Origin: Microbacterium sp. No. 7
GTDB taxonomy: Bacteria; Actinomycetota; Actinomycetes; Actinomycetales; Microbacteriaceae
Direction of reading: 5' to 3'
NCBI RefSeq assembly: GCF_001314225.1
Contig: NZ_CP012697.1
Coordinates: 1,860,001 to 1,924,000 of the forward strand
DNA: 64,000 bases
Shown here: positions 1 through 64,000 of the stretch, in pieces
How the letters are laid out: each line of letters begins with the position of its first letter
How positions within the stretch are numbered: position 1 is the first letter of the stretch
Translations under genes and position numbers: made by a program
Notes under the pieces: generated by a model
What the model saw: only the letters and a program-made list of their open reading frames with translations
Database searches by the model: none
What the model was told of the DNA's origin: nothing

Positions 1-2
1 GT

Positions 3-650
3 CGCGAGCCCGGCGGGGACCTCGCGCTGCTGCTCGCCGAGCGCGACGACGCGCGGGCGGGCGCCCCGCCGGTCGTGCCCGACCGCATCCCGGCATCGCG
101 CTTCAAAGACGTGCGCGCCGACGGCGGCGCCTCGTTCGCGCGGCCGCTTCCCGAGCGCCCCTACCGGCAGACGCGCGTGGGCACGCGGTTCCACGCGTGG
201 ATCGAGCAGAGGTCGGGCCTCGCCGGCGCGGGCTCCTCGCTCGACGACGCGCTCTGGGACGACGACGCTCTCGCCGACGACGTCCCGCACGACGGCGAGG
301 AGGCGCAGACGCTCGACGCGCTGAAGGAGGCCTTCCTGGCGTCGGAGTGGGCGGGGCTGCAGCCGGTCGAGGTCGAGTCGGAGATCGACTTCGTCCTGCC
401 CGACGCGCTCGGCGACGGGCAGGACCGCATCGTCATCTGCAAGCTCGACGCGGTCTACCGTCGCGGCGACCGCGTGGAGATCGTCGATTGGAAGACCGGC
501 GCGGCCCCCCGCACGGCGGCGCAGCGGGAGGCGCGCATGCTGCAGCTGGAGCTGTACCGCACGGCGTACCACGCCGCGCGCGGCGTGCCGCTGGAGCAGA
601 TCGACGTCGCCCTCTTCTATGTCGCCGAGGGCCTCGTCCTGCGCGGCTGA
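3..650 (+). CDS. ATP-dependent helicase/nuclease, C-terminal part (AdnB/RecB-like), truncated by the window start
   Basis: The frame is open from the first bases, so the gene begins upstream and only about 215 C-terminal residues are visible. The visible part matches a RecB-type PD-(D/E)XK nuclease domain: an acidic strand with CKLDAVY is followed by IVDWKTG, whose Asp and Lys are the usual catalytic residues, and then by a QLELYR segment typical of motif QxxxY. Mycobacterial AdnAB helicase-nucleases end in such a domain and have the same neighbours (nudC and uvrD2 homologues), so a role in double-strand break end resection is likely. The helicase motifs lie outside the window, so the AdnB assignment is inferred from context and the nuclease assignment is read from sequence. 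Confidence 0.8.
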   Translation, partial: REPGGDLALLLAERDDARAGAPPVVPDRIPASRFKDVRADGGASFARPLPERPYRQTRVGTRFHAWIEQRSGLAGAGSSLDDALWDDDALADDVPHDGEEAQTLDALKEAFLASEWAGLQPVEVESEIDFVLPDALGDGQDRIVICKLDAVYRRGDRVEIVDWKTGAAPRTAAQREARMLQLELYRTAYHAARGVPLEQIDVALFYVAEGLVLRG

Positions 651-686
651 GCCCGCCCCCGGGCCGCGTGCGCCGCGGACGTCCGC

Positions 687-1934
687 TCAGGCGGTGCCCG
701 TCCAGCGGCGCAGGGCGTTCTGCGCCGCCGTGTCGACGTCGGCGTCGGTCTCGTCGTCCGGCGGCGTGTCCACGGGCCCGCGCGCATGGCCCTGCGTGTC
801 GCGCAGGCGCGTCATCGTCGCGTTCCAGCCCGACAGATCGATCGGAACCGTCGGCTGCGCCGCCGAGGTGTGCTCGTCGTCGACCAGCAGCGCCAGCTCG
901 TCGGGGGAGTACGCGTCGGTCTGCATCGAGGTGTCGACGCCCGGCGCGGGCGTGACCCGCCCGCCCGCCGTGATCGCGTCCTGCACGCTGATCGTCTGCG
1001 TCGCGAGCGGCGGCTCGTCGCGCACCGCGGCGTCGAGCGACACGAGCAGCTCACGGGCGTCGGCGATGATCGACGCGGAGCCGACCGCCGTGCCGTGCAC
1101 GAGCCACTTCGCGAACTCCAGCTCGGCGTACAGGCGCGTGCGCGCCGTCAGCAGCGCGTCCGGGGCGCGGTGCGACCGCTCGGCGTACGTCGCGATGACG
1201 TCGTCGCGGGCCATCGGCGACGACGCCGTCCAGTGCAGGTCGACCGCCGGGTCGCCGACGCCGAGGCCGCCCCACGTGAGCAGCCCGGTCACCGCGGGAA
1301 CGCCCGCGGCGGTGTCCTCGAGCACGAACGACGCCGGGTCGGCGCCGCCGAGGGTGACCGTCGTCTCGAAGCGCCACAGGCCGTCGGCGCCGAGGGCGGT
1401 GCTCCAGCGGCGCAGCAGCCCGAACGGCAGCTCGCCCGTCGCCTCGGCGCGGTCGAGCAGGCGCTCGGCGTCGTCGCGGGCCTGCGCCGCGCTGCGCACG
1501 GGCAGTCCGGCGTCGCGGATGACGGCGACGGGAAGGTCGTGCACGCGGGCGATCGCGTCGGCGATCGCCGTGGCGACGCCCGGTCCGGGCGGCACGTGCT
1601 TCGCGTCGACGCGGTAGCCCGGCAGGAGGGTCTGCACGACGGCGTGCCGTCCGTCGACCACGGTCTCGCCGAGCACGTCGGGCGCGCCGAACGGCAGCAC
1701 GCCGCGCACGCCCGCCGTGAGGGCCTTGAGCGCGCGCGCCTCGCCGCGCAGCTCGTCGTCGGCCTCGTCGCTCGTGGGAACGCGCACGACGACCCGGCGG
1801 CCGTCGTCGAGGGTCGCCACGGCGCTGTCGAACCGGCCGCCGCCGCCCTCGGTGAGCGGGCGCACACCGGTGACGGCGGCCTGCGGAAGAGCGGCGGTCA
1901 CCGACGCGGCTAGAGTGAGAGCTGAGCGTGCCAT
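687..1934 (-). CDS. Aminoglycoside phosphotransferase (APH)-family kinase-like protein
   Basis: The predicted protein has 415 residues. The first 300 resemble the APH/choline kinase fold: an N-lobe with RVVVRVPTSDEAD supplying the likely ATP-binding region, a central ARVHDLP segment, and LTWGGLGVGDPAVDLHW. The last matches the metal-binding region of this fold (normally D.E/D with GDPxxDLA). The usual HGDLHxGN loop is not obvious, so activity and substrate are uncertain. The last 110 residues are acidic, low in complexity and probably disordered. The start ATG at 1934 follows a TACTGT hexamer 7 nt upstream and also GGAGG. It is divergent from nudC. It could be a resistance enzyme, but a housekeeping small-molecule kinase is equally possible. 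Confidence 0.72.
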   Translation of the reverse strand: MARSALTLAASVTAALPQAAVTGVRPLTEGGGGRFDSAVATLDDGRRVVVRVPTSDEADDELRGEARALKALTAGVRGVLPFGAPDVLGETVVDGRHAVVQTLLPGYRVDAKHVPPGPGVATAIADAIARVHDLPVAVIRDAGLPVRSAAQARDDAERLLDRAEATGELPFGLLRRWSTALGADGLWRFETTVTLGGADPASFVLEDTAAGVPAVTGLLTWGGLGVGDPAVDLHWTASSPMARDDVIATYAERSHRAPDALLTARTRLYAELEFAKWLVHGTAVGSASIIADARELLVSLDAAVRDEPPLATQTISVQDAITAGGRVTPAPGVDTSMQTDAYSPDELALLVDDEHTSAAQPTVPIDLSGWNATMTRLRDTQGHARGPVDTPPDDETDADVDTAAQNALRRWTGTA

Positions 1935-1999
1935 GACCTCCACAGTAAGTGGGGCGCACGCCATCGGCTTCGCGCCACGCCCGGCAAGAGAGGTCCCCG

Positions 2000-2929
2000 A
2001 TGACGTCCGATGACACTTCCTCGCGAGCGCCGCTCCCTTCGCTGGCGCCGCTGGCGCGCGGCGGCCTCGACCGCTCCGCGGCGGAGCGCACCCAGCCCGA
2101 TCTGCTGGAGCGGCTGCGTGCGGATGCCGGCACCCGCGTACTCCCGGCGCACGCCGACCGCGCGCCGCTCGACGAGGCGGGGCGCCTGCTGCTCGTCGCC
2201 CCGCACGACGTCGCCGAGCACGCCCGGTGGGCGTTCCTCGGACGCGACGCCGACGGCACGGCCCTGCTCGTGGCCGCGACCGCGGCCGAGGAGCCGGCGC
2301 CGGTCGAGGCGGAGCGGTGGGGCGCCCTGCGCGCCGTCGGCGGCGATCTGCCGGCCGACCAGTCGGGCGCCTTCGTCGAGGCGGTCTCCCTCGGCCGCTG
2401 GCTCGTCGACGCGCCGCACTGCGCCGGGTGCGGCGCACGCCTCGAAGACCGTCAGGCGGGCTGGGCCCGGCGCTGCCCCGCGTGCGATCGCGAGCACTTC
2501 CCGCGCACCGATCCCGCCGTCATCGTCGGCGTGATCTCCTCCGACGGCGAGCGGCTGCTGCTCGGGCGGAACGCGCTGTGGGCCGCCGCGAACATGTTCT
2601 CGACGTTCGCCGGCTTCGTCGAGGCGGGGGAGTCGCTGGAGACCACGATCGTGCGCGAGGTCGAGGAGGAGGCCGGCGTGCGCGTCGCGCGGCTGGAGTA
2701 CCGCGGCTCTCAGGCCTGGCCGTATCCGCGCTCGCTCATGCTCGGCTTCCACGCGCACGCGATCGACGACGCCGAGGCCCGCGCCGACGGCGAGGAGATC
2801 GTGGAGGTGCGCTGGTTCACCCGCGAGGAGCTGCGGGCGGGGCTGCGCGGCGAGGCAGACTTCGGGCTGCCCGGGGCGGCTTCGATCGCGCACCGCCTCA
2901 TCGTCGATTGGGTGGAAGAGCGACCATGA
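2000..2929 (+). CDS. nudC: NADH pyrophosphatase / NAD-capped RNA hydrolase NudC
   Basis: The protein has 309 residues, normal for NudC. A four-cysteine zinc ribbon is seen (C141, C144, C159, C162), followed by a Nudix box at about residues 205-227 (GFVEAGES, then REVEEEAGV). The NudC-specific motif SQAWPYPRSLM comes just after the box. The enzyme hydrolyses NADH to NMNH and AMP and can remove NAD caps from RNA. The ATG at 2000 was chosen because the protein homology begins there; in-frame ATG at 1949 is upstream but unsupported. The stop overlaps the start of the helicase gene (ATGA), so the two are translationally coupled. The pairing of nudC with uvrD2 is also found in mycobacteria. Confidence 0.93.
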   Translation: MTSDDTSSRAPLPSLAPLARGGLDRSAAERTQPDLLERLRADAGTRVLPAHADRAPLDEAGRLLLVAPHDVAEHARWAFLGRDADGTALLVAATAAEEPAPVEAERWGALRAVGGDLPADQSGAFVEAVSLGRWLVDAPHCAGCGARLEDRQAGWARRCPACDREHFPRTDPAVIVGVISSDGERLLLGRNALWAAANMFSTFAGFVEAGESLETTIVREVEEEAGVRVARLEYRGSQAWPYPRSLMLGFHAHAIDDAEARADGEEIVEVRWFTREELRAGLRGEADFGLPGAASIAHRLIVDWVEERP

Positions 2930-4659
2930 CGGGAGCGGGTGCGGCCGGACGCGAGCCGGCCGCGACGGGACCGCTCGCGGGTCTCGACCCGCAGCAGCTC
3001 GAGGCCGCGACGGCCGTGCGCGGTCCCGTGTGCGTGCTCGCCGGGGCGGGCACGGGCAAGACCCGCGTCGTCACCCGCCGCATCGCGCACGCCGTCGAGA
3101 CGGGCGCCTTCACGCCGCAGCGGGTGATGGCGGTGACGTTCACGACGAAGGCGGCGGGCGAGATGCGGGGCCGGCTGCGGGCGCTCGGCGTCGACGGCGT
3201 CGCGGCGCGCACGTTCCACGCCGCCGCGCTCGCGCAGCTCAACTACTTCTGGCCGCAGGTGGCCGGCGACACGGCGCCGGCCGTGCTGTCGGGCAAGGTG
3301 CGCCTGCTCGGGCAGGTCGCCGACGAGGCGCGCGTGCGCGTCGACGGTGCGACGCTGCGCGACCTCGCGGCGCGCATCGAGCGGCGCAAGGTCACGATGC
3401 TGTCGATCGAGGAGGACGCCGCGCGGCATCCGCGCGGGCTCGGCGCGCTCGACGCGGATGCGGTCGCCGATCTGCAGCGCGCCTACGAGCGGCACAAGGA
3501 CGGCCGGCGGCAGCTCGACTTCGAGGACGTGCTGCTCGCCTGCGCGGGCATGATCGAGGCCGAGCCCCGCGTCGCGCAGGCCGTGCGCGAGCAGTACCGG
3601 CACTTCACGGTCGACGAGTTCCAGGACATCTCGCCGCTGCAGTTCCGGCTGCTCGAGCTGTGGCTGGGCGCGCGGCGCGATCTGTGCGTCGTGGGCGATC
3701 CGAGCCAGACGATCTATTCGTTCGCGGGCGCCGACCCGGCGTATCTCCTCGAGTTCACGCACCGGTATCCCGACGCGCAGGTCGTGCGCCTGGAGCGCAA
3801 CTACCGCTCGGACGCCGCCGTGCTCGCCGTCGCGAACACGCTCATGCGGGGCCGTCCGGGTGCGCTCGAGCTGCGCGGCGACGCGCCGCCGGGCCCGAAG
3901 CCGCGGCTGCGCGGCTACCCCGACGAGCGCGCCGAGGCCGAGGGCGTGGCGGCGCTCGTCGCCGCGCAGCTGGCCGCGGGCGCCCGGCCGGCCGAGGTCG
4001 CGGTGCTGTATCGCGCGAACGCGCAGTCGGCGCTGCTGCTGTCGGCGCTCGCCGCGCGCGGGATCGCCGCGAAGGTGCTCGGCGGCGCCCGGTTCTTCGA
4101 CCTGCCCGAGGTGCGCCAGGCGGTGCTCGCGCTGCGCGGCGCCGCGGTGGCCCCGACCACGGCCCCGCTCGCGCAGGCCGTGCGCGACATCCTGCGCTCG
4201 CTCGGGCTGACCGACGAGCCGCCCGCGGCCGACGGCGCGCTGCGCGAGGGCTGGGAGGCGCGGGCCACTCTGCTGCGGCTGGCCGAGCAGGCCCCCGAGG
4301 ACATGACGATGCGCGCGTTCGCCGACGATCTGCAGGCGCGCGCCCGCGATCAGCACGAGCCGACGATGGAGACCGTGACGCTCGCGACGCTGCACGCGGC
4401 GAAGGGCCTGGAGTGGCCGCACGTGCATCTCGTCGGACTCGCGGAGGGGCTGCTGCCCATCGGCTACGCGACGACCTTCGAGCAGGTCGACGAGGAGCGG
4501 CGGCTCGCCTACGTGGGCATCACGCGGGCCGCGCGAACCCTGTCGCTGTCGTGGGCGGACGGTGCGCGGGGTCCCTCGCGGTTCCTGCAGGAGATCGGCA
4601 CAGACACGCTGGATGCGGGCGGTGCGAGAACCAGCGGCGGCGCTCGCTCGTCGCGCTGA
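2926..4659 (+). CDS. uvrD2: ATP-dependent DNA helicase, UvrD2-like (superfamily 1)
   Basis: The protein has 577 residues with the full set of SF1A helicase motifs: Walker A AGAGTGKT (Lys45), Walker B DEFQD (Asp230), QTIYSFAGA, LERNYRS, LHAAKGLEW and motif VI VGITRAAR (Val530). It unwinds DNA 3'-5' in repair. Mycobacterial UvrD2 is about 700 residues and continues into an HRDC domain and a four-cysteine module; here the protein stops roughly 40 residues after motif VI, so these are missing. It overlaps nudC by 4 nt. Its last 140 bp run antisense to the end of the next gene, an unusually long convergent overlap that includes helicase motif VI. Confidence 0.9.
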   Translation: MTGAGAAGREPAATGPLAGLDPQQLEAATAVRGPVCVLAGAGTGKTRVVTRRIAHAVETGAFTPQRVMAVTFTTKAAGEMRGRLRALGVDGVAARTFHAAALAQLNYFWPQVAGDTAPAVLSGKVRLLGQVADEARVRVDGATLRDLAARIERRKVTMLSIEEDAARHPRGLGALDADAVADLQRAYERHKDGRRQLDFEDVLLACAGMIEAEPRVAQAVREQYRHFTVDEFQDISPLQFRLLELWLGARRDLCVVGDPSQTIYSFAGADPAYLLEFTHRYPDAQVVRLERNYRSDAAVLAVANTLMRGRPGALELRGDAPPGPKPRLRGYPDERAEAEGVAALVAAQLAAGARPAEVAVLYRANAQSALLLSALAARGIAAKVLGGARFFDLPEVRQAVLALRGAAVAPTTAPLAQAVRDILRSLGLTDEPPAADGALREGWEARATLLRLAEQAPEDMTMRAFADDLQARARDQHEPTMETVTLATLHAAKGLEWPHVHLVGLAEGLLPIGYATTFEQVDEERRLAYVGITRAARTLSLSWADGARGPSRFLQEIGTDTLDAGGARTSGGARSSR

Positions 4660-5362
4660 GCACGACCGAGAACGACGGCGTCGCGGCGCCCGCGCGCAGG
4701 AGGCGCACGGCGACGGCGGCCGCCTCGACCAGCAGCGGCGGATCGGTCGCGACGGCCGCGCGGCCGAGCAGCTGCGTGGCGAGCTGCGGCCACTCGGGGT
4801 CGCGGTCGCGCCGGTCGGCGCTGCGGCACGCGAGGCAGGCCGTGCGGCCGGGCACGACCAGGGGGCCGACCGTGACGCGATCGCCGGCCAGCTCGATCGG
4901 CAGGTGCGCGACGTCGGCGGACATCAGGCGCCCGGCCCGCTGGGGGAGCGTCAGCCGGTGGCTCACGGCGACGACCGTGTGCCGGGGATCGGGGTCGTCG
5001 ACGACCCATCGCGTCGTGCTCTCGGGCGAGGCCCCCGCGGCCCGCAGGCCGGCGACCAGCGAGGACTCGTCGGCATAGGCGGTGTCGGGCGGCATCTCGA
5101 GGCGCAGCGGCGGCAGGCCGGGCGGGCCCGGGTGCAGCGCCGGCGCGATCTGCGCGACGAACCTCTCCGTCTCCGCGGCGGACGCCCCGAGCGAGCGCGC
5201 GAGGGGGATGAGCATCGCGTCGGGGATGCCGGTGCTCAGCTCATCGAGCAGCGCCTCCTGCCACGGCGTCACGTCGTCGAGACGGATGGGGGCGTCCGTG
5301 CCCAGCTGCACGGAGGAGTCGCGCCGCCACAGGGGCGGGCTCGAGGAGGCCAGTCGGAGCAT
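4520..5362 (-). CDS. Cyclodehydratase / E1-like protein (TOMM C-protein-like), Rv3196-type
   Basis: The 280-residue protein resembles the E1-like part of azole-forming cyclodehydratases without the ATP-using YcaO domain. The middle has VVPGRTACLACRSADRRDRDPEWP, in which the CLAC pair precedes a typical RDPxWP motif, and the C-terminus has HPACLC, the second half of the expected zinc tetrad. Such stand-alone proteins sit beside the DUF2342 metalloprotease in many actinobacteria, and Rv3196 has the same position, but no substrate is known and no YcaO or precursor peptide gene is present here. The gene follows the metalloprotease by 122 bp and is probably cotranscribed with it. Its last 140 bp overlap uvrD2 in antisense; the CLC cysteines lie inside that overlap. 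Confidence 0.72.
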   Translation of the reverse strand: MLRLASSSPPLWRRDSSVQLGTDAPIRLDDVTPWQEALLDELSTGIPDAMLIPLARSLGASAAETERFVAQIAPALHPGPPGLPPLRLEMPPDTAYADESSLVAGLRAAGASPESTTRWVVDDPDPRHTVVAVSHRLTLPQRAGRLMSADVAHLPIELAGDRVTVGPLVVPGRTACLACRSADRRDRDPEWPQLATQLLGRAAVATDPPLLVEAAAVAVRLLRAGAATPSFSVVLSATSERRRWFSHRPHPACLCRSPAGTARDPAHRPPTTATGFARPA

Positions 5363-5484
5363 GTCCCGATCGTGGCATCCCGCCGCCCGCTCGGCGGCCG
5401 CTGTCCACAGGTCAGGTCGCGACGTCGCCGAGAACGCCGCCTGGGGACGAGGACTCGTCCGCCGGAGAGCGCCGGACGGCGCGG

Positions 5485-6873
5485 TCAGCGCTCGCCGGCA
5501 TCCGCCTCGTCGTCGCCCGGCTCCCCGTGGCCGGCCCGCTCGTCGTCCGCCCCGCGCAGCAGCTCCTCGAGCGCGTCGTCGAGCGCGTCGCGCGGGGGCT
5601 CCTCGCCGCGCGCCCGCGCCTCGAGCCGGGCCACGAGCGCGGCGGGGTCGTCGATGTCCTCGGCGGTGGGCATGAGGTCGGGGTAGTCCCAGAGCGCGTC
5701 GCGCGCGGCGGGACCGACCGCGTCGGTCACCGCGCGCCACATCGCGGCCGCCTCGCGCAGGCGCCGAGGCCGCAGCGTGAGGCCGACGAGCGACTCGAGC
5801 GCGTCCTCGGCGGGGCCGCCGACGGCGCGCCGCCGGCGCACGGTCTCGGAGATGCGGCCCGCGGCGGGCAGCCGCCCGGTGGCGTCGTCGGTGACGACCT
5901 CCACCCAGCCCTCGATCGTCGCGAGCACGTTCTCCAGCCGCGCCAGCGCGGCGGTCTGGGCCGGCGTGCGCGCCGGCAGCAGGGCGCCGCTCTGCAGCGC
6001 GGCCTGCAGCTCCTGCGGGTTCGACGGGTCGAAGCGCGTCGCGAGGTCTTCGAGGGCGCTCGTGTCGACGTGGATGCCGCGGGCGAAGTCGGTCACCTGC
6101 GAGATCACGTGCAGGCGCAGCCAGCGCGCGTGCCGGAAGAGGCGGGCGTGCGCGAGCTCGCGGGTCGCGAGGTACAGCGCGAGCTGATCCTGCTCGATGT
6201 CGAGGTCGCGGCCGAAGTCGGCGAAGTTCTGCGGCAGGATCGCCGCCTCGCCGTCGGGCATCACCGGCAGGCCGACGTCGCCCCCCGAGACGACCTCCTG
6301 CGACAGGCGCCCGATCACCTGGCCGAGCTGCGCGGCGAACAGCGAGCCGCCGAGCGAGCGCATGAGGCGTCCCGCGCCCGCGACGATGCCCTTCATCTCC
6401 TCGGGGGTCTGCTCGTCGATCGCGGCGGTGAGCGCGTCGGCGATCGAGAGTGCGACGGGCTCGGCGAGCTGCTGCCACACCGCGATCGTGTGCTCGACCC
6501 ACTGCCCGCGCGTCATCGCGACGGGCACCGAGGCGAGCTCCGAGATCGACGTCGCCTCGCTGAGCCAGAGGTTCGCGAGCGCGAACGCCTGGGCGAGGTC
6601 GCCGCGCGAGCCGTCGGTGATCGAGAGCCCGTCCCGGTTGGCCAGGTGCAGCGCCTGCGTCTTGGCGGCGTTCCAGTCGATGCCGCCGTCGGCGCCGGCC
6701 CCGCCGGCGAACAGGCCCTGCATCGCGCGCATCGCCTGCTGCATCATGGCGGGCTCGACGCCCATCGCGCGCAGCTGCTCCATCATCGCCGGGTCGACCG
6801 CGCCCTGACCGCCGAGAAGGTTTCGCAGCAGCTCCTGGAAGTCGTCGTCGCCGGGGCGGTCCTCGTCGGTCAT
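5485..6873 (-). CDS. Zinc-dependent metalloprotease, DUF2342 family
   Basis: The 462-residue protein belongs to the actinobacterial zincin-like family known as DUF2342 / zinc-dependent metalloprotease. The active-site helix is seen as LYLATRELAHARLF, a degenerate ExxH-type motif, in the middle of the protein. The N-terminus is acidic and Met/Gln-rich with no signal peptide, so the protein is cytoplasmic or acts at the membrane face; the C-terminal 50 residues are acidic and likely disordered. It is encoded upstream of the cyclodehydratase-like gene and divergent from the PDZ protease gene, the same grouping as Rv3194c-Rv3196. Substrate unknown. The ATG at 6873 is the only good start and follows GAAAGG. 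Confidence 0.85.
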   Translation of the reverse strand: MTDEDRPGDDDFQELLRNLLGGQGAVDPAMMEQLRAMGVEPAMMQQAMRAMQGLFAGGAGADGGIDWNAAKTQALHLANRDGLSITDGSRGDLAQAFALANLWLSEATSISELASVPVAMTRGQWVEHTIAVWQQLAEPVALSIADALTAAIDEQTPEEMKGIVAGAGRLMRSLGGSLFAAQLGQVIGRLSQEVVSGGDVGLPVMPDGEAAILPQNFADFGRDLDIEQDQLALYLATRELAHARLFRHARWLRLHVISQVTDFARGIHVDTSALEDLATRFDPSNPQELQAALQSGALLPARTPAQTAALARLENVLATIEGWVEVVTDDATGRLPAAGRISETVRRRRAVGGPAEDALESLVGLTLRPRRLREAAAMWRAVTDAVGPAARDALWDYPDLMPTAEDIDDPAALVARLEARARGEEPPRDALDDALEELLRGADDERAGHGEPGDDEADAGER

Positions 6874-7008
6874 TTCGGGCGCCTTTCAGCTGTGGGATGA
6901 CGTCGCGCTCTAGGCTAATCGCACGTTCCCTTCGAGTGGCCGCGAATCCGCGCGCACCGGGAGCGCACGTGTACGCCGGTCGCGAACGACCGGATCAGGA
7001 AGGACCCC

Positions 7009-8136
7009 GTGGCTCTGTTCGACGAGGCGCCCGCGCGCCCGAGGCGTCGCTCGCGCAGCATGGTCGCCGGCATCTGGGCGGCGACGGTCGCGCTGGTCGC
7101 GCTGTTCGTGCTCACGATCCTGCCGACCTCGTTCGTGATCCAGCAGCCCGGTCCCGTGTTCAACACGCTCGGCACGGCGACGGGCGCCGACGGCGAGGAG
7201 CTGCCGCTCATCAGCGTCGAGGGCGCCGAGACGTTCGCCGCCGAGGGCTCGCTCGACCTGCTGACCGTGCAGGTGCGCGGCAACCGCGAGAGCACGCCGT
7301 CGTGGCTCGACCTCGCGGCCGCGTGGCTCGACACGTCGCGCGCCGTCGTCCCCCTCGACCAGGTCTTCCCCGTCGGCCAGACGCAGGAGGAGCGCAAGGA
7401 GCAGAACTCGGCCCTCATGGTCGACTCGCAGCACGAGGCCACCGCGGCGGCGCTGCTCGAGCTCGGCTACGACGTCGACGCGCGCATCGTCATCACGGGG
7501 TTCACCGAGGACTCGCCCTCGGCGGGCGTCCTGGAGGACGGCGACATCGTGCGCGCCGCCGACGGCACGCCCGTGGACTTCGTCGAAGACCTGCGGTCGA
7601 TCATCAACGCGGGCGGCGGCACGCCCGTCGAGCTGACGGTCGAGCGCGACGGCGCCCTGCACGACGTGACCGTGACGCCCGTGGCGGCCGAGACCGACGG
7701 CGCGACCACCTGGCTCATCGGCGTGACGACGATGCGCACGTTCGACTTCCCGATCGACGTCACGATCCAGCTCGACAACGTCGGCGGGCCCAGCGCGGGC
7801 ATGATGTTCGCCCTCGGCATCATCGACCTCCTGACCCCCGGCGACCTCACCGGCGGCCACGCGTTCGCCGGCACCGGCACGATCGACGCGCACGGCGAGG
7901 TCGGCCCGATCGGCGGCATCCGGCAGAAGATGCACGGCGCGCTGTCGGCGGGCGCCGACTACATGCTCGCGCCCCTCGACAACTGCGGCGAGGTCGTCGG
8001 CAACGTCCCCGGCGGCCTCCGGGTGTTCGCCGTGGAGACGCTCGACGAGGCGCTCGAGGTGCTCGAGACGGTGCGGGAGGACGGCGACCTCGACGCGCTG
8101 CCGACGTGCACGACGGCGGCGGCGCCGACGCCCTGA
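7009..8136 (+). CDS. Membrane-anchored PDZ domain / Lon-type (S16) serine protease, YlbL family
   Basis: The 375-residue protein has one N-terminal membrane helix (about residues 19-42), an extracytoplasmic PDZ domain (about 165-240, TGFTEDSPSAGVLEDGD) and a C-terminal Lon protease domain. The catalytic dyad is visible as Ser262 in GGPSAGM and Lys307 in GGIRQKMHGA. It acts outside the membrane, probably in quality control or signalling. The GTG start is preceded by AGGA. Its homologue Rv3194c has the same neighbours, with the UPF0182 gene following in both cases. The fold is clear; targets are unknown. Confidence 0.9.
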   Translation: MALFDEAPARPRRRSRSMVAGIWAATVALVALFVLTILPTSFVIQQPGPVFNTLGTATGADGEELPLISVEGAETFAAEGSLDLLTVQVRGNRESTPSWLDLAAAWLDTSRAVVPLDQVFPVGQTQEERKEQNSALMVDSQHEATAAALLELGYDVDARIVITGFTEDSPSAGVLEDGDIVRAADGTPVDFVEDLRSIINAGGGTPVELTVERDGALHDVTVTPVAAETDGATTWLIGVTTMRTFDFPIDVTIQLDNVGGPSAGMMFALGIIDLLTPGDLTGGHAFAGTGTIDAHGEVGPIGGIRQKMHGALSAGADYMLAPLDNCGEVVGNVPGGLRVFAVETLDEALEVLETVREDGDLDALPTCTTAAAPTP

Positions 8137-8206
8137 CCGACCGCTCCCGAGGCCGTCCGGGCGGCCGTCCGGACCGTCACGCGGCGCTCGCCCAGCCAGT
8201 CCTGCC

Positions 8207-8212
8207 TAGGAT
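8207..8212 (+). promoter_or_regulatory. -10 box of a leaderless transcript (UPF0182 gene)
   Basis: TAGGAT lies 6 nt before the GTG start at 8219. No Shine-Dalgarno sequence is present between them, so transcription probably begins at or next to the start codon. Confidence 0.55.
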
Positions 8213-8218
8213 GGACGG

Positions 8219-11116
8219 GTGACCACGACCTCTGCGCCGAATCAGGCCACGCCCAGTCCCGCCCGCCGTGCACTGACGATCACCCTCGTGATCATCGTCG
8301 CCCTCGTCGCCGCGTTCTTCGTCTTCGCGAGCCTCTACGCCGATTGGCTGTGGTTCAGCCAGATCGGCTACGAGAGCGTGCTGCTGACGCAGTGGATCGC
8401 GCGCGCGATCATGTTCGCGGTCGGTTTCCTCGCGATGGCGCTGCCGGTGTTCGTCGCGATCCAGCTCGCCTACCGGCTGCGCCCCGTGTACGTGCGGCTC
8501 AGCTCGCAGCTGGACCACTACCAGGAGGTCGTCGAGCCGCTGCGCCGGCTCGCGATGTGGGGCATCCCCATCTTCTTCGGGTTCTTCGCCGGCTTCGCGG
8601 CCTCGGCGCAGTGGGAGACCGTGTGGCTGTGGATGCACGGCTCCGACGTCGGGACGCAGGACCCGCAGTTCGGCCTCGACATCGGCTTCTACCTCTTCGA
8701 CCTGCCGTTCCTCGGCTCGGCGGTCGGGTTCGCGTCGGCGGTGCTGCTCGTGTGCCTGCTCGTCACCGCCCTCGTGTCCTATCTGTACGGATCGGTGCGC
8801 ATCGGCCAGCGGGAGCTGCGCATCTCGAAGGCGGCGCGCATCCAGCTCGCGGTGCTGGCGGGCCTCTACCTGCTCGTGCAGGGCGCGAGCCTCTGGCTCG
8901 ACCGCTACAAGACGCTGCTGGAGCCGGGCGAGCGCGTCACGGGCGCGACCTACGTCGACGACAACGCGATCATCCCCGGCCTGGAGATCCTCGCGATCGC
9001 GGCGGCCGTCGTCGCGCTGCTGTTCTTCGTGACCGCCGTGATCGGCCGCTGGCGCTTCCCGCTCATCGGCACGGCGCTGCTCATCGTCACCTCGCTGGTC
9101 GTCGGCATCGGCTACCCGTGGATGGTGCGCCAGTTCCAGGTCGCGCCGAACTACGAGACGCTCGAGAGCAAGTACGTGCAGCGCAACCTCGAGGCGACGA
9201 AGCTCGCCTACGGCATCGACGGCCTGGAGAAGAGCGACTTCGAGGCGGTGACCGACGTCGAGCCGGGCCAGCTGCGCGCCGACGCCGAGACGACGGCGTC
9301 CATCCGCATCATGGACCCCGCGATCATCAGCCCGACGATCCAGCAGCTCGAGCAGTACCGCTCGTACTACCGCTTCCCCGACAACCTCGACGTCGACCGC
9401 TACGAGCTCGACGGGCGCTCGCAGGACGCCGTCGTCGCGGTGCGCGAGCTGAACCTTGCGCAGCTCGGAACGCAGGGCGCGTCGTGGTACAACACGACCC
9501 TGGTCTACACGCACGGCTACGGCATGGTCGCCGCGAAGGGCAACGACCGCACGGCCGACGGCAACCCCGTGTTCATGGAGCGCGGCATCCCCACCGCCGG
9601 CGAGCTGACCACGGGGCGCGCGTACGAGCCGCGCGTCTACTTCGGCGAGTCGTCGCCGCTGTACTCGATCGTGGGCGCCCCCGAGGGCTCCGACGACATC
9701 GAGATGGACTACCCGCGCGGCACCGACGGCACGCGCACGACCTTCACGGGCGACGGCGGGCCGAGCGTCGGCAACCTGTTCAACCGCCTCATCTACGCGA
9801 TGAAGTTCCAGTCGACCGACATCCTGTTCTCGGACGGCGTCAACGAGGAGTCGCAGATCCTCTACGACCGCAACCCGCGCACGCGCGTGGCGAAGGTCGC
9901 GCCCTACCTCGAGCTCGACAACGACCCGTACCCGTCGGTCGTCGACGGCCGCATCGTGTGGATCGTCGACGGATACACGCTGAGCGCGAACTACCCGTAC
10001 TCCGAGGTGCGCAGCCTGCGCGACGCGATCAGCGACACGTCGAACGCCTCGCCGCGCGTCGCGCTCGACGACATCAACTACATCCGCAACTCCGTCAAGG
10101 CGACGGTCGACGCCTACGACGGCTCGGTGACGCTGTACGCGTGGGACGAGGAGGACCCGCTGCTGAAGGCGTGGCAGGAGATCTACCCGGCCACGACCAA
10201 GCCGATCTCGGAGATGAGCTCGGAGCTGATGAGCCACGTGCGCTACCCGACCGACCTGTTCAAGGTGCAGCGCGCCATGCTCGGCACGTACCACGTCGAC
10301 GACGCGGCCTCGTTCATCCGCCGCGACAACGCGTGGCGCACCCCGAACGACCCGCCGAACCCGACGACGCTGCAGCCGCCGTACTACCTGACCATGCAGA
10401 TGCCGGGCCAGGAGGCGCCGACGTACTCGATGTTCACGTCGTTCATCCCCGCCTCCGAGGGGGAGGGCGCCCGCAACGTGCTGATGGGCTACCTCGCGGT
10501 GGACGCGAACGCGGGCAGCGAGGCGGGCGAGAAGGGCGAGGGCTACGGCAAGCTGCGGCTGCTGGAGATCAGCGCCGACGTGAGCGTGCCGGGACCGGGT
10601 CAGGTGCAGAACCGGTTCAACTCCGACCAGGAGGTCTCGTCGCAGATCAACCTGCTCAAGCAGGGTCAGTCGGAGGTGCTCAACGGCAACCTGCTGACGC
10701 TGCCGGTCGGCGGCGGCCTGCTCTACGTGCAGCCGGTCTTCGTGCAGGCCTCCAGCGGCACGAAGCTGCCCGCGCTGCGGAAGATCCTCGTGGCCTTCGG
10801 CGACGAGGTCGCGTTCGAGGACACGCTGCAGGAGGCGCTCGACGCGCTCTTCGGCGGCGACTCCGGCGCCGCGACCGGCGACGGCGACGTCGTCGACGCG
10901 ACGCCCACGCCGACGCCCACCGAGCCGGGCGAGCCCACGCCCACGCCGACGCCGGGGGAGCCGGGCACGCCGCTGGAGACCGCGAAGGCCGACGCGCGGC
11001 AGGCCATGCTCGACCGCGACGCCGCGCTCAAGTCGGGCGACCTCGCGGCCTTCGCCGAGGCCGACGCGCGGCTCACCGACGCCGTCGAGCGGCTGCTGGA
11101 GCTCTCGGGGGAGTAG
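8219..11116 (+). CDS. UPF0182 family integral membrane protein
   Basis: The 965-residue protein starts with about seven membrane helices within the first 300 residues (LVIIVALVAAFFVFASLYADWLWF and similar). A large extracytoplasmic region follows with the hallmarks of UPF0182: WYNTTLVYTHGYGMVAA, YFGESSPLYSIVGAP and MFTSFIPAS. The C-terminus carries a Thr/Pro repeat (TPTPTPTEPGEPTPTPTPG) and a charged helical tail. Function is unknown; the family is widespread in actinobacteria (Rv3193c) and cyanobacteria. The GTG start is only 6 nt after a TAGGAT box, so the mRNA is probably leaderless. A perfect 16-bp hairpin follows the gene. Confidence 0.92.
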   Translation: MTTTSAPNQATPSPARRALTITLVIIVALVAAFFVFASLYADWLWFSQIGYESVLLTQWIARAIMFAVGFLAMALPVFVAIQLAYRLRPVYVRLSSQLDHYQEVVEPLRRLAMWGIPIFFGFFAGFAASAQWETVWLWMHGSDVGTQDPQFGLDIGFYLFDLPFLGSAVGFASAVLLVCLLVTALVSYLYGSVRIGQRELRISKAARIQLAVLAGLYLLVQGASLWLDRYKTLLEPGERVTGATYVDDNAIIPGLEILAIAAAVVALLFFVTAVIGRWRFPLIGTALLIVTSLVVGIGYPWMVRQFQVAPNYETLESKYVQRNLEATKLAYGIDGLEKSDFEAVTDVEPGQLRADAETTASIRIMDPAIISPTIQQLEQYRSYYRFPDNLDVDRYELDGRSQDAVVAVRELNLAQLGTQGASWYNTTLVYTHGYGMVAAKGNDRTADGNPVFMERGIPTAGELTTGRAYEPRVYFGESSPLYSIVGAPEGSDDIEMDYPRGTDGTRTTFTGDGGPSVGNLFNRLIYAMKFQSTDILFSDGVNEESQILYDRNPRTRVAKVAPYLELDNDPYPSVVDGRIVWIVDGYTLSANYPYSEVRSLRDAISDTSNASPRVALDDINYIRNSVKATVDAYDGSVTLYAWDEEDPLLKAWQEIYPATTKPISEMSSELMSHVRYPTDLFKVQRAMLGTYHVDDAASFIRRDNAWRTPNDPPNPTTLQPPYYLTMQMPGQEAPTYSMFTSFIPASEGEGARNVLMGYLAVDANAGSEAGEKGEGYGKLRLLEISADVSVPGPGQVQNRFNSDQEVSSQINLLKQGQSEVLNGNLLTLPVGGGLLYVQPVFVQASSGTKLPALRKILVAFGDEVAFEDTLQEALDALFGGDSGAATGDGDVVDATPTPTPTEPGEPTPTPTPGEPGTPLETAKADARQAMLDRDAALKSGDLAAFAEADARLTDAVERLLELSGE

Positions 11117-11143
11117 GCCGAGGAGGACGGCTCCCGCTCATAC

Positions 11144-11179
11144 GCACAGGGCCCGCGGCATGCGCCGCGGGCCCTGTGC
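11144..11179 (+). terminator. Intrinsic terminator hairpin after the UPF0182 gene
   Basis: A perfect 16-bp stem (11144-11159 with 11164-11179) closes a 4-base loop ATGC. There is no T-tract, which is common in very GC-rich genomes. It lies 27 nt after the stop codon. Confidence 0.8.
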
Positions 11180-11210
11180 GCTGCCGCGCGCCGCGCATCC
11201 CGGCGTGAGC

Positions 11211-11244
11211 TAGAGTTGCATGGCTGCGTATATGCAGACCTGCA
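11211..11244 (+). promoter_or_regulatory. Promoter and possible TetR operator for the efflux operon
   Basis: TAGAGT at 11211-11216 resembles a -10 box. Downstream, TGCAG-AC-CTGCA at 11233-11244 is a perfect dyad, and GCGTATATGC at 11226-11235 is a near-dyad. Their position between the likely transcription start and the efflux gene fits autorepression by the TetR protein encoded in the same operon. No binding has been tested. Confidence 0.4.
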
Positions 11245-11252
11245 CGTATTGA

Positions 11253-13530
<2,278 letters not shown>

Positions 13531-13570
13531 TCCTCCGCGCCGGGCCGGCGAGCCCGCGCGGCGGCCCGCG

Positions 13571-13957
13571 TCAGAGGATCAGGCCGACCGCGAGGGCGAT
13601 GACGCCGAGCGCCGGGGCGGCCCCCTGGGCGAGGGCGGCGGAGAGCCTCTTCGGGCTGGAGATCACCAGCACCGCCGCGGCCGCCGTCATGGCGCCCGCG
13701 CCGGCGAACACGAGCGCGGCGCCGACCGCGTCCTGACCCGCGACGAAGAAGGCGATGCCCGCCGCGACCATGACGGCGAGGAAGAGGTTGTAGAAGCCCT
13801 GGTTGAACGCCAGCTCCTTGGTCGTCCGCGCCTCCTCGGCCGTCGTGCCGAAGACGGCGCGCACCCGGCGGGACGTCCAGGCGATCGACTCCATGTAGAA
13901 GATGTAGACGTGCAGCGCGGCGGCGATGCCCGCGAGGACCAGTCCGGCCACGATCAT
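13571..13957 (-). CDS. DUF1304 small membrane protein
   Basis: The 128-residue protein has four hydrophobic helices and the DUF1304 signature: HVYIFYMESIAW in helix 1 and NQGFYNLFLA in helix 2. It is an inner-membrane protein of unknown function. It stands alone, 40 bp from the convergent TetR gene and separated from the XRE-like gene by 64 bp upstream. The ATG at 13957 is the only good start. Confidence 0.85.
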   Translation of the reverse strand: MIVAGLVLAGIAAALHVYIFYMESIAWTSRRVRAVFGTTAEEARTTKELAFNQGFYNLFLAVMVAAGIAFFVAGQDAVGAALVFAGAGAMTAAAAVLVISSPKRLSAALAQGAAPALGVIALAVGLIL

Positions 13958-14021
13958 GCGCAGCCCCTTTCCGCACTCCGTCGAGTGCTCCCATCCGTAT
14001 CCTTCCAGAGCGCGCCGCGGG

Positions 14022-14966
14022 TCACCCCGCGTCTGCGGGGGCGTGCGGCGGCTCGTCGCCGTCGAAGCCCCAGCGGATGCCGAGGCTGCCGGGGCCGAAG
14101 CCGCGGCGGGTCGCGTGCACCGTGGAGCCCGTCATCGTGCGGGGGATGACGAGCTCGCCGTCCTCGTCGTCCTCGACCTCCTGAACCCATGCCGGCCGGA
14201 TGCCGGGAGGGAAGCGCACCTGCACGACGAGCTCCCTGCTCGCGCGGAGGACCCCGTGGACCGCATACCGATCCGGCGGATAGCTCTCGGGGACGCGTAT
14301 GCCGTACTCCACGATGAAATCCCCCGGAGCGGCGACGGGGGCGTCGAGCTCGAACCGGGCGCCCATGAGATGGCCGCTCGGGTGCTGGTGCACGGCGGTG
14401 ATCGCCCCTCCGCTGATCGCGTAGACCTCCGGCCGATCCGGCTGCTCGGTCACGAGCGGGACCCTGAAGATGATCGGGATGGCGCGCACGACGCGGGTCG
14501 TGGCCTGCACGAGGGCTCTGCTCGTGTACTCCCGGGCTCCGCCGTTCGCGCCGACGACGGCGATGTTGACGGACGAGGTCTCTCGGAGCCAGGACTGGGG
14601 ATCGGTGCCCAGCTGCGCCCTCGTCTCCTCGAGCGCGGCGCTGATCTCCTCGTCGGACATCGCGATCCCCGGGGTGCGCGACCGGCCGACGCGACGGGTG
14701 GGGCCGATCAGGCTCGTGAGAGAGCGCGGCGCGAGGCCGAGGAGGTGCTCCAGCTCGCTGACCGCGGCCAGCGATGCGGCCCCCTCGGGGCGACGGGCGC
14801 CGGACCTCCAGAAGCTGAGCGTCGCCGCAGAGACGGGGCTTCCCGCATCGGCGAGACGGCGGTGGAGCCGGGCGAGCGAGATCCGCCGAGCCGCGATCGC
14901 CTCGCGAAGCGCGGCGGCGAAGGGCGACGGCGATGACGCCGACGTGTCGCCTGGTGCTGCTGCCAT
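14022..14966 (-). CDS. Predicted DNA-binding protein with N-terminal HTH and unknown C-terminal domain
   Basis: The 314-residue protein begins with an XRE-like helix-turn-helix (residues about 18-65: LREAIAARRISLARLHRRL, then SAATLSFWRSGARRPEG). The rest (about 100-300) is rich in beta-strand sequence with motifs such as HQHPSGHLMGARFEL and YPPDRYAVHGVL; I do not recognise this domain. It may sense a ligand or interact with the cell envelope. There is no signal peptide or membrane helix. It is downstream of the Tat-exported protein gene on the same strand, with a terminator hairpin between, so it is probably a separate unit. Confidence 0.65.
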   Translation of the reverse strand: MAAAPGDTSASSPSPFAAALREAIAARRISLARLHRRLADAGSPVSAATLSFWRSGARRPEGAASLAAVSELEHLLGLAPRSLTSLIGPTRRVGRSRTPGIAMSDEEISAALEETRAQLGTDPQSWLRETSSVNIAVVGANGGAREYTSRALVQATTRVVRAIPIIFRVPLVTEQPDRPEVYAISGGAITAVHQHPSGHLMGARFELDAPVAAPGDFIVEYGIRVPESYPPDRYAVHGVLRASRELVVQVRFPPGIRPAWVQEVEDDEDGELVIPRTMTGSTVHATRRGFGPGSLGIRWGFDGDEPPHAPADAG

Positions 14967-15034
14967 GTCTGCGCCTGCCCGAACGCGAGCCGTGCCGATG
15001 CGATCTGCGTCGTACGAGCGATGCTAGAGGACCG

Positions 15035-15079
15035 AGGCGGCGGGCCGGAAGGACGAGGTTCCGTTCCGGCCCGCCGCCT
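15035..15079 (-). terminator. Terminator hairpin after the Tat-exported protein gene
   Basis: A perfect 16-bp stem (15035-15050 with 15064-15079) has a 13-nt loop. It lies 24 nt beyond the stop of the minus-strand gene and separates it from the HTH gene. Confidence 0.75.
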
Positions 15080-15103
15080 GTCAGGGCCGACGGTCGCGAG
15101 GCG

Positions 15104-15961
15104 TCAGGAGCAGCCGCCCTGCACGATGCTGTTGCCGAGCGAGTGACCCGCGTGGTTTCCGTTGTTCGCGTCGGTCCACAGGCCGGAGGCCGTGAGGCTG
15201 AGCTGAGGGCTCAGCCCGCCGATCATCGTGTCGAGGCCGCTGCTCACCCACGAACCGAGGAACGGGATGGCGCCCAGCGCGAGGACGAGGGTGTCGTACG
15301 CCGGAAGGCTCTTCGCGTCGGGGGGCACGATCGCGCCGAGGTAGTTCCACCCGGTCTGACCGCACGGCTGCAGGCCGACGATCTGCAGCTGGCGGGCGAT
15401 GGAGAACGTCACCGCGAGGTGGGCGACGCGGTCCGCGCCCGTGCCCGAGTAGGTCGTGGTGGTGTTGAACGTGAGGAAGTCGGCGACCGAGAGGGGCGTG
15501 AGCCAGTTCGGGCCGGTCACGCCGGGACCGCGACCGCTGAGCCCGGCCTGGGCGGCGACGCTCGCCACGATCGCCGTCGCATACGCGAGGGAGTACGTGG
15601 CGAACAGCGGGGTCGCGAGGGCGATCGCCGCGTCAGCGGGGATCGTGCTGCCCAGCACGGTGGGCGCGGGCAGCGTGTAGGTCCACGTGCCCACGGCGGT
15701 CTCGCTGATCAGCAGCGGGCTGTCGGGGACGGTCGTCCCGCACTGCGCCGACACCGTGAACCCGGGGAAGAGGTTTCCGGATCCGGCGAAGTCGAGCACG
15801 CAGCCGCCGCCGATGGAGACGTCCCACGGGGTCGTGGCGGTGGCGGCGGCGACGGGCGAGGCGACCGCCGCGGCGATGACGGGAAGCGACCAGGCGGCGC
15901 CCTTGACGAGACTGCGGCGGGGCATCCCCGCCGACGGTGATGCGGTGATCTCTTCGGTCAC
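15104..15961 (-). CDS. Tat-exported hypothetical protein
   Basis: The 285-residue protein has a twin-arginine type signal: PRRSLVKGAAW followed by LPVIAAAVASPVAAA, with probable cleavage after AAA near residue 40. The mature part is Thr/Ser/Ala-rich with a few cysteines (GGGCVLDF, SAQCGTT, LQPCGQT, QGGCS) that could pair outside the cell. No enzyme motif is recognisable. The GTG start has a GAAGGAG site 7 nt upstream. An AraC-type gene is transcribed into it from 91 bp upstream on the same strand, so the two may be coregulated. Surface or extracellular location is inferred from the signal only. Confidence 0.7.
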   Translation of the reverse strand: MTEEITASPSAGMPRRSLVKGAAWSLPVIAAAVASPVAAATATTPWDVSIGGGCVLDFAGSGNLFPGFTVSAQCGTTVPDSPLLISETAVGTWTYTLPAPTVLGSTIPADAAIALATPLFATYSLAYATAIVASVAAQAGLSGRGPGVTGPNWLTPLSVADFLTFNTTTTYSGTGADRVAHLAVTFSIARQLQIVGLQPCGQTGWNYLGAIVPPDAKSLPAYDTLVLALGAIPFLGSWVSSGLDTMIGGLSPQLSLTASGLWTDANNGNHAGHSLGNSIVQGGCS

Positions 15962-16052
15962 GAGAGCACTCCTTCAAGTTCATGGGTCACGGGGAGAGTC
16001 TTGGCTGGTTGCGCCGCCCTCCCCCCGGTGAACGGCGCAACCGACTCCGTTT

Positions 16053-16994
16053 CTAGCCGCCGGGTCGTTCGATGACGGCGCCGTGGTCGGGTGCGACCTG
16101 AACTGTGGCGGGTTCTCCCGGGTTCCGGCGCGCGGCGCGCGAGCGACGCGGTGTCGGCATCCCCTCGCGGAGGAACGCCGAGCGCATGGAGCCGCCGTCG
16201 GCGAAGCCCGCGCTGCGGGCGATCTGATCGAGCGACAGCACGTCGTAGTCCGGGTTCCCGAGCATCGACGACGCCACGTCGACGCGTGCCCGGCGGAGCG
16301 CGCCGCGAGGCGTCGCCCCGTGCTCGGCGAAGAGGCGCTGGAGGTGACGTTCGGATATCGCCATGTCGTGCACGAGGGAGGCGACGCCGTAGTGGGCGTC
16401 GGCGGCGTTGAGCCGGATGAGGGCGTGCGCGCGCTCGTACAGGGATCCTCTGCGGTAGGCCGTCCGCGGCATCCCCGCGGACTCGAGCACGAGGCCCCAG
16501 ACGTGCTCGATCAAGAGGCGTTCGAGGAGATACGCGCTCACGGTGCCGGCCTCCGGCGGCGCGGACGCCGAGAGCGTTCCGAGAAGCGCGCGCAGCCCGC
16601 GGGCGAGCAGTCCCTCCGAGAGGACGCGGGGCAGCTCGATGTCCGTGCCGGCGAGGTCGGTCAGGGCGCGCCGCGGCAGCCAGACCATCGTGCACGAGCC
16701 CGGTCCGTTCCAGCGCACCAGCTCGTCGATGCCGTCGTGCAGGAGGAACGGCGACGTCGTCGCGCCGTCGGTCGCGGAGACGCGGAGACGGGCCGCCACG
16801 CCGTCGGGGAGCACGACCACGGCGAACCCGTCCTCCTGCCCGCTCCATCGCCATGTCGTCTGCTGCGTCCACCTGGACCTGCTGATCAGCACCGCGCGGT
16901 ACCGTCGGGCGCCCACGAACTGCGCGCCGTGCTCCGACGGCTCCGCCGTGATGCGCGCAGCCAGATAGGTCAGCGCGTCGTCGCCTGTCGCCAT
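16053..16994 (-). CDS. AraC-family transcriptional regulator
   Basis: The 313-residue protein has an N-terminal beta-rich sensor half (about 1-190, cupin-like as in AraC-binding-like domain proteins: WSGQEDGFAVVVLPDG) and a C-terminal pair of helix-turn-helices (about 200-300: ASLVHDMAISERHLQRLFAEHGATPRGALRRAR and IARSAGFADGGSMRSAFLREG). The second HTH keeps the GF.D.S.F.R pattern of AraC proteins. ATG at 16994 was chosen for its GAGGCGAG site; an in-frame upstream ATG at 17186 would add an unlikely Arg-rich leader. It lies upstream of the Tat-exported protein gene and divergent from a second AraC gene. Confidence 0.85.
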   Translation of the reverse strand: MATGDDALTYLAARITAEPSEHGAQFVGARRYRAVLISRSRWTQQTTWRWSGQEDGFAVVVLPDGVAARLRVSATDGATTSPFLLHDGIDELVRWNGPGSCTMVWLPRRALTDLAGTDIELPRVLSEGLLARGLRALLGTLSASAPPEAGTVSAYLLERLLIEHVWGLVLESAGMPRTAYRRGSLYERAHALIRLNAADAHYGVASLVHDMAISERHLQRLFAEHGATPRGALRRARVDVASSMLGNPDYDVLSLDQIARSAGFADGGSMRSAFLREGMPTPRRSRAARRNPGEPATVQVAPDHGAVIERPGG

Positions 16995-17270
16995 GTCTCG
17001 CCTCGCATTGCTCGCTCCGGTCGCGCGCGATCGCGGCGGCATCCGCACGCCACGCGATCGCGCTCCTCGGTAGGAGACGCCGTCGGCCGGCGATCGTTTC
17101 CCGTTCGGCCGAGATAGATCCGCTTTTGCAGGGATGGCGTTCCGGTTTCCCCGGAGTCCGTAACGGAGCAGATGGTGTGTTGTCACTGACCTATGAGACT
17201 CGGCGTCCGGGAGCAGCGATGCGATACCCAGGCGTGCCGGCAGAGCTCACCCATCGTCCGTTCGAGCCGA
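16995..17270. other. Shared control region of two divergent AraC-type genes
   Basis: This 276-bp stretch has no credible gene and is less GC-rich than its surroundings. It contains a perfect 11-base dyad TCCGTAACGGA at 17157-17167 and an AT-rich run with TAGATC near 17115. Either could belong to the promoters of the diverging regulators. Confidence 0.4.
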
Positions 17271-18176
17271 ATGTCGTCCGAATCCATGCGCAACGACCCC
17301 GTACCCGAGGCGCGATCCTCCGCGTCGGCCGCAAGGCTGGCCGCGTTCGGGTGGCGCACGGGCCGCCGCGGCGCCGCTCCGACGTCGTCGGTCGAGGTCG
17401 TCGCGAGCGGCACCTGGGCGGTCGCGAGGCTCTGGAGCAGCCCGTGCGTCCTCACGTCGTCGCCGCTGCCGCCTCGATCCATCCGTGTCGTCGTCGGGGT
17501 CCAGGGCGAGGCGGAGGTCGTCGCGGGCGGGGTCGGATCCGCCCTCCGCGCCGGGCAGATGATGGTGAGCGCCGGCGACACGCCCCTCTCGACGGACAGC
17601 TCCGGTCTCTGGGCCCGGTGCGAGTGGCGTCTGCCCTGGCGGGCCGCGCAGCACGAGCGGTTCGCACCCCACTTCGACCGGCCGCTCCCTCTGCCGGTCG
17701 CGAACCACGCGCTGCTGACGTCCACGACGAACGCACTGTGCGGCCACCCCGCTCTGGGCCGGTCGCCGAGCGCGGGGATGCTCGCCGACGTGCTGTCCCT
17801 CATCGTGCAGTCCGCGATCGTCGACGCGACCGGCGAGGCGATGGCGTTCACCACGGGTCAGCAGGCGCTGTTCCGGCGGGCGATGTCGGTCATCGAGTCG
17901 CGCTACGCCGACAGCGCCTTCGACGCCACGGCCCTGGCCGCGGCGCTCCACGTCTCGTCGAGGTATCTCAGGACCGTCTTCGCGGTGGCGCACACGACGC
18001 CGCGGATGGCGATCGAGGCCAGACGGGTGCGGGCGGCGTGGACGCTCCTCGGCAGCGACGACGCGTCGCACGGCGGCGCCCTGACCGCCGTCGCGCGAGA
18101 CGCGGGCTTCTCGACGGTCGCCCGCATGCAGGCGGCGCTGCGGCGCAGCGACGCGCCGGGCGGGCGTCCGGCGTAG
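17271..18176 (+). CDS. AraC-family transcriptional regulator
   Basis: The 301-residue protein has an N-terminal half of the AraC-binding-like (ligand-free beta barrel) type, with VVVGVQGEAEVVAGG and LRAGQMMVSAG, and a C-terminal DNA-binding half (about 205-295: IESRYADSAFDATALAAALHVSSRYLRTVFAVAHTTPRMAIEARRV and AVARDAGFSTVARMQAALRR). The GFS..ARMQAALRR element is close to the AraC consensus. Several in-frame starts exist; ATG 17271 or 17286 is most plausible and neither has a strong ribosome site. Its target is unknown; the divergent AraC gene and the facing permease are candidates. Confidence 0.82.
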   Translation: MSSESMRNDPVPEARSSASAARLAAFGWRTGRRGAAPTSSVEVVASGTWAVARLWSSPCVLTSSPLPPRSIRVVVGVQGEAEVVAGGVGSALRAGQMMVSAGDTPLSTDSSGLWARCEWRLPWRAAQHERFAPHFDRPLPLPVANHALLTSTTNALCGHPALGRSPSAGMLADVLSLIVQSAIVDATGEAMAFTTGQQALFRRAMSVIESRYADSAFDATALAAALHVSSRYLRTVFAVAHTTPRMAIEARRVRAAWTLLGSDDASHGGALTAVARDAGFSTVARMQAALRRSDAPGGRPA

Positions 18177-18229
18177 GCCGGCCCCCGGCGGACGCGAGCC
18201 GGCCTCGCATCGTCCGCCGGGAGCCGGCC
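18176..18229. terminator. Bidirectional terminator between the AraC gene and the permease fusion
   Basis: Arms 18176-18194 and 18211-18229 pair over 18 bp with a single C/A mismatch, around a 16-nt loop that is itself partly self-complementary. It serves convergent genes, ending 5 nt before the minus-strand stop. Confidence 0.75.
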
Positions 18230-18233
18230 GTCG

Positions 18234-20228
18234 TCATTCCGTTCCCAGATGGGCGAATCGGCCGAACCGCGCGCTGGAGATGGGGTTGGCGTCGGCGACG
18301 ATCTGCTCGTAGCGGTGGTTGACGATCTTGGACACCTCGATGAGCGCGGCCTGCCGCTCGGTCGCGGGGGAGTTGTCCATGCGGGTCCAGCCCGCGCGCA
18401 GCACCTGGTCGTAGCGCTCGTGCTCGCGTGCCGACATGACCAGCGGGAACCCGAAGCGATCGACGTACGCGCGGGAGAGCTCGGCGATCTCGGCCTGCTC
18501 GTCCTCTCCGATCCCGTCGAGCGCGCCCTGACCGTGCTCGCGGGCGACCGGCTGCCCGTCGTCGTCGAGCCGGCCGAGGTCCGGGAACGTGTTCAGCAGG
18601 GCGGCCTGCTCCTCCGGGGTGGCCATGAGGAGCGCGTCCTGGAACGCCTCGCCGAGGGCCGCGGCGGAGGGGTAGGGGCGCAGCGCGAAGGCCCGCTCGA
18701 TCGCCCAGGCGCTGCCCTGCACGACCGAGGAGAAGGTCCGCTCGAACTGCTCGCGATCCATGTCGTTGATCTCGGCGAGGTGCACGCGGGTGCCCGTCGC
18801 GCTCTTCGCGATCGCCGGGCCGCGGTCGGGGCCGACGTGGAAGAAGAGCACGTTCAGCAGGAGCGCCGTGAACGCGCCCGCGGCGATGCCGCCCGAGAAG
18901 TACCACTGCAGCCATTCCGGCACCGCATCCTGCACGGCCGGGAAGGCCATGACGTAGACCCCGATCGCGATGGATGTGCCGGCGACGATCAGGTTGCGGT
19001 GGTCGTTGAAGTTGACGGTCGACAGGGTCTGGATGCCGACGACCGCGACGGCGGCGAACAGCACGAGCGCGGCGCCGCCGAGCACCGGCTCGGGGATCAT
19101 GCCGACGAGCGCGGCGGCCTTGGGGAACAGCCCGAGGACCATCATGAAGCCGCCCGCGACCGCGACGATCCATCGGCTCTTGACTCCCGTCACCCGCACG
19201 AGCCCGATGTTCTCCGCGAAGCACGTGTAGGGGAAGGATCCCATCGTGCCGCCGAGCACGGTCGACAGGCCGTCGGCCCGCAGGGCCGCGGCGATGTCGT
19301 CCTTGCGGATGCGCCTGCCGACGATGTCGCCGGTGGCGTAGAGGCTGCCGACCGTCTCCACCGCGGTGATCATCATGACGAGGAGGATGAGGAGAGCCGG
19401 GACGATCTCGAACCGGGGCATGCCGAAGTGGAACGGCGTGGCGAACCAGAACCAGCCCGCGTCGGCGACGCCGGACCAGTCGGAGTCGGGGTGCACGATG
19501 TACCAGACGACGGTCCCCGCGATCAGGCCCAGCAGCACGGAGATCGTGGACAGGAACCCCTTGAAGAACCGCTGCAGCAGCAGGATGACGAGCACCGTCC
19601 CGATCGCGAAGGCGAAGTTCACGGAGCTCGTGGGATCGCCGTGGCCGCCCGGGGACGCACCCATCACGCCGTAGGACCAGTCGAAGCCGGGGAGGCCGAG
19701 CTGACCTCCGATCGCGTGATTGGCCGCGACGGGCAGCAGGGTGATGCCGATGATCGTCAGCACGGAGCCCGTCACGACGGGCGGGAAGAACCGCACGAGC
19801 CGGGCGATCAGCGGTGCGACGAGGAAGAACAGGATGCCGCCGACGATCACCGATCCGAAGACGAGCGGCAGAGACTCCGATCCGCCGCCGGCCATGAACC
19901 CGATCGTGATGATCGGCGCGACGCCCGCGAACGCCACGCCCTGCAGCAGCGGCAGCTGCACGCCGACGCGGAACCTGCCGATGCGGAATCCGATCGCCTG
20001 GAGCAGCGAGGCGATGCCGCAGGTGAGCAGGTCGGCCTGGATGAGCTTGATCATGTCGTCGCCGGAGACGCCGAGCACGCCGCCGATGATGAGCGGCACG
20101 ATCACGGCGCCCGCGTAGAAGGCGGCGACGTGCTGGAACCCGTAGGTGAGGAGCTTCGGCACCGGGGGCACCTGGTCGACCGGATGGACGCGCCGGGCGC
20201 GCACGCTGACGTCGGTGGAACGGGACAT
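18234..20228 (-). CDS. NCS2 nucleobase permease fused to an OHCU decarboxylase-like domain
   Basis: This 664-residue protein joins two modules. Residues about 25-480 form an NCS2 (UraA/PbuX/UacT type) transporter with 12-14 helices; helix 1 has the conserved GFQHV histidine, and ENIGLVRVTGVKSR is the family signature. Residues about 500-655 resemble 2-oxo-4-hydroxy-4-carboxy-5-ureidoimidazoline decarboxylase, which makes (S)-allantoin from urate: FPDLG, YVDRFGFPLV, RMDNSPATE and EVSKIV are recognisable. The catalytic His of the canonical HPDLG motif is Phe548 here, while the Glu in REHGQGAL is kept. Urate or xanthine uptake is therefore the best guess for the transporter, with the tail either inactive or altered. 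The start has a GAAGGAGA site. No other urate genes are nearby. Confidence 0.85.
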   Translation of the reverse strand: MSRSTDVSVRARRVHPVDQVPPVPKLLTYGFQHVAAFYAGAVIVPLIIGGVLGVSGDDMIKLIQADLLTCGIASLLQAIGFRIGRFRVGVQLPLLQGVAFAGVAPIITIGFMAGGGSESLPLVFGSVIVGGILFFLVAPLIARLVRFFPPVVTGSVLTIIGITLLPVAANHAIGGQLGLPGFDWSYGVMGASPGGHGDPTSSVNFAFAIGTVLVILLLQRFFKGFLSTISVLLGLIAGTVVWYIVHPDSDWSGVADAGWFWFATPFHFGMPRFEIVPALLILLVMMITAVETVGSLYATGDIVGRRIRKDDIAAALRADGLSTVLGGTMGSFPYTCFAENIGLVRVTGVKSRWIVAVAGGFMMVLGLFPKAAALVGMIPEPVLGGAALVLFAAVAVVGIQTLSTVNFNDHRNLIVAGTSIAIGVYVMAFPAVQDAVPEWLQWYFSGGIAAGAFTALLLNVLFFHVGPDRGPAIAKSATGTRVHLAEINDMDREQFERTFSSVVQGSAWAIERAFALRPYPSAAALGEAFQDALLMATPEEQAALLNTFPDLGRLDDDGQPVAREHGQGALDGIGEDEQAEIAELSRAYVDRFGFPLVMSAREHERYDQVLRAGWTRMDNSPATERQAALIEVSKIVNHRYEQIVADANPISSARFGRFAHLGTE

Positions 20229-20328
20229 GCGGGATCTCCTTCGGAATGCAGAGCAGCGGGCCTTGAGAAGGGCCGGCCGTGTGACGACCGGCGGACGCCG
20301 GCCGGTCTTCCGGGGGGAGGTGCGAGTC

Positions 20329-20334
20329 ACGCTA
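20329..20334 (-). promoter_or_regulatory. Possible -10 box for the permease fusion gene
   Basis: TAGCGT on the minus strand would give a 5' untranslated region of about 95 nt before the start at 20228. That leader can fold (GGCCGGC-type hairpins at 20264-20305). No known riboswitch was recognised. Confidence 0.35.
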
Positions 20335-20452
20335 TCGACGCCCCGCGACGCCGCGATTGCGCGGCTGTTTCCGTGTCGTGACGGCTCTCCGGCCTCGGCG
20401 GCCGACGCGCACGGAGGGCCGCGGAGGAGGCAGGCGTGCCGGAGGGACGCGG

Positions 20453-20503
20453 AAAAAGAGAGTGGCTCTCCACCGCACTCGTCGTGGGTGAGGAGCCACT
20501 CTC
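20453..20503 (-). terminator. Intrinsic terminator with T-tract on the minus strand, parent transcript unknown
   Basis: Perfect 11-bp arms (20458-20468 and 20493-20503) are followed on the minus strand by TTTTTCC. The nearest minus-strand gene upstream is the initiator tRNA, which already has its own hairpin. It may be a backup terminator or end an unannotated small RNA. Confidence 0.7.
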
Positions 20504-20865
20504 GGTCTCCTGCGGCTCTGCCGCCGCTCTCGCCGGGACGCTGGGGCAGGGGGTGGGCGAGAGCGGTTGTGCCGTAGGAAGCCGTCGGCGAACGCGAGCC
20601 CGGGAGTTCCTCCGGTGCGTGCGCCGTCGCTCCATGTCTATCGATCCGAGGCGCCGAGGGCGCGCCGGATGTCGGCCCGCGGGCGAAGCGCGGCGGGTCC
20701 GTGCGGATCGCGGCTCCGGCATCCGGCCCGGGTCGGCGCGGAAGGCGCTCCGACGCGGCGATGAGGGCGATGCCGCTGGATCGCGGCCGGCAGGCGCCGA
20801 GGGCCACCGACCCCGCATCGTATGCGGGCCGGCCGGCCCTCGTTCGAGGCCGCGCGGGCAAGGCG

Positions 20866-20907
20866 AGAGGCCCCTGTCCTGGGACGAATCCCAGGCCAGG
20901 GGCCTCT
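20866..20907 (-). terminator. Terminator hairpin of the initiator tRNA gene
   Basis: Arms AGAGGCCCCTG and CAGGGGCCTCT (20866-20876, 20897-20907) continue after one mismatch into CCTGGG/CCCAGG around a 6-nt loop. It begins 3 nt after the tRNA 3' end. Confidence 0.75.
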
Positions 20908-20910
20908 TCT

Positions 20911-20987
20911 TGGTTGCGGGGGCAGGATTTGAACCTACGACCTCTGGGTTATGAGCCCAGCGAGCTACCGAGCTGCTCCACCCCGCG
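20911..20987 (-). tRNA. Initiator tRNA-fMet (CAU)
   Basis: The 77-nt gene folds as a full cloverleaf with anticodon CAT in loop CTCATAA. Two initiator features are seen: the first base C cannot pair with A72, and three consecutive G-C pairs (GGG/CCC) close the anticodon stem. The CCA end is encoded. The sequence is nearly the same as E. coli tRNA-fMet. A TAGGCT box lies 12 nt upstream. Confidence 0.96.
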
Positions 20988-20999
20988 GCACAAGTAAAG

Positions 21000-21005
21000 A
21001 GCCTA
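21000..21005 (-). promoter_or_regulatory. -10 box of the initiator tRNA gene
   Basis: TAGGCT on the minus strand, 12 nt before the mature 5' end, gives a leader of only a few bases for RNase P to remove. No clear -35 was seen. Confidence 0.5.
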
Positions 21006-21134
21006 GCACGGGTTTCGGGAGAAGGCGAATCGCGTGCACCCGGCGCCGGCGTCCATCGCCGGAACAGGCGTTCTGACGGCGTCCTGTTCCCGGCGCGGCC
21101 CGTGCGCGGAACGGCCCCGTGAGAGGATGACGTC

Positions 21135-21956
21135 ATGCCCCTGGAGACCGGAACGGATGCCGTCGCCATCGCCGTCGCGCAGTTCGCGCCGACGCCCGAT
21201 CGCACGGCGAACCTCGCGCTCATCGGCGACCTCGTCGACCGCGCCGAAGACCGCGGCGCGCGCATCGTCGTGCTGCCCGAGTACTCCAGCTATTTCGTGC
21301 AGCCCTTCGACGAGACGCTCGCCGCCAACGCCGAGGGCGTCGACGGGCCGTTCGTGAACGGGCTCACCGAGATCGCGCGCGCACACGGCGTGCACGTCGT
21401 CGCGGGACTGCTCGAGCGCGGCCACGACGGGCAGCGCGTGCGCAACACCGTGGTCGCCGTCGGGCCCGACGGCGTCGAGGCCGCCTATCGCAAGCTGCAC
21501 CTGTACGACGCGTTCGGGCAGCGCGAGTCCGACTGGGTCGAGCCCGGCGAGATCGGGGAGCCCGAGACGTTCGAGGTCGGCGGCATCCGGTTCGCCCTCA
21601 TGACGTGCTACGACCTGCGCTTTCCCGAGGTCGCGCGTCTGCTCGCCGACACGGGCGCACAGGCGATCCTCGTCGCGGCGGAATGGGTGCGCGGCCCCCT
21701 CAAGGAGCACCACTGGCGCACGCTGCTGCACGCGCGCGCGATCGAGAACACCCTCTACATCGTCGCCGCCGACCACCCCCCGCCCCTCGGCGTGGGCGCC
21801 TCGATGATCGTCGACCCGCAGGGCGTCGAGATCGCCGCGGTCGGCACCGGGAGCGACGTCGCGGTGGGCTGGATCGAGTCGGACGCCGTGGATCGTGTGC
21901 GCCGGGTCAACCCGGCCCTCGAGCTGCGGCGCTTCACTGTCGCGCCCCGCGGCTGA
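21135..21956 (+). CDS. Nitrilase-superfamily amidohydrolase (Nit2/omega-amidase-like)
   Basis: The 273-residue protein has the nitrilase catalytic triad: Glu49 (LPEYS), Lys120 (YRKLHLYD) and Cys158 (MTCYDLRFPE). The YRKLHLYDAF and CYDLRFPE motifs fit the Nit1/Nit2 branch, which hydrolyses alpha-keto amides such as 2-oxoglutaramate, or deaminated glutathione. It is cytoplasmic. The start has GAGAGGA upstream. It converges on an aminotransferase gene with an 11-bp gap. Omega-amidases act on products of glutamine transaminases, so the neighbour is a sensible partner. The specific substrate is inferred. Confidence 0.85.
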   Translation: MPLETGTDAVAIAVAQFAPTPDRTANLALIGDLVDRAEDRGARIVVLPEYSSYFVQPFDETLAANAEGVDGPFVNGLTEIARAHGVHVVAGLLERGHDGQRVRNTVVAVGPDGVEAAYRKLHLYDAFGQRESDWVEPGEIGEPETFEVGGIRFALMTCYDLRFPEVARLLADTGAQAILVAAEWVRGPLKEHHWRTLLHARAIENTLYIVAADHPPPLGVGASMIVDPQGVEIAAVGTGSDVAVGWIESDAVDRVRRVNPALELRRFTVAPRG

Positions 21957-21967
21957 CCGCGCGGCCG

Positions 21968-23167
21968 CTACCGCAGGGCGGCGAGCCGCGCCGACGCCTC
22001 CTCCAGCACGTCGCGCCGCTTGCACGCCGCGAAGCGCACGAACGTGGCGTAGTCGGCGCGGCGCTCGGGCGTGACGAAGGCCGTGAGCGGGATGCCGACG
22101 ACGCCCGCCCGCTCGGGAAGCGCGCGGCAGAAGTCGGCGGCATCCGTCGCGCCCAGCGGAGCGGCGTCGGCGACCGTGAAGTACCCGCCCGCGGGCGGCG
22201 CGACCTGCAGGCCCGCGGCGCGCAGGCCGGCGCCGAGCAGCTCGTGCTTCGCGCGCATCGTCTCGGCGATGCCGGCGAAGAACGCGTCGGGCAGACGCAG
22301 GCCGGCGGCGATCGCCGGCTGGAAGGGCGACCCGTTCACGTACGTGAGCCACTGCTTGACGGCGAGCACGGCGTCGACCAGCCCCGGCGTCGCGGTCACC
22401 CAGCCGATCTTCCATCCCGTCGTCGAGAAGGTCTTGCCCGCCGACGAGATCGACACGACGCGGTCGCGGGCGCCCGGCAACGTCGCGAGAGGCACGTGCG
22501 GCCCCTCGAACACGAGATGCTCGTAGACCTCGTCGGTCACGATGAGCGCGTCGTGGCGCTCGGCGAGCCGCACGATCTCCTCGCGCACCTCGGCCGAGAG
22601 CACCGCGCCGGTCGGGTTGTGCGGATCGTTGACCAGGATGAGCCGCGTGCGATCGGTGACCGCGCGCCGCAGATCGTCGAGATCGGGCTGAAAGCCGGGC
22701 CAGCGCAGCGGCACCGTGACGAGGCGGGCGCCCGCGAGCGCCACGCAGGCGGCGTACGAGTCGTAGTAGGGCTCGAAGACGACGATCTCGTCGTCGGGGG
22801 AGTCGATGAGCGCGAGCAGGGTCGCTGCGAGCGCCTCGGTCGCCCCCGCGGTCACGAGCACCTCGCGTTCCGGATCGACCGCGAGACCGTAGAACCTCTG
22901 CTGGTGCTCGGCGATCGCGGCGCGCAGATCGGGCGTTCCCCGGCCCGGCGGATACTGGTTCGCGCCCGCCGCGATCGCCTCGCGCGCCGCCTCCAGCACC
23001 TCGGCGGGCCCGTCCTCGTCGGGAAAGCCCTGACCCAGGTTGAGGGCCCCCGTGCGCACGGCGAGCGCGGTCATCTCCGCGAAAATGGTCGGCTGGGCGG
23101 TGCCGTCGGCGCTGAGCAGACCCGCTCCGATCGCCGCGCGCCGCCAGGCTCCGGGAATCTGTGGCAT
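21968..23167 (-). CDS. PLP-dependent class I/II aminotransferase (glutamine transaminase K / DapC-like)
   Basis: The 399-residue protein is a fold-type I aminotransferase. Visible elements are GQGFPDEDGP near residue 46, PYYDSY, the NDPHNPTGAV motif (Asn184), TDEVYEHLVF and the PLP lysine Lys245 in SSAGKTFSTTGWKIGW. GQGFPD and the length fit the kynurenine aminotransferase / glutamine transaminase K / YbdL group, but N-succinyldiaminopimelate aminotransferase DapC of actinobacteria is similar. The ATG at 23167 follows TAGCGT by 7 nt, suggesting a leaderless mRNA. The facing omega-amidase-like gene supports a role in keto-acid amide metabolism. Confidence 0.85.
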   Translation of the reverse strand: MPQIPGAWRRAAIGAGLLSADGTAQPTIFAEMTALAVRTGALNLGQGFPDEDGPAEVLEAAREAIAAGANQYPPGRGTPDLRAAIAEHQQRFYGLAVDPEREVLVTAGATEALAATLLALIDSPDDEIVVFEPYYDSYAACVALAGARLVTVPLRWPGFQPDLDDLRRAVTDRTRLILVNDPHNPTGAVLSAEVREEIVRLAERHDALIVTDEVYEHLVFEGPHVPLATLPGARDRVVSISSAGKTFSTTGWKIGWVTATPGLVDAVLAVKQWLTYVNGSPFQPAIAAGLRLPDAFFAGIAETMRAKHELLGAGLRAAGLQVAPPAGGYFTVADAAPLGATDAADFCRALPERAGVVGIPLTAFVTPERRADYATFVRFAACKRRDVLEEASARLAALR

Positions 23168-23174
23168 TCGCCAC

Positions 23175-23180
23175 ACGCTA
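23175..23180 (-). promoter_or_regulatory. -10 box of a leaderless transcript (aminotransferase)
   Basis: TAGCGT on the minus strand, 7 nt before the ATG at 23167. No ribosome site is present in the gap. Confidence 0.5.
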
Positions 23181-23309
23181 CACGTCCGCGGGCCCGCCGA
23201 CGGCGCGTCACGTGCACGGACACGTCCATAGACACGTCGTGGTGCCGCCATAGCCAATGCACAGCATCGCCGAGCAAGCTGAACATGCTCGTGAAAGAAG
23301 GAATCAGCG

Positions 23310-24743
23310 ATGAGTGACACCACCCCTCCTCCCCACTCGGAGATCCCCCCGCGCCCGCCGCTGCCGACACCGGCGTACGCACCGCCCGCGGCCGGCACGC
23401 AGCTGTACAGCACGCCCGCGCCCGCGCACGGCTCCGCCGCACCGGCGGATGCCGCGGACACGCTGCCCTACGCCACCACGGGCCCGACGCAGCCGCTGGG
23501 CCCGCTCGGCGTCGCACCCGAGGCGCCGCCGCAGCCCGACAACACGCCCGAGGGCAAGGTGGGCACCGGCCGCATCGTCGCGATCATGGTCGCAGCGGCG
23601 CTCATCGGCGGCGTCGCGGGCGTCGGCGGGTCGGCGCTGGGCGCCACCCTGTTCGCCCCGACGAGCGTCGTGGGCGCGTCGTCGCCGACCACGGTCACGG
23701 TCAACAACCCCGACGCCGTCACCCCGACCACGGCGATCGCGGCGAAGGTCGTGCCGAGCGTCGTCACCATCTCGGCGTCGAGCGGCACGGAGGGCGGCAC
23801 CGGCTCGGGCGTCATCCTCTCCGAGGACGGCTACGTCGTCACCAACACCCACGTCGTCACCCTCGACGGCGCGACCGGCGAGCCGCGGCTGAGCGTCACG
23901 ACGTCCGACGGCCGCGTGTACGCGGCCGAGATCGTCGGGCTCGACCCCGTCTACGACCTCGCCGTCATCAAGCTCGTGGACGCCTCGGGCCTCACGCCCA
24001 TCGAGTTCGCCGACTCCGGCGCGCTCAACGTCGGCGACCAGACGGTGGCCGTCGGCGCGCCCCTGGGCCTCTCCAACACCGTGACGACCGGCATCGTCAG
24101 CGCGCTCAACCGCTCGATCCAGATCGCGTCCTCGGCGGTGCCCGACAGCTCCGGCGCTCCGGAGGACGAGGGCACGTCGCCGCAGTCGCCCTTCGAGTTC
24201 GACTTCGGCCAGGGCCAGCAGCAGCGCCAGGCGACCGGCACGATCTCGATCGCGGTCATCCAGACCGACGCGGCGATCAACCCCGGCAACTCGGGCGGTG
24301 CGCTGGTCGACGCCGAGGGGCGGCTGATCGGCATCAACGTCGCGATCGCCTCGACCGGCGGCTACGACGGCGGAGCCGGGTCGATCGGCGTCGGCTTCTC
24401 GATCCCCTCCGACATCGTGCAGCGCGTCACGGGCGAGATCATCGAGGACGGCGCCGCGACGCACGGCCTGCTCGGCGCGAGCGTGCGCGACGCCGCCGCG
24501 CAGGACGGCGCGACGATCTCGGGCGCCCTGCTCCAGGAGGCCACCGGCGGCGGCGCGGCCGCGTCGGCGGGCCTGCGCGCGGGCGACGTCATCACCTCGT
24601 TCAACGGCGTGCCGATCACCGGCGCGATCGACCTCACGGCTCAGGTGCGCGCGCTCGCGGCGGGCAGCGAGGCCGAGGTCGTCTACGTGCGCGACGGCAG
24701 CACGCACACCGCGACGGTCACGCTCGGCACGCTCGACCTGTAA
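23310..24743 (+). CDS. HtrA/DegP-type membrane-anchored serine protease with PDZ domain
   Basis: The 477-residue protein has a Pro/Ala-rich cytoplasmic tail (1-85), one membrane helix (about 88-115), a trypsin-like domain and a C-terminal PDZ domain (about 385-470). The catalytic triad is His181 (TNTHVV), Asp216 (YDLAVIKL) and Ser328 (NPGNSGGAL). It works outside the membrane in quality control of envelope proteins, like mycobacterial PepD. AGAAGGA precedes the ATG. It is divergent from the aminotransferase and followed by teichoic-acid genes. The linker from about 265 to 300 is Gln/Glu/Ser-rich and longer than in DegP. Confidence 0.93.
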   Translation: MSDTTPPPHSEIPPRPPLPTPAYAPPAAGTQLYSTPAPAHGSAAPADAADTLPYATTGPTQPLGPLGVAPEAPPQPDNTPEGKVGTGRIVAIMVAAALIGGVAGVGGSALGATLFAPTSVVGASSPTTVTVNNPDAVTPTTAIAAKVVPSVVTISASSGTEGGTGSGVILSEDGYVVTNTHVVTLDGATGEPRLSVTTSDGRVYAAEIVGLDPVYDLAVIKLVDASGLTPIEFADSGALNVGDQTVAVGAPLGLSNTVTTGIVSALNRSIQIASSAVPDSSGAPEDEGTSPQSPFEFDFGQGQQQRQATGTISIAVIQTDAAINPGNSGGALVDAEGRLIGINVAIASTGGYDGGAGSIGVGFSIPSDIVQRVTGEIIEDGAATHGLLGASVRDAAAQDGATISGALLQEATGGGAAASAGLRAGDVITSFNGVPITGAIDLTAQVRALAAGSEAEVVYVRDGSTHTATVTLGTLDL

Positions 24744-24795
24744 GCCCCCTCACCCGCGGGCCGCGCCCGCGAGGACCACGCCACCCGCCGGACGA

Positions 24796-24801
24796 TAGGC
24801 T
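24796..24801 (+). promoter_or_regulatory. -10 box of a leaderless transcript (first glycerophosphotransferase)
   Basis: TAGGCT ends 6 nt before the GTG start at 24808 with no ribosome site between. Confidence 0.55.
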
Positions 24802-24807
24802 CGGCGG

Positions 24808-26037
24808 GTGGCGTCTTTCTCGTTCGGCGCCGGCAATGCCGGAAAGCTGTTGCGCATTCCGCTGTACGTGCTCGGGCGCATCGCGACGGCGCTCATCCCG
24901 CGCTCGCGCGACGAGTGGGTCTTCGGCTGCGCCGTGGGCATCGCCGACGGCGCGCTCGCGCTGTGGCGACGTGCGGAGGCCGAGGGCACGCGCGCCGTCT
25001 GGCTGGTCGACGACGGCCAGGCCGCCGCGGCGCGCGACCGCGGCATCCGCACGGTGACCAGACACTCGGTGCGGGGGTTCTGGCGCACCGCCCGCGCGCG
25101 CGTCATCGTCGTCACGCACGGCTTCGGAGACGTCAACCGGTATGCGGCGACGGGCGGCGTGGTGGTGCAGCTGTGGCACGGCATCCCGCTCAAGCGCATC
25201 GGGCTCGACGCCCCCGTGACGACGCACAGCCCGGTGCCGTTCGCGCGTGCCTTCCTCGCCTCCTCGTACCGGCGTACGCAGGCGCGCATCCGCGTGCTGC
25301 CGGCGGCGTCGCAGCTCGTGCGCGGCCGCCTCGAGTCGGCGTTCGGGCTGCCGTCGTCGTGCGTGCCGGTGACGGGGGACCCGCGCGTCGATGTGCTGTC
25401 GGCGGGAACGCCCGCCGAGCGTCGCGCGAGCGCCCGTGCGGGCCTCGCCGGCGCCTTGGGCGAGGACATCGGGGACCGTCGCGTCGTGCTGTACGCGCCG
25501 ACGTGGCGCGACGGCGCGCCCGATCCGGCGGCGCCCACGCCCGAGCAGTGGAGGCTCCTGCTCGACGTGCTGCGGCGTCACGACGCGGTGCTCGCGATCC
25601 GCTCGCATCCGCTCGGGCGAGGCGAGTACGCGCCGCCCGTCGCGACCGACCGGGTGCGCGCGCTGGGCTCCGATCTCGTCGCCGACGTCACGCCGCTGCT
25701 GCCGGCGATGGACGTGCTCGTGACCGACTACTCGTCGCTCGCCTACGACGCCGGGCTCGTCCCGCTGCCCACGGTGTACCTCGCCCCCGACATCGAGGAC
25801 TACGCGCGCTCGCGCGGCTTCTACGGCACCTACCGCGACGTCGCCGGCGACGACCCGGCCCGCGACTGGCGCGATGCGGCCGCACAGCTCGATGCCGTAT
25901 GGTCGGACCCCGCCGAGCACGCGCGCCGTCGCGCGGCCGCCGAGGTGCTGAGCCTTCGTGTGCACGCCTTTCGCGACGGCCGCAACACCGATCGCGTGTA
26001 CCGTGCGATCACGGCGAGACTGCGAGGAGACACGTGA
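24808..26037 (+). CDS. CDP-glycerol glycerophosphotransferase family protein (teichoic acid synthesis)
   Basis: The 409-residue protein belongs to the Glyphos_transf family (TagB/TagF/TarF type, GT-B fold). Family motifs are LWHGIPLKRIGLD, LYAPTWRDG, IRSHPLGR, VTDYSSLAYDAGL and the final HAFRDGRNTDRVYRAI, close to the usual DGxxxxRV ending. It adds glycerol phosphate or a related polyol phosphate to a wall or lipid-linked glycopolymer at the cytoplasmic membrane face. The GTG start is probably leaderless. Its stop overlaps the start of the next gene (GTGA), so both transferases are made together. Primase or polymerase role cannot be told apart. Confidence 0.9.
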   Translation: MASFSFGAGNAGKLLRIPLYVLGRIATALIPRSRDEWVFGCAVGIADGALALWRRAEAEGTRAVWLVDDGQAAAARDRGIRTVTRHSVRGFWRTARARVIVVTHGFGDVNRYAATGGVVVQLWHGIPLKRIGLDAPVTTHSPVPFARAFLASSYRRTQARIRVLPAASQLVRGRLESAFGLPSSCVPVTGDPRVDVLSAGTPAERRASARAGLAGALGEDIGDRRVVLYAPTWRDGAPDPAAPTPEQWRLLLDVLRRHDAVLAIRSHPLGRGEYAPPVATDRVRALGSDLVADVTPLLPAMDVLVTDYSSLAYDAGLVPLPTVYLAPDIEDYARSRGFYGTYRDVAGDDPARDWRDAAAQLDAVWSDPAEHARRRAAAEVLSLRVHAFRDGRNTDRVYRAITARLRGDT

Positions 26038-27488
26038 GCATGCAGGCGGAGTTCGAGGGCACGACGCTCGTCGTGCGCGGCACGGGCGACGCCCCCGGCG
26101 CCGTCGGCCTGCGGGGACGGCGGGCGCACACGGAGGGCGGCGTCACGCAGACCGCCGACGGCTGGACGGCGGTCGTGCCGCTGCAGGCGGCGCGATGGGG
26201 CGGACCCGAGCTGCCGCTGCCGGCCGGGGAGTACCGGCTGCAGGTCGACGGCGCGGATGCCGCCCTCGCCCGCGAGCTTCCCCGCGTGCTGCTCGGCCCG
26301 TTGGGTGCGACGGTGCTGAGCGCCGCGCTGAGCGGTGCGACGGTGCGCATCGGCCCGCCGATCGACGCGGTCTACGAGTCGGACGAGGCGCAGACCGCGC
26401 TCGAGCAGCGCTACGCGATCTCGCCCGCGCCGCTGGAGAACGCGGTGTTCTTCGAGAGCTTCTACGGGCGCACCACCGGCTGCAACCCGCTCGCGATCGA
26501 CCGGGAGCTCGCGCGCGTGGCGCCCGGCGTCACCCGCTACTGGAGCGTCGTCGACCTGTCGGTGCGCGTGCCCGAGGGGGCGATCGCGGTCGTCGAGGGG
26601 ACGCCGGAGTGGTGGCGCGTGCGCGGCGCCGCGCGGCTGCTGGTGGTCAACGACTGGCTGCGGCGCCGCTACGCGCGTCGCTCCGGCCAGACCGTGCTGC
26701 AGACCTGGCACGGCACGCCGCTCAAGCGGCTCGCGCTGCACCGGCCCGGCTTCGATCCGCGCCGTGACGTCGCGGTCGTGCGCGAGGGCCGCCGCTGGAG
26801 CGTGCTGCTGGCGCAGAACCCGTACGGCGAGCGCGTGATGCGCCGCGCCTACGCGATCGGGCGCCGTCCCGTGTGGGTCGAGGGCTATCCGCGCAACGAC
26901 GTGCTCGCGCGGGGCGAGGGCGGCGAGCGGATGCGGGCGCTGCTCGGCATCGATCCCGCCGAGAGGGTGCTGCTGTACGCGCCGACGTGGCGCGACGACC
27001 GCAGCGAGATCGTCGACTTCCTCGACCTGGAGCGCCTCGCCGCCGACACGGGCGCGGTCGTGCTGGTGCGCGGCCACTCGCGCACCATCCTGCCGGGGGC
27101 GGATGCCGTCGGCACGCGCGTGATCGACGTCACGACCTATCCCGACATCACCGACCTCATGCTCGCCGCCGACGCGCTCGTCACCGACTACTCGTCGGCG
27201 ATGTTCGACTTCACGGTGACCGGGCGCCCCGTGTACTTCTTCGTGCCCGACCTGGAGCACTACCGCGGCGAGCTGCGCGGCTTCTACTTCGACCTCGCCT
27301 CGCAGGCGCCCGGACCCGTGACCCGCACGGCCGAGGAGCTGACCGCGGTGCTGCGCGACCCCGCCGTGCCGGAGCGGTTCGCGCAGCGCTACGCCGCCTG
27401 GCGCGAGCGCTTCAACGCCCGTGACGACGGCTGCGCCGCCGAGCGCGTCGTCGCCCGCATCCTCGACCAGGGCTTCGTGGACCGCTGA
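26034..27488 (+). CDS. CDP-glycerol glycerophosphotransferase family protein, second copy with N-terminal extension
   Basis: The 484-residue protein repeats the Glyphos_transf motifs: LQTWHGTPLKRLALH, LLYAPTWRDD, VRGHSRT, VTDYSSAMFDFTVTGRPVYFF and DDGCAAERV. It also has a roughly 110-residue N-terminal beta-rich part (RGTGDAPGAVGLRG, PAGEYRLQVDG) that I do not recognise. The enzyme should extend a polyol-phosphate polymer. The GTG start at 26034 overlaps the previous stop by 4 nt and has GAGGAG upstream; ATG at 26040 is possible. The two genes form an operon ending before a repeat-rich spacer. Confidence 0.88.
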   Translation: MSMQAEFEGTTLVVRGTGDAPGAVGLRGRRAHTEGGVTQTADGWTAVVPLQAARWGGPELPLPAGEYRLQVDGADAALARELPRVLLGPLGATVLSAALSGATVRIGPPIDAVYESDEAQTALEQRYAISPAPLENAVFFESFYGRTTGCNPLAIDRELARVAPGVTRYWSVVDLSVRVPEGAIAVVEGTPEWWRVRGAARLLVVNDWLRRRYARRSGQTVLQTWHGTPLKRLALHRPGFDPRRDVAVVREGRRWSVLLAQNPYGERVMRRAYAIGRRPVWVEGYPRNDVLARGEGGERMRALLGIDPAERVLLYAPTWRDDRSEIVDFLDLERLAADTGAVVLVRGHSRTILPGADAVGTRVIDVTTYPDITDLMLAADALVTDYSSAMFDFTVTGRPVYFFVPDLEHYRGELRGFYFDLASQAPGPVTRTAEELTAVLRDPAVPERFAQRYAAWRERFNARDDGCAAERVVARILDQGFVDR

Positions 27489-27517
27489 CCCGGCACCCGC
27501 CCCCGCCGGCCGACATC

Positions 27518-27540
27518 CCCCGCCGGCTGAGCAAGCGCCC
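27518..27540 (+). repeat. Decayed left end of the 115-bp element
   Basis: CCGCCGGCTGAGCAAGCGCC matches the left end CCGCTGGTTGAGTAGGCGCC of the next copy at 15 of 20 positions. It suggests an older insertion at the same place. Confidence 0.4.
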
Positions 27541-27546
27541 GGCACC

Positions 27547-27661
27547 CCCGCTGGTTGAGTAGGCGCCGCAGGCGCCGTATCGAAACCCTTCCCACGGTCC
27601 GTTACACGGGTCTCGATACGCTCGCGGCTCCGCCGCGAGCACTCGACCAGCGGGGTGGTGG
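27547..27661. repeat. 115-bp palindromic repeat, copy 1 (REP/MITE-like)
   Basis: Ends CCCGCTGGTTGAGT and ACTCGACCAGCGGG are inverted copies (13 of 14). Inside, GTATCGAAACCC and GGGTCTCGATAC pair at 11 of 12, and GGCGCCGCAGGCGCC and CGCGGCTCCGCCGCG add further self-complementary blocks. It codes for nothing and probably folds into a long hairpin at the end of two converging transcripts. Confidence 0.85.
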
Positions 27662-27722
27662 CCGCGGTCCTCGGGGTGGCGGGCGAGGGCGCCGGGCCAC
27701 GTCGCCGCAGGAGCCTGGCACT

Positions 27723-27837
27723 CCCGCTGGTTGAGTAGGCGCCGCAGGCGCCGTATCGAAACCCTTGCCACGGTCCGTTACACGGGTCTCGATACACTCG
27801 CGGCTGCGCCACGAGCACTCGACCAGCGGGGTGGTGG
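27723..27837. repeat. 115-bp palindromic repeat, copy 2
   Basis: Matches copy 1 at 111 of 115 positions in the same orientation, 61 bp away. The few changes break pairing in the inner stem, so the copies are diverging without pressure on the hairpin or were made by duplication. Confidence 0.85.
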
Positions 27838-27944
27838 GTGGGGTGTGTGCGGGGTGGTGCGCGCAGTCCACGGGGTGGTGGCCCCGATCCACGGGGTGGT
27901 GGGGCGGGCTGCCGCGGGTGTCCGTCCGGCGGTCGGCTACGCGG

Positions 27945-29042
27945 TCACGGCAGCGGGGTGTTGCGGTGCAGCCGGGACGTGTCGACGGTGTCGTGCGCCC
28001 CGCGCGTCATGCCGGAGAGGAAGCCGATGCCCCACGCGATGTGCATCGTCGGGATGACGGCGAGCGACCAGAGCCGTTCGCGCAGGCCGCCGCCCCCGGG
28101 TGCGAGCGCGTTGGCGATCACGAGCACGGCATATGCGGCGAGCGGCACATACACGAGGGACGCGGCCGCCGACCAGACGCCCGTGAGCACGCTCGTCAGC
28201 TGCAGGATGCCGGTGAGCACCGCCACGGCGAGCAGCACGACCAGCGCGGGCGGAGCGAAGAAGCGCAGCGAGTTGCGCCGGCCGTAGCGGCGCACGAGCT
28301 CGGCGCGCCACGCGCCCGTCGAGTGGAACTGGCGGGCGAGCCGCGACCAGCTCTCGCGCGGCCAGTAGGTCACGCCCAGGCCCGGGTCGAACCACACCCG
28401 GTAGCCCGCGGAGCGGATGCGCAGGTTGAGCTCCCAGTCCTCGCCGCGCCGGATCGACTCGTCGAACAGCCCCACCTCGTCGAGCACGGCGCGGCGCATG
28501 ACGCCCAGGTACGCGGACTCCGCCGGCCCCTCGGGCGCGCCGCCGTGATACGCGCCGCCGCCGAGGCCGATGCGCGCGTTGTAGCCGCGCGCGACGGCGC
28601 GCTGGAACGGCGTGCGCCCCTCGGCGCGCATGACGCCGCCGACGTTCGCCGCGCGAACGCGCTCGAGCGTCGCGAGCGCGCGGCGCACGTAGCCCGGCTC
28701 GAGCTCGGAGTGCGCGTCGACGCGCACGATTGTCGGCAGCGTGCCCGCCCGGATGGCGCGGTTCAGCCCGATCGGGATGTGCGCGGCGGGGTTGTCGACG
28801 AGCACGATGCGCGCGTCGGCCTCTGCGAGGGCGCGCGCGACGTCGGCCGTGCGATCGGTCGACGGGCCGAGCGCGATCACGAGCTCCATGGGGCCGTCGA
28901 TCTCCTGCGCGAGCACGCTCTCGACCGCACGCCGCAGATACCGCTCCTCGTTCAGCACGGGCATGACGAACGTCACCCCCGAGCCGGCGGGCGGCACGGG
29001 GGCGTCACGCGCCGTCATCGTCGCCGGTTCGCCATCGTGCAC
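27945..29042 (-). CDS. Family 2 glycosyltransferase with C-terminal membrane helices
   Basis: The 365-residue protein is a GT2 enzyme: VTFVMPVLNEERYL at the start of the GT-A fold, VRVDAHSELEPGYV as the DxD-type metal site, and RRGEDWELNLRIRSAGYRVWFDP as the ED..L acceptor motif. Two or three membrane helices follow (about 265-345). It probably moves a sugar to a lipid-linked cell-wall polymer, near the teichoic-acid genes that face it. The GTG at 29042 is preferred for its GGGAGG site 8 nt upstream; ATG at 29018 is an alternative. Confidence 0.87.
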   Translation of the reverse strand: MHDGEPATMTARDAPVPPAGSGVTFVMPVLNEERYLRRAVESVLAQEIDGPMELVIALGPSTDRTADVARALAEADARIVLVDNPAAHIPIGLNRAIRAGTLPTIVRVDAHSELEPGYVRRALATLERVRAANVGGVMRAEGRTPFQRAVARGYNARIGLGGGAYHGGAPEGPAESAYLGVMRRAVLDEVGLFDESIRRGEDWELNLRIRSAGYRVWFDPGLGVTYWPRESWSRLARQFHSTGAWRAELVRRYGRRNSLRFFAPPALVVLLAVAVLTGILQLTSVLTGVWSAAASLVYVPLAAYAVLVIANALAPGGGGLRERLWSLAVIPTMHIAWGIGFLSGMTRGAHDTVDTSRLHRNTPLP

Positions 29043-29078
29043 CTGTCGATCCTCCCATGCGGGCGCGGGCCGCGGCGG

Positions 29079-30341
29079 TCACGCGGCGGCGAGACGCTGC
29101 ACGGCGGCGAGCGGGATGCCGACCCAGTCCGGTCGGTTGCGGGTCTCGTAGAGCGCCTCGTACACGGCCTTGTCGAGCTCGAAGGCGGCCAGCAGCAGCG
29201 GGTCGACGGGGCCGTATCCCTCGCGGAACGCGTCGCGCGCGTCGCGCGTCCATGCGGCCGCGTCGTGGCCCTCGCGGGCGAGCGACCCCGCGATGTAGTC
29301 GAACGAGCGCAGCATGCCCGCGACGTCGCGCACCGGCACGTCGGCGCGCCGGCGCTCCTCGATCGGGCGCAGCGGCTCGCCCTCGAAGTCGAGCAGCACC
29401 CAGCCGCGCTGCGGCACGAGGATCACCTGGCCCAGGTGGTAGTCGCCGTGCACGCGCTGCAGGGCGGGCCAGTGCGCGTCGCCCGCCGCGGCGTAGACGG
29501 CGCGGATGCCGTCGGCGTGCGCGACGAGGCCCGGCACCTCGGCCGTCGCGAGACGTAGGCGGCGTTCCCACGCCGCGGCGACGGCGGCGCGCGCCGCGGC
29601 ATCCGCGGCCGGGGCGGGGAACAGCCGCGCGAGGTCGGCGTGCACCGCCGAGGTCGCCCGGCCGAGCGCGAACGCGGACTCGGCGAACGGCGTCCCGGCG
29701 GTGGCGGCGCGCAGCGCGACGCGCCACGCGTCCTCGACCCCGGAGAGGAACTCCTGCGCGAACGCGAACGAGCCCGCGTGCGCGGCGCCGCCGTCGCGCC
29801 ACGTGCCCTCGACGTGCCCGACGACCGCGGGGACGTACGGAGACCCCGCCGACGAGAGCGCCGTCTGCAGCTCGATGTCGGGGTTCAGGCCGTCGTGCAG
29901 CTGGCGGAACACCTTGCAGATCACCGCGGTCTCGCGCCCGTGGGCGGGATAGATCACCGACGTGTTGGACTGCTCGCCCGCGAGCACGTGCGCGGCCCGG
30001 GCGACCGGTGCGCCCGTGAGCCCGCTCAGGAGCGCGTTCGTGAAGGCCTCGTCGTGCACGCCGTCGAGGAGCACCGATCCGTCCGGCAGCGTGCCGATCG
30101 CATGCGCCGGAATCGTCTGCGCCGGCACGGCGGGTCGCACGACGACCGGCACCTGGTACAGCGTGGCGCCGTCGGCCACCAGCAGCGTGCGCACCAGCGC
30201 GCCGGGCTCCGGCGAGGGCGTCTCGCGCACGTCGACGAGCCGGAGCGCGGGCTCGCCGCCCTTCGCGGCGTACCAGCGCTGCGCGGGCATCCACGCACGG
30301 AGCAGGGGGAGCAGGTCGTCCATGTCGTCGATCCGGGTCAC
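29079..30341 (-). CDS. Maltokinase (Pep2-like)
   Basis: The 420-residue protein is a maltokinase of the GlgE pathway, phosphorylating maltose (from trehalose) to maltose 1-phosphate for alpha-glucan synthesis. Motifs are PAQRWYAAKGG at the N-terminus, EQSNTSVIY for ATP binding, the catalytic HGDYHLGQV loop and DFEGEP for metal. ETRNRPDWVGIPL at the end is typical. It is the last gene of a three-gene minus-strand group (HelR, small membrane protein, kinase) and overlaps the middle gene by 4 nt. glgE, treS and glgB are not in the window. Confidence 0.92.
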   Translation of the reverse strand: MTRIDDMDDLLPLLRAWMPAQRWYAAKGGEPALRLVDVRETPSPEPGALVRTLLVADGATLYQVPVVVRPAVPAQTIPAHAIGTLPDGSVLLDGVHDEAFTNALLSGLTGAPVARAAHVLAGEQSNTSVIYPAHGRETAVICKVFRQLHDGLNPDIELQTALSSAGSPYVPAVVGHVEGTWRDGGAAHAGSFAFAQEFLSGVEDAWRVALRAATAGTPFAESAFALGRATSAVHADLARLFPAPAADAAARAAVAAAWERRLRLATAEVPGLVAHADGIRAVYAAAGDAHWPALQRVHGDYHLGQVILVPQRGWVLLDFEGEPLRPIEERRRADVPVRDVAGMLRSFDYIAGSLAREGHDAAAWTRDARDAFREGYGPVDPLLLAAFELDKAVYEALYETRNRPDWVGIPLAAVQRLAAA

Positions 30342-30550
30342 AGCAGCAGCGCCACGCCCGCGACGACCGACAGCACGGCGAGCACGATCGCGATCGAGAC
30401 CAGCACGAGGTGCACGGTGTAGAACCGCGTGCGGCGGCCCGCGGCATCCGTCGCCCGCGGATCCTTCGCGACGCGGCGCAGGAAGGTGGGCCAGGTGAAG
30501 ACGTTGAAGGCGGCGGAGACGAACAGCACGAGAGCGGCGAAGACGGTCAC
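30338..30550 (-). CDS. SCO4848-family small membrane protein
   Basis: The 70-residue protein has two hydrophobic helices (about 2-18 and 46-69) with WPTFLRRVAKDPRA between them, the mark of the SCO4848 family in actinobacteria. Function is unknown. It overlaps the maltokinase by 4 nt, and 10 bp separate it from the helicase-like gene upstream, so the three are probably cotranscribed. Confidence 0.8.
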   Translation of the reverse strand: MTVFAALVLFVSAAFNVFTWPTFLRRVAKDPRATDAAGRRTRFYTVHLVLVSIAIVLAVLSVVAGVALLL

Positions 30551-30560
30551 AGCCTCGACG

Positions 30561-32714
30561 TTACCGTTCCGCGCCGGACAGCACAGCGAGCCGTCCCGTC
30601 GCCCGCGTCATCGCGACGTAGCGGTCGACCGCGCCTTCGACGCCGTCGCCGAAGCGCTCGGGCGCGACGAGCACCACGAGGTCGAACTCGAGCCCCTTCG
30701 CGGTCACGGGGCTCAGCGAGCGCACCCGGTCGGTCGCGGCGAACGCGTCGTCGCCGATCACGCAGGCGATCCCCTCGGCGTGCGCGGCGAGCCAGCGTTC
30801 CAGGATCGCGTCGCGCTCCGCGACGCTCCCGTGCTCCACGGGCACGCCGATCGACCGCACCGAGGTCGGCACGTTGGCATCGGGGATCGCGGCACGGATC
30901 ACGGGCGCGGCCTCGGCCATGATCTCCGACGGCGTGCGGTAGTTGACCGTGAGGGATGCCACGCGCACGTCCCGCAGGCCCACGCGCCGCAGCCGCTCCG
31001 CCCAGCTCTCCGTGAACCCGTGCCGGGCCTGCGCGCGGTCGCCGACGATCGTGAGGCTTCCCGAGGGGCACCGCCGCGCGAGCATGCGCCACTGCGCGTC
31101 GGTGAGCTCCTGCGCCTCGTCGACGACGATGTGTCCGAACGGCCCGGCGAGGGCGTCGGGCGTGGGCGGGGGCGGCGCGTCGACGTCCTGCAGCACGTTG
31201 CGGGCGTCCTGCCCGCGCAGGATCGACATGACCTGCATCTCGCTGTCGTCGCTCTCGACGAGATGGTCGACGACGTGCGAGACCTGGTCCTGCGCCGCGG
31301 CGATGACCGCCTCGCGCCGGTGCCGCTGCCGCACCGCGTCCGGGTCGCCGATGCGCTGCCGCGCCGCGTCGAGCAGGGGCAGATCGGCGACGGTCCACGC
31401 CCGCGCGTCGTCGCGCTGCAGCAGCTCGACGGCGGCGGCGTCGAGCCGGGGCGCGCTCAGCCGAAGATACGCGGGCGACGACCACAGGTCGGCGACGACG
31501 CCGCGCGGATCGAGCAGCGGCCAGGCCCGCGCGAAGGTGCGCGCGAGGTCCTCGTCGCGCGCGAGCCAGCGCCGCGCGGCCGGCACGGGCGCCTCGCCGA
31601 GCTGGTCGAGGAGGATGTCGAGCACCCCCTGCCACACGGCGTCGCGCGCCTCGTTGTGCGGAGCATCGGGGTCGGCGGCGTCGAACGCCTCCGCCCAGTC
31701 GGCGGCGTCGATCCACGCGTCGCCCCACGGCGTGTCCAGCTGCAGGGGCCGCGCGGGCGGCTGCTCGTGGTAGCGCACGGCCCTGTCGACGACGGCGACG
31801 GGGTCGAGGTCCTCCTTGAGCGCCGCGACGCGCCGGTCGTTCTCGTCGCCCGCATCCGCGCCCTCCGGCACGAGGTCGCGCAGCGTGCACATGCGCACGC
31901 TCGTCTCGCCGAGATTCGGCAGCACGTCGTCGACGTAGGCGAGGTAGGCGGCGTGCGGCCCCACGAACAGCAGGCCCCCGCCGCCGCGGGTGAGGTGCGG
32001 CTCGGCGTAGAGCAGATGGGCGGCGCGATGCAGCGCGACGACCGTCTTCCCCGTGCCGGGGCCGCCGTCGATGACGAGCGCGCCGCGGGACCCGTCCCGG
32101 ACGATGGCGTGCTGATCGGCCTGGATCGTCGACAGCACGTCGCGCATGCGTGGCGAGCGACTGGCCGAGAGGCCGGCGATGAACGCCGACTGGTCGTCGA
32201 GCGCCGCGGTGTCCCGCCGCGCCTCGTCGGTGAACGCCTCGTCCCAGAAGTCGGTGACGCGCCCGCCCGTCCAGCGGTAGCGGCGCCGGGCGGCGAGACC
32301 GCGCGGATCGGCGTGCGTCGCGGCGAAGTAGGGCTCCGCGGCGGGGGCGCGCCAGTCGATCAGCAGCCGGCGTCCGTCCGCCGCCGAGAGTCCCACCCGG
32401 CCGAGGTACACGGGCTCTCCGCCGACCGGCGTCATGCGGCCGAGGCACAGGTCGGCGCCGTAGCGCTGCAGAAGGCGCAGGCGCCCGGAGAGGCGGCGGA
32501 TCTCCAGGTCGCGCTCCATCGCCTGCTCGCCGGCGCCGCCGGGGGAGCGGCGCAGCTCGGCGATGCGCGTCGTGAGCTCTGCGCGCTGCGCATCCAGCGA
32601 GCGGGCGATCTCGGTGAAGTGCGCGCGATCGGCGTCCACGAGCGCGTCGATGCGCGCCGTGCGCCGGTGGACGGGCAGGTCGAACGGGTCGGCGATGGGA
32701 CGGATATCGGGCAT
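30561..32714 (-). CDS. helR: HelR/HelD-family RNA polymerase recycling ATPase
   Basis: The 717-residue protein is an SF1-like ATPase of the HelD group: a coiled N-terminal arm (about 10-90) that enters the polymerase channel, Walker A GGPGTGKT (Lys223), VVDEAQELTDAQW, TVNYRTPSEI, TAKGLEFDLVVL and YVAMTRATGRLAVL. The early WRAP motif (LIDWRAPAAEPYF) is characteristic. Members release stalled RNA polymerase, and HelR displaces rifamycins. The start has GGAGGAGG. A rifamycin-associated-element-like palindrome lies 60-78 nt upstream, which favours the HelR rather than plain HelD assignment. Confidence 0.88.
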   Translation of the reverse strand: MPDIRPIADPFDLPVHRRTARIDALVDADRAHFTEIARSLDAQRAELTTRIAELRRSPGGAGEQAMERDLEIRRLSGRLRLLQRYGADLCLGRMTPVGGEPVYLGRVGLSAADGRRLLIDWRAPAAEPYFAATHADPRGLAARRRYRWTGGRVTDFWDEAFTDEARRDTAALDDQSAFIAGLSASRSPRMRDVLSTIQADQHAIVRDGSRGALVIDGGPGTGKTVVALHRAAHLLYAEPHLTRGGGGLLFVGPHAAYLAYVDDVLPNLGETSVRMCTLRDLVPEGADAGDENDRRVAALKEDLDPVAVVDRAVRYHEQPPARPLQLDTPWGDAWIDAADWAEAFDAADPDAPHNEARDAVWQGVLDILLDQLGEAPVPAARRWLARDEDLARTFARAWPLLDPRGVVADLWSSPAYLRLSAPRLDAAAVELLQRDDARAWTVADLPLLDAARQRIGDPDAVRQRHRREAVIAAAQDQVSHVVDHLVESDDSEMQVMSILRGQDARNVLQDVDAPPPPTPDALAGPFGHIVVDEAQELTDAQWRMLARRCPSGSLTIVGDRAQARHGFTESWAERLRRVGLRDVRVASLTVNYRTPSEIMAEAAPVIRAAIPDANVPTSVRSIGVPVEHGSVAERDAILERWLAAHAEGIACVIGDDAFAATDRVRSLSPVTAKGLEFDLVVLVAPERFGDGVEGAVDRYVAMTRATGRLAVLSGAER

Positions 32715-32770
32715 GATCCTCCTCCAGACCCGCGCAGAACGCGCGAGCGAGGATCGATCCTGCCCCATCA

Positions 32771-32793
32771 GGGGGCCCTTGCCGCAAGCCCCC
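32771..32793 (-). promoter_or_regulatory. Rifamycin-associated-element-like palindrome upstream of helR
   Basis: The minus strand reads GGGGGCTTGCGGCAAGGGCC followed by CCC, with a GCTTGC-G-GCAAG core like the element found before rifamycin-response genes in actinobacteria. TTGCGG within it lies 19 bp before CAGGAT (32757-32762), so it covers the probable -35. It also overlaps the promoter area of the divergent lipoprotein gene. Confidence 0.7.
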
Positions 32794-32803
32794 ACCCCCT
32801 CGG

Positions 32804-32809
32804 TACAAT
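32804..32809 (+). promoter_or_regulatory. -10-like box for the lipoprotein gene
   Basis: TACAAT lies 11 nt after the palindrome; TTGCCG at 32779 is a possible -35 with a long 19-bp spacer. A second hexamer TACCGT at 32871-32876 sits 7 nt before the ATG at 32884 and would give a leaderless mRNA. Confidence 0.4.
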
Positions 32810-32883
32810 GGAAAGGGCGGAGGGGATTCTCGCCTGTGGACAACTTCCGCGGCCGATGGATGCCGGTGGCTACCGTATCGGCC

Positions 32884-33387
32884 ATGCGACGCCGATCCCT
32901 TCCCGTGTTCCTCCTGCTCGCCGTCTCGCTCGGGACGGGCTGCGCTCCTGGCGCGGAGCCGAGCCCGAGCCCTCCCGCGTTCGCCAGCGACGACGAGGCC
33001 CTCGCCGCCGCGGAGGCGACGTATCGGGCGTACGTGGATGCGGTGAATCGTGATCGAGATGATCCCGAATCCGGAGCCAACCCGCGCGACTATCTGACGG
33101 GGTTTGCGTTGGAGGACGATGTCGCACTTCTTCGCTATGAGAGAGCGAACGGCGTCCACATCGAGGGCCACACCAAGATCGACTCCGTCCGCCTGATCGA
33201 AGTGGACGGAGCGACGGTCACCATCGACGTCTGTCTCAACTCGGCCGATACGAAGGTGGTCGATTCGACGGGTCAGGACGTCACGCCGACAGGACGTCCG
33301 GACAAGGTGGCCGCACGTGCAACCGTGGTTCAGACGCCGAACGGCACTCTCATCTCAAGCGGTGAGACGAGTCCGGAACCATGTTGA
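32884..33387 (+). CDS. Hypothetical lipoprotein
   Basis: The 167-residue protein has a short lipoprotein-like signal (MRRRSLPVFLLLAVSLGTGC) with Cys20 as the likely lipidated residue; position -3 is Gly rather than the usual Leu. A Pro/Ser-rich spacer precedes a domain resembling small export-apparatus or NTF2-like folds (EATYRAYVDAVNRD, then RYERANGVHIEGHTKIDSVRLIEVDG). I do not recognise the family. GC is visibly lower than in neighbours. It overlaps the next gene by 7 nt, so the two secreted proteins are made together. In-frame ATG at 32860 is also possible. Confidence 0.7.
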   Translation: MRRRSLPVFLLLAVSLGTGCAPGAEPSPSPPAFASDDEALAAAEATYRAYVDAVNRDRDDPESGANPRDYLTGFALEDDVALLRYERANGVHIEGHTKIDSVRLIEVDGATVTIDVCLNSADTKVVDSTGQDVTPTGRPDKVAARATVVQTPNGTLISSGETSPEPC

Positions 33388-34256
33388 GCCCGCTTGTCGC
33401 ACTGGCTTTGTCGCTTGCAGCGATGCCATCATGCAACGCTGGATTCTCAGCGCACGGGTACTGCCCTGATGTGTCGAATACGGGTTCGTCGGTGGAGGTG
33501 AGCGGGTCGTACGAGGTCCCGGGCACGGGCGGAAACGACGGCCGCTCTGGCGACGGCGGCTCTGGCGACGGTGACCCCGGTGACGGTGGCTCCGGGTGGG
33601 CGCCGGGCACGGACGATGCCGACTGGGAACCCCGGCTGGTCCCGGCCGGTCCGCCGCCGGAGCGTCACGACGCCCGCCCCTGGCCCCTCACCAACCCCAC
33701 ACCCGCACCGGGCACCTGCACCAATGACTGCACCACCCCCACCTACGCCGACACCGTCCCGGGTGTCACGATCACCGACCTGGCCTCCTTCACCCCCGCC
33801 CCACCCGACCTGATCGGAGAGCCCTTCGGATTCGGGATCACCGGAGCACCCACCAACCTCTACACCCACGCCGACACCCACACCACCACCGGAGACCTGC
33901 TCGGCCACCCCGTCACCGTCCGCTTCACCCCCACCCACTACCACTTCGACCACGGCGACCACACCACCCACACCACCACGACCGGCGGCGTCTCCTGGGA
34001 GACCCTCGGGGTCCCGCAGTTCACCCCCACCGATACGACCCACATCTACAACACCCGCGGCATCTACTCCGCGACCGTGACCGTCGTCTACACCGCCGAA
34101 ATCGACACCGGCACCGGCACCGGATGGCACCCCATCCCCGGCATCCTTCCCCTCACCAGCCCCACCACCGAGATCACCGTCCTGGAGAAACGCACCGCCC
34201 TCGTCCAGCACACCTGCATCGAAGACCCCCACGGACCCGGCTGCCCCCCACCCTGA
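33381..34256 (+). CDS. Secreted PKD-like domain protein, hypothetical
   Basis: The 291-residue protein has a hydrophobic start (MLSPLVALALSLAAMPSCNA) acting as signal peptide. A Gly/Asp/Ser repeat region (about 52-80) and a Pro-rich stretch follow. The C-terminal half has PKD-like elements: YHFDHGD where PKD domains have WDFGDG, and THIYNTRGIYSATVTV in place of HTYTxPGTYTVTL. Codons for Thr, Pro and His are strongly biased to ACC, CCC and CAC after about 33650, unlike the first 90 codons. The 21-bp repeat array begins 25 bp after the stop. Surface adhesion is a guess. Confidence 0.65.
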   Translation: MLSPLVALALSLAAMPSCNAGFSAHGYCPDVSNTGSSVEVSGSYEVPGTGGNDGRSGDGGSGDGDPGDGGSGWAPGTDDADWEPRLVPAGPPPERHDARPWPLTNPTPAPGTCTNDCTTPTYADTVPGVTITDLASFTPAPPDLIGEPFGFGITGAPTNLYTHADTHTTTGDLLGHPVTVRFTPTHYHFDHGDHTTHTTTTGGVSWETLGVPQFTPTDTTHIYNTRGIYSATVTVVYTAEIDTGTGTGWHPIPGILPLTSPTTEITVLEKRTALVQHTCIEDPHGPGCPPP

Positions 34257-34281
34257 CCGAGGTCCCCCCGCTCATCCCCAC

Positions 34282-34504
34282 GGTGCCAGTTACCTCCGCG
34301 AGGGTGCCAGTTGTCCCGCCGAGGGTGCCAGTTGTCCCGCCGAGGGTGCCAGTTGTCTCGCCGAGGGTGCTTTCGAAAGCACCCTCGCGAGAACAATCAG
34401 CACCCTCGCGAGAACAATCAGCACCCTCGCGAGAACAACCAGCACCCTCGTGAGAACAATCAGCACCCTCGCGAGAACAACCAGCACCCTCGCGAGAACA
34501 AGTG
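34282..34504. repeat. Inverted array of 21-bp repeats
   Basis: Four left units of 21 bp (34282-34365, consensus GGTGCCAGTTGTCCCGCCGA plus G) are followed by a perfect 26-bp palindrome centred on TTCGAA (34362-34387). Six right units of 21 bp in opposite orientation follow (34379-34504, GCACCCTCGCGAGAACAATC plus A). Units abut with no spacers. The left and right consensus are related by inversion at about two thirds of positions. It fills the gap between convergent genes, and the rest of the 315-bp gap holds nothing recognised. Confidence 0.9.
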
Positions 34505-34571
34505 GCACCTTGGGGAGGCAGGCACGTGGGGCCGCGGCCCTGCGCGATACCCCGCGCGGCCGCGCGCGGGG

Positions 34572-36083
34572 CTACAGCTGCGCGGTGCGGCGGTGGCGCA
34601 GGTGCTGCACGCCGCTGAAGACGACGATGCCGGCGAGCACGAGGTAGAGCACGATCGTCAGCGGCGACGACACGAGGATCGACGGGTCGCTCTCCGACAC
34701 CGCGAGCGCACGGCGCAGCTGCGTCTCGGCCATCGGTCCGAGGATCGCCGCGATGAGCACGGGCGCGAGCGGGATCGAGAAGTGCCGCATGCCGAAGCCC
34801 ACCACGCCGATGCCGAGCGCCATCCACAGGTCCACGGTGCGCGAGCCGATCGCGTAGACGCCGAGCACCGAGAGCACCGTGATCGACGCGTACAGGTAGT
34901 GGCGCGGGATGACGAGCAGCTTCGCCCACACCGCCGCGAACGGCAGGTTGATGATGAGCAGGATGACGAGCCCGAGGAAGAGGCTCGCGAGCAGCGGCCA
35001 CACCAGGTCGGCACTGCGGTCGAAGAGCAGGGGACCGGGCTGCATGCCGTACTGCTGGAAGGCCGCGATCATCATCGCCGCGGTCGCCGAGGTCGGCAGG
35101 CCGAGGCCGAGCAGGGCGCCCATCGCCGAGCCCGCCGTCGCGTTGCCGGCAGCCTCCGGCGCCGCGACGCCGCGGATCGAGCCGGTCGTGCCGAACTCCG
35201 TGTCGCCGCGCCGCGCGGCCAGCTTCTTCTCCGTGCCGTAGGCGAGGAACGTGGGCACCTCCGAGCCGCCGACGGGGATCGCGCCGAACGGCACGCCGAA
35301 GGCGGTGCCGCGCAGGTAGGCGGGCAGGGCCTTGCGCCAGTCGGACGCCGTGAGGAACGGCGAGCCGTCGGCCTTGAGCACCTTCGCGTCGACCGGCCCG
35401 CGGCGCACGTGGCTCGCGACGTGCAGCACCTCGCCGATCGCGAGCAGGCCCACCGTGATGACGATGATCGAGATGCCGTCGAAGAGCACGGGGCTGCCCA
35501 TCGTGAAGCGCTCCGTGCCGCTCATGCCGTCGATGCCGACGAGCGCGAGGGCGAAGCCGATGCCGAGGGCGACGAGGCCGCGCACGATCGAGTCGGCGAC
35601 GACCGCCGAGATCGCGACGAACGCGAACACGGCGAGCGCGAAGTACTCGGCGGGGCCGAAGATGCGCGCGAGCTCGACGATGTAGGGCGCGAAGAACACG
35701 ACGAGCGTGCAGGAGATGATGCCGCCGATGAAGGCGCCGATCGCCGACGTGCCGAGCGCCTTGGCGGCTCGTCCGCTCTTGGCCATCCGATGGCCCTCGA
35801 ACGTCGTCGCGATCGCGGACGAGTTGCCCGGGGTGTTGAGCAGGATGCCCGCGGTCGAGTCGCCGAACAGTCCGCCGAAGTAGATCGACGCGAACATGAT
35901 GAAGGCGCCGGTCGGGTCGAGGCTGAAGGTGACCGGCAGCAGCAGGGCCACCGCCATCGCCGAGCCGAGGCCGGGCAGCACGCCCACGGCGGTGCCGAGC
36001 ACGGCGCCGATGACGAGGAAGAGCAGGTTCTGCGGGGTGAAGGCGACGGCGAAGCCCTCGAGCAGGTGCGTCAGCTGGTCCAT
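34572..36083 (-). CDS. tctA: Tripartite tricarboxylate transporter, large permease TctA
   Basis: The 503-residue protein has about 12 membrane helices and the TctA signatures: GVLPGLGSAMAVALLLP near residue 40, PGNSSAIATTFEGHRMAK, and PVGGSEVPTFLAYGTEKKL with AAPEAAGNA. It imports a tricarboxylate such as citrate driven by the ion gradient, with TctB and the binding protein TctC. TctB overlaps it by one base (TGATG). The three genes are transcribed C-B-A, divergent from a CitA-like sensor gene that probably controls them. Confidence 0.94.
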   Translation of the reverse strand: MDQLTHLLEGFAVAFTPQNLLFLVIGAVLGTAVGVLPGLGSAMAVALLLPVTFSLDPTGAFIMFASIYFGGLFGDSTAGILLNTPGNSSAIATTFEGHRMAKSGRAAKALGTSAIGAFIGGIISCTLVVFFAPYIVELARIFGPAEYFALAVFAFVAISAVVADSIVRGLVALGIGFALALVGIDGMSGTERFTMGSPVLFDGISIIVITVGLLAIGEVLHVASHVRRGPVDAKVLKADGSPFLTASDWRKALPAYLRGTAFGVPFGAIPVGGSEVPTFLAYGTEKKLAARRGDTEFGTTGSIRGVAAPEAAGNATAGSAMGALLGLGLPTSATAAMMIAAFQQYGMQPGPLLFDRSADLVWPLLASLFLGLVILLIINLPFAAVWAKLLVIPRHYLYASITVLSVLGVYAIGSRTVDLWMALGIGVVGFGMRHFSIPLAPVLIAAILGPMAETQLRRALAVSESDPSILVSSPLTIVLYLVLAGIVVFSGVQHLRHRRTAQL

Positions 36084-36727
36084 CAGAAGATCCCTCCCAG
36101 GATCCCGGCCGGCAGCGACAGGCCCAGGCCCGCGCCGAAGGCGATCTGGATGATCGACGACGTGATGACTGCGACGCCGATGTCGAACAGCGGACGCCTG
36201 CTGCCGAACGCCCAGGTGAGCAGCCAGAACAGCAGGGCCGCGGAGACGAGCCAGCCCACGGGCTCCAGGATCAGGATGAACACGACGAGCGCCGCGACGG
36301 TGATGCCCACCGTGCGCCAGTCGAGCCGGCTCTGCGCGGTGTCGCTCGGTGCGGCGACCGCGGTCTCCGGCGCGACGACGCGGATCTCGCTCGTGGCGTC
36401 CAGGCCGCCGAGGTCTTCGAGCATGTCGGTCGAGACCTCGGTCGTCTCGCCGGCCGCGTGCGCACGCTTCGGCGAGACGAGCACCTCGATCGCGAGTGCG
36501 ATCGCGACGCCGTACAGGAAGACGGCGACGATGATGGGGAAGAACTGCGGCCCGGGGAACGCGGTGCCCTCGGGCACGCGCATCGTCACGATGCCGATCG
36601 TGAGGCCGACGGCGAGCAGCAGCACGCCCGCGACGACGATGAGCTCGCTGCGGCCCGTGTACCACCGCGGCATCCTCTGCAGCCGGGTCGTCGTCGTGGT
36701 CGCCACAGGCGGTTCGTTCACGCTCAC
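36083..36727 (-). CDS. tctB: Tripartite tricarboxylate transporter, small membrane subunit TctB
   Basis: The 214-residue protein has four hydrophobic helices. An acidic cytoplasmic loop (about 75-120, TTEVSTDMLEDLGGLDATSEI) separates the first two from the last two. The early FPGPQFFPIIVA motif is typical of TctB. Its GTG start overlaps the tctC stop (GTGA). The loop is longer than usual for the family. It forms the membrane complex with TctA. Confidence 0.9.
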   Translation of the reverse strand: MSVNEPPVATTTTTRLQRMPRWYTGRSELIVVAGVLLLAVGLTIGIVTMRVPEGTAFPGPQFFPIIVAVFLYGVAIALAIEVLVSPKRAHAAGETTEVSTDMLEDLGGLDATSEIRVVAPETAVAAPSDTAQSRLDWRTVGITVAALVVFILILEPVGWLVSAALLFWLLTWAFGSRRPLFDIGVAVITSSIIQIAFGAGLGLSLPAGILGGIF

Positions 36728-37707
36728 AGTCCCAGCTCCTTCATGATCGCCGTGGTGCGCTCGGTCTCGGTGCGGATGAACTCGGCGAACTCGTCGCCCG
36801 CCATGTAGCTGTCGACCCAGTTGTACCGCCGCAGCGCGTCCTGCCACTCCGCGCTGTCGCGCATCTCGGTCACCATGTCGATCAGCTCCGCGCGCACCTC
36901 GTCGGTGACGCCGGGCGGGGCGACGTAGCCGCGCCAGTTCGACATCGCGACGTCGAATCCCTGCTCGACGAAGGTCGGCACGTCGATGCCCTCGACGGGC
37001 TCGGCGGCGCTCACCGCGAGCGCGCGGATGTTGCCCGCCTCGATCTGGTCGCGGAACTCGTTGTATCCCGACAGGCCCGCCTTGGTGGTGTGCGAGAGGA
37101 TCGAGGTGACGACCTCGCCGCCGCCGGGGTAGGCGACGTAGTTGACGTCGACGGGGTCGACGCCGATGTCCTGCGCGAGCATGCCCGCGAGCAGGTGGTC
37201 GATGCCGCCGAGCGAGCCGCCCCCGATCGCCGTGCCGCCCGGGTTCTCGGCGAGCGCCTCGGCGAAGTCGGCGAGCGTCTCGTAGGGGGAGTCGGCGGGC
37301 ACGACGAGCACGTTGAAGTCGTCGGCGAGCCGCGCGATGGGCGTGACGTCCTCGAGGTCGACGGACGAGCCGTTGATGATGATGCCGCCGACCATCACGC
37401 CGCCCGTGACCATCATGATGTCGTGGCGGCTGCCCATCTCGGCGAGGGCGCCGAGACCGATCGTGCCCGACGCGCCGGGGATGTTGACGACCTGGATGCT
37501 GCCGGCGATGCTCTCCGCGCGCATGATCCGCTGGGCCTCGCGGGCGAACCCGTCCCATCCGCCGCCCGGCGCCGCGGGGGCGATGAGGGTGAGCCGCGCA
37601 CGCGGGCTGTCCCCGCCGCCGCCGCTGCCGGCCGTGACGGCGGCGACGACGAACAGCGCCGCCGCGGCGATCCCGACGATCGTTCCGGTGACTCTCTGAC
37701 GCACCAT
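36724..37707 (-). CDS. tctC: Tricarboxylate-binding protein TctC (Bug family)
   Basis: The 327-residue protein is a periplasmic-type binding protein. It has an N-terminal hydrophobic segment (about 8-28), then LTLIAPAAPGGGWDGFAR, the Bug-family loop binding a carboxylate, and VVNIPGASGTIGLGAL. Because actinobacteria lack a periplasm, it is probably tethered by its uncleaved helix; no lipobox cysteine is present. The start at 37707 has CAGGAGGA. It is the first gene of tctCBA. Confidence 0.92.
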   Translation of the reverse strand: MVRQRVTGTIVGIAAAALFVVAAVTAGSGGGGDSPRARLTLIAPAAPGGGWDGFAREAQRIMRAESIAGSIQVVNIPGASGTIGLGALAEMGSRHDIMMVTGGVMVGGIIINGSSVDLEDVTPIARLADDFNVLVVPADSPYETLADFAEALAENPGGTAIGGGSLGGIDHLLAGMLAQDIGVDPVDVNYVAYPGGGEVVTSILSHTTKAGLSGYNEFRDQIEAGNIRALAVSAAEPVEGIDVPTFVEQGFDVAMSNWRGYVAPPGVTDEVRAELIDMVTEMRDSAEWQDALRRYNWVDSYMAGDEFAEFIRTETERTTAIMKELGL

Positions 37708-37807
37708 GGTCCTCCTGCACCTCACCGTGCGTGGAAATGTATCCGGAAGCCTGTCACGAACGCCGGCGGTGCGGGAGGGGCGGCGCGCGTTACGCTCATT
37801 GATCATC

Positions 37808-39091
37808 ATGGCCATGACGCGATCGACCGGCCGTGCGTCGCAAGGACTGCGCGCACGGGTGCTTTTCGTGCTCGTGCTGCAGTGCCTCGTGGTGCTCCTG
37901 TGCGTCGCGGTGACGACGGCCGTCGCGATCTCGGTCACCGAGCGCGCCCTGCGCGACGCGACCGCCGAGCGGGTGCTCGCGGTCGCGCAGCACCTCGCCG
38001 AGATCGACCTCGTGCGCGAGAGCGCGGGGCTGCCGCGGCAGGCCGCGACCGAGGCCCTGCAGCCGCTCGCCGAGACGATCCGCGCGGCGTCGGGCGTCGA
38101 CTACGTCGTCATCATGGATGCCGAGGGCACGCGCCTCACGCATCCGTCGCGCGGCGAGATCGGCGAGGCGGTGTCGACGGACCCCTCCGGCGTGCTCGAC
38201 GGCGAGACGTATCTCGGCACCCAGGAGGGCACGCTGGGACCCACGCTGCGGGCGAAGGTCCCCGTCGTCGCCGACGGCGCGGTCGTCGGCGGCGTCTCGG
38301 TGGGCATCCTGGAGAGCCGCATCGCGGCCGACTTCGCCGATGCGCTGTGGGGCCTGCTGCCGTGGGTCGCGGGCTCGGTGATCGTCGGCTGCCTGCTGAG
38401 CGCCGCCCTCACCTCGATCGTGCGGCGTCGGGTGCGGCGGCTGGAGGCGCAGAGCGCGGAGCTGGAGACGCAGCGCCGGGTCGCGGCGGCGCTGCGCGAC
38501 CAGACCCACGAGTTCCACACGCGACTGCACGTCATCCGCGGTCTCGTCGCCGAGAACGACGCCGCGGCGGCGCTGGACTACATCGGCTCGTTCGTCGAGG
38601 TCGCCGACGCGCCCGCGGCGACGCTCGTGCGCGATCCGGCGGCGCGCGCGATCCTCGCCGCGACCGCCACGCGGATGGAGGGCCGCGGCGCGGCCCTGGA
38701 GGTCGACGAGCGCAGCAGCGTCGATCCGGGCACGCTCGACGACGACGCCCTCACGGTGCTCTCGAACCTGTGCCGCAACGCCGCCGAGGCGTGCCGTGCG
38801 CACGTGCGCGTCTTCGTCGCGACGGATGCCGCGGGCGCGCACCTCGCGGTCGGCGACGACGGGCCGGGCATCCCGGCCGCCGACGTCGCGCGCATCTTCG
38901 ACCGGGGCGTCTCGTCCAAGGGGCCGCAGCGCGGCATCGGGCTCGACCTCGTGCGGCGGACCGTGGGGGAACGCGGCGGGACCGTCGAGGTCGGCGTGTC
39001 GCCCGCCGGCGGGGCGCTGTTCACCGTCGACCTGCCGGCGCGGCGCGCCGGACGGCGCGCCGGCGTGGATCGTGCGGGGGCGCAGGCGTGA
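37808..39091 (+). CDS. CitA/DcuS-type sensor histidine kinase
   Basis: The 427-residue protein has a membrane helix (about 18-42), an extracytoplasmic sCache/PAS-type sensor (about 45-175, VDYVVIMDAEGTRLTHPSRGEIG), and a second helix (about 180-205). The kinase core starts with RDQTHEFHTRLHVIRGL, in which the first or second His is phosphorylated as in the CitA group, and ends with NLCRNAAEAC and GDDGPGIP plus GIGLDLVRR. It probably senses citrate or another carboxylate and signals to the next gene, which overlaps it by 4 nt. It is divergent from tctC. ATG at 37814 is an alternative start. Confidence 0.9.
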   Translation: MAMTRSTGRASQGLRARVLFVLVLQCLVVLLCVAVTTAVAISVTERALRDATAERVLAVAQHLAEIDLVRESAGLPRQAATEALQPLAETIRAASGVDYVVIMDAEGTRLTHPSRGEIGEAVSTDPSGVLDGETYLGTQEGTLGPTLRAKVPVVADGAVVGGVSVGILESRIAADFADALWGLLPWVAGSVIVGCLLSAALTSIVRRRVRRLEAQSAELETQRRVAAALRDQTHEFHTRLHVIRGLVAENDAAAALDYIGSFVEVADAPAATLVRDPAARAILAATATRMEGRGAALEVDERSSVDPGTLDDDALTVLSNLCRNAAEACRAHVRVFVATDAAGAHLAVGDDGPGIPAADVARIFDRGVSSKGPQRGIGLDLVRRTVGERGGTVEVGVSPAGGALFTVDLPARRAGRRAGVDRAGAQA

Positions 39092-39798
39092 GCGGCATCC
39101 GCACCCTCGTCGTGGATGACGACGCCGCGGCCGCGCAGCTGCACGCGCGCTACGTCGCGGGGACCGACGGTTTCGTCGTCGTCGGCACCGCGGGCACGGG
39201 CGCGCGAGCGCTGCACCGCGTCGCCGCGGGCGACGTCGAGCTCGTGCTGCTCGACGTGAACCTGCCCGACTTCAGCGGCGTCGAGGTGCTGCACCGGCTG
39301 CGCACCGTCCTGTCGGCCCGCGTCGACGTGCTCGTGATCAGCTCGGCGCGCGACGCGACGACGGTGCGCCAGGCGCTGTCGGCGCAGGTCGTCGGCTACC
39401 TCGTGAAGCCGTTCACGCGCGAGGCCCTGACCCGCCGGCTCGACGAGTATCGCGCGCAGCGGGCCGAGCGCCCGCCCGAGGTGCCGGTGCCGCTCGGCCA
39501 GGGGGACATCGACGCGATCGTCGCGGCGCGGCGGGCGGACGCGATACCGTCCGCCGCGCGCGCTCCGGCGCCGGCGTCCTTGCCCAAGGGGCTGTCGGCG
39601 TCGACGCTGCAGGTCGTGCTCGATGCGCTCGACCCCGTGACGGCGGTGACGGTGCGCGAGATCTCCGAGCGCTCGGGCGCGTCGGCGCCGACCGTGCGCC
39701 GCTACCTCGACCATCTGGGGCGCACGGGGCAACTCACGGTCTCGCATCGCTTCGGCGCGCGCGGCCGTCCCGAGGTCCTCTACCGTCGCGCGCTCTGA
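39088..39798 (+). CDS. CitB/DctR-type response regulator
   Basis: The 236-residue protein has a receiver domain (LVVDDD at residues 7-12, phosphoacceptor Asp in LLDVNLPD, Lys in YLVKPF) and a C-terminal winged-helix-like HTH (VTVREISERSGASAPTVRRYLDHLGRTGQL). The 30-residue linker contains Ala/Pro. It should bind upstream of tctC. The GTG start overlaps the kinase stop. Its own end overlaps the next, convergent gene by 19 bp. Confidence 0.9.
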   Translation: MSGIRTLVVDDDAAAAQLHARYVAGTDGFVVVGTAGTGARALHRVAAGDVELVLLDVNLPDFSGVEVLHRLRTVLSARVDVLVISSARDATTVRQALSAQVVGYLVKPFTREALTRRLDEYRAQRAERPPEVPVPLGQGDIDAIVAARRADAIPSAARAPAPASLPKGLSASTLQVVLDALDPVTAVTVREISERSGASAPTVRRYLDHLGRTGQLTVSHRFGARGRPEVLYRRAL

Positions 39799-40742
39799 CC
39801 GTCCGGCCCGGGCTCTGGCTCCGTCTCCGGCGCGGCGATCTCGGCCGGGGCCGCGTCCTCGCCGCGCCGCCGTGCCGTGACGGCGCCCGACACGGCCTTG
39901 CCGACCGCGCGCGTCGCCGAGGTGACCGAGCCGCCCACGCGACGGAGGCCGGCGACGGCGGCATGCTCGAGGCGCAGCGCGTCGGATGCCGGCTCGAGCT
40001 CCGGCGGGAACTGCAGGGGCGGCGGGCCGAACGCGCGTCGTGCGCCGTCGACGACGCGCCGTCCCAGGATGTTGTTGCCCATGCCGCCGATCGCGGCGCC
40101 GATGCCGAACGGCAGCGCCTTGCCCACGAACGACGCGCCGCCCTTCGCCGCGAACTGGCGGATGAACGCGGCCTTGAGCCTGTCGACGAGCGGCCCGATG
40201 GAGGCGCGCGGCAGTGACGTCGTCACGAGCGTGCCCCAGTACCTGTCGCGGCCCTGGCCGCGGCCCGACGCCTGCTGGGCGAGCTGCGACACGAGGTCGA
40301 CGCCCTCCTTGCCGAGCATCAGGGTCAGCACGAGCGCCCGGGCGCGGTCGGGGTTCTCGACGGGGATGCCGTGCAGCTCGGCGAGCGACTGGGCGAAGAG
40401 CGCCGTCGCGTCGAGGAAGCCGACCGTCTCGACGCCGCTCAGCGCGAGGGTGACGCCGGTCGTGATGCCGGGCACGACGGCGGTCGCGCCCACGGCCGCG
40501 CCGCCGGTCGTGATGGCGGCCAGGTACCGCCGCTCGAGCATGCGCGTGATCTCCGCGGTGCTCGCGTGCGGGTTGCGGAGCCGGATCGACCGTAGGTGCG
40601 CGACGACGGCGGGACGCTGCACCGAGAGCGCGCGGTCGAGCAGGCGGATGACGTACGGGTGCTCCTCGTGACCGGCAGGCGGCAGCCCTCCCGCCCAGGG
40701 AGTGTCGGGCGGGAGCGAGTGGATGCGGTGCACCTTGGCCAT
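39780..40742 (-). CDS. EcsC-like protein
   Basis: The 320-residue protein has Ala/Gly-rich hydrophobic segments (TTGGAAVGATAVVPGITTGVTLAL at about 75-100 and FGIGAAIGGMGNNILGRRVVDGA at about 215-240) that fit the EcsC family of membrane-associated proteins. The C-terminal 60 residues are charged and low in complexity. Function is unknown. A TAGGAT box lies 10 nt before the ATG. The family call is by general pattern, so it is tentative. Confidence 0.6.
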   Translation of the reverse strand: MAKVHRIHSLPPDTPWAGGLPPAGHEEHPYVIRLLDRALSVQRPAVVAHLRSIRLRNPHASTAEITRMLERRYLAAITTGGAAVGATAVVPGITTGVTLALSGVETVGFLDATALFAQSLAELHGIPVENPDRARALVLTLMLGKEGVDLVSQLAQQASGRGQGRDRYWGTLVTTSLPRASIGPLVDRLKAAFIRQFAAKGGASFVGKALPFGIGAAIGGMGNNILGRRVVDGARRAFGPPPLQFPPELEPASDALRLEHAAVAGLRRVGGSVTSATRAVGKAVSGAVTARRRGEDAAPAEIAAPETEPEPGPDGQSARR

Positions 40743-40796
40743 GTCGTCGGCGATCCTAGGCGCGTGTGCTGGAGGCCCGCTGAACGCCCGGCGCGA

Positions 40797-41489
40797 TCAG
40801 ACGTAGAGGTTGGCGCGCTCGAGGTCCTCGGCGAAGTCGACCTCGACGGCGTAGAGGTCGCTGATGTCCATCGGCACGACCTTCACGCCGTTCTCGGCGA
40901 TCGCGAGCTCGAGGCCGCGCTCGAAGTAGTCCTGGTCGTCCACGCGGCGCAGCTGTGCGATGAGGGCGCGCTTGTCGTGCGACGAGACGTAGTTGATGCC
41001 GACGGCCTCGCCCTGTCCGCCGCGCACGGTCTTGGACAGCTCGCGGATCGTGCCCTCGGGCGTCAGCGTGTACTTGACCTCTTCGTCGCTCACCTTGTCG
41101 GTGTTGACCGCGACGAACGACTGGTCGCGCTCGATGAGCGGGATCGCGCGGCCGAGCACGCGCGGGTCGAACACGACGTCGCCGTTCATCCAGAGCACGC
41201 CCCCGCGGCCCGTCGTCGTGAGCGCGCGCAGCAGGCTCTTCGACGTGTTGGTCTGGTCGTAGCGGTCGTTGTAGACGTAGTCGACGTGCGGGAAGGCCTC
41301 GACGATCGTCTCGGCGCGATACCCGACGACCGTCGTGATCCGCACGCGCGTGCCGAAGGCGGCACGGATGTTGTCGTGCTGCTGACCCATGATCGAACGG
41401 CCGTCGCTGAGGGGGGTCAGCGGCTTGGGCAACGGGCGCCCGAGCCGTGAGCCCATCCCGGCGGCGAGGATGACGATCTGCAGGGTCAA
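40797..41489 (-). CDS. Nucleotidyltransferase, phosphocholine cytidylyltransferase-like (LicC type)
   Basis: The 230-residue protein has the NTP-transferase opening ILAAGMGSRLGRPLPKPL (signature GxGxR..PKPL), then MNGDVVFDP for metal binding and VNTDKVSDEEVK. It probably makes a CDP-activated alcohol or sugar for wall polymers; LicC-like enzymes make CDP-choline. The start is TTG at 41489 with TAGGAG upstream. It is not next to the glycerophosphotransferase genes. Substrate unproven. Confidence 0.78.
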   Translation of the reverse strand: MTLQIVILAAGMGSRLGRPLPKPLTPLSDGRSIMGQQHDNIRAAFGTRVRITTVVGYRAETIVEAFPHVDYVYNDRYDQTNTSKSLLRALTTTGRGGVLWMNGDVVFDPRVLGRAIPLIERDQSFVAVNTDKVSDEEVKYTLTPEGTIRELSKTVRGGQGEAVGINYVSSHDKRALIAQLRRVDDQDYFERGLELAIAENGVKVVPMDISDLYAVEVDFAEDLERANLYV

Positions 41490-41670
41490 GACGCGCTCCT
41501 AGGTAAAGTGTTCACGGTGTGTTCTCCACGGTGACACTCCGTCGTGCCGGGGCCATGCTAGCGATCGCGCCTGAAAAGGCGCCGGAAATCCGTGTGCCGT
41601 GGCCAGGTCGTTATATGAGAGTCTCCTCATCGTCTGCGCACGGCCTCGGGCGCAGCGCGCGACCGCTTGC

Positions 41671-41676
41671 TAGCGT
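41671..41676 (+). promoter_or_regulatory. -10 box of a leaderless transcript (ABC ATPase)
   Basis: TAGCGT ends 6 nt before the GTG start at 41683. Confidence 0.55.
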
Positions 41677-41682
41677 GGGGGT

Positions 41683-42990
41683 GTGACCTCCGACGACGTC
41701 GTGAACGGTCCGGATGGCGGCTCCGACGGGTTCGGTCGCGTGGAACTGCCCCCGAAGCCGTCGATCCCCGCTGCCGTGGCCGCGGCGCGCCCGATCGTGG
41801 TCCCGACGGTGACGGAGAGCGCCGAGACGGCCAAGCCGCGTCAGCCGCGCAAGACGAAGAAGGCCGTGCGCGCGGCGGCGCCCGAGCGCCCCGCGTCGCC
41901 GCCCGTCCCCCCGCCCGTCGCCGTCCAGGTGGCCGAGCCGCCGGTCGCGCCGTCGGGGGAGGAGCCCGTGCCCGACGAGGCGTTCGTCGTCGAGCCCTCG
42001 GTCACGGAGTCGTCTGTCGTCGAGTCACCCGTCGTCGAGCCGCTCGTCGCGGAGCCCTCGGCCGAGCCGGCCGCGGAGGCCGCCGCCGGCGAGGCTCCGG
42101 CCGACGTGCCTCTCCTCGACGAGCCCCGCCCCTCGCAGCCGTCCGGCTCCGGCCCCGACGCTCCCGAGCCGCCCGCCGCCGTCGCGCACCCGGCGCCCGT
42201 GCCGGTCGCGGCGAGCGGCTACGAGAGCGACGTGCTCGCGGTCCAGGCACGCGGCCTGTCGAAGTCGTTCGGGGCGACGCGCGCGGTGGACGGCATCGAT
42301 CTGCAGATCCCCGCGGGCTGCTTCTACGGCATCGTCGGGCCCAACGGCGCGGGAAAGACCACGACGCTGTCGCTGCTCGCGGGCCTGCTGCGCCCCGACG
42401 CGGGAACGATCGAGGTCGCCGGCGTCGACCTGGCCGCCGACCCCCGTGCCGCGGCCCGTCGCCTGGGCGTGCTGCCCGACCGTCTGCGCACGTTCGACCG
42501 GCTCACGGGGCGCCAGCTGCTGCACTACTACGGCGCGCTCCGCGGCCTCGAGGCGGATGCCGTCTCGCGGCGCGCCCACGATCTCACCCGTGCGCTCGAC
42601 ATGGCGGAGGCCCTGTCGCGTCCGGTCTCCGACTACTCGACCGGCATGACGAAGAAGATCATGCTGGCGGGCGCCCTCATCCATTCGCCGCGCGTGCTGG
42701 TCCTCGACGAGCCGTTCGAGTCGGTCGACCCGGTCTCCTCCGCGGTCATGCTGGAGATCCTGTCGGCGTTCGTGCGGCACGGGGGCACCGTCGTGCTCTC
42801 CAGCCACGGCATGGAGCTCGTGGAGCGCACGTGCTCCGGCGTCGCGGTCATCGTCGCCGGCCACGTCGTCGCCGCGGGCACGGTGGCCGAAGTGCGTGGC
42901 GAGATGTCGCTGGAGCAGCGCTTCCTGCAGCTCGCCGGCGCCGGCGACGACGCGGAGGGCCTGGAATGGCTGCACACGTTCTCCGACTGA
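41683..42990 (+). CDS. ABC transporter ATP-binding protein with long Pro/Ala/Glu-rich N-terminal extension
   Basis: The 435-residue protein has a complete ATPase domain from about residue 185 on: Walker A GPNGAGKTT (about 223), LSDYSTGMTKKIMLAGAL as the ABC signature (YSTGMTKK in place of LSGGQ), Walker B VLVLDEPFE and the switch His in SSHG. The first 180 residues are Pro, Ala, Val and Glu rich, with repeated VVEP, VAEP and VTES runs, and are probably disordered; the usual domain is about 250 residues. It pairs with the permease whose start overlaps by 25 nt. Substrate unknown. Confidence 0.88.
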   Translation: MTSDDVVNGPDGGSDGFGRVELPPKPSIPAAVAAARPIVVPTVTESAETAKPRQPRKTKKAVRAAAPERPASPPVPPPVAVQVAEPPVAPSGEEPVPDEAFVVEPSVTESSVVESPVVEPLVAEPSAEPAAEAAAGEAPADVPLLDEPRPSQPSGSGPDAPEPPAAVAHPAPVPVAASGYESDVLAVQARGLSKSFGATRAVDGIDLQIPAGCFYGIVGPNGAGKTTTLSLLAGLLRPDAGTIEVAGVDLAADPRAAARRLGVLPDRLRTFDRLTGRQLLHYYGALRGLEADAVSRRAHDLTRALDMAEALSRPVSDYSTGMTKKIMLAGALIHSPRVLVLDEPFESVDPVSSAVMLEILSAFVRHGGTVVLSSHGMELVERTCSGVAVIVAGHVVAAGTVAEVRGEMSLEQRFLQLAGAGDDAEGLEWLHTFSD

Positions 42991-44543
42991 GGACGGCGCT
43001 GCTGGGCGGCGCCCTGCAGGCGGCGGCGCGGGAGCTGATCTCGGGAGGCCGTCGCCGACGGATCGCGATCGTCGTCGCGCTCGCGGCGACGGTGCTCGCC
43101 GTGCTCGCCGTCGCGGCCGGCATCCTGGCCCTGGGCGACGCCGATGCGCCGGTCGCGCGCACCGCGGTCGTGCTGGGCGGGGCGGTCGTGCTGCTCGGAT
43201 GCGTCGCGGTGCCGCTCCTGACCGGCACGGAGGACGTGCTCGATCCGCGCCGGTTCGCGGTCGTCGGCCTCGACGCGCGGGCGATCGCCGGCCCGCTCGC
43301 CCTCGCGGCGCCCGTCGGCGCGACCGGCATCGTGCTGCTCGCGCTCTCGGCGTGCCTCGTGACGCTATGGACGGCGCAGGGCGTCTCGCCGCTCGCGTCG
43401 GTTCCCGCCGCCGTGCTCGGGGCGGCGACGTGCCTGCTGACCGTGCGCGTGTCGCAGGCGGCGGGCGCCCTGCTGCTGCGTCCGCGGCGGGCCCGCACGC
43501 TCACCGGCGCGCTCGTCGTCGCACCGGCGGTCGTGCTGCTCGTGGCCGTGTTCGCCGTCGCCCGTCCCTGGCGCGACGCGGTCCCGCCGTCCGTCGCCGC
43601 GATCGCCGACGTGCTCGCGGTCACGCCCCTCGGCGCCGTCTGGGCCCTGCCCGCGGTGGGCGCGGAGGGCGGGACGCCGTGGTCGGTCGTGGTCGCGCTC
43701 GCGACGTCCGCCGCTCTCGCGGTCGCCTGGGTGTGGCTGGTCGGCCGCGTGATCGCGTCGGTCGGCCGTCCGCGGGCGACGCGGATGCGCGCGGGCCTCG
43801 GCTGGTTCGCCGTGCTGCCGTCGACGGCGACGGGCGCGATCGCGGCGCGAAGCCTCGTGTACTGGTTCGGCGACGTGCGCTACGTCACCAATCTCGTCAT
43901 GGTCCCCGTCGCCGCCGTGCTCACGGCGGTGCCGCTCGTGCTCGTCGGCGTCGGCCTGCCGACGGCCGCGCTGCTGTCGGTCTCGATGATGGCGCTGCTG
44001 TTCGGCTGGCTCGCCCACAACGACCTCGCCTACGACGCGACGGCGCTGTGGATGCACGTCTCGGCGCGCGTCGCGGGTCTCGCCGACCGGGTGGGCCGGC
44101 TCGTGCCGGTCGTGCTCGTCGCCGTGCCGCTCCTCGCCGTCACGGTGCCCGCGGCCGTGTGGCTGCAGGGCTCGTGGGCGCTGCTGCCGGTCGTCGCGGG
44201 CGTCTGCGCGAGCCTGTTCCTGAGCGGCCTCGGCCTGTCGTCGGTCAGCTCCGCGCTCCTGCCGTACGCGGTCGCCTCGCCCGGCGACGGCCCGTTCCAG
44301 CAGCCGCAGCGGTCGCGCGGCACGGCGGGCCCCGCGATCGTGCTGTTCGGCGCGCTCGCCGTGACCGCGCCGACGCTCTGGCTCGCCTGGCGCTCCCTCG
44401 ACGACCCCGAGAGCGCGGGCACGTCCGTGCTGTGGGCGGGCGTCGGCACCGGTCTGGCCGTGATGGTGCTCGGCATCCTGAGCGGTGCGTGGGCCTACCG
44501 GCGACGCCAGCGGGCGCTGCTGGAGCTCGCCGAGTCGCAGTAG
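42966..44543 (+). CDS. ABC transporter membrane protein (exporter type)
   Basis: The 525-residue protein has about 12 hydrophobic helices with few charged loops, as in ABC-2-like permeases of actinobacteria. Helices are dense in Val/Ala/Leu (IVVALAATVLAVLAVAAGILALG). It starts inside the end of the ATPase gene, so the two form one transporter. No substrate-binding protein is nearby, which suggests export. An 8-bp GC hairpin (44565-44585) follows. Confidence 0.85.
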   Translation: MAAHVLRLRTALLGGALQAAARELISGGRRRRIAIVVALAATVLAVLAVAAGILALGDADAPVARTAVVLGGAVVLLGCVAVPLLTGTEDVLDPRRFAVVGLDARAIAGPLALAAPVGATGIVLLALSACLVTLWTAQGVSPLASVPAAVLGAATCLLTVRVSQAAGALLLRPRRARTLTGALVVAPAVVLLVAVFAVARPWRDAVPPSVAAIADVLAVTPLGAVWALPAVGAEGGTPWSVVVALATSAALAVAWVWLVGRVIASVGRPRATRMRAGLGWFAVLPSTATGAIAARSLVYWFGDVRYVTNLVMVPVAAVLTAVPLVLVGVGLPTAALLSVSMMALLFGWLAHNDLAYDATALWMHVSARVAGLADRVGRLVPVVLVAVPLLAVTVPAAVWLQGSWALLPVVAGVCASLFLSGLGLSSVSSALLPYAVASPGDGPFQQPQRSRGTAGPAIVLFGALAVTAPTLWLAWRSLDDPESAGTSVLWAGVGTGLAVMVLGILSGAWAYRRRQRALLELAESQ

Positions 44544-44585
44544 GCGGCGACGGGCGCAGACGGCGCCGCCGCTGACCGCGGCGGC

Positions 44586-44591
44586 TACACT
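44586..44591 (+). promoter_or_regulatory. -10 box of a leaderless transcript (DUF3039)
   Basis: TACACT ends 8 nt before the ATG at 44600. The preceding GC-rich hairpin (GCCGCCGC/GCGGCGGC, 44565-44585) may end the ABC operon. Confidence 0.5.
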
Positions 44592-44599
44592 GAGTCGCT

Positions 44600-44863
44600 A
44601 TGAGCACGCCTCTCGACAGCCCCGACCAGGGTGGCCTGGCCACTCTCGACCGCGAGCTCGAGGAGCTCCTGCGCGAAGAGACGATCGAGCCGGGCGACCA
44701 CGAGCGCTTCTCGCACTACGTGCAGAAGGACAAGATCGTCGAGTCGGCGGTCACGGGCAAGCCCGTGCGTGCCCTGTGCGGCAAGAAGTGGACGCCGGGC
44801 CGCGACCCGCAGAAGTTCCCCGTGTGCCCCACGTGCAAGGAGATCTACGAGCGGATGGCCTGA
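44600..44863 (+). CDS. DUF3039 small zinc-ribbon-like protein
   Basis: The 87-residue protein matches the DUF3039 pattern: DHERFSHYVQKDKIVESAVTGKPVRALCGKKW, then CPTCKEIYERM. The three cysteines (CGKKW and CPTC) probably help bind a metal. The family is confined to actinobacteria and has no known role. It is probably leaderless. It converges on pncB with a 12-bp gap. Confidence 0.88.
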   Translation: MSTPLDSPDQGGLATLDRELEELLREETIEPGDHERFSHYVQKDKIVESAVTGKPVRALCGKKWTPGRDPQKFPVCPTCKEIYERMA

Positions 44864-44875
44864 GCGGCCCCGCGA

Positions 44876-46201
44876 TCACACCTGGCGGTAGACCGTCGGG
44901 ATCGCCGGATCCGACCGGCTGAGGGCGAGCGCCCGCACGGGCAGCTCCTCGCGCACGCGCAAGTGATGGGCGCGCGCCGCCTGCGTGCCCGCGACGCCCT
45001 CGAAGGCCGGGTCGGGCTCGCCGTGGTCGACGAGCAGCGTCTGCAGCGCCCGCGCGTCCTCGAACGCGTCGGCGGAGGGCACCGACTCGAACCCGTCGGC
45101 GACGGCGACGATCTCGCGCGTCGCGGTCCCGGCATCCAGCTCGCGGAACGCGGCCTTGCGGCCGCCCACCGACGCCTTGTCCGCGGACGCCTTCGCGACC
45201 GCGATCCACGCGCCGTCGGCGGCCTGGCGGGCGACGAGCTTGTACACCATGCCGGCGGTCGGCGCCCCCGATCCCGTGACGACCGACGTGCCGACGCCGT
45301 ACGCGTCGACGGGGGATGCCGCGAGCGCGGCGATCGCGAACTCGTCGAGATCGCTCGTGACCGTGATACGGGTGCCGGTGGCGCCGAGGGCGTCGAGCTG
45401 CTGCCGCACCTCGGCGGCGACGGTCGGCAGGTCGCCCGAGTCGAGGCGTACGCCGCCCAGGCCCGTGCCGGCCACCCGGATGGCGGTCTCGACCCCCGCG
45501 CGGATGTCGTAGGTGTCGACGAGCAGCGTCGTGTCGGTGCCCAGCGCGTCGATCTGACTGCGGAAGGCGTCCTCCTCGCTATCGTGCAGCAGCGTCCAGG
45601 CGTGTGCCGCGGTGCCCATCGTGGGGATGCCCCACGTGCGCCCGGCCTCCAGGTTGCTCGTGGCGCCGAAGCCCGCGATGTACGCGGCGCGCGCCGCCGC
45701 GACGGCGGAGGTCTCCGACGCGCGGCGCGAGCCCATCTCGGCCAGCGGGCGCTCGCCCGCCGCGATGCTCATGCGCGCGGCGGCCGTGGCGACGGCGCTG
45801 TCGTGGTTCAGGATGCTCAGGGCGACCGTCTCCAGCACGACCGCCTCGGCGAACGTGCCCTCCACGGTCAGCACGGGGGAGCCGGGGAAGTACAGCTCGC
45901 CCTCGCGGTACCCGGTGACGGTGCCCGAGAAGCGGAAGCCCTCGAGATAGGCGAGGGTGTCGGCGTCCACGATGCGCTCGTCGCGCAGGAACCGCAGCTC
46001 GTCGTCGCCGAACCGGAACTCGCGCAGGCGCGCCAGCAGCCGGCCCGTGCCCGCGACCACGCCGAAGCGGCGCGCGCCGGGCAGGCGCCGGCCGAACAGC
46101 TCGAAGACGCACTGCCGGTGCGCGGTGCCGTCGCGCAGGGCGGCGCCCAGCATCGTGAGCTCGTAGCGGTCGGTCAGCAGCGCGCTGGAGACGTGACTCA
46201 T
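44876..46201 (-). CDS. pncB: Nicotinate phosphoribosyltransferase
   Basis: The 441-residue enzyme makes nicotinate mononucleotide from nicotinate and PRPP in the Preiss-Handler route to NAD. Typical motifs are LLTDRYELTM at the start, FELFGRRLP, MGSRRAS (catalytic His is replaced in this family by a Ser/Arg arrangement), GTAAHAW, VDTYD and GVRLDSGDL, plus SSDLDE-like TSDLDEF. The length is usual. The ATG at 46201 follows TAGAGT by 7 nt, and the promoter is back to back with that of murI. Confidence 0.93.
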   Translation of the reverse strand: MSHVSSALLTDRYELTMLGAALRDGTAHRQCVFELFGRRLPGARRFGVVAGTGRLLARLREFRFGDDELRFLRDERIVDADTLAYLEGFRFSGTVTGYREGELYFPGSPVLTVEGTFAEAVVLETVALSILNHDSAVATAAARMSIAAGERPLAEMGSRRASETSAVAAARAAYIAGFGATSNLEAGRTWGIPTMGTAAHAWTLLHDSEEDAFRSQIDALGTDTTLLVDTYDIRAGVETAIRVAGTGLGGVRLDSGDLPTVAAEVRQQLDALGATGTRITVTSDLDEFAIAALAASPVDAYGVGTSVVTGSGAPTAGMVYKLVARQAADGAWIAVAKASADKASVGGRKAAFRELDAGTATREIVAVADGFESVPSADAFEDARALQTLLVDHGEPDPAFEGVAGTQAARAHHLRVREELPVRALALSRSDPAIPTVYRQV

Positions 46202-46208
46202 GGCCGCC

Positions 46209-46233
46209 ACTCTATCGAGACGGCCGGTAGGCT
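46209..46233. promoter_or_regulatory. Back-to-back leaderless promoters of pncB and murI
   Basis: The minus strand has TAGAGT (46209-46214) 7 nt before the pncB ATG. The plus strand has TAGGCT (46228-46233) 8 nt before the murI GTG. Only 40 bp separate the start codons. Confidence 0.55.
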
Positions 46234-46241
46234 GATCGATT

Positions 46242-47069
46242 GTGAATGACGCGCCCATCGGGATCTTCGACTCCGGCGTCGGCGGTCTCACCGTGGCCCG
46301 GGCCGTCTCGCAGCTGCTGCCGCGGGAGTCCATCCACTACATCGGCGACACCGCGCACTCGCCCTACGGTCCCAAGCCGATCGCCGACGTGCGCCGCTAC
46401 GCCCTCGAGGTGCTCGACGTGCTCGTCTCCGAGGGCGTGAAGATGCTCGTGATCGCCTGCAACACGGCGTCGGCGGCGATGCTGCGCGACGCCCGCGAGC
46501 GCTACGACGTGCCCGTCGTCGAGGTGATCGGACCCGCCGTGCGCACTGCGATCTCGACGACGCGCAACGGGCGCATCGGCGTGATCGGCACCGTCGGCAC
46601 CATCGGCTCCCGCGCCTACCAGGACATGCTCGAGGTCAACGAGCGGCTCACCGTGCTCGCCCGCGCGTGCCCGCGCTTCGTCGAGTTCGTCGAGGCGGGC
46701 GTCACCGACACGGCCGAGGTGCTCGCGGTCGCCGAGGAGTACCTCGCGCCGCTGCGCGACGCCGACGTGGACACGCTCGTGCTGGGCTGCACGCACTATC
46801 CGTTCCTGGAGGGCGCGATCAGCTACGTCATGGGCCCCGACGTCTCGCTCGTCTCCAGCGACACCGAGACCGCGAAGGACGTGTACCGTCAGCTGGTCTC
46901 GCGCGAGCTGCTCGCCGGCACCGGCGCGCGCCCACAGCACGTGTACGAGGCCACCGGCGACTCGGCCGACGACTTCATCCGCCTCGCCGACCGCCTCATC
47001 GGGCGGGGCGTCTCCGCCGTGCGCCTCGTGCAGACCGGGGCGATCGACCTGCCGAAGGGAACCCCATGA
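46242..47069 (+). CDS. murI: Glutamate racemase
   Basis: The 275-residue protein has the racemase opening [12 protein letters not shown], catalytic Cys73 in ACNTAS, Cys183 in GCTHYP with His185, and GDTAHSPYG. It makes D-glutamate for peptidoglycan. The GTG start is leaderless. Its stop overlaps the rph start by 4 nt (ATGA). Confidence 0.95.
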
Positions 47070-47806
47070 CCGATCTCGTCCGCGCCGACGGCCGCACCCC
47101 CGACCAGCTGCGCCCGGTCACGATCGAGCGCGGCTGGAGCGCGCACGCCGAGGGATCGGCGCTCATCTCCTTCGGCGGCACGCGCGTGCTGTGCACCGCC
47201 TCGTTCACGGGCGGCGTGCCGCGCTGGCTCACCGGCAAGGGCAAGGGCTGGGTGACCGCGGAGTACGCGATGCTGCCGCGCGCGACGAACACGCGCGGCG
47301 ACCGCGAGTCGGTCAAGGGCAGGATCGGCGGGCGCACGCACGAGATCTCGCGTCTCATCGGCCGCTCGCTGCGCGCCGTCGTCGACACGAAGGCGCTGGG
47401 CGAGAACACGATCGTGATCGACTGCGACGTGCTGCAGGCCGACGGCGGCACCCGCACGGCCGCGATCACGGGCGCCTACGTCGCCCTCGCCGACGCGATC
47501 GAGTGGGGTCGCCGCAGGGGACACGTGACCAAGAACGCGGTCGTGCTGCGCGATTCCGTCGCCGCGGTGTCGGTCGGCATCGTCGACGGCACCCCTCTGC
47601 TCGACCTCGCCTACGTCGAGGACGTGCGCGCCGAGACCGACATGAACGTCGTCGTGACGGGGCGCGGCCTGTTCGTCGAGGTGCAGGGCACGGCCGAGGG
47701 CGCTCCGTTCGACAAGCGTGAGCTCGACCAGCTGCTGGAGCTCGGGCTCGCGGGATGCGCGAGCCTGCGCGACGCGCAGGCGGCCGCGCTGGAGGCCGCC
47801 GAGTGA
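47066..47806 (+). CDS. rph: Ribonuclease PH
   Basis: The 246-residue phosphorolytic exoribonuclease trims tRNA 3' ends. Motifs include [69 protein letters not shown] and [20 protein letters not shown]. It overlaps murI and rdgB, so the three are one operon, an order common in actinobacteria. Confidence 0.95.
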
Positions 47807-48426
47807 GCGGCATCCCGAACTCCTCCGATTCGCACGTGACGGGGCGCCGTATCGTGCTGGCGACCCACAATCCGCACAAGGTGGAGGAGTTCGGCGGCAT
47901 CGTGTCGCGCGTGCGCCCCGACCTGGAGCTCGTCGGCTACGACGGCCCGGAGCCCGTCGAGGACGGCGTGACCTTCGCCGAGAACGCGCTCATCAAGGCG
48001 CGCACGGCCGCGGCGCACACGGGGCTTCCCGCGCTCGCCGACGACTCCGGCATCTGCGTCGACGTGCTCGGCGGGGCGCCCGGGGTGTTCAGCGCCTACT
48101 GGGCGGGGCACCGCAAGGACTCCACGGCGAACCTCGCCCTGCTGCTCGACCAGCTCTCCGACGTCGCCGACCGTCACCGGGCGGCGCGGTTCGTCTCGAC
48201 CATCGCGCTCGTGACGCCGGACGGCGACGAGCACGTCGTGGAGGGCGTCTGGCCGGGCCGGCTCGCGACGGCGCCGCGCGGCGAGAACGGCTTCGGCTAC
48301 GACCCCGCCTTCATCCCCGACGGCGACGACCGCACGGCCGCCGAGCTCTCGCCCGAGGAGAAGAACGCGACGTCGCATCGTGCGCGCGCGTTCGTCGCGC
48401 TCGCGGAGCTGCTGCGCGCGCTCTGA
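47803..48426 (+). CDS. rdgB: XTP/dITP diphosphatase (RdgB/HAM1)
   Basis: The 207-residue protein removes ITP and XTP from nucleotide pools. Motifs are [57 protein letters not shown] and [12 protein letters not shown]. The GTG start at 47803 overlaps the rph stop; an upstream in-frame ATG at 47755 would overlap rph and adds an Arg/Gly-rich leader. Confidence 0.94.
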
Positions 48427-48459
48427 GCACGCGACGCGAGCACGCCCCTCGGGCGCGGC

Positions 48460-48474
48460 TGAGAATCACACTCA
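48460..48474 (+). promoter_or_regulatory. Zur-box-like palindrome upstream of the CDF exporter
   Basis: TGAGAATCACACTCA is a 15-base dyad (TGAG/CTCA) that matches the actinobacterial Zur-box form TGAAAATCATTTTCA at 11 of 15 positions. It lies 44 bp upstream of the -10 box, where an activator would bind. Zur is known to activate a CDF zinc exporter in Streptomyces. Confidence 0.4.
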
Positions 48475-48518
48475 TTCCCGAGTTGGCCCCGGCGGCCGCC
48501 AGGCGCCGGGAGCGCTCG

Positions 48519-48524
48519 TAGGCT
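48519..48524 (+). promoter_or_regulatory. -10 box of a leaderless transcript (CDF exporter)
   Basis: TAGGCT ends 7 nt before the ATG at 48532. Confidence 0.55.
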
Positions 48525-48531
48525 CGAGGAC

Positions 48532-49446
48532 ATGCACGATCACGCGCCCGCCGGGGGCATCCGCGGCGCGAGCAGCCGCCGCCTGCTCGCGTTCTCGCTC
48601 GCGCTCACCGCGACGGTCATGGTCGTGCAGGTCGTCGGCGCGCTGTGGAGCGGATCGCTTGCGCTGCTCGCCGACGCGGCGCACATGTTCACCGACTCGT
48701 CGGCGCTCGTGATCGCGCTCATCGCGAGCGCCGTGGCGGCGCGTCCCGCCGACGCCCGCAACACGTACGGCTACCGGCGCGCCGAGGTGTTCGGCGCGCT
48801 CGTCAACGCCGTCATCCTCATCGTCCTGAGCGCCTGGGTCGCGGTCGAAGGCGTCGGCCGGCTCGTGCGCGGCGACGAGGTCGAGGTCGCGGGCGGCGTC
48901 ATGCTCGTGATCGCGTGCGTCGGCCTGCTCGCCAACGCGGTCTCGCTGTACCTGCTGAGCGCGGCGCAGAAGACGAGCATCAACGTGCGCGGCGCCTACC
49001 TGGAGGTGCTCGGAGACCTCGTGGGCTCGGCGCTCGTCATCGTCGCCGCGATCGTCGTCGCGACGACGGGATGGATGGCGGCCGACGCGCTCGCCTCGCT
49101 CGTCATCGCCGCGCTCATCGTGCCGCGCGCCGTCTCGCTGCTGCGCGAGGTGTTCTCGGTGCTCGGCGAGCGCGTGCCCACCGGAACCGACGTGCGGGAG
49201 ATCCGGGATCACCTGCTCGGTGCCGAGGGCGTGGTCGCCGTGCACGACGTGCACGTGTGGCAGCTCACGCGAGGGGCGCCGGTCTTCACGGCGCACGTTG
49301 TCGTCGATCCGGAGATCCTCAGCGCCGAGGGCACGGGCCGGCTGCTGTCGCAGCTGCAGGGCTGCCTCGCCGAGCACTTCGACGTCGAGCACTCGACGTT
49401 CCAGTTCGAGCCGGCCGGTCACGTCGAGCACGACGTGCACCACTGA
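48532..49446 (+). CDS. Cation diffusion facilitator (zinc exporter type)
   Basis: The 304-residue protein has six membrane helices and the zinc-CDF site: HxxxD as LLADAAHMFTDSSAL in helix 2 and EVLGDLVGSALVIV (HxxxD-type, here E-V-L-G-D) in helix 5. The C-terminal domain (about 215-300) contains His-rich VHDVHVWQLTRG, typical of ZitB-like proteins, and ends in a metal-binding-like HVEHDVHH. It exports zinc by proton antiport. A Zur-box-like site is upstream. It converges on dedA with a 6-bp gap. Confidence 0.92.
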   Translation: MHDHAPAGGIRGASSRRLLAFSLALTATVMVVQVVGALWSGSLALLADAAHMFTDSSALVIALIASAVAARPADARNTYGYRRAEVFGALVNAVILIVLSAWVAVEGVGRLVRGDEVEVAGGVMLVIACVGLLANAVSLYLLSAAQKTSINVRGAYLEVLGDLVGSALVIVAAIVVATTGWMAADALASLVIAALIVPRAVSLLREVFSVLGERVPTGTDVREIRDHLLGAEGVVAVHDVHVWQLTRGAPVFTAHVVVDPEILSAEGTGRLLSQLQGCLAEHFDVEHSTFQFEPAGHVEHDVHH

Positions 49447-49452
49447 GGTCGC

Positions 49453-50160
49453 TCAGGCGTCCTCGGTCGCGCCGTCCGCCGCCACGGGGTTCGCCTTCTC
49501 ACGGCGCACCTTGCGGCGCTCGGAGAAGTAGTGCCAGATCGTGACGAGCGCCGTGCCGCCGACGGCGGCGAGCAGGATCAGGTCGATGTAGTCCTGCACG
49601 AAGCGCGCAACCGGCGGGATGAACCCGATGAGGTAGCCGAAGACGGTGAGGCCGAAGCCCCAGAGCACGGCGCCGACGAGGTTGTAGAGCGTGTACTTGC
49701 CCTTGGGCATGTGTCCGACGCCGGCGGCGACGGGCGCGAAGGTCCGCACGATCGGCACGAACCGGGCCAGGATGACCGTGAGGCCGCCGTAGCGCTCGAA
49801 GAACGCGTTCGTGCGCTCGACGTTCTTGCGGCTGAACAGCCCCGACTCCTTGCGCTCGAAGACCGCGGGCCCGCCCTTGTGGCCGATGACGTAGCCGACC
49901 TCTCCGCCGATGAACGCCGAGACGCCGATCAGCAGGGCGACCCACCAGACGTTGAGACCGAAGACGCCGTCGGGGGCGTACGGCGTCGGATGCGACAGGA
50001 GCCCGGAGATCACGAGGAGGGTGTCGCCGGGCAGCAGGAAGCCGACCAGCAGCCCCGTCTCCGCGAAGACGATGAAGCAGACCACGGCGAGCGCCCAGGG
50101 GCCGGCCGCGCCGATGATGGTCTCGGGGTCGAGCCAGGGGATGAGGGCGAGGGAGTGCAA
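49453..50160 (-). CDS. DedA-family membrane protein
   Basis: The 235-residue protein has the DedA motifs: ETGLLVGFLLPGDTLL (E-x(n)-PG(D/E)), ARFVPIVRTFAPVAAGVGHM (F..R..P..R) and about five helices. DedA proteins move lipids such as undecaprenyl phosphate across the membrane and affect envelope stress. The start is TTG at 50160 preceded by CGGAG. Upstream is a TAGACT box near 50228. Confidence 0.9.
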   Translation of the reverse strand: MHSLALIPWLDPETIIGAAGPWALAVVCFIVFAETGLLVGFLLPGDTLLVISGLLSHPTPYAPDGVFGLNVWWVALLIGVSAFIGGEVGYVIGHKGGPAVFERKESGLFSRKNVERTNAFFERYGGLTVILARFVPIVRTFAPVAAGVGHMPKGKYTLYNLVGAVLWGFGLTVFGYLIGFIPPVARFVQDYIDLILLAAVGGTALVTIWHYFSERRKVRREKANPVAADGATEDA

Positions 50161-50420
50161 GCGGGGGTCTCCGTCGGTGCGAGTCGGGGCCGTGAGCGGA
50201 TGCCGGGGGTGCGCATTCCTGGGTTCAGTCTAGCTCTGCGCGTCGCTCGGTCCTCGAGACGTCGCCCGTCGGAGCCGTGGTCGCCGATAGCCGTCGGCTA
50301 ATTCATGAGAAGAGAAGAACGACATATCTTCACATCGCTTCTGGTCGGAAGATGCATTCTTCTTGGTGCAGAGTCGAAGTAACGCAACAGCGGGTGAAGC
50401 ACCATCGCAAAGGAAACACC
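50161..50420. promoter_or_regulatory. Control region between dedA and aceA
   Basis: This 260-bp divergent gap is less GC-rich than its surroundings, particularly 50295-50400. Two dyads are seen: GAAGA-8 bp-TCTTC (50314-50331) and GAAGA-TGCAT-TCTTC (50348-50362). They could be sites for a regulator of glyoxylate-shunt genes. AAAGGA precedes the aceA ATG. Confidence 0.45.
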
Positions 50421-52016
50421 ATGACTGCCTACCAGGACGACATCACCGCCATCCAGGCGCTCAAAGAGGAGAACGGCTCCAGCTGGGACGCCATCAACCC
50501 TGAGTACGTTGCCCGGATGCGCGCTCAGAACCGCTTCAAGACCGGCCTCGAGATCGCGCAGTACACCGCGGACATCATGCGCCGCGACATGGCCGAGTAC
50601 GACGCCGACTCGTCGGTGTACACCCAGTCGCTCGGCGTCTGGCACGGCTTCATCGGCCAGCAGAAGCTGATCTCGATCAAGAAGCACCTGAAGAGCACCA
50701 ACAAGCGCTACCTGTACCTGTCGGGCTGGATGGTCGCCGCCCTCCGCTCCGAGTTCGGCCCGCTGCCCGACCAGTCGATGCACGAGAAGACCGCGGTCCC
50801 CGCCCTCATCGAGGAGCTCTACACCTTCCTGCGCCAGGCCGACGCCCGCGAGCTCGACCTGCTCTTCACGAAGCTCGACGACGCCCGCGCGGCCGGCGAC
50901 ACCGTCTCGGAGGAGCTCATCCAGTCGCAGATCGACAACTACGAGACCCACGTCGTGCCGATCATCGCCGACATCGACGCCGGCTTCGGCAACCCCGAGG
51001 CCACGTACCTGCTCGCCAAGAAGATGATCGAGGCGGGCGCCTGCGCCATCCAGATCGAGAACCAGGTCTCGGACGAGAAGCAGTGCGGTCACCAGGACGG
51101 CAAGGTCACCGTGCCGCACGAGGACTTCATCGCCAAGATCAACGCCGTCCGCTACGCGTTCCTCGAGCTCGGCATCGACAACGGCGTCATCGTCGCGCGC
51201 ACCGACTCGCTCGGCGCCGGCCTCACCCAGAAGCTCGCCGTGACGAGCACCCCGGGCGACCTGGGCGACCAGTACAACGCGTTCCTGGACGTCGAGGAGA
51301 TCTCGGACGCCGACCTCGGCAACGGCGACGTCGTCATCAAGCGCGACGGCAAGCTGCTGCGCCCGAAGCGCCTGGCCAGCAACCTCTACCAGTTCCGCTC
51401 CGGCACCGGCGAGGACCGCTGCGTGCTCGACTGCATCACGTCGCTGCGCAACGGCGCCGACCTGCTGTGGATCGAGACCGAGAAGCCGCACGTCGAGCAG
51501 ATCGCCGGCATGGTGGACCGCATCCGCGAGGAGATCCCGAACGCGAAGCTCGTCTACAACAACAGCCCGTCGTTCAACTGGACGCTCAACTTCCGCCAGC
51601 AGGCCTACGACCTGCTCGCGGAGCAGGGCAAGGACGTCTCGGCGTACGACCGCGCGAACCTGATGAGCGTCGAGTACGACGAGACCGAGCTCGCTCAGCT
51701 GGCCGACGAGAAGATCCGCACCTTCCAGCGCGACGGCTCCGCCCGCGCCGGCATCTTCCACCACCTGATCACGCTGCCGACCTACCACACGGCCGCGCTC
51801 TCGACCGACGACCTGGCCAAGGGCTACTTCGCCGACCAGGGCATGCTCGCCTACGTCAAGGGCGTGCAGCGCCGCGAGATCCGCGAGGGCATCGCGACCG
51901 TCAAGCACCAGAACATGGCCGGCAGCGACATCGGCGACAACCACAAGGAGTACTTCTCCGGTGACGCCGCGCTCAAGGCCTCGGGCAAGGACAACACGAT
52001 GAACCAGTTCAGCTGA
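50421..52016 (+). CDS. aceA: Isocitrate lyase
   Basis: The 531-residue enzyme splits isocitrate to glyoxylate and succinate in the glyoxylate shunt, for growth on acetate or fatty acids. The active-site motif is KQCGH (Cys222), with DIDAGFG and RTDSL for metal and substrate. At about 530 residues it is longer than E. coli or Mtb ICL1 (about 430) and resembles the Pseudomonas-type enzyme. The ATG follows AAAGGA. Malate synthase is not in the window. A strong terminator follows. Confidence 0.95.
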   Translation: MTAYQDDITAIQALKEENGSSWDAINPEYVARMRAQNRFKTGLEIAQYTADIMRRDMAEYDADSSVYTQSLGVWHGFIGQQKLISIKKHLKSTNKRYLYLSGWMVAALRSEFGPLPDQSMHEKTAVPALIEELYTFLRQADARELDLLFTKLDDARAAGDTVSEELIQSQIDNYETHVVPIIADIDAGFGNPEATYLLAKKMIEAGACAIQIENQVSDEKQCGHQDGKVTVPHEDFIAKINAVRYAFLELGIDNGVIVARTDSLGAGLTQKLAVTSTPGDLGDQYNAFLDVEEISDADLGNGDVVIKRDGKLLRPKRLASNLYQFRSGTGEDRCVLDCITSLRNGADLLWIETEKPHVEQIAGMVDRIREEIPNAKLVYNNSPSFNWTLNFRQQAYDLLAEQGKDVSAYDRANLMSVEYDETELAQLADEKIRTFQRDGSARAGIFHHLITLPTYHTAALSTDDLAKGYFADQGMLAYVKGVQRREIREGIATVKHQNMAGSDIGDNHKEYFSGDAALKASGKDNTMNQFS

Positions 52017-52030
52017 CCCGAGCCGAACGA

Positions 52031-52071
52031 GCAGGAGCGGCCCCCGGCAACGCGCCGGGGGCCGCTCCTGC
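52031..52071. terminator. Bidirectional terminator between aceA and tRNA-Leu
   Basis: A perfect 18-bp stem (52031-52048 with 52054-52071) has a 5-nt loop AACGC. It serves aceA on one strand and the tRNA on the other. Confidence 0.85.
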
Positions 52072-52083
52072 CGTTGCATGCCG

Positions 52084-52165
52084 TGCGGAAGGTGGGACTT
52101 GAACCCACACGCCCGAAGGCACAGGAACCTAAATCCTGCGTGTCTGCCGATTTCACCACTCCCGC
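52084..52165 (-). tRNA. tRNA-Leu (UAG)
   Basis: The 82-nt gene folds as a class II tRNA with a short variable arm (CCTTCGGG). Anticodon loop TTTAGGT has anticodon TAG. Acceptor GCGGGAG pairs with CTTCCGC with one G-U. CCA is not encoded. Confidence 0.93.
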
Positions 52166-52265
52166 GGGAGCTTCAGTCTAGCCGCGTGGCCATCGGCGGC
52201 CCCGGCGTCGGCCGGCTGTGGATAACTTGCGCGGGGGATCCGGCGGACCTGCCAGCATTCCTCGC

Positions 52266-53429
52266 GTGAGCCTCGCGAACGTCACCTCCCTCCCGTCGTC
52301 GATCGTGCCGGTCATCGCCGAGCGCGTGCGCGATCGCCTGCGCGAGGAGCAGACCGATCCGGCACGGCAGCCGGGCCGTGCCGAGCAGGTCGCGCTGCGG
52401 GAGGTGCGCCGCCACAACGACGTCGCGCCCGCCCGCGGGTGGGAGGAGATCGAGGACGAGGCGGCGTGCGTGCGCGCGGCGCTCGCGCTCGTGACCGGAT
52501 ACGGCCCGCTGCAGGCTCTGCTCGACGATCCCGAGGTCGAGGAGATCTGGATCAACGCGCCCGACCGCGTGTTCTTCGCCGTCGCGGGTCGCGCGCAGCG
52601 GGCTCCCGTCGTGCTGACCGACGCGGCCGTGCGCGACCTCGTCGAGCGGATGCTGCAGTCCACGGGACGGCGCGTCGACCTGAGCCAGCCGTTCGTCGAC
52701 GCGTCGCTGCCCGACGGCAGCCGCCTGCACGTCGCGATCCCCGACATCACCCGGGCGCACTGGGCGGTGAACATCCGCAAGTTCCTGCCGGGCCGGCGCA
52801 CGCTCGACGACCTCGTCGACGCGGGGTCGCTCACCCGTGACGCCGCCGAGCTGCTGCGCTCGGCCATGGCCGCGGGCCGCAGCGTGCTGGTGTCGGGGGC
52901 GACGCACGCGGGGAAGACCACGCTGCTGTCGGCCCTGATCGGCGCCTGTCCTCCCGACCGCCGCATCGTCACGGTCGAGGAGACCTTCGAGCTCGCGATC
53001 GACGCCGCCGACGTCGTGGCACTGCAAGGCCGCCAGCCCAGCCTCGAGGGCACCGGCGAGGTCGCCCTGCGCCGTCTCGTGAAGGAGGCGCTGCGCATGC
53101 GGCCCGACCGCATCGTCGTCGGCGAGGTGCGCGATGCCGAGGCGCTCGACCTGCTGCTCGCCCTCAACACGGGCGTGCCCGGCGCGGCGACCATCCACGC
53201 GAACTCCGCGGGCGACGCGCTGCGCAAGCTCGCGGCGCTCCCGCTGCTGGCCGGCCGCAACATCGACCTCGGGTTCGTGCTGCCCGCGATCGCCGCGGGC
53301 GTGCAGCTCGTCGTGCACTGCGCGATGGATGCCGGAGGGCGCCGCCGCGTGCAGGAGATCGCCGAGACCACGGGAGAGGTCGTCGGCGGCGTCGTGCAGA
53401 CCCGATCGCTCTTCCGGAGCGCCGAGTGA
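52266..53429 (+). CDS. Tad/Flp pilus assembly ATPase (CpaF/TadA)
   Basis: The 387-residue protein drives pilus assembly. Motifs are Walker A GATHAGKTT, the Asp/Glu box TVEETFEL, Walker B RPDRIVVGEVRDAEALDLLLALNTG and the HANS histidine box (ATIHANSAGDALRKL). The N-terminal domain has GYGPLQALLDDPEVEEIWIN. The GTG at 52266 is preferred; an in-frame GTG at 52218 exists. It starts a seven-gene operon matching Rv3654c-Rv3659c of M. tuberculosis, without the CpaE-like gene. Confidence 0.93.
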   Translation: MSLANVTSLPSSIVPVIAERVRDRLREEQTDPARQPGRAEQVALREVRRHNDVAPARGWEEIEDEAACVRAALALVTGYGPLQALLDDPEVEEIWINAPDRVFFAVAGRAQRAPVVLTDAAVRDLVERMLQSTGRRVDLSQPFVDASLPDGSRLHVAIPDITRAHWAVNIRKFLPGRRTLDDLVDAGSLTRDAAELLRSAMAAGRSVLVSGATHAGKTTLLSALIGACPPDRRIVTVEETFELAIDAADVVALQGRQPSLEGTGEVALRRLVKEALRMRPDRIVVGEVRDAEALDLLLALNTGVPGAATIHANSAGDALRKLAALPLLAGRNIDLGFVLPAIAAGVQLVVHCAMDAGGRRRVQEIAETTGEVVGGVVQTRSLFRSAE

Positions 53430-54283
53430 CCGTGCTCTGGGGCGTCGTCCTCGCGGCGGGCCTGCTGCTGACGCTGTCGCCGTGGCTGTGGCCGCCACGA
53501 CCCGTCGCCGTCCGGCCCGAGCGGGCGGGACCGATCGGGCGCCTGCTAGAGGAGTCGGGCTACGCCCACGCGCCGGTCGGCCGCGTGCCCGCGATCGGGG
53601 CGCTGCTCGGCGCCCTCGCCGGTGCCGCCGCCTGGCTCGCGACGTCGCTCGCCGTCGTCGCGATGCTCGCGCTGCTGGCCGGCGCGGCGGCGCCCGTCGT
53701 GTGGCTCCGCGCCCGCGCGCGACGTCTGCGCCGGTCGCGGCGCGCGTTGTGGGCCGACGTGTGCGACCTGCTCATCTCGTCGGTGCGCGCCGGGTCGTCG
53801 CTGCCCGACGCGGTGAGCGCGCTCGCCGCCAACGGCCCGCCGGCGCTGCGGCCCGCGTTCGCCGGGTTCGCGTCGGACGTCGCGGCATCCGGGCACTTCG
53901 ACTCGGCCGCGCTGCGCCTCAAGGCGGCGCTGGGCGACCCGGTGGCCGATCGCATCGTCGAGACGCTGCGCATGGCCCGGCAGGTCGGCGGCACGGAGCT
54001 GACCGGCGTGCTCCGCGCGCTGTCGGCGTCGGTGCGCGCCGACGCGGCGGTGCGGGCCGAGGTCGACGCCCGCCAGTCGTGGATTCGCGGCGCCGCCGTC
54101 GTGGGCGTCGTCGCCCCGTGGATCGTGCTGCTGCTGCTCTCGCTGCGCCCCGAGGGGGTCGCCGCCTACTCCAGCCCCGAGGGCGTCGTCGTCGTGCTCG
54201 CCGGCGCGGCGGCGTCGGTCGTCGCCTTCCGCGTCATGCTCTGGCTCGGCCGCCTGCCCGAGCCGCAGAGGTGGTTCTCGTGA
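53426..54283 (+). CDS. Type II secretion F-domain protein, TadB-like
   Basis: The 285-residue membrane protein has two helices at the N-terminus, a cytoplasmic T2SSF domain (DVCDLLISSVRAGSSLPDAVSAL, then GDPVADRIVETLRMARQVGG) and two C-terminal helices. It forms the inner-membrane platform of the pilus with the next protein. The start overlaps the ATPase stop by 4 nt. Confidence 0.88.
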   Translation: MTVLWGVVLAAGLLLTLSPWLWPPRPVAVRPERAGPIGRLLEESGYAHAPVGRVPAIGALLGALAGAAAWLATSLAVVAMLALLAGAAAPVVWLRARARRLRRSRRALWADVCDLLISSVRAGSSLPDAVSALAANGPPALRPAFAGFASDVAASGHFDSAALRLKAALGDPVADRIVETLRMARQVGGTELTGVLRALSASVRADAAVRAEVDARQSWIRGAAVVGVVAPWIVLLLLSLRPEGVAAYSSPEGVVVVLAGAAASVVAFRVMLWLGRLPEPQRWFS

Positions 54284-55191
54284 ACGTGCTGGGCCAGCTC
54301 GCCGGGGCCGTCGTGCTCGGCGCGGCGCTCGCCGCCGGCATCCTGCTCGTCGCGACGCGCGTGCCGCGCTGGGCGGCCCCGTCGCTCTCCCGACGCATCG
54401 CCCCCTACGTGCGCGACGTCACCGATCCGCGCGGGCTCACCCCGCTCGCACCGCCGCGTCCGGCGTGGCACGCCGCGCGCGACCGCGTCATCGCCGCGTG
54501 GGGCGGCGCCGACGCGCTCGCCGTCCGCCTGCGCCGCGCCGGCCGCCCGCAGGACGTCGCGGGGTTCCGCGCCCGTCAGCTCACCTGGACGCTCGTCGGA
54601 CTCGCCGTGGGTGGCGCGCTCGCGGTCGCGCTCGCGCTGGCGGGACGCGCGCACGCCGGCTCCGTCGTGCTGCCGGTGCTCGGCGCGGTCGCGGCGCTCG
54701 CGCTCACGGAGGCCGAGCTCACCGCGGCGGCACGCCGCCGTGCCGCCCGCATCGCCGACGAGCTGCCGACCGTGCTCGAGTTCCTCGCCCTGTGCCTCGC
54801 CGCCGGCGAAGGCCTGCGCGACGCCCTGCGCCGCGTCGGCGACATCGGCAGCGGCGAGCTCACGGCCCAGCTGCGCCGCGCCGTGCTCGCCACCGACACC
54901 GGCTCGAGCCTGTCCGACGCCCTGCTCGACATGGCCCGCGCCCTGCACGTGCCCGCGCTCGGGCGCGCCGTGGAGCACATCGTCGCCGCGCTCGACCGCG
55001 GAGCGCCGCTCGCCCAGGTGCTGCAGAGCCAGGCGGGCGACGCCCGCGAAGACGCGAAGCGCGTGCTCATCGAGTCGGCGGGCCGCCGCGAGATCCTGAT
55101 GCTGCTGCCGCTCGTCTTCCTCGTGCTCCCGCTCTCGGTGCTGTTCGCGATCTTCCCCGGTGTCGTGATGCTGCGGCTCGGCACGGGGTGA
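54280..55191 (+). CDS. Type II secretion F-domain protein, TadC-like
   Basis: The 303-residue protein repeats the T2SSF pattern: ELPTVLEFLALCLAAGEGLRDALRRVG and DTGSSLSDALLDMARAL, ending in two helices (EILMLLPLVFLVLPLSVLFAIFPGVVM). It overlaps the previous gene (GTGA). TadB and TadC together make the platform. Confidence 0.9.
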   Translation: MNVLGQLAGAVVLGAALAAGILLVATRVPRWAAPSLSRRIAPYVRDVTDPRGLTPLAPPRPAWHAARDRVIAAWGGADALAVRLRRAGRPQDVAGFRARQLTWTLVGLAVGGALAVALALAGRAHAGSVVLPVLGAVAALALTEAELTAAARRRAARIADELPTVLEFLALCLAAGEGLRDALRRVGDIGSGELTAQLRRAVLATDTGSSLSDALLDMARALHVPALGRAVEHIVAALDRGAPLAQVLQSQAGDAREDAKRVLIESAGRREILMLLPLVFLVLPLSVLFAIFPGVVMLRLGTG

Positions 55192-55250
55192 GCCGCCACC
55201 ACGAGACCCCCATCCACGAGACACCGCAAGAGACACAGAAGGAGACAGCG

Positions 55251-55442
55251 ATGATCGAGAAGCTCAGGACGCGCGTGCGATGCGAGGCACGGGGGATCGT
55301 CGCCGACGACCGCGGCGACGTGCCCGGCTGGGTTCTGGTGACATTGATGACGGCCGGCCTGGTCGTCGCGATCTGGGCCCTCGCGGGTCCGGCGCTGGAG
55401 GACCTGTTCGAGCAGGCGATCCGGCAGGTGCAGGGCTTCTGA
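55251..55442 (+). CDS. Flp-like pilin subunit (short)
   Basis: The 63-residue protein has a hydrophilic leader (MIEKLRTRVRCEARGIVADDRGD) and one membrane helix (VLVTLMTAGLVVAIWALAG), the size and layout of Tad pilins. The cleavage site is not obvious, and the usual Glu at +5 is absent, so processing by a prepilin peptidase is uncertain. No such peptidase is in the window. GAAGGAG precedes the ATG. It is likely the main pilin, as Rv3656c. Confidence 0.72.
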   Translation: MIEKLRTRVRCEARGIVADDRGDVPGWVLVTLMTAGLVVAIWALAGPALEDLFEQAIRQVQGF

Positions 55443-55837
55443 TGCCCGCCGGCTCGCTCGCGCGCTGCGAGCGGGGCTCCGGTCCGGTCGAGTTCGTGCT
55501 CGTGGGCGCCGTGCTGACGCTGCTGACGCTCGCCGTCCTGCAGCTCGGCCTCGCCGTCTACGTGCGCGCCCTCGTGCACGACGCCGCGGTCGAGGGCGCC
55601 TACCACGCGGCGCTCGCCGACACCGACCTCGCCGACGGCGCGGTGCGCGCGACCGCGATCGTCGACCGCACGATCGGCGAGGGCTTCGTGCAGGGCGCGA
55701 CCGCGGCGGTCACGGATGCCGGGGGATACCCCGCGGCATCCGTGACCGTCGTCGCGACGTTCCCGATCGTGGGGCTGTGGGGCGTGCCCGAGGGATGGGA
55801 GGTGACGGCGCATGCGCCGCTGGAGACTCTGGACTGA
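55442..55837 (+). CDS. TadE-like pseudopilin
   Basis: The 131-residue protein has a TadE N-terminus: ERGSGPVEFVLVGAVLTLLTLAVLQLGLAVYVRALVHDAA, with the helix next to a Gly/Glu-type cleavage region. It is a minor pilin. The ATG shares a base with the pilin stop. The end overlaps the next gene by 26 nt. Confidence 0.82.
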   Translation: MPAGSLARCERGSGPVEFVLVGAVLTLLTLAVLQLGLAVYVRALVHDAAVEGAYHAALADTDLADGAVRATAIVDRTIGEGFVQGATAAVTDAGGYPAASVTVVATFPIVGLWGVPEGWEVTAHAPLETLD

Positions 55838-56267
55838 CGACGGCGGGAGCGCATCGCTGGAGTTCATCGCTGTCGGCGTGCTGCTGCTCGTGCCCCTGAT
55901 CTGGCTCGTCGTCGCCCTCGGGTCCGTGCAGTCCCGCGCGCTGGGCGTCGAGGCGGGCGCCCGCCACGCGGCGCGCGCGATCGCGACGGCGTCGAACGCC
56001 GACGACGCGGGCACCCGCGCCGCCCGCGTCCTCGGCGCGATCGCGGACGAGTACGGCCTCGACCCGGACGAGCTCGATCTGCGCGTGCAGTGCGCGCCGG
56101 CCGGTCGCACATGCCCCGCGGCGGGCGCCCTGCTCACGGTCGAGCTCTCGTCGATCGTGACGCTCCCGCTCGTGCCGGCGATCCTCGGGCTCGACCGGCA
56201 CGCGCGCATCCCCGTGACCGCCACGAGCGTGCAGAAGGTCTCGCAGCACTGGCAGGACGCACCGTGA
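55812..56267 (+). CDS. TadE-like protein, second copy
   Basis: The 151-residue protein repeats the pattern DDGGSASLEFIAVGVLLLVPLIWLVVALGSVQSRALGVEAGARHAARA. It has two cysteines (VQCAPAGRTC) that could pair outside the membrane. It is a minor pilin or assembly factor. Overlaps the next gene by 4 nt. Confidence 0.82.
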   Translation: MRRWRLWTDDGGSASLEFIAVGVLLLVPLIWLVVALGSVQSRALGVEAGARHAARAIATASNADDAGTRAARVLGAIADEYGLDPDELDLRVQCAPAGRTCPAAGALLTVELSSIVTLPLVPAILGLDRHARIPVTATSVQKVSQHWQDAP

Positions 56268-56692
56268 CGACGCCGCGACGCGGCCCCCTGCATCGGGACG
56301 AGGCGGGCACGATCCTGCCGCTCGTGCTCGGCTACGCCGTGCTGTCGCTCGTGCTGCTCTTCGTGTGCGTCAACGCCACGAGCCTGTACCTCGCGCAGAA
56401 GCGCGCCGACGGCATCGCCGACGCCGCCGCGGTGGCCGCGGCCGACGGCGTCGCCCTCGTCGTGCGCGACGGGGTCGCGACCGCCGCGCTCACCGACGCC
56501 GAGGTGTCGGCACAGGCGCGGCACGTCGTCGACGCGGTCCGCGACGTCGAGCTGGTCGCGGCCTCGACGCCCGACGGCGCATCGGTGCGGGTGACGGTCG
56601 CCACCCGCTGGCATCCGCCGATCGTCTCGCCGTTCGTGCCCGGCGGCGTCGCCCTCGAGGCCACGGCGACGAGCCGCACCGCGCTGCGATAG
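56264..56692 (+). CDS. TadG-like / helicase-neighbourhood TadE-like protein (Rv3654c-like)
   Basis: The 142-residue protein has DEAGTILPLVLGYAVLSLVLLFVCVNATSLYLAQKRADGIADAAAVAAADG, the short TadG-like form with one helix and an Ala-rich ADAAA stretch. It is the last gene of the Tad operon. The GTG start overlaps the previous stop. It converges on the MFS gene with a 10-bp gap. Confidence 0.8.
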   Translation: MTTPRRGPLHRDEAGTILPLVLGYAVLSLVLLFVCVNATSLYLAQKRADGIADAAAVAAADGVALVVRDGVATAALTDAEVSAQARHVVDAVRDVELVAASTPDGASVRVTVATRWHPPIVSPFVPGGVALEATATSRTALR

Positions 56693-56702
56693 GCGGGCGC
56701 GC

Positions 56703-57971
56703 TCAGGGGCGGATGCGTGGCACGAACCGCGGCACCCAGCGCGCGAATCCGGCGGCGCCCAGTAGCCCGAGAACGCCGACGACCGCGACGGCGAGGGGCA
56801 GCGAGCCGGCCGCCGCGATCGCCGCGACGAGCACGGGCGCGAGCGCGCCGCCGGCGTCGGTGAGCGTGCGCCACGACCCCAGGAACGAGGCGGGATCGTC
56901 ACGCGGCGCGATGTCGGCGCCGAGCGTGAGCAGGATGCCGCTCGACAGGCCGTTGCCGATGCCGAGCACCGCCGCGAGCATCGTGAACCACATCGCCGCG
57001 TCGGAGAGGTCGTGTGTGAACGACAGGGCGAGGAAGCCCGCGCCCATGAGCACGGTGGCGGGGAGCGCCGCCCACAGCCGCCCGAAACGGTCCATCACCT
57101 GGCCGCTCGCGTAGAACAGGGCGAAGTCGACCGCGCCCGAGATGCCGACGGCGAGCGCGATCGACGACGCGTCGAGCCCGATCGACACGCCCCAGACGGG
57201 CAGCACGATCTGACGGGCCGAGCGCACCGCCGCGAGCGCCGCCGCGGCCAGCCCGAGGCGCGCCAGCACGCCGCGGTAGCGCCACATCGTGACGAGCACG
57301 CCCGCGCGCTCGGGCAGGGAGACCGCCCCCGTGTCCCCGGAAGCGGAGGAAGGCAGCGCGGCGACGCGCGTCTCGGGGTCGGGGCCCAGGAGCACCAGCA
57401 CGACCACCGCCACGAGGCATCCGAGGAACAGCCACAGCGTGGAGCGCTCGTCGCCCGTCAGCGCGAGCAGACCGGCGGCGACGAACGGCCCCGCGAACAT
57501 GCCCAGCCGAAAGCTGCCGCCGAGCAGCGAGAGCGCCCGCGCGCGGAATCCCAGCGGCACGCGCGTCGCCATGAAAGAGTGCCGCGCGAGACCGAAGGCC
57601 GCCGCGCACAGGCCCGTGACGAACATCGCGAGTGTGAGCATCCAGACGGTCGTCGCGAGGGCGGCGCCGACGGCCCCGGCCATCGCGACCACGCCGGCCC
57701 CCGCCATCGTGGCGCGCTCGCCGACGCGCGAGACCGCGGCGCCCGCGGGCAGGTTGCCGCACAGCTGGCCGACGACGAGGGCGGATGCCACGACCGCCGC
57801 CGTCGGGACGTCGGCGCCGAGGCGGGCCGCGAGCACGGGCAGCACCGGCAGCACGGCGCCCTCTCCGATCGAGAACAGCACGGTCGGGCCGTAGATCATC
57901 GGGGCAAGACGCCACAGGACGCGGCGGATGGGCTCGTCCGGCACGGCATCCACGTTAGTCTGAAGTGTCAT
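56703..57971 (-). CDS. Major facilitator superfamily transporter
   Basis: The protein has about 422 residues and 12 helices, with loop motifs [14 protein letters not shown] (motif A-like) and [30 protein letters not shown] typical of drug:H+ antiporters. Substrate unknown. Two starts are possible: ATG 57971 overlaps the prfB start codon by 2 bases, and GTG 57953 would shorten the protein by 6 residues and avoid that. The two genes are divergent. Confidence 0.85.
57956..57961 (+). promoter_or_regulatory. -10 box of a leaderless transcript (prfB)
   Basis: TAGTCT ends 8 nt before the ATG at 57970 and lies inside the MFS gene if that begins at 57971. Confidence 0.5.
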
Positions 57972-59079
57972 GCTCGAATTCGATGCTTCCGCCGATATCC
58001 AGGCCCTGCGCTCCACGTTCGCCGAGATCACGGCGGTCGTGGACGTCGAGGCGCTGAACTCCGAGATCGCTCGGCTCAGCGAAGAGGCCGGCGCGCCCGA
58101 CCTCTGGGACGACCCCGAGAAGGCGCAGCGCGTCACGAGCGCGCTCAGCCATCGCCAGGCCGAGCTCAAGCGCATCACCGACGTGCAGCAGCGGCTCGAC
58201 GACGTCGAGGTGCTGATCGAGCTTGCCAACGAGATGGAGGACGCCGACTCGATCGAGGAGGCCAAGCGCGAGATCGCCGACCTCGAGCGCGTCATCGGCG
58301 ACCTCGAGGTGCAGACGCTGCTCGACGGCGAGTACGACGAGCGCTCCGCCGTCGTGACGATCCGCTCGGGCGCCGGCGGCGACGACGCGACCGACTTCGC
58401 CGAGATGCTGCTGCGCATGTACCTGCGCTGGGCGGAGCGGCACAAGCATCCCGTCAAGGTCATGGACACGTCCTACGCCGAGGGCGCGGGCATCAAATCG
58501 GCGACGTTCGAGGTCGACGCGCCCTACGCCTTCGGCACGCTCTCGGTCGAGGCGGGCACGCACCGGCTCGCGCGCATCAGCCCGTTCGGCTCGGCCGACA
58601 AGCGGCAGACCTCGTTCGCCGCGGTGGAGGTCATCCCCGTGATGGAGGAGGCGCAGGAGGTCGACATCCCCGAGACCGACATCCGCGTCGACGTATTCCG
58701 CTCGTCGGGCCCCGGCGGGCAGTCGGTCAACACGACCGACTCCGCGGTGCGCATCACCCACCTCCCGACCGGCATCGTCGTCTCGATGCAGAACGAGAAG
58801 AGCCAGATCCAGAACCGCGCCGCCGCCATGCGCGTGCTCCAGACGCGGCTCCTGCTGCTCAAGCGCGAGGAGGAGCAGGCGAAGAAGAAGGAGCTCGCCG
58901 GCACCATCACGGCCAGCTGGGGCGACCAGATGCGCTCCTACTTCCTCTACGGCCAGCAGCTCGTGAAGGACCTGCGCACGGGCTTCGAGTCGGGCAACCC
59001 CGCGACGGTCTTCGACGGCGACCTCGACGGCTTCATCGCGGCCGGCATCCGCTGGCGCAAGCGCAAGGACGACGACTGA
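57970..59079 (+). CDS. prfB: Peptide chain release factor 2
   Basis: The 369-residue protein reads UGA and UAA stop codons. The SPF recognition tripeptide (204-206, ISPFGSA) identifies RF2, and GGQ (249-251) is the catalytic motif. The frame is open throughout, so the programmed frameshift that controls E. coli prfB is absent. The mRNA is probably leaderless. ftsE follows 99 bp downstream. Confidence 0.96.
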
Positions 59080-59163
59080 GCGAGACCCGGTGAGCGCGGC
59101 GCGCCCCGTGGACCGACATGCGGCGCGCAGAGTGTCGCGAGCGGCTTTCACCAACGGCGCGCT

Positions 59164-59169
59164 TAGGCT
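59164..59169 (+). promoter_or_regulatory. -10 box of the ftsE transcript
   Basis: TAGGCT ends 9 nt before the ATG at 59179. Confidence 0.5.
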
Positions 59170-59178
59170 CGACGAGTC

Positions 59179-60201
59179 ATGATCCGGTTCGAACAGGTCA
59201 CCAAACGCCATCGCGGAGCCAGCAAGCCCGCGCTGCACGACATCGGCTTCGATGTGCAGCGCGGCGAGTTCGTGTTCCTCGTCGGCGCCTCGGGGTCGGG
59301 GAAGTCGACCTGCCTGCGGCTGATCCTGCGCGAGGACATCGCCACGGAGGGCCGCGTCGTCGTGCTCGGCCGTGACGTGCGCACGCTGCCGGGGCGCAAG
59401 GTGCCGTACTTCCGCCGGCACATCGGATCCGTGTTCCAGGACTTCCGGCTGCTCCCCGCCAAGACGGTGTTCCACAACATCGCCTACTCGCTGCAGGTGA
59501 TCGGCGCGTCGCGCGCCTTCGTGCAGCAGTCGGTGCCCGAGGCGCTCGCCCTCGTCGGCCTCGAGGGCAAGGAGAAGCGGATGCCGCACGAGCTCTCCGG
59601 CGGCGAGCAGCAGCGCGTGGCGATCGCGCGGGCGATCGTGAACCGTCCGCAGATCCTGCTCGCCGACGAGCCGACCGGAAACCTCGACCCCGCCACGTCG
59701 ACCGACATCATGCAGCTGCTCGCGCGCATCAACGCGGGCGGCACGACGATCGTCATGGCGACGCACGAGGCGGGCTTCGTCAACCAGATGCAGCGCCGCG
59801 TCATCGAGCTGCGCGACGGCGTGCTCGTGCGCGACGTCGACCGGGGCGGCTACGGCGACATGTCGTCGCTGCCGTCGCTGGCCCCGACGGAGGGGCGCGC
59901 CGAGGCCGCCGTCGCGGCGAAGACCGCCGTGCAGAACCTGCGTCTCGAGATCAGCCGCGAGCGGCAGGGCGTGCCGCGCGCGGACACCGCCCCCGCACGG
60001 CCCGACGCCCGCGAGACCCCGGTCCCGAGGGATGCCGCGGACTCCGCGTCGGCCGTCGCCTCGGCAGAGCCGGCCCCGGCCACGCAGCCCATCCGGATCG
60101 ATGCGCCGGAGGTCGACCTGGGCGATCTCGGGCTCGACGGGATCGACGTGTCCAAGCTCGGCCTCTCGCGGCGCGACGACTCCGTGGGACCGACCTCATG
60201 A
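59179..60201 (+). CDS. ftsE: Cell division ATP-binding protein FtsE with C-terminal tail
   Basis: The 340-residue protein has a complete ABC ATPase: Walker [10 protein letters not shown], the FtsE loop [21 protein letters not shown], signature [15 protein letters not shown], Walker [14 protein letters not shown]. It moves FtsX to activate peptidoglycan hydrolases in division. FtsE is usually about 225-230 residues; here a tail of about 100 Ala/Pro/Arg/Asp-rich residues follows, ending in [23 protein letters not shown]. Overlaps ftsX by 4 nt. Confidence 0.95.
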
Positions 60202-61112
60202 GGCTGCGCCTGATCCTCGCCGAGGCGCTCTCGGGACTGCGCCGCAACGTCTCGATGGTCATCTCGGTCGTGCTGGTCACCTTCGTGTCGCTCACGTTCG
60301 TGGGCGCGGCGATGCTCATGCAGATGCAGATCGGCACGATGCGGGCGTTCTGGGCCGACCGCGCGCAGGTGGAGATCTGGCTGTGCCGCGACGGCGCCGC
60401 CGAGACGACGTGCGCCGGGGGCGTCGCGACAGAGGAGCAGATCGCCGCGGTCGAGGAGCGCCTGGGCGGCAGCGCGCTGCAGAAGGTCATCCGCGACCAC
60501 CGGTTCGAGAGCCGCGACGAGGCCTACCAGAAGGTGCTGGAGATCTACGGCGAGGACTACGTCGAGTTCGTCACCCCCGAGCAGCTCAACGAGACGTTCT
60601 ACGTGAACCTCTACGACCCGGGCAACATCGCCGTGATCGACGAGGCGTTCTCGGGCATGGACGGCGTGCAGCAGGTGCGCAACCAGATGCAGTACCTCGA
60701 GCCGCTGTTCTCTGCGCTGACGGTCGCCACCTACATCGCGATCGGGATCGCGGCGCTCATGCTCATCGCGGCCGTGCTGCTCATCTCGACGACGATCCGC
60801 CTCTCCGCGTACGCGCGAAGACGCGAGCTGAACATCATGCGCCTCGTGGGCGCGTCGAACCCGTTCATCCAGACGCCGTTCATCCTGGAGGGGGTCTTCG
60901 CGGCCCTGCTGGGGTCGCTGCTCGCGAGCGGCGCGATCCTCGTGGGCGTGCGCTACGGCGTGGGGGAGTACCTGAAGCCGCGCATGGACTTCGTCACGAC
61001 GTGGATCGGCGTGCCCGAGGCGCTCACCGTGCTCCCGTTCGTGATCGGCATCGGCGTGCTGCTCGCGGCGTTCTCGGCCGGCTTCGCGATCCGCCGCTGG
61101 CTGCGCGCGTAG
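60198..61112 (+). CDS. ftsX: Cell division protein FtsX
   Basis: The 304-residue protein has four membrane helices with a large extracellular loop (about 45-170) after helix 1 containing two cysteines (LCRDG, TTCAGG), as in actinobacterial FtsX. The FtsX-type core [25 protein letters not shown] follows. It transmits ATP-driven motion to cell-wall hydrolases. smpB is 73 bp downstream, a common order. Confidence 0.95.
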
Positions 61113-61185
61113 GCCGCACGCGCGAACAGGCGCTAGACTGGCAGGCTGCCGCGGATGTGCGGCATCCATTCAGCGAGGAGTCACC

Positions 61186-61662
61186 ATGCCCAGGGAACGC
61201 GGCGAGAAGGTCATCGCGACCAACCGTCGCGCGCGCCACGACTACACCATCGAGAAGACGTATGAGGCGGGTCTCGTGCTCACGGGCACCGAGGTCAAGT
61301 CTCTGCGGCAGGGGCGTGCGAACCTCACCGACGGCTACGCCTACATCGACGGCGGGCAGGCGTTCCTCGATGCCGTGCACATCCCGGAGTACTCGCAGGG
61401 GCACTGGACCAACCACTCCGCCAAGCGCACGCGCAAGCTGCTGCTGCACAAGGAGGAGATCGTCAAGCTCTCGCACGCGGTGAGCGCGGGCGGCTACACG
61501 CTCGTGCCGCTGAAGCTGTACTTCTCCGACGGGCGGGCCAAGGTCGAGATCGCGGTGGCCAAGGGCAAGCGCGAGTACGAGAAGCGCCAGACGATCCGCG
61601 AGCGCGAGGACAAGCGCGAGGCCGAGCGCGCGATGCGCACGCGCAACCGGCTGGGGGAGTAG
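61186..61662 (+). CDS. smpB: SsrA-binding protein SmpB
   Basis: The 158-residue protein has [39 protein letters not shown] and the lysine/arginine-rich C-terminal tail [24 protein letters not shown] that enters the ribosome. It guides tmRNA to stalled ribosomes; the tmRNA gene itself lies 0.8 kb downstream. GAGGAG precedes the ATG. A TAGACT box at 61134 may drive it apart from ftsX. Confidence 0.96.
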
Positions 61663-61675
61663 CCGCAGGCGCCGC

Positions 61676-62335
61676 TCAGACGGCGCGGAACCGCGCCTCG
61701 ACCGACGACGTGATGACGATGTCGTCGGGGCGGAACTCGATGGCGCTGTCGGACGCCGACGCCGCCATCGCCATGCGCATCATCGGAGCGCCCTCGGGGT
61801 GTGCGACGCCCGACGAGAGCAGGCCGAGGTCGGCGATCTCGATCGGCGTGACGTCGTCGCGCCCGATCGCGGCGGCGTACGCCTCGGCGCGCGCGACCGC
61901 CACCGCGACGGCGGCCGTCGCGGTCTCGCGCTCGACGCGGGCGCGCGTGCCGGGGGAGAGCTGCCAGTCGACCGTGCCGATCTGGATGCCGTCGCGAGCG
62001 GCCAGGCCGTTCAGCCAGTCGGAGAGCGCCATGGTGTCGTCGAACGTCGCCGTCAGGTCGACGCGGCCGTGGTGCACGGGCGCGAGCTGCCGCCCCTCGC
62101 TGTTCCACGGGCGTTCCGCCCACACCGTGACGCGCTCGCTCGACCAGTCGACGATCGTGTCGGCCGCCTTCCGCGCCGCCAGGTCGTCGCGCACGGGCTG
62201 CGCGATCGCCGCGAGCGCCTCGACGACGGGACCGCGCTCGGGACCCTCGGCGACGGCGCTCACGTGCGCGACGCCGAGCTCGGGGGCGATGCGGGTCTGG
62301 TGCGAGCCGCGGACGGTGATGATGACATCGCTCAT
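61676..62335 (-). CDS. SIMPL (DUF541) domain protein
   Basis: The 219-residue protein belongs to the SIMPL family (VRGSHQTRIAPELGVAHVSAVAEGP at the start, IQIGTVDWQLSP and the Ala-rich central helix AVAVARAEAYAAAIG). Unlike many members it has no signal peptide, so it is predicted cytoplasmic. Function unknown. The ATG follows TAGAGT by 7 nt and is divergent from the tmRNA gene. Confidence 0.82.
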   Translation of the reverse strand: MSDVIITVRGSHQTRIAPELGVAHVSAVAEGPERGPVVEALAAIAQPVRDDLAARKAADTIVDWSSERVTVWAERPWNSEGRQLAPVHHGRVDLTATFDDTMALSDWLNGLAARDGIQIGTVDWQLSPGTRARVERETATAAVAVAVARAEAYAAAIGRDDVTPIEIADLGLLSSGVAHPEGAPMMRMAMAASASDSAIEFRPDDIVITSSVEARFRAV

Positions 62336-62342
62336 ACACGAG

Positions 62343-62348
62343 ACTCTA
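62343..62348 (-). promoter_or_regulatory. -10 box of a leaderless transcript (SIMPL gene)
   Basis: TAGAGT on the minus strand, 7 nt before the ATG at 62335. Confidence 0.5.
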
Positions 62349-62380
62349 CGCCGCGAGTGGCGCGACGCGAGGGAACGACG

Positions 62381-62414
62381 TAGAATGGAGGGCTCGGGTG
62401 CCCTGGCATCCGAG
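62381..62414 (+). promoter_or_regulatory. Possible tmRNA promoter and 5' leader hairpin
   Basis: TAGAAT (62381-62386) resembles a -10 box. A hairpin CTCGGGTGCC/GGCATCCGAG (62393-62414, one G-U pair, 2-nt loop) would begin right at the transcript start, about 70 nt before the mature tmRNA 5' end. Confidence 0.4.
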
Positions 62415-62461
62415 ATGGCAACTCCACAGTGTGACAGTGGCTCGCTGCGCACGCGGCACAC

Positions 62462-62830
62462 GGGGCTGATCGGTTTCGACAGCGTCTGTGAAGCGGCGAG
62501 AAGCGGGCCGAGGATGCAGGGTTATCTCGTTAACGATCTCTGCGAACCAATAAGTGCCGATGCAAAGCGCACTGACTTCGCCCTCGCTGCCTAAGCGAGC
62601 CCGATAGTCCGTCAGACCGTGGCTGATCCCGACACGGACCCTGGCGTCATCTAGGGATCTCGCTGAACGACGGCGTCTGGACGTCGTTCGGGACTCTTCC
62701 CAGACTGGGCCCGTCGACTTAGGCGTCTGTGACAAAGGTCGGGGCCGAGCAGAACGTCTCCACAGACTGCGCCCGGAGAAGACGCCGTATCCCAGCGTTG
62801 GACGGGGGTTCGATTCCCCCCAGCTCCACC
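62462..62830 (+). ncRNA. ssrA: Transfer-messenger RNA (tmRNA)
   Basis: The 5' end GGGGCTGATCGGTTTCGACAG and the 3' end GGGGGTTCGATTCCCCCCAG with CTCC form the tRNA-like part (GGGGCTG pairs with CAGCTCC). The tag is read from 62556: ADAKRTDFALAA with stop TAA at 62592-62594, a typical actinobacterial tag. The encoded end is ACC, without the last A. It rescues stalled ribosomes with SmpB. Confidence 0.97.
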
Positions 62831-62850
62831 GGCCACTGTCACCGAGTTGA

Positions 62851-62894
62851 GAAGAGAGGAGACCGCCCCGAACGATGGGCGGTCTCCTCTCTTC
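62851..62894 (+). terminator. tmRNA terminator
   Basis: Perfect 18-bp stem (62851-62868 with 62877-62894), 8-nt loop, followed by GGTCTTTCTG. Confidence 0.9.
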
Positions 62895-62944
62895 GGTCTT
62901 TCTGCTCGACTTCCGGGCGGATGGCACCGCCCGTCCGCTGCGCG

Positions 62945-63703
62945 CTACTGCGCCGACCAGCCGCCGTCGACGGCGAGCGCGGTGCCGGTGACGAGGCTCG
63001 CCAGCGGGCTCGCGAGCCACAGCACGGCGGCGGCGACCTCTGACGGCTCGCCCACGCGGCCGATGGGCTGGGCCGAGAGAAGTCCCTCGTGCACCCCGGG
63101 GGCGAGGCTCGTGAGCCGGTCGGCCATCGGCGTCTGGACGTAGCCCGGACAGACCGCATTGATGCGGATGCCGGTCGTGGCGGTGCTCAGCGCGGCGGAA
63201 CGGGTCAGGCCGATGACGCCGTGCTTCGTCGCGGAGTAGACCGGCATGGCGGCCACGCCGACCAGGCCGCCGACCGACGCGCAGTTCACGATCGCGCCCT
63301 TGCCCTGCTTCTTCATCTGATCGAGCTCGTACTTGTCGCACAACCAGATCCCCTGCAGGTTGGTCGCGATGACCTTCTGCACATCGGGGAGCTCCTGAGC
63401 GTCGACCGGGCCCAGCGCGCCCTCGTAGGCGGCGCAGTTGAACGCGACGTCCAGCGATCCGAACTCCGAGACGGCTGCATCGATCATCGTTTTGACCTGG
63501 GCTTCGTCGCTCACGTCGGTCTTCACGAAGATCGCCCGGTGTCCGCCGTCGACGAGACGCTGCGCCACCTCGGCGCCGCGATCGGAGACGTCGGCGATGA
63601 CGACGGCCGCTCCCGCCTCGGCGAAGGCGACGGCGGTCGCCTCGCCGATGCCGGACGATCCGCCGGTGACGAGCGCCACCTGATCCTTGAAGGTGATCTC
63701 CAT
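62945..63703 (-). CDS. Short-chain dehydrogenase/reductase
   Basis: The 252-residue protein is a classical SDR: TGGSSGIG for NAD(P) binding, NCAAYEG (NNAG-like), catalytic Ser-Tyr-Lys in NCASVGG and YSATKHG, and PG.V.TPM. An Asp in VIADVSD favours NAD. It follows the MBL-fold gene by one base and is probably cotranscribed with it. Substrate unknown. Confidence 0.9.
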   Translation of the reverse strand: MEITFKDQVALVTGGSSGIGEATAVAFAEAGAAVVIADVSDRGAEVAQRLVDGGHRAIFVKTDVSDEAQVKTMIDAAVSEFGSLDVAFNCAAYEGALGPVDAQELPDVQKVIATNLQGIWLCDKYELDQMKKQGKGAIVNCASVGGLVGVAAMPVYSATKHGVIGLTRSAALSTATTGIRINAVCPGYVQTPMADRLTSLAPGVHEGLLSAQPIGRVGEPSEVAAAVLWLASPLASLVTGTALAVDGGWSAQ

Positions 63704-63704
63704 G

Positions 63705-64000
63705 TCAGCTCACCCAGCCTTCCTCGGTCGTGAACGTCTCCCAGTCGGCGGTGTCGTGCATGACCCAGATGTCGGCGCCCGCGCTCTCGGCGACCTGGCG
63801 GATCCGCTCCACCGATCGCAGCGCCGTGCTGGTGTCGAGATCGACGGGGCACGGGGTCTTCTGGTCGATGTTCGCGCGCACGTGCACGGCGTCGGCGGTG
63901 AGCAGCACGGGGCGGCTGGGCAGGTCGACCAGCAGGCTGAGCTGACCGTGGGTGTGCCCCGGCGTGCGGAGGATCTGGATGCTGCCGTCGCCGAACAGGT
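63705..64000 (-). CDS. Metallo-beta-lactamase-fold hydrolase, C-terminal part, truncated by the window end
   Basis: The frame stays open to the window edge, so about 98 C-terminal residues are visible. TPGHTHGQLSLLV holds one metal-binding His and TADAVHV the bridging Asp, both typical of the N-acyl-homoserine lactonase-like branch of MBL enzymes. The HxHxDH motif must lie outside the window. It is the upstream partner of the SDR gene (1-bp gap). Lactonase activity is only one option. Confidence 0.75.
   Translation of the reverse strand, partial: LFGDGSIQILRTPGHTHGQLSLLVDLPSRPVLLTADAVHVRANIDQKTPCPVDLDTSTALRSVERIRQVAESAGADIWVMHDTADWETFTTEEGWVS

Follow-up and report, generated by a model that had tools for sequence, protein, structure and literature searches.

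An NCS2 purine permease with an OHCU decarboxylase-like tail that lacks the catalytic histidine in Actinomycetota

What does a purine permease gain from a C-terminal domain that resembles OHCU decarboxylase and carries an aromatic residue in place of the catalytic His? The question is raised by a gene of Microbacterium sp. No. 7 in the window analysed here, which is the whole stretch of 64,000 nucleotides from 1,860,001 to 1,924,000 of NZ_CP012697.1. The gene occupies 18234-20228 of the window on the minus strand and is translated from an ATG into 664 residues; a ribosome-binding-like AAGGAG (20236-20241, minus strand) can be read 7 nt 5' of the start. Residues 25-431 (18936-20156, minus strand) match the NCS2 permease domain PF00860 with 320.8 bits against a cut-off of 27, and the protein also passes the model of the PbuX subfamily, TIGR03173 (435.3, cut-off 414.15). 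The permease part has the UapA/UraA fold and the TM10 signature: the motif FAENIGLVRVTG (residues 337-348; 19185-19220, minus strand), read in the protein and compared with the rows of its relatives, is presumably the [QE]NxGxxxxT signature of NCS2 permeases. Judged by family and fold, the protein is a PbuX/UapA-type purine permease, for which nucleobase transport is predicted.

The permease is followed by a soluble C-terminal tail of about 180 residues, of which residues 488-640 (18309-18767, minus strand) match the Pfam domain PF09349 with 116.2 bits against a cut-off of 24. The tail was folded alone for the structure comparison; comparison with the model of the whole protein returned permeases. 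The predicted model of the tail resembles OHCU decarboxylase structures, so that the fold is kept. All three NCBIfam enzyme models stay under their cut-offs, namely TIGR03164 (83.5 against 96.25), NF010372 (80.5 against 124) and TIGR03180 (55.6 against 139.4). The first-pass annotation had read the gene as a fusion of an NCS2 transporter with an OHCU decarboxylase-like domain, and this holds, the open reading frame being real and both Pfam domains lying above cut-off. Its worry that a sequencing error had created the fusion can be set aside, together with a chance fusion, because the same architecture is common to 42 further proteins (635-669 aa) and to 80 near-full-length genome loci found in the search for two-domain homologues that it had proposed.

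Phe548, in the motif FPDLG (18585-18587, minus strand), aligns with His67 of the zebrafish OHCU decarboxylase 2o70, and Glu564 aligns with Glu87; we take His67 and Glu87 to be the catalytic residues of the enzyme. The earlier observations that Phe stands in the canonical place of His, that the neighbouring Glu is kept and that FGFPLV and RMDNSPATE elements occur in the translation are all correct. Glu564-His565 (18534-18539, minus strand; residues 563-565 read REH) is the site of the Glu-Gln pair of the free enzymes, and VADANPI (residues 644-650; 18279-18299, minus strand) is the end motif of Actinomycetes tails.

The site of the former His is aromatic in every tail. In the alignment pooled from several sources, which comprises 163 distinct tails (three duplicate loci removed, 166 tails reduced to 163) and omits P0121-P0130 and the HIU hydrolase fusions P0114, P0116, P0117 and P0119, all four with HP, Phe occurs in 87 tails and Tyr in 76; all 171 free OHCU decarboxylases in the same alignment have His. 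On the question whether Phe is conserved at 548, then, the aromatic character is constant and Phe itself is not. The named loci, the best 80 of 558 relatives, which match the query best, along almost all of the fusion, and are not a random sample, have 52 Phe and 28 Tyr, and the free OHCU domains in these loci have His in 69 of 69. When the tail of Rubrobacter radiotolerans served as the query, Tyr was found in 119 of 119 permease fusions among the best 120 of 526 matches, and the only row with His, P0223, is without a permease domain. We call these tails Rubrobacter-type, a label of our own; most of the members are metagenome proteins. A phylum sample (PF09349 in 396 genomes, 20 regions fetched) contributed 11 fusions, ten with Tyr and one with Phe, and an order sample (PF09349 in 297 genomes, 40 regions with long frames fetched) contributed 29 fusions besides that of the window. 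No permease fusion with His was found in the phylum sample, among those best 120 of 526 matches or in the order sample, where the search set aside the G036, G109 and short-frame matches. The suspicion that His would be present in this clade was thus not borne out, since every permease fusion examined lacks it.

Other residues of the pocket divide the tails into two kinds. Asp takes the place of the Glu, which the window protein keeps, in 132 of the 163 pooled tails and, among the Rubrobacter-type rows, in 118 of 120. The Glu-Gln pair is present in 171 of 171 free enzymes; the position of Gln, a mark of UraD, is His565 in the window protein, and the Asn of the NxxY segment, found in 98-100% of free enzymes, is Ser585. 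Most Actinomycetes tails have other residues in place of Gln and Asn. Rubrobacter-type rows keep Gln in 119, Asn in 117, Arg in 120 and Glu624 in 119 of 120, and Arg616 and Glu624 are kept almost everywhere, in the pooled tails as in the Rubrobacter-type rows. The end motif is no feature of the free enzymes: among the 163 tails Ala647 is conserved at 0.99 and Asn648 and Pro649 at 0.98 each. The near-invariant VADANP end belongs to the Actinomycetes tails and was absent from those Rubrobacter-type rows that were looked at. Several Rubrobacter-type tails (L158, L159, L160, L164, L166 and L154) carry an insert of about 20-30 residues that separates the Tyr motif from the Asp/Glu-Gln motif. Two further oddities stand out. 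One fusion (L065 6919-8868, genome G294) is out of frame where its permease part begins, with a garbled TM1 and a normal TM10 and tail, perhaps through gene decay or faulty assembly. In one genus, g95 (for example G318:C1:5424978-5425394), frames of about 200 aa give weak PF09349 matches that are split into two halves, and the genomes also have a normal OHCU decarboxylase elsewhere; these are perhaps diverged OHCU-like proteins.

The tails share one origin from within the His-bearing UraD enzymes. In a tree calculated without the His column, all of them fall in one clade (support 100/98) with the Rubrobacter tail basal; the clade is nested among His-bearing UraD enzymes, and the UraD_2-type free enzymes of Actinomycetes are far off. 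The tree was computed after thinning to 40 of 166 tails, 33 of 60 UraD rows and 17 of 116 UraD_2 rows, and its bootstrap had yet to settle (0.984). The fusion is kept in deeply separated classes of Actinomycetota. A possible ancestral arrangement is seen in Deinococcus sp. QL22, where a permease gene overlaps a His-bearing uraD by 4 bases and is followed by pucL and uraH. A likely route is an adjacent permease-uraD pair, a single fusion and then loss of His: the neighbouring genes would have fused once, early in Actinomycetota, after which the catalytic His would have become Tyr and later Phe, and Glu would have become Asp. No fusion outside Actinomycetota was seen in the plasmid search among the 15 of 596 records listed. 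The D. aetherius and Priestia plasmid matches are two separate features by annotation, a single-piece Methylobacterium match proved to be a plain permease followed by another gene, and L148, titled uncultured Acidobacteria, is a metagenome bin and was set aside as a case from outside the phylum.

Within the window the fusion stands alone; its neighbours are an AraC-type HTH_18 gene and, on the opposite side, a tRNA-Met. The HTH_18 gene (17193-18176, plus strand) and the fusion gene end 58 bases apart, and the former lies back to back with a second, divergent HTH_18 gene (16053-17186, minus strand). The purine catabolism genes of this genome are dispersed (296 kb, 4.44 Mb). A uricase is encoded at 296 kb, about 1.6 Mb from the fusion (C1:288000-305000, L182), and a free His-bearing OHCU decarboxylase and an HIU hydrolase at 4.44 Mb (C1:4434000-4453900, L003), in a cluster that has its own unfused NCS2 permease. 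That cluster also includes genes for an FAD_binding_3 monooxygenase, an amidohydrolase, a formamidase-like protein, an AtzH-amidase, a class-V aminotransferase and an M20 peptidase.

The view that the fusion is isolated from other urate genes, correct for the window, does not extend to its relatives. A free His-bearing OHCU decarboxylase lies directly downstream on the same strand in 67 of the 80 named loci, so that the catalytic step is covered there, and further off in two; the fetched flanks, in some cases truncated where a contig ends, include HIU hydrolase in 66 of 80 and uricase in 45 of 80, and 11 loci have none of the three urate genes. The annotated order on a Rhodococcus qingshengii plasmid is SLC23 family protein, uraD, uraH and pucL. 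The free His-bearing gene accompanies 10 of 11 fusion regions in the phylum sample as well. The order sample has it directly beside the fusion in just 4 of 29 fetched loci (L034-L037), the last of which also has a second, unfused permease and, by reading, genes for hydroxypyruvate isomerase, tartronate semialdehyde reductase, glyoxylate carboligase and glycerate kinase. The fusion occurs in at least 30 of the 297 genomes of this sample; a PF01014 uricase is encoded in 11 of these 30 and a second PF09349 domain in 12, and 18 are without either, uricase being scored by PF01014 alone, with other urate oxidases (HpxO and PuuD types) outside that count. The top two relatives listed, from Nesterenkonia (L074, 79% identity) and Millisia (L075, 72%), have flanks without urate enzyme genes. 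A PucR-like gene lies near the Nesterenkonia fusion, and PucR-type genes were found at 15 of the 80 named loci and at four loci of one genus in the order sample.

Because a disabled tail has been kept across many actinobacteria, often beside a working copy of the enzyme, it probably senses or steers something for the importer. We favour, at a probability of about one half, the reading that the tail is a catalytically disabled OHCU decarboxylase which binds a purine or ureide, or contacts the permease, and thereby adjusts uptake. The tail would have lost OHCU decarboxylation, which the free enzyme would carry out wherever the pathway exists; the old pocket may bind a purine or ureide, or the tail may touch the permease in another way, and the bound or contacting tail would then modulate uptake. 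A narrower version, in which the tail is a built-in metabolite sensor whose former active site would gate the permease on binding a purine or ureide, is offered more tentatively. Rubrobacter-type rows change His and Glu and keep Gln, Asn, Arg and Glu624, the pattern to be expected if the pocket still binds, and the argument is strongest for that type, in which just the two catalytic residues are altered. The replacement of Gln and Asn in most Actinomycetes tails, which binding of the same ligand would not require, counts against the favoured reading, as does the Glu564 retained by the window tail. Nor can the ligand, if there is one, be assumed to be an intermediate of urate oxidation, given the 18 of 30 genomes with neither a PF01014 uricase nor a second PF09349 domain. 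The first-pass annotation had offered a sensor or regulator of the transporter, or other chemistry. The proposal is partly supported, with its regulatory branch favoured, and other chemistry has become less likely, as the site is Phe in numerous lineages and the Actinomycetes tails have mostly lost the partner Gln and Asn.

The main rival is docking or dimerisation, in which the tail senses nothing and instead brings the free OHCU decarboxylase or further enzymes of urate breakdown to the permease, or holds a permease dimer together. OHCU decarboxylases are dimers, and a tail that keeps the fold with its catalytic residues gone, often with a live enzyme encoded directly behind it, speaks for such a role. 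Docking is weakened, however, by the live partners themselves and by the lack of both a PF01014 uricase and a second PF09349 domain in 18 of the 30 fusion-bearing genomes of the order sample; the live partners come from two groups distant in the tree, HPDLA/HPELA enzymes beside several Rubrobacter-type fusions and HPRIG enzymes in Actinomycetes. Neither point touches dimerisation of the permease alone, and on balance we regard docking or dimerisation as doubtful. The tail might also still be an enzyme, with residual OHCU decarboxylation or some other chemistry that uses the Tyr/Asp pair or a displaced His. A His does stand one residue past the lost one, replacing Pro, in 15 of the 80 named loci (AFHDLG; for example L093, L098 and L100), the remaining pocket of the Rubrobacter-type tails and Glu564 of the window tail would suit such a role, and the tail is the sole PF09349 domain in many genomes. 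But Phe, which is unable to act as an acid or base, is so common at the key site that retained or new chemistry becomes less likely, and the loss of Gln and Asn from Actinomycetes tails, the live enzyme beside so many named fusions and the sub-threshold scores with the three enzyme models argue in the same direction; we consider an active tail quite improbable.

The tail is conserved to a degree comparable to the live enzyme. Among the 69 loci that have both, 1862 of 2346 pairs show stronger conservation in the tail than in the live OHCU decarboxylase. Median values of dN/dS are 0.21 (tail), 0.27 (live enzyme) and 0.19 (permease; 270 usable pairs with wide quartiles; a simple counting estimate on GC-rich, partly saturated genes, fit for comparing segments only). 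The pairs share ancestry, and the conservation figures are therefore comparisons, not tests. An inert relic, carried along after the fusion without function, would agree with the loss of catalytic residues and with a tail function that is itself a proposal, but it is unlikely, and we give it very little weight, against conservation comparable to that of the live enzyme, a former His site that is aromatic in all tails, a tail-specific end motif and retention in deeply separated classes.

Some published work may bear on the fusion. A table in PMC4617892 lists the Mycobacterium smegmatis genes MSMEG_1293 (xanthine/uracil permease) and MSMEG_1294-1296 as 3.5-4-fold up under nitrogen limitation, the neighbours of MSMEG_1293 being OHCU decarboxylase (1294), transthyretin (1295) and uricase (1296); the text of that paper gives 2.8-fold for uricase, unlike its table. 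A GlnR binding peak at MSMEG_1293 is recorded in PMC3662644, and PMC4222082 reports GlnR-dependent induction and no binding in vitro. A phosphoarginine, R475, is listed for MSMEG_1293 in PMC9604228, with that Arg in only 0.23% of homologues. Gene order and numbering suggest that MSMEG_1293 is a permease-tail fusion; residue 475 lies within the tail in the 634-aa mycobacterial fusions. We found no paper in the open-licence literature on the permease-OHCU fusion or its lost His, and no description there of an NCS2 transporter with an allosteric ligand-binding domain derived from a disabled pathway enzyme. The two-domain architecture is already in the databases, one record bearing the automatic name 'Xanthine permease / ... 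(OHCU) decarboxylase'; we describe the protein as an NCS2 permease with a pseudoenzyme tail. Naming has practical consequences. The plasmid fusion of Rubrobacter radiotolerans (L154 5956-7953), with Tyr at the site, is called uraD in one record and pbuX in another; with at least one His-less fusion named uraD, annotation could assign this step to a genome that encodes no other OHCU decarboxylase and possibly lacks it. More broadly, with a disabled pathway enzyme as the fixed tail of widespread importers, uptake and catabolism may be coupled in one polypeptide. The family offers a clear example from nature of how an enzyme becomes a non-catalytic domain; it has a single origin, and living stages are seen in the separate permease-uraD pair, the Tyr-type and the Phe-type fusions. 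If the sensor reading is true, the permease would have gained an allosteric domain from the final enzyme of the very pathway it supplies, once that enzyme was disabled.

Among known systems, the NCS2/NAT purine permeases of PF00860, such as PbuX and UapA, are the nearest on one side; the window protein adds to them a soluble OHCU decarboxylase-like tail, and solved NCS2 chains are matched by its permease part alone. SLC26/SulP transporters with a C-terminal STAS domain are alike in layout, not by homology: the window tail matches PF09349 only, and OHCU decarboxylase structures, and has no STAS domain of the SLC26/SulP kind. On the other side stands UraD (PF09349; 2o70, 3o7h and 2o8i), from which the tails differ by Phe or Tyr for His and mostly Asp for Glu, and the tail studied here also by its fusion to a permease and its scores under the NCBIfam enzyme cut-offs. 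OHCU domains joined to another member of the urate pathway are described in PMC2834698 and PMC3646786, and the former reports that the OHCU domain of the plant fusion is active. The plant OHCU decarboxylase-HIU hydrolase proteins and the bacterial PF00576+PF09349 proteins are of this kind. HP is kept in the five bacterial PF00576 fusions listed, whereas in the permease fusions the partner is a transporter and the His is gone.
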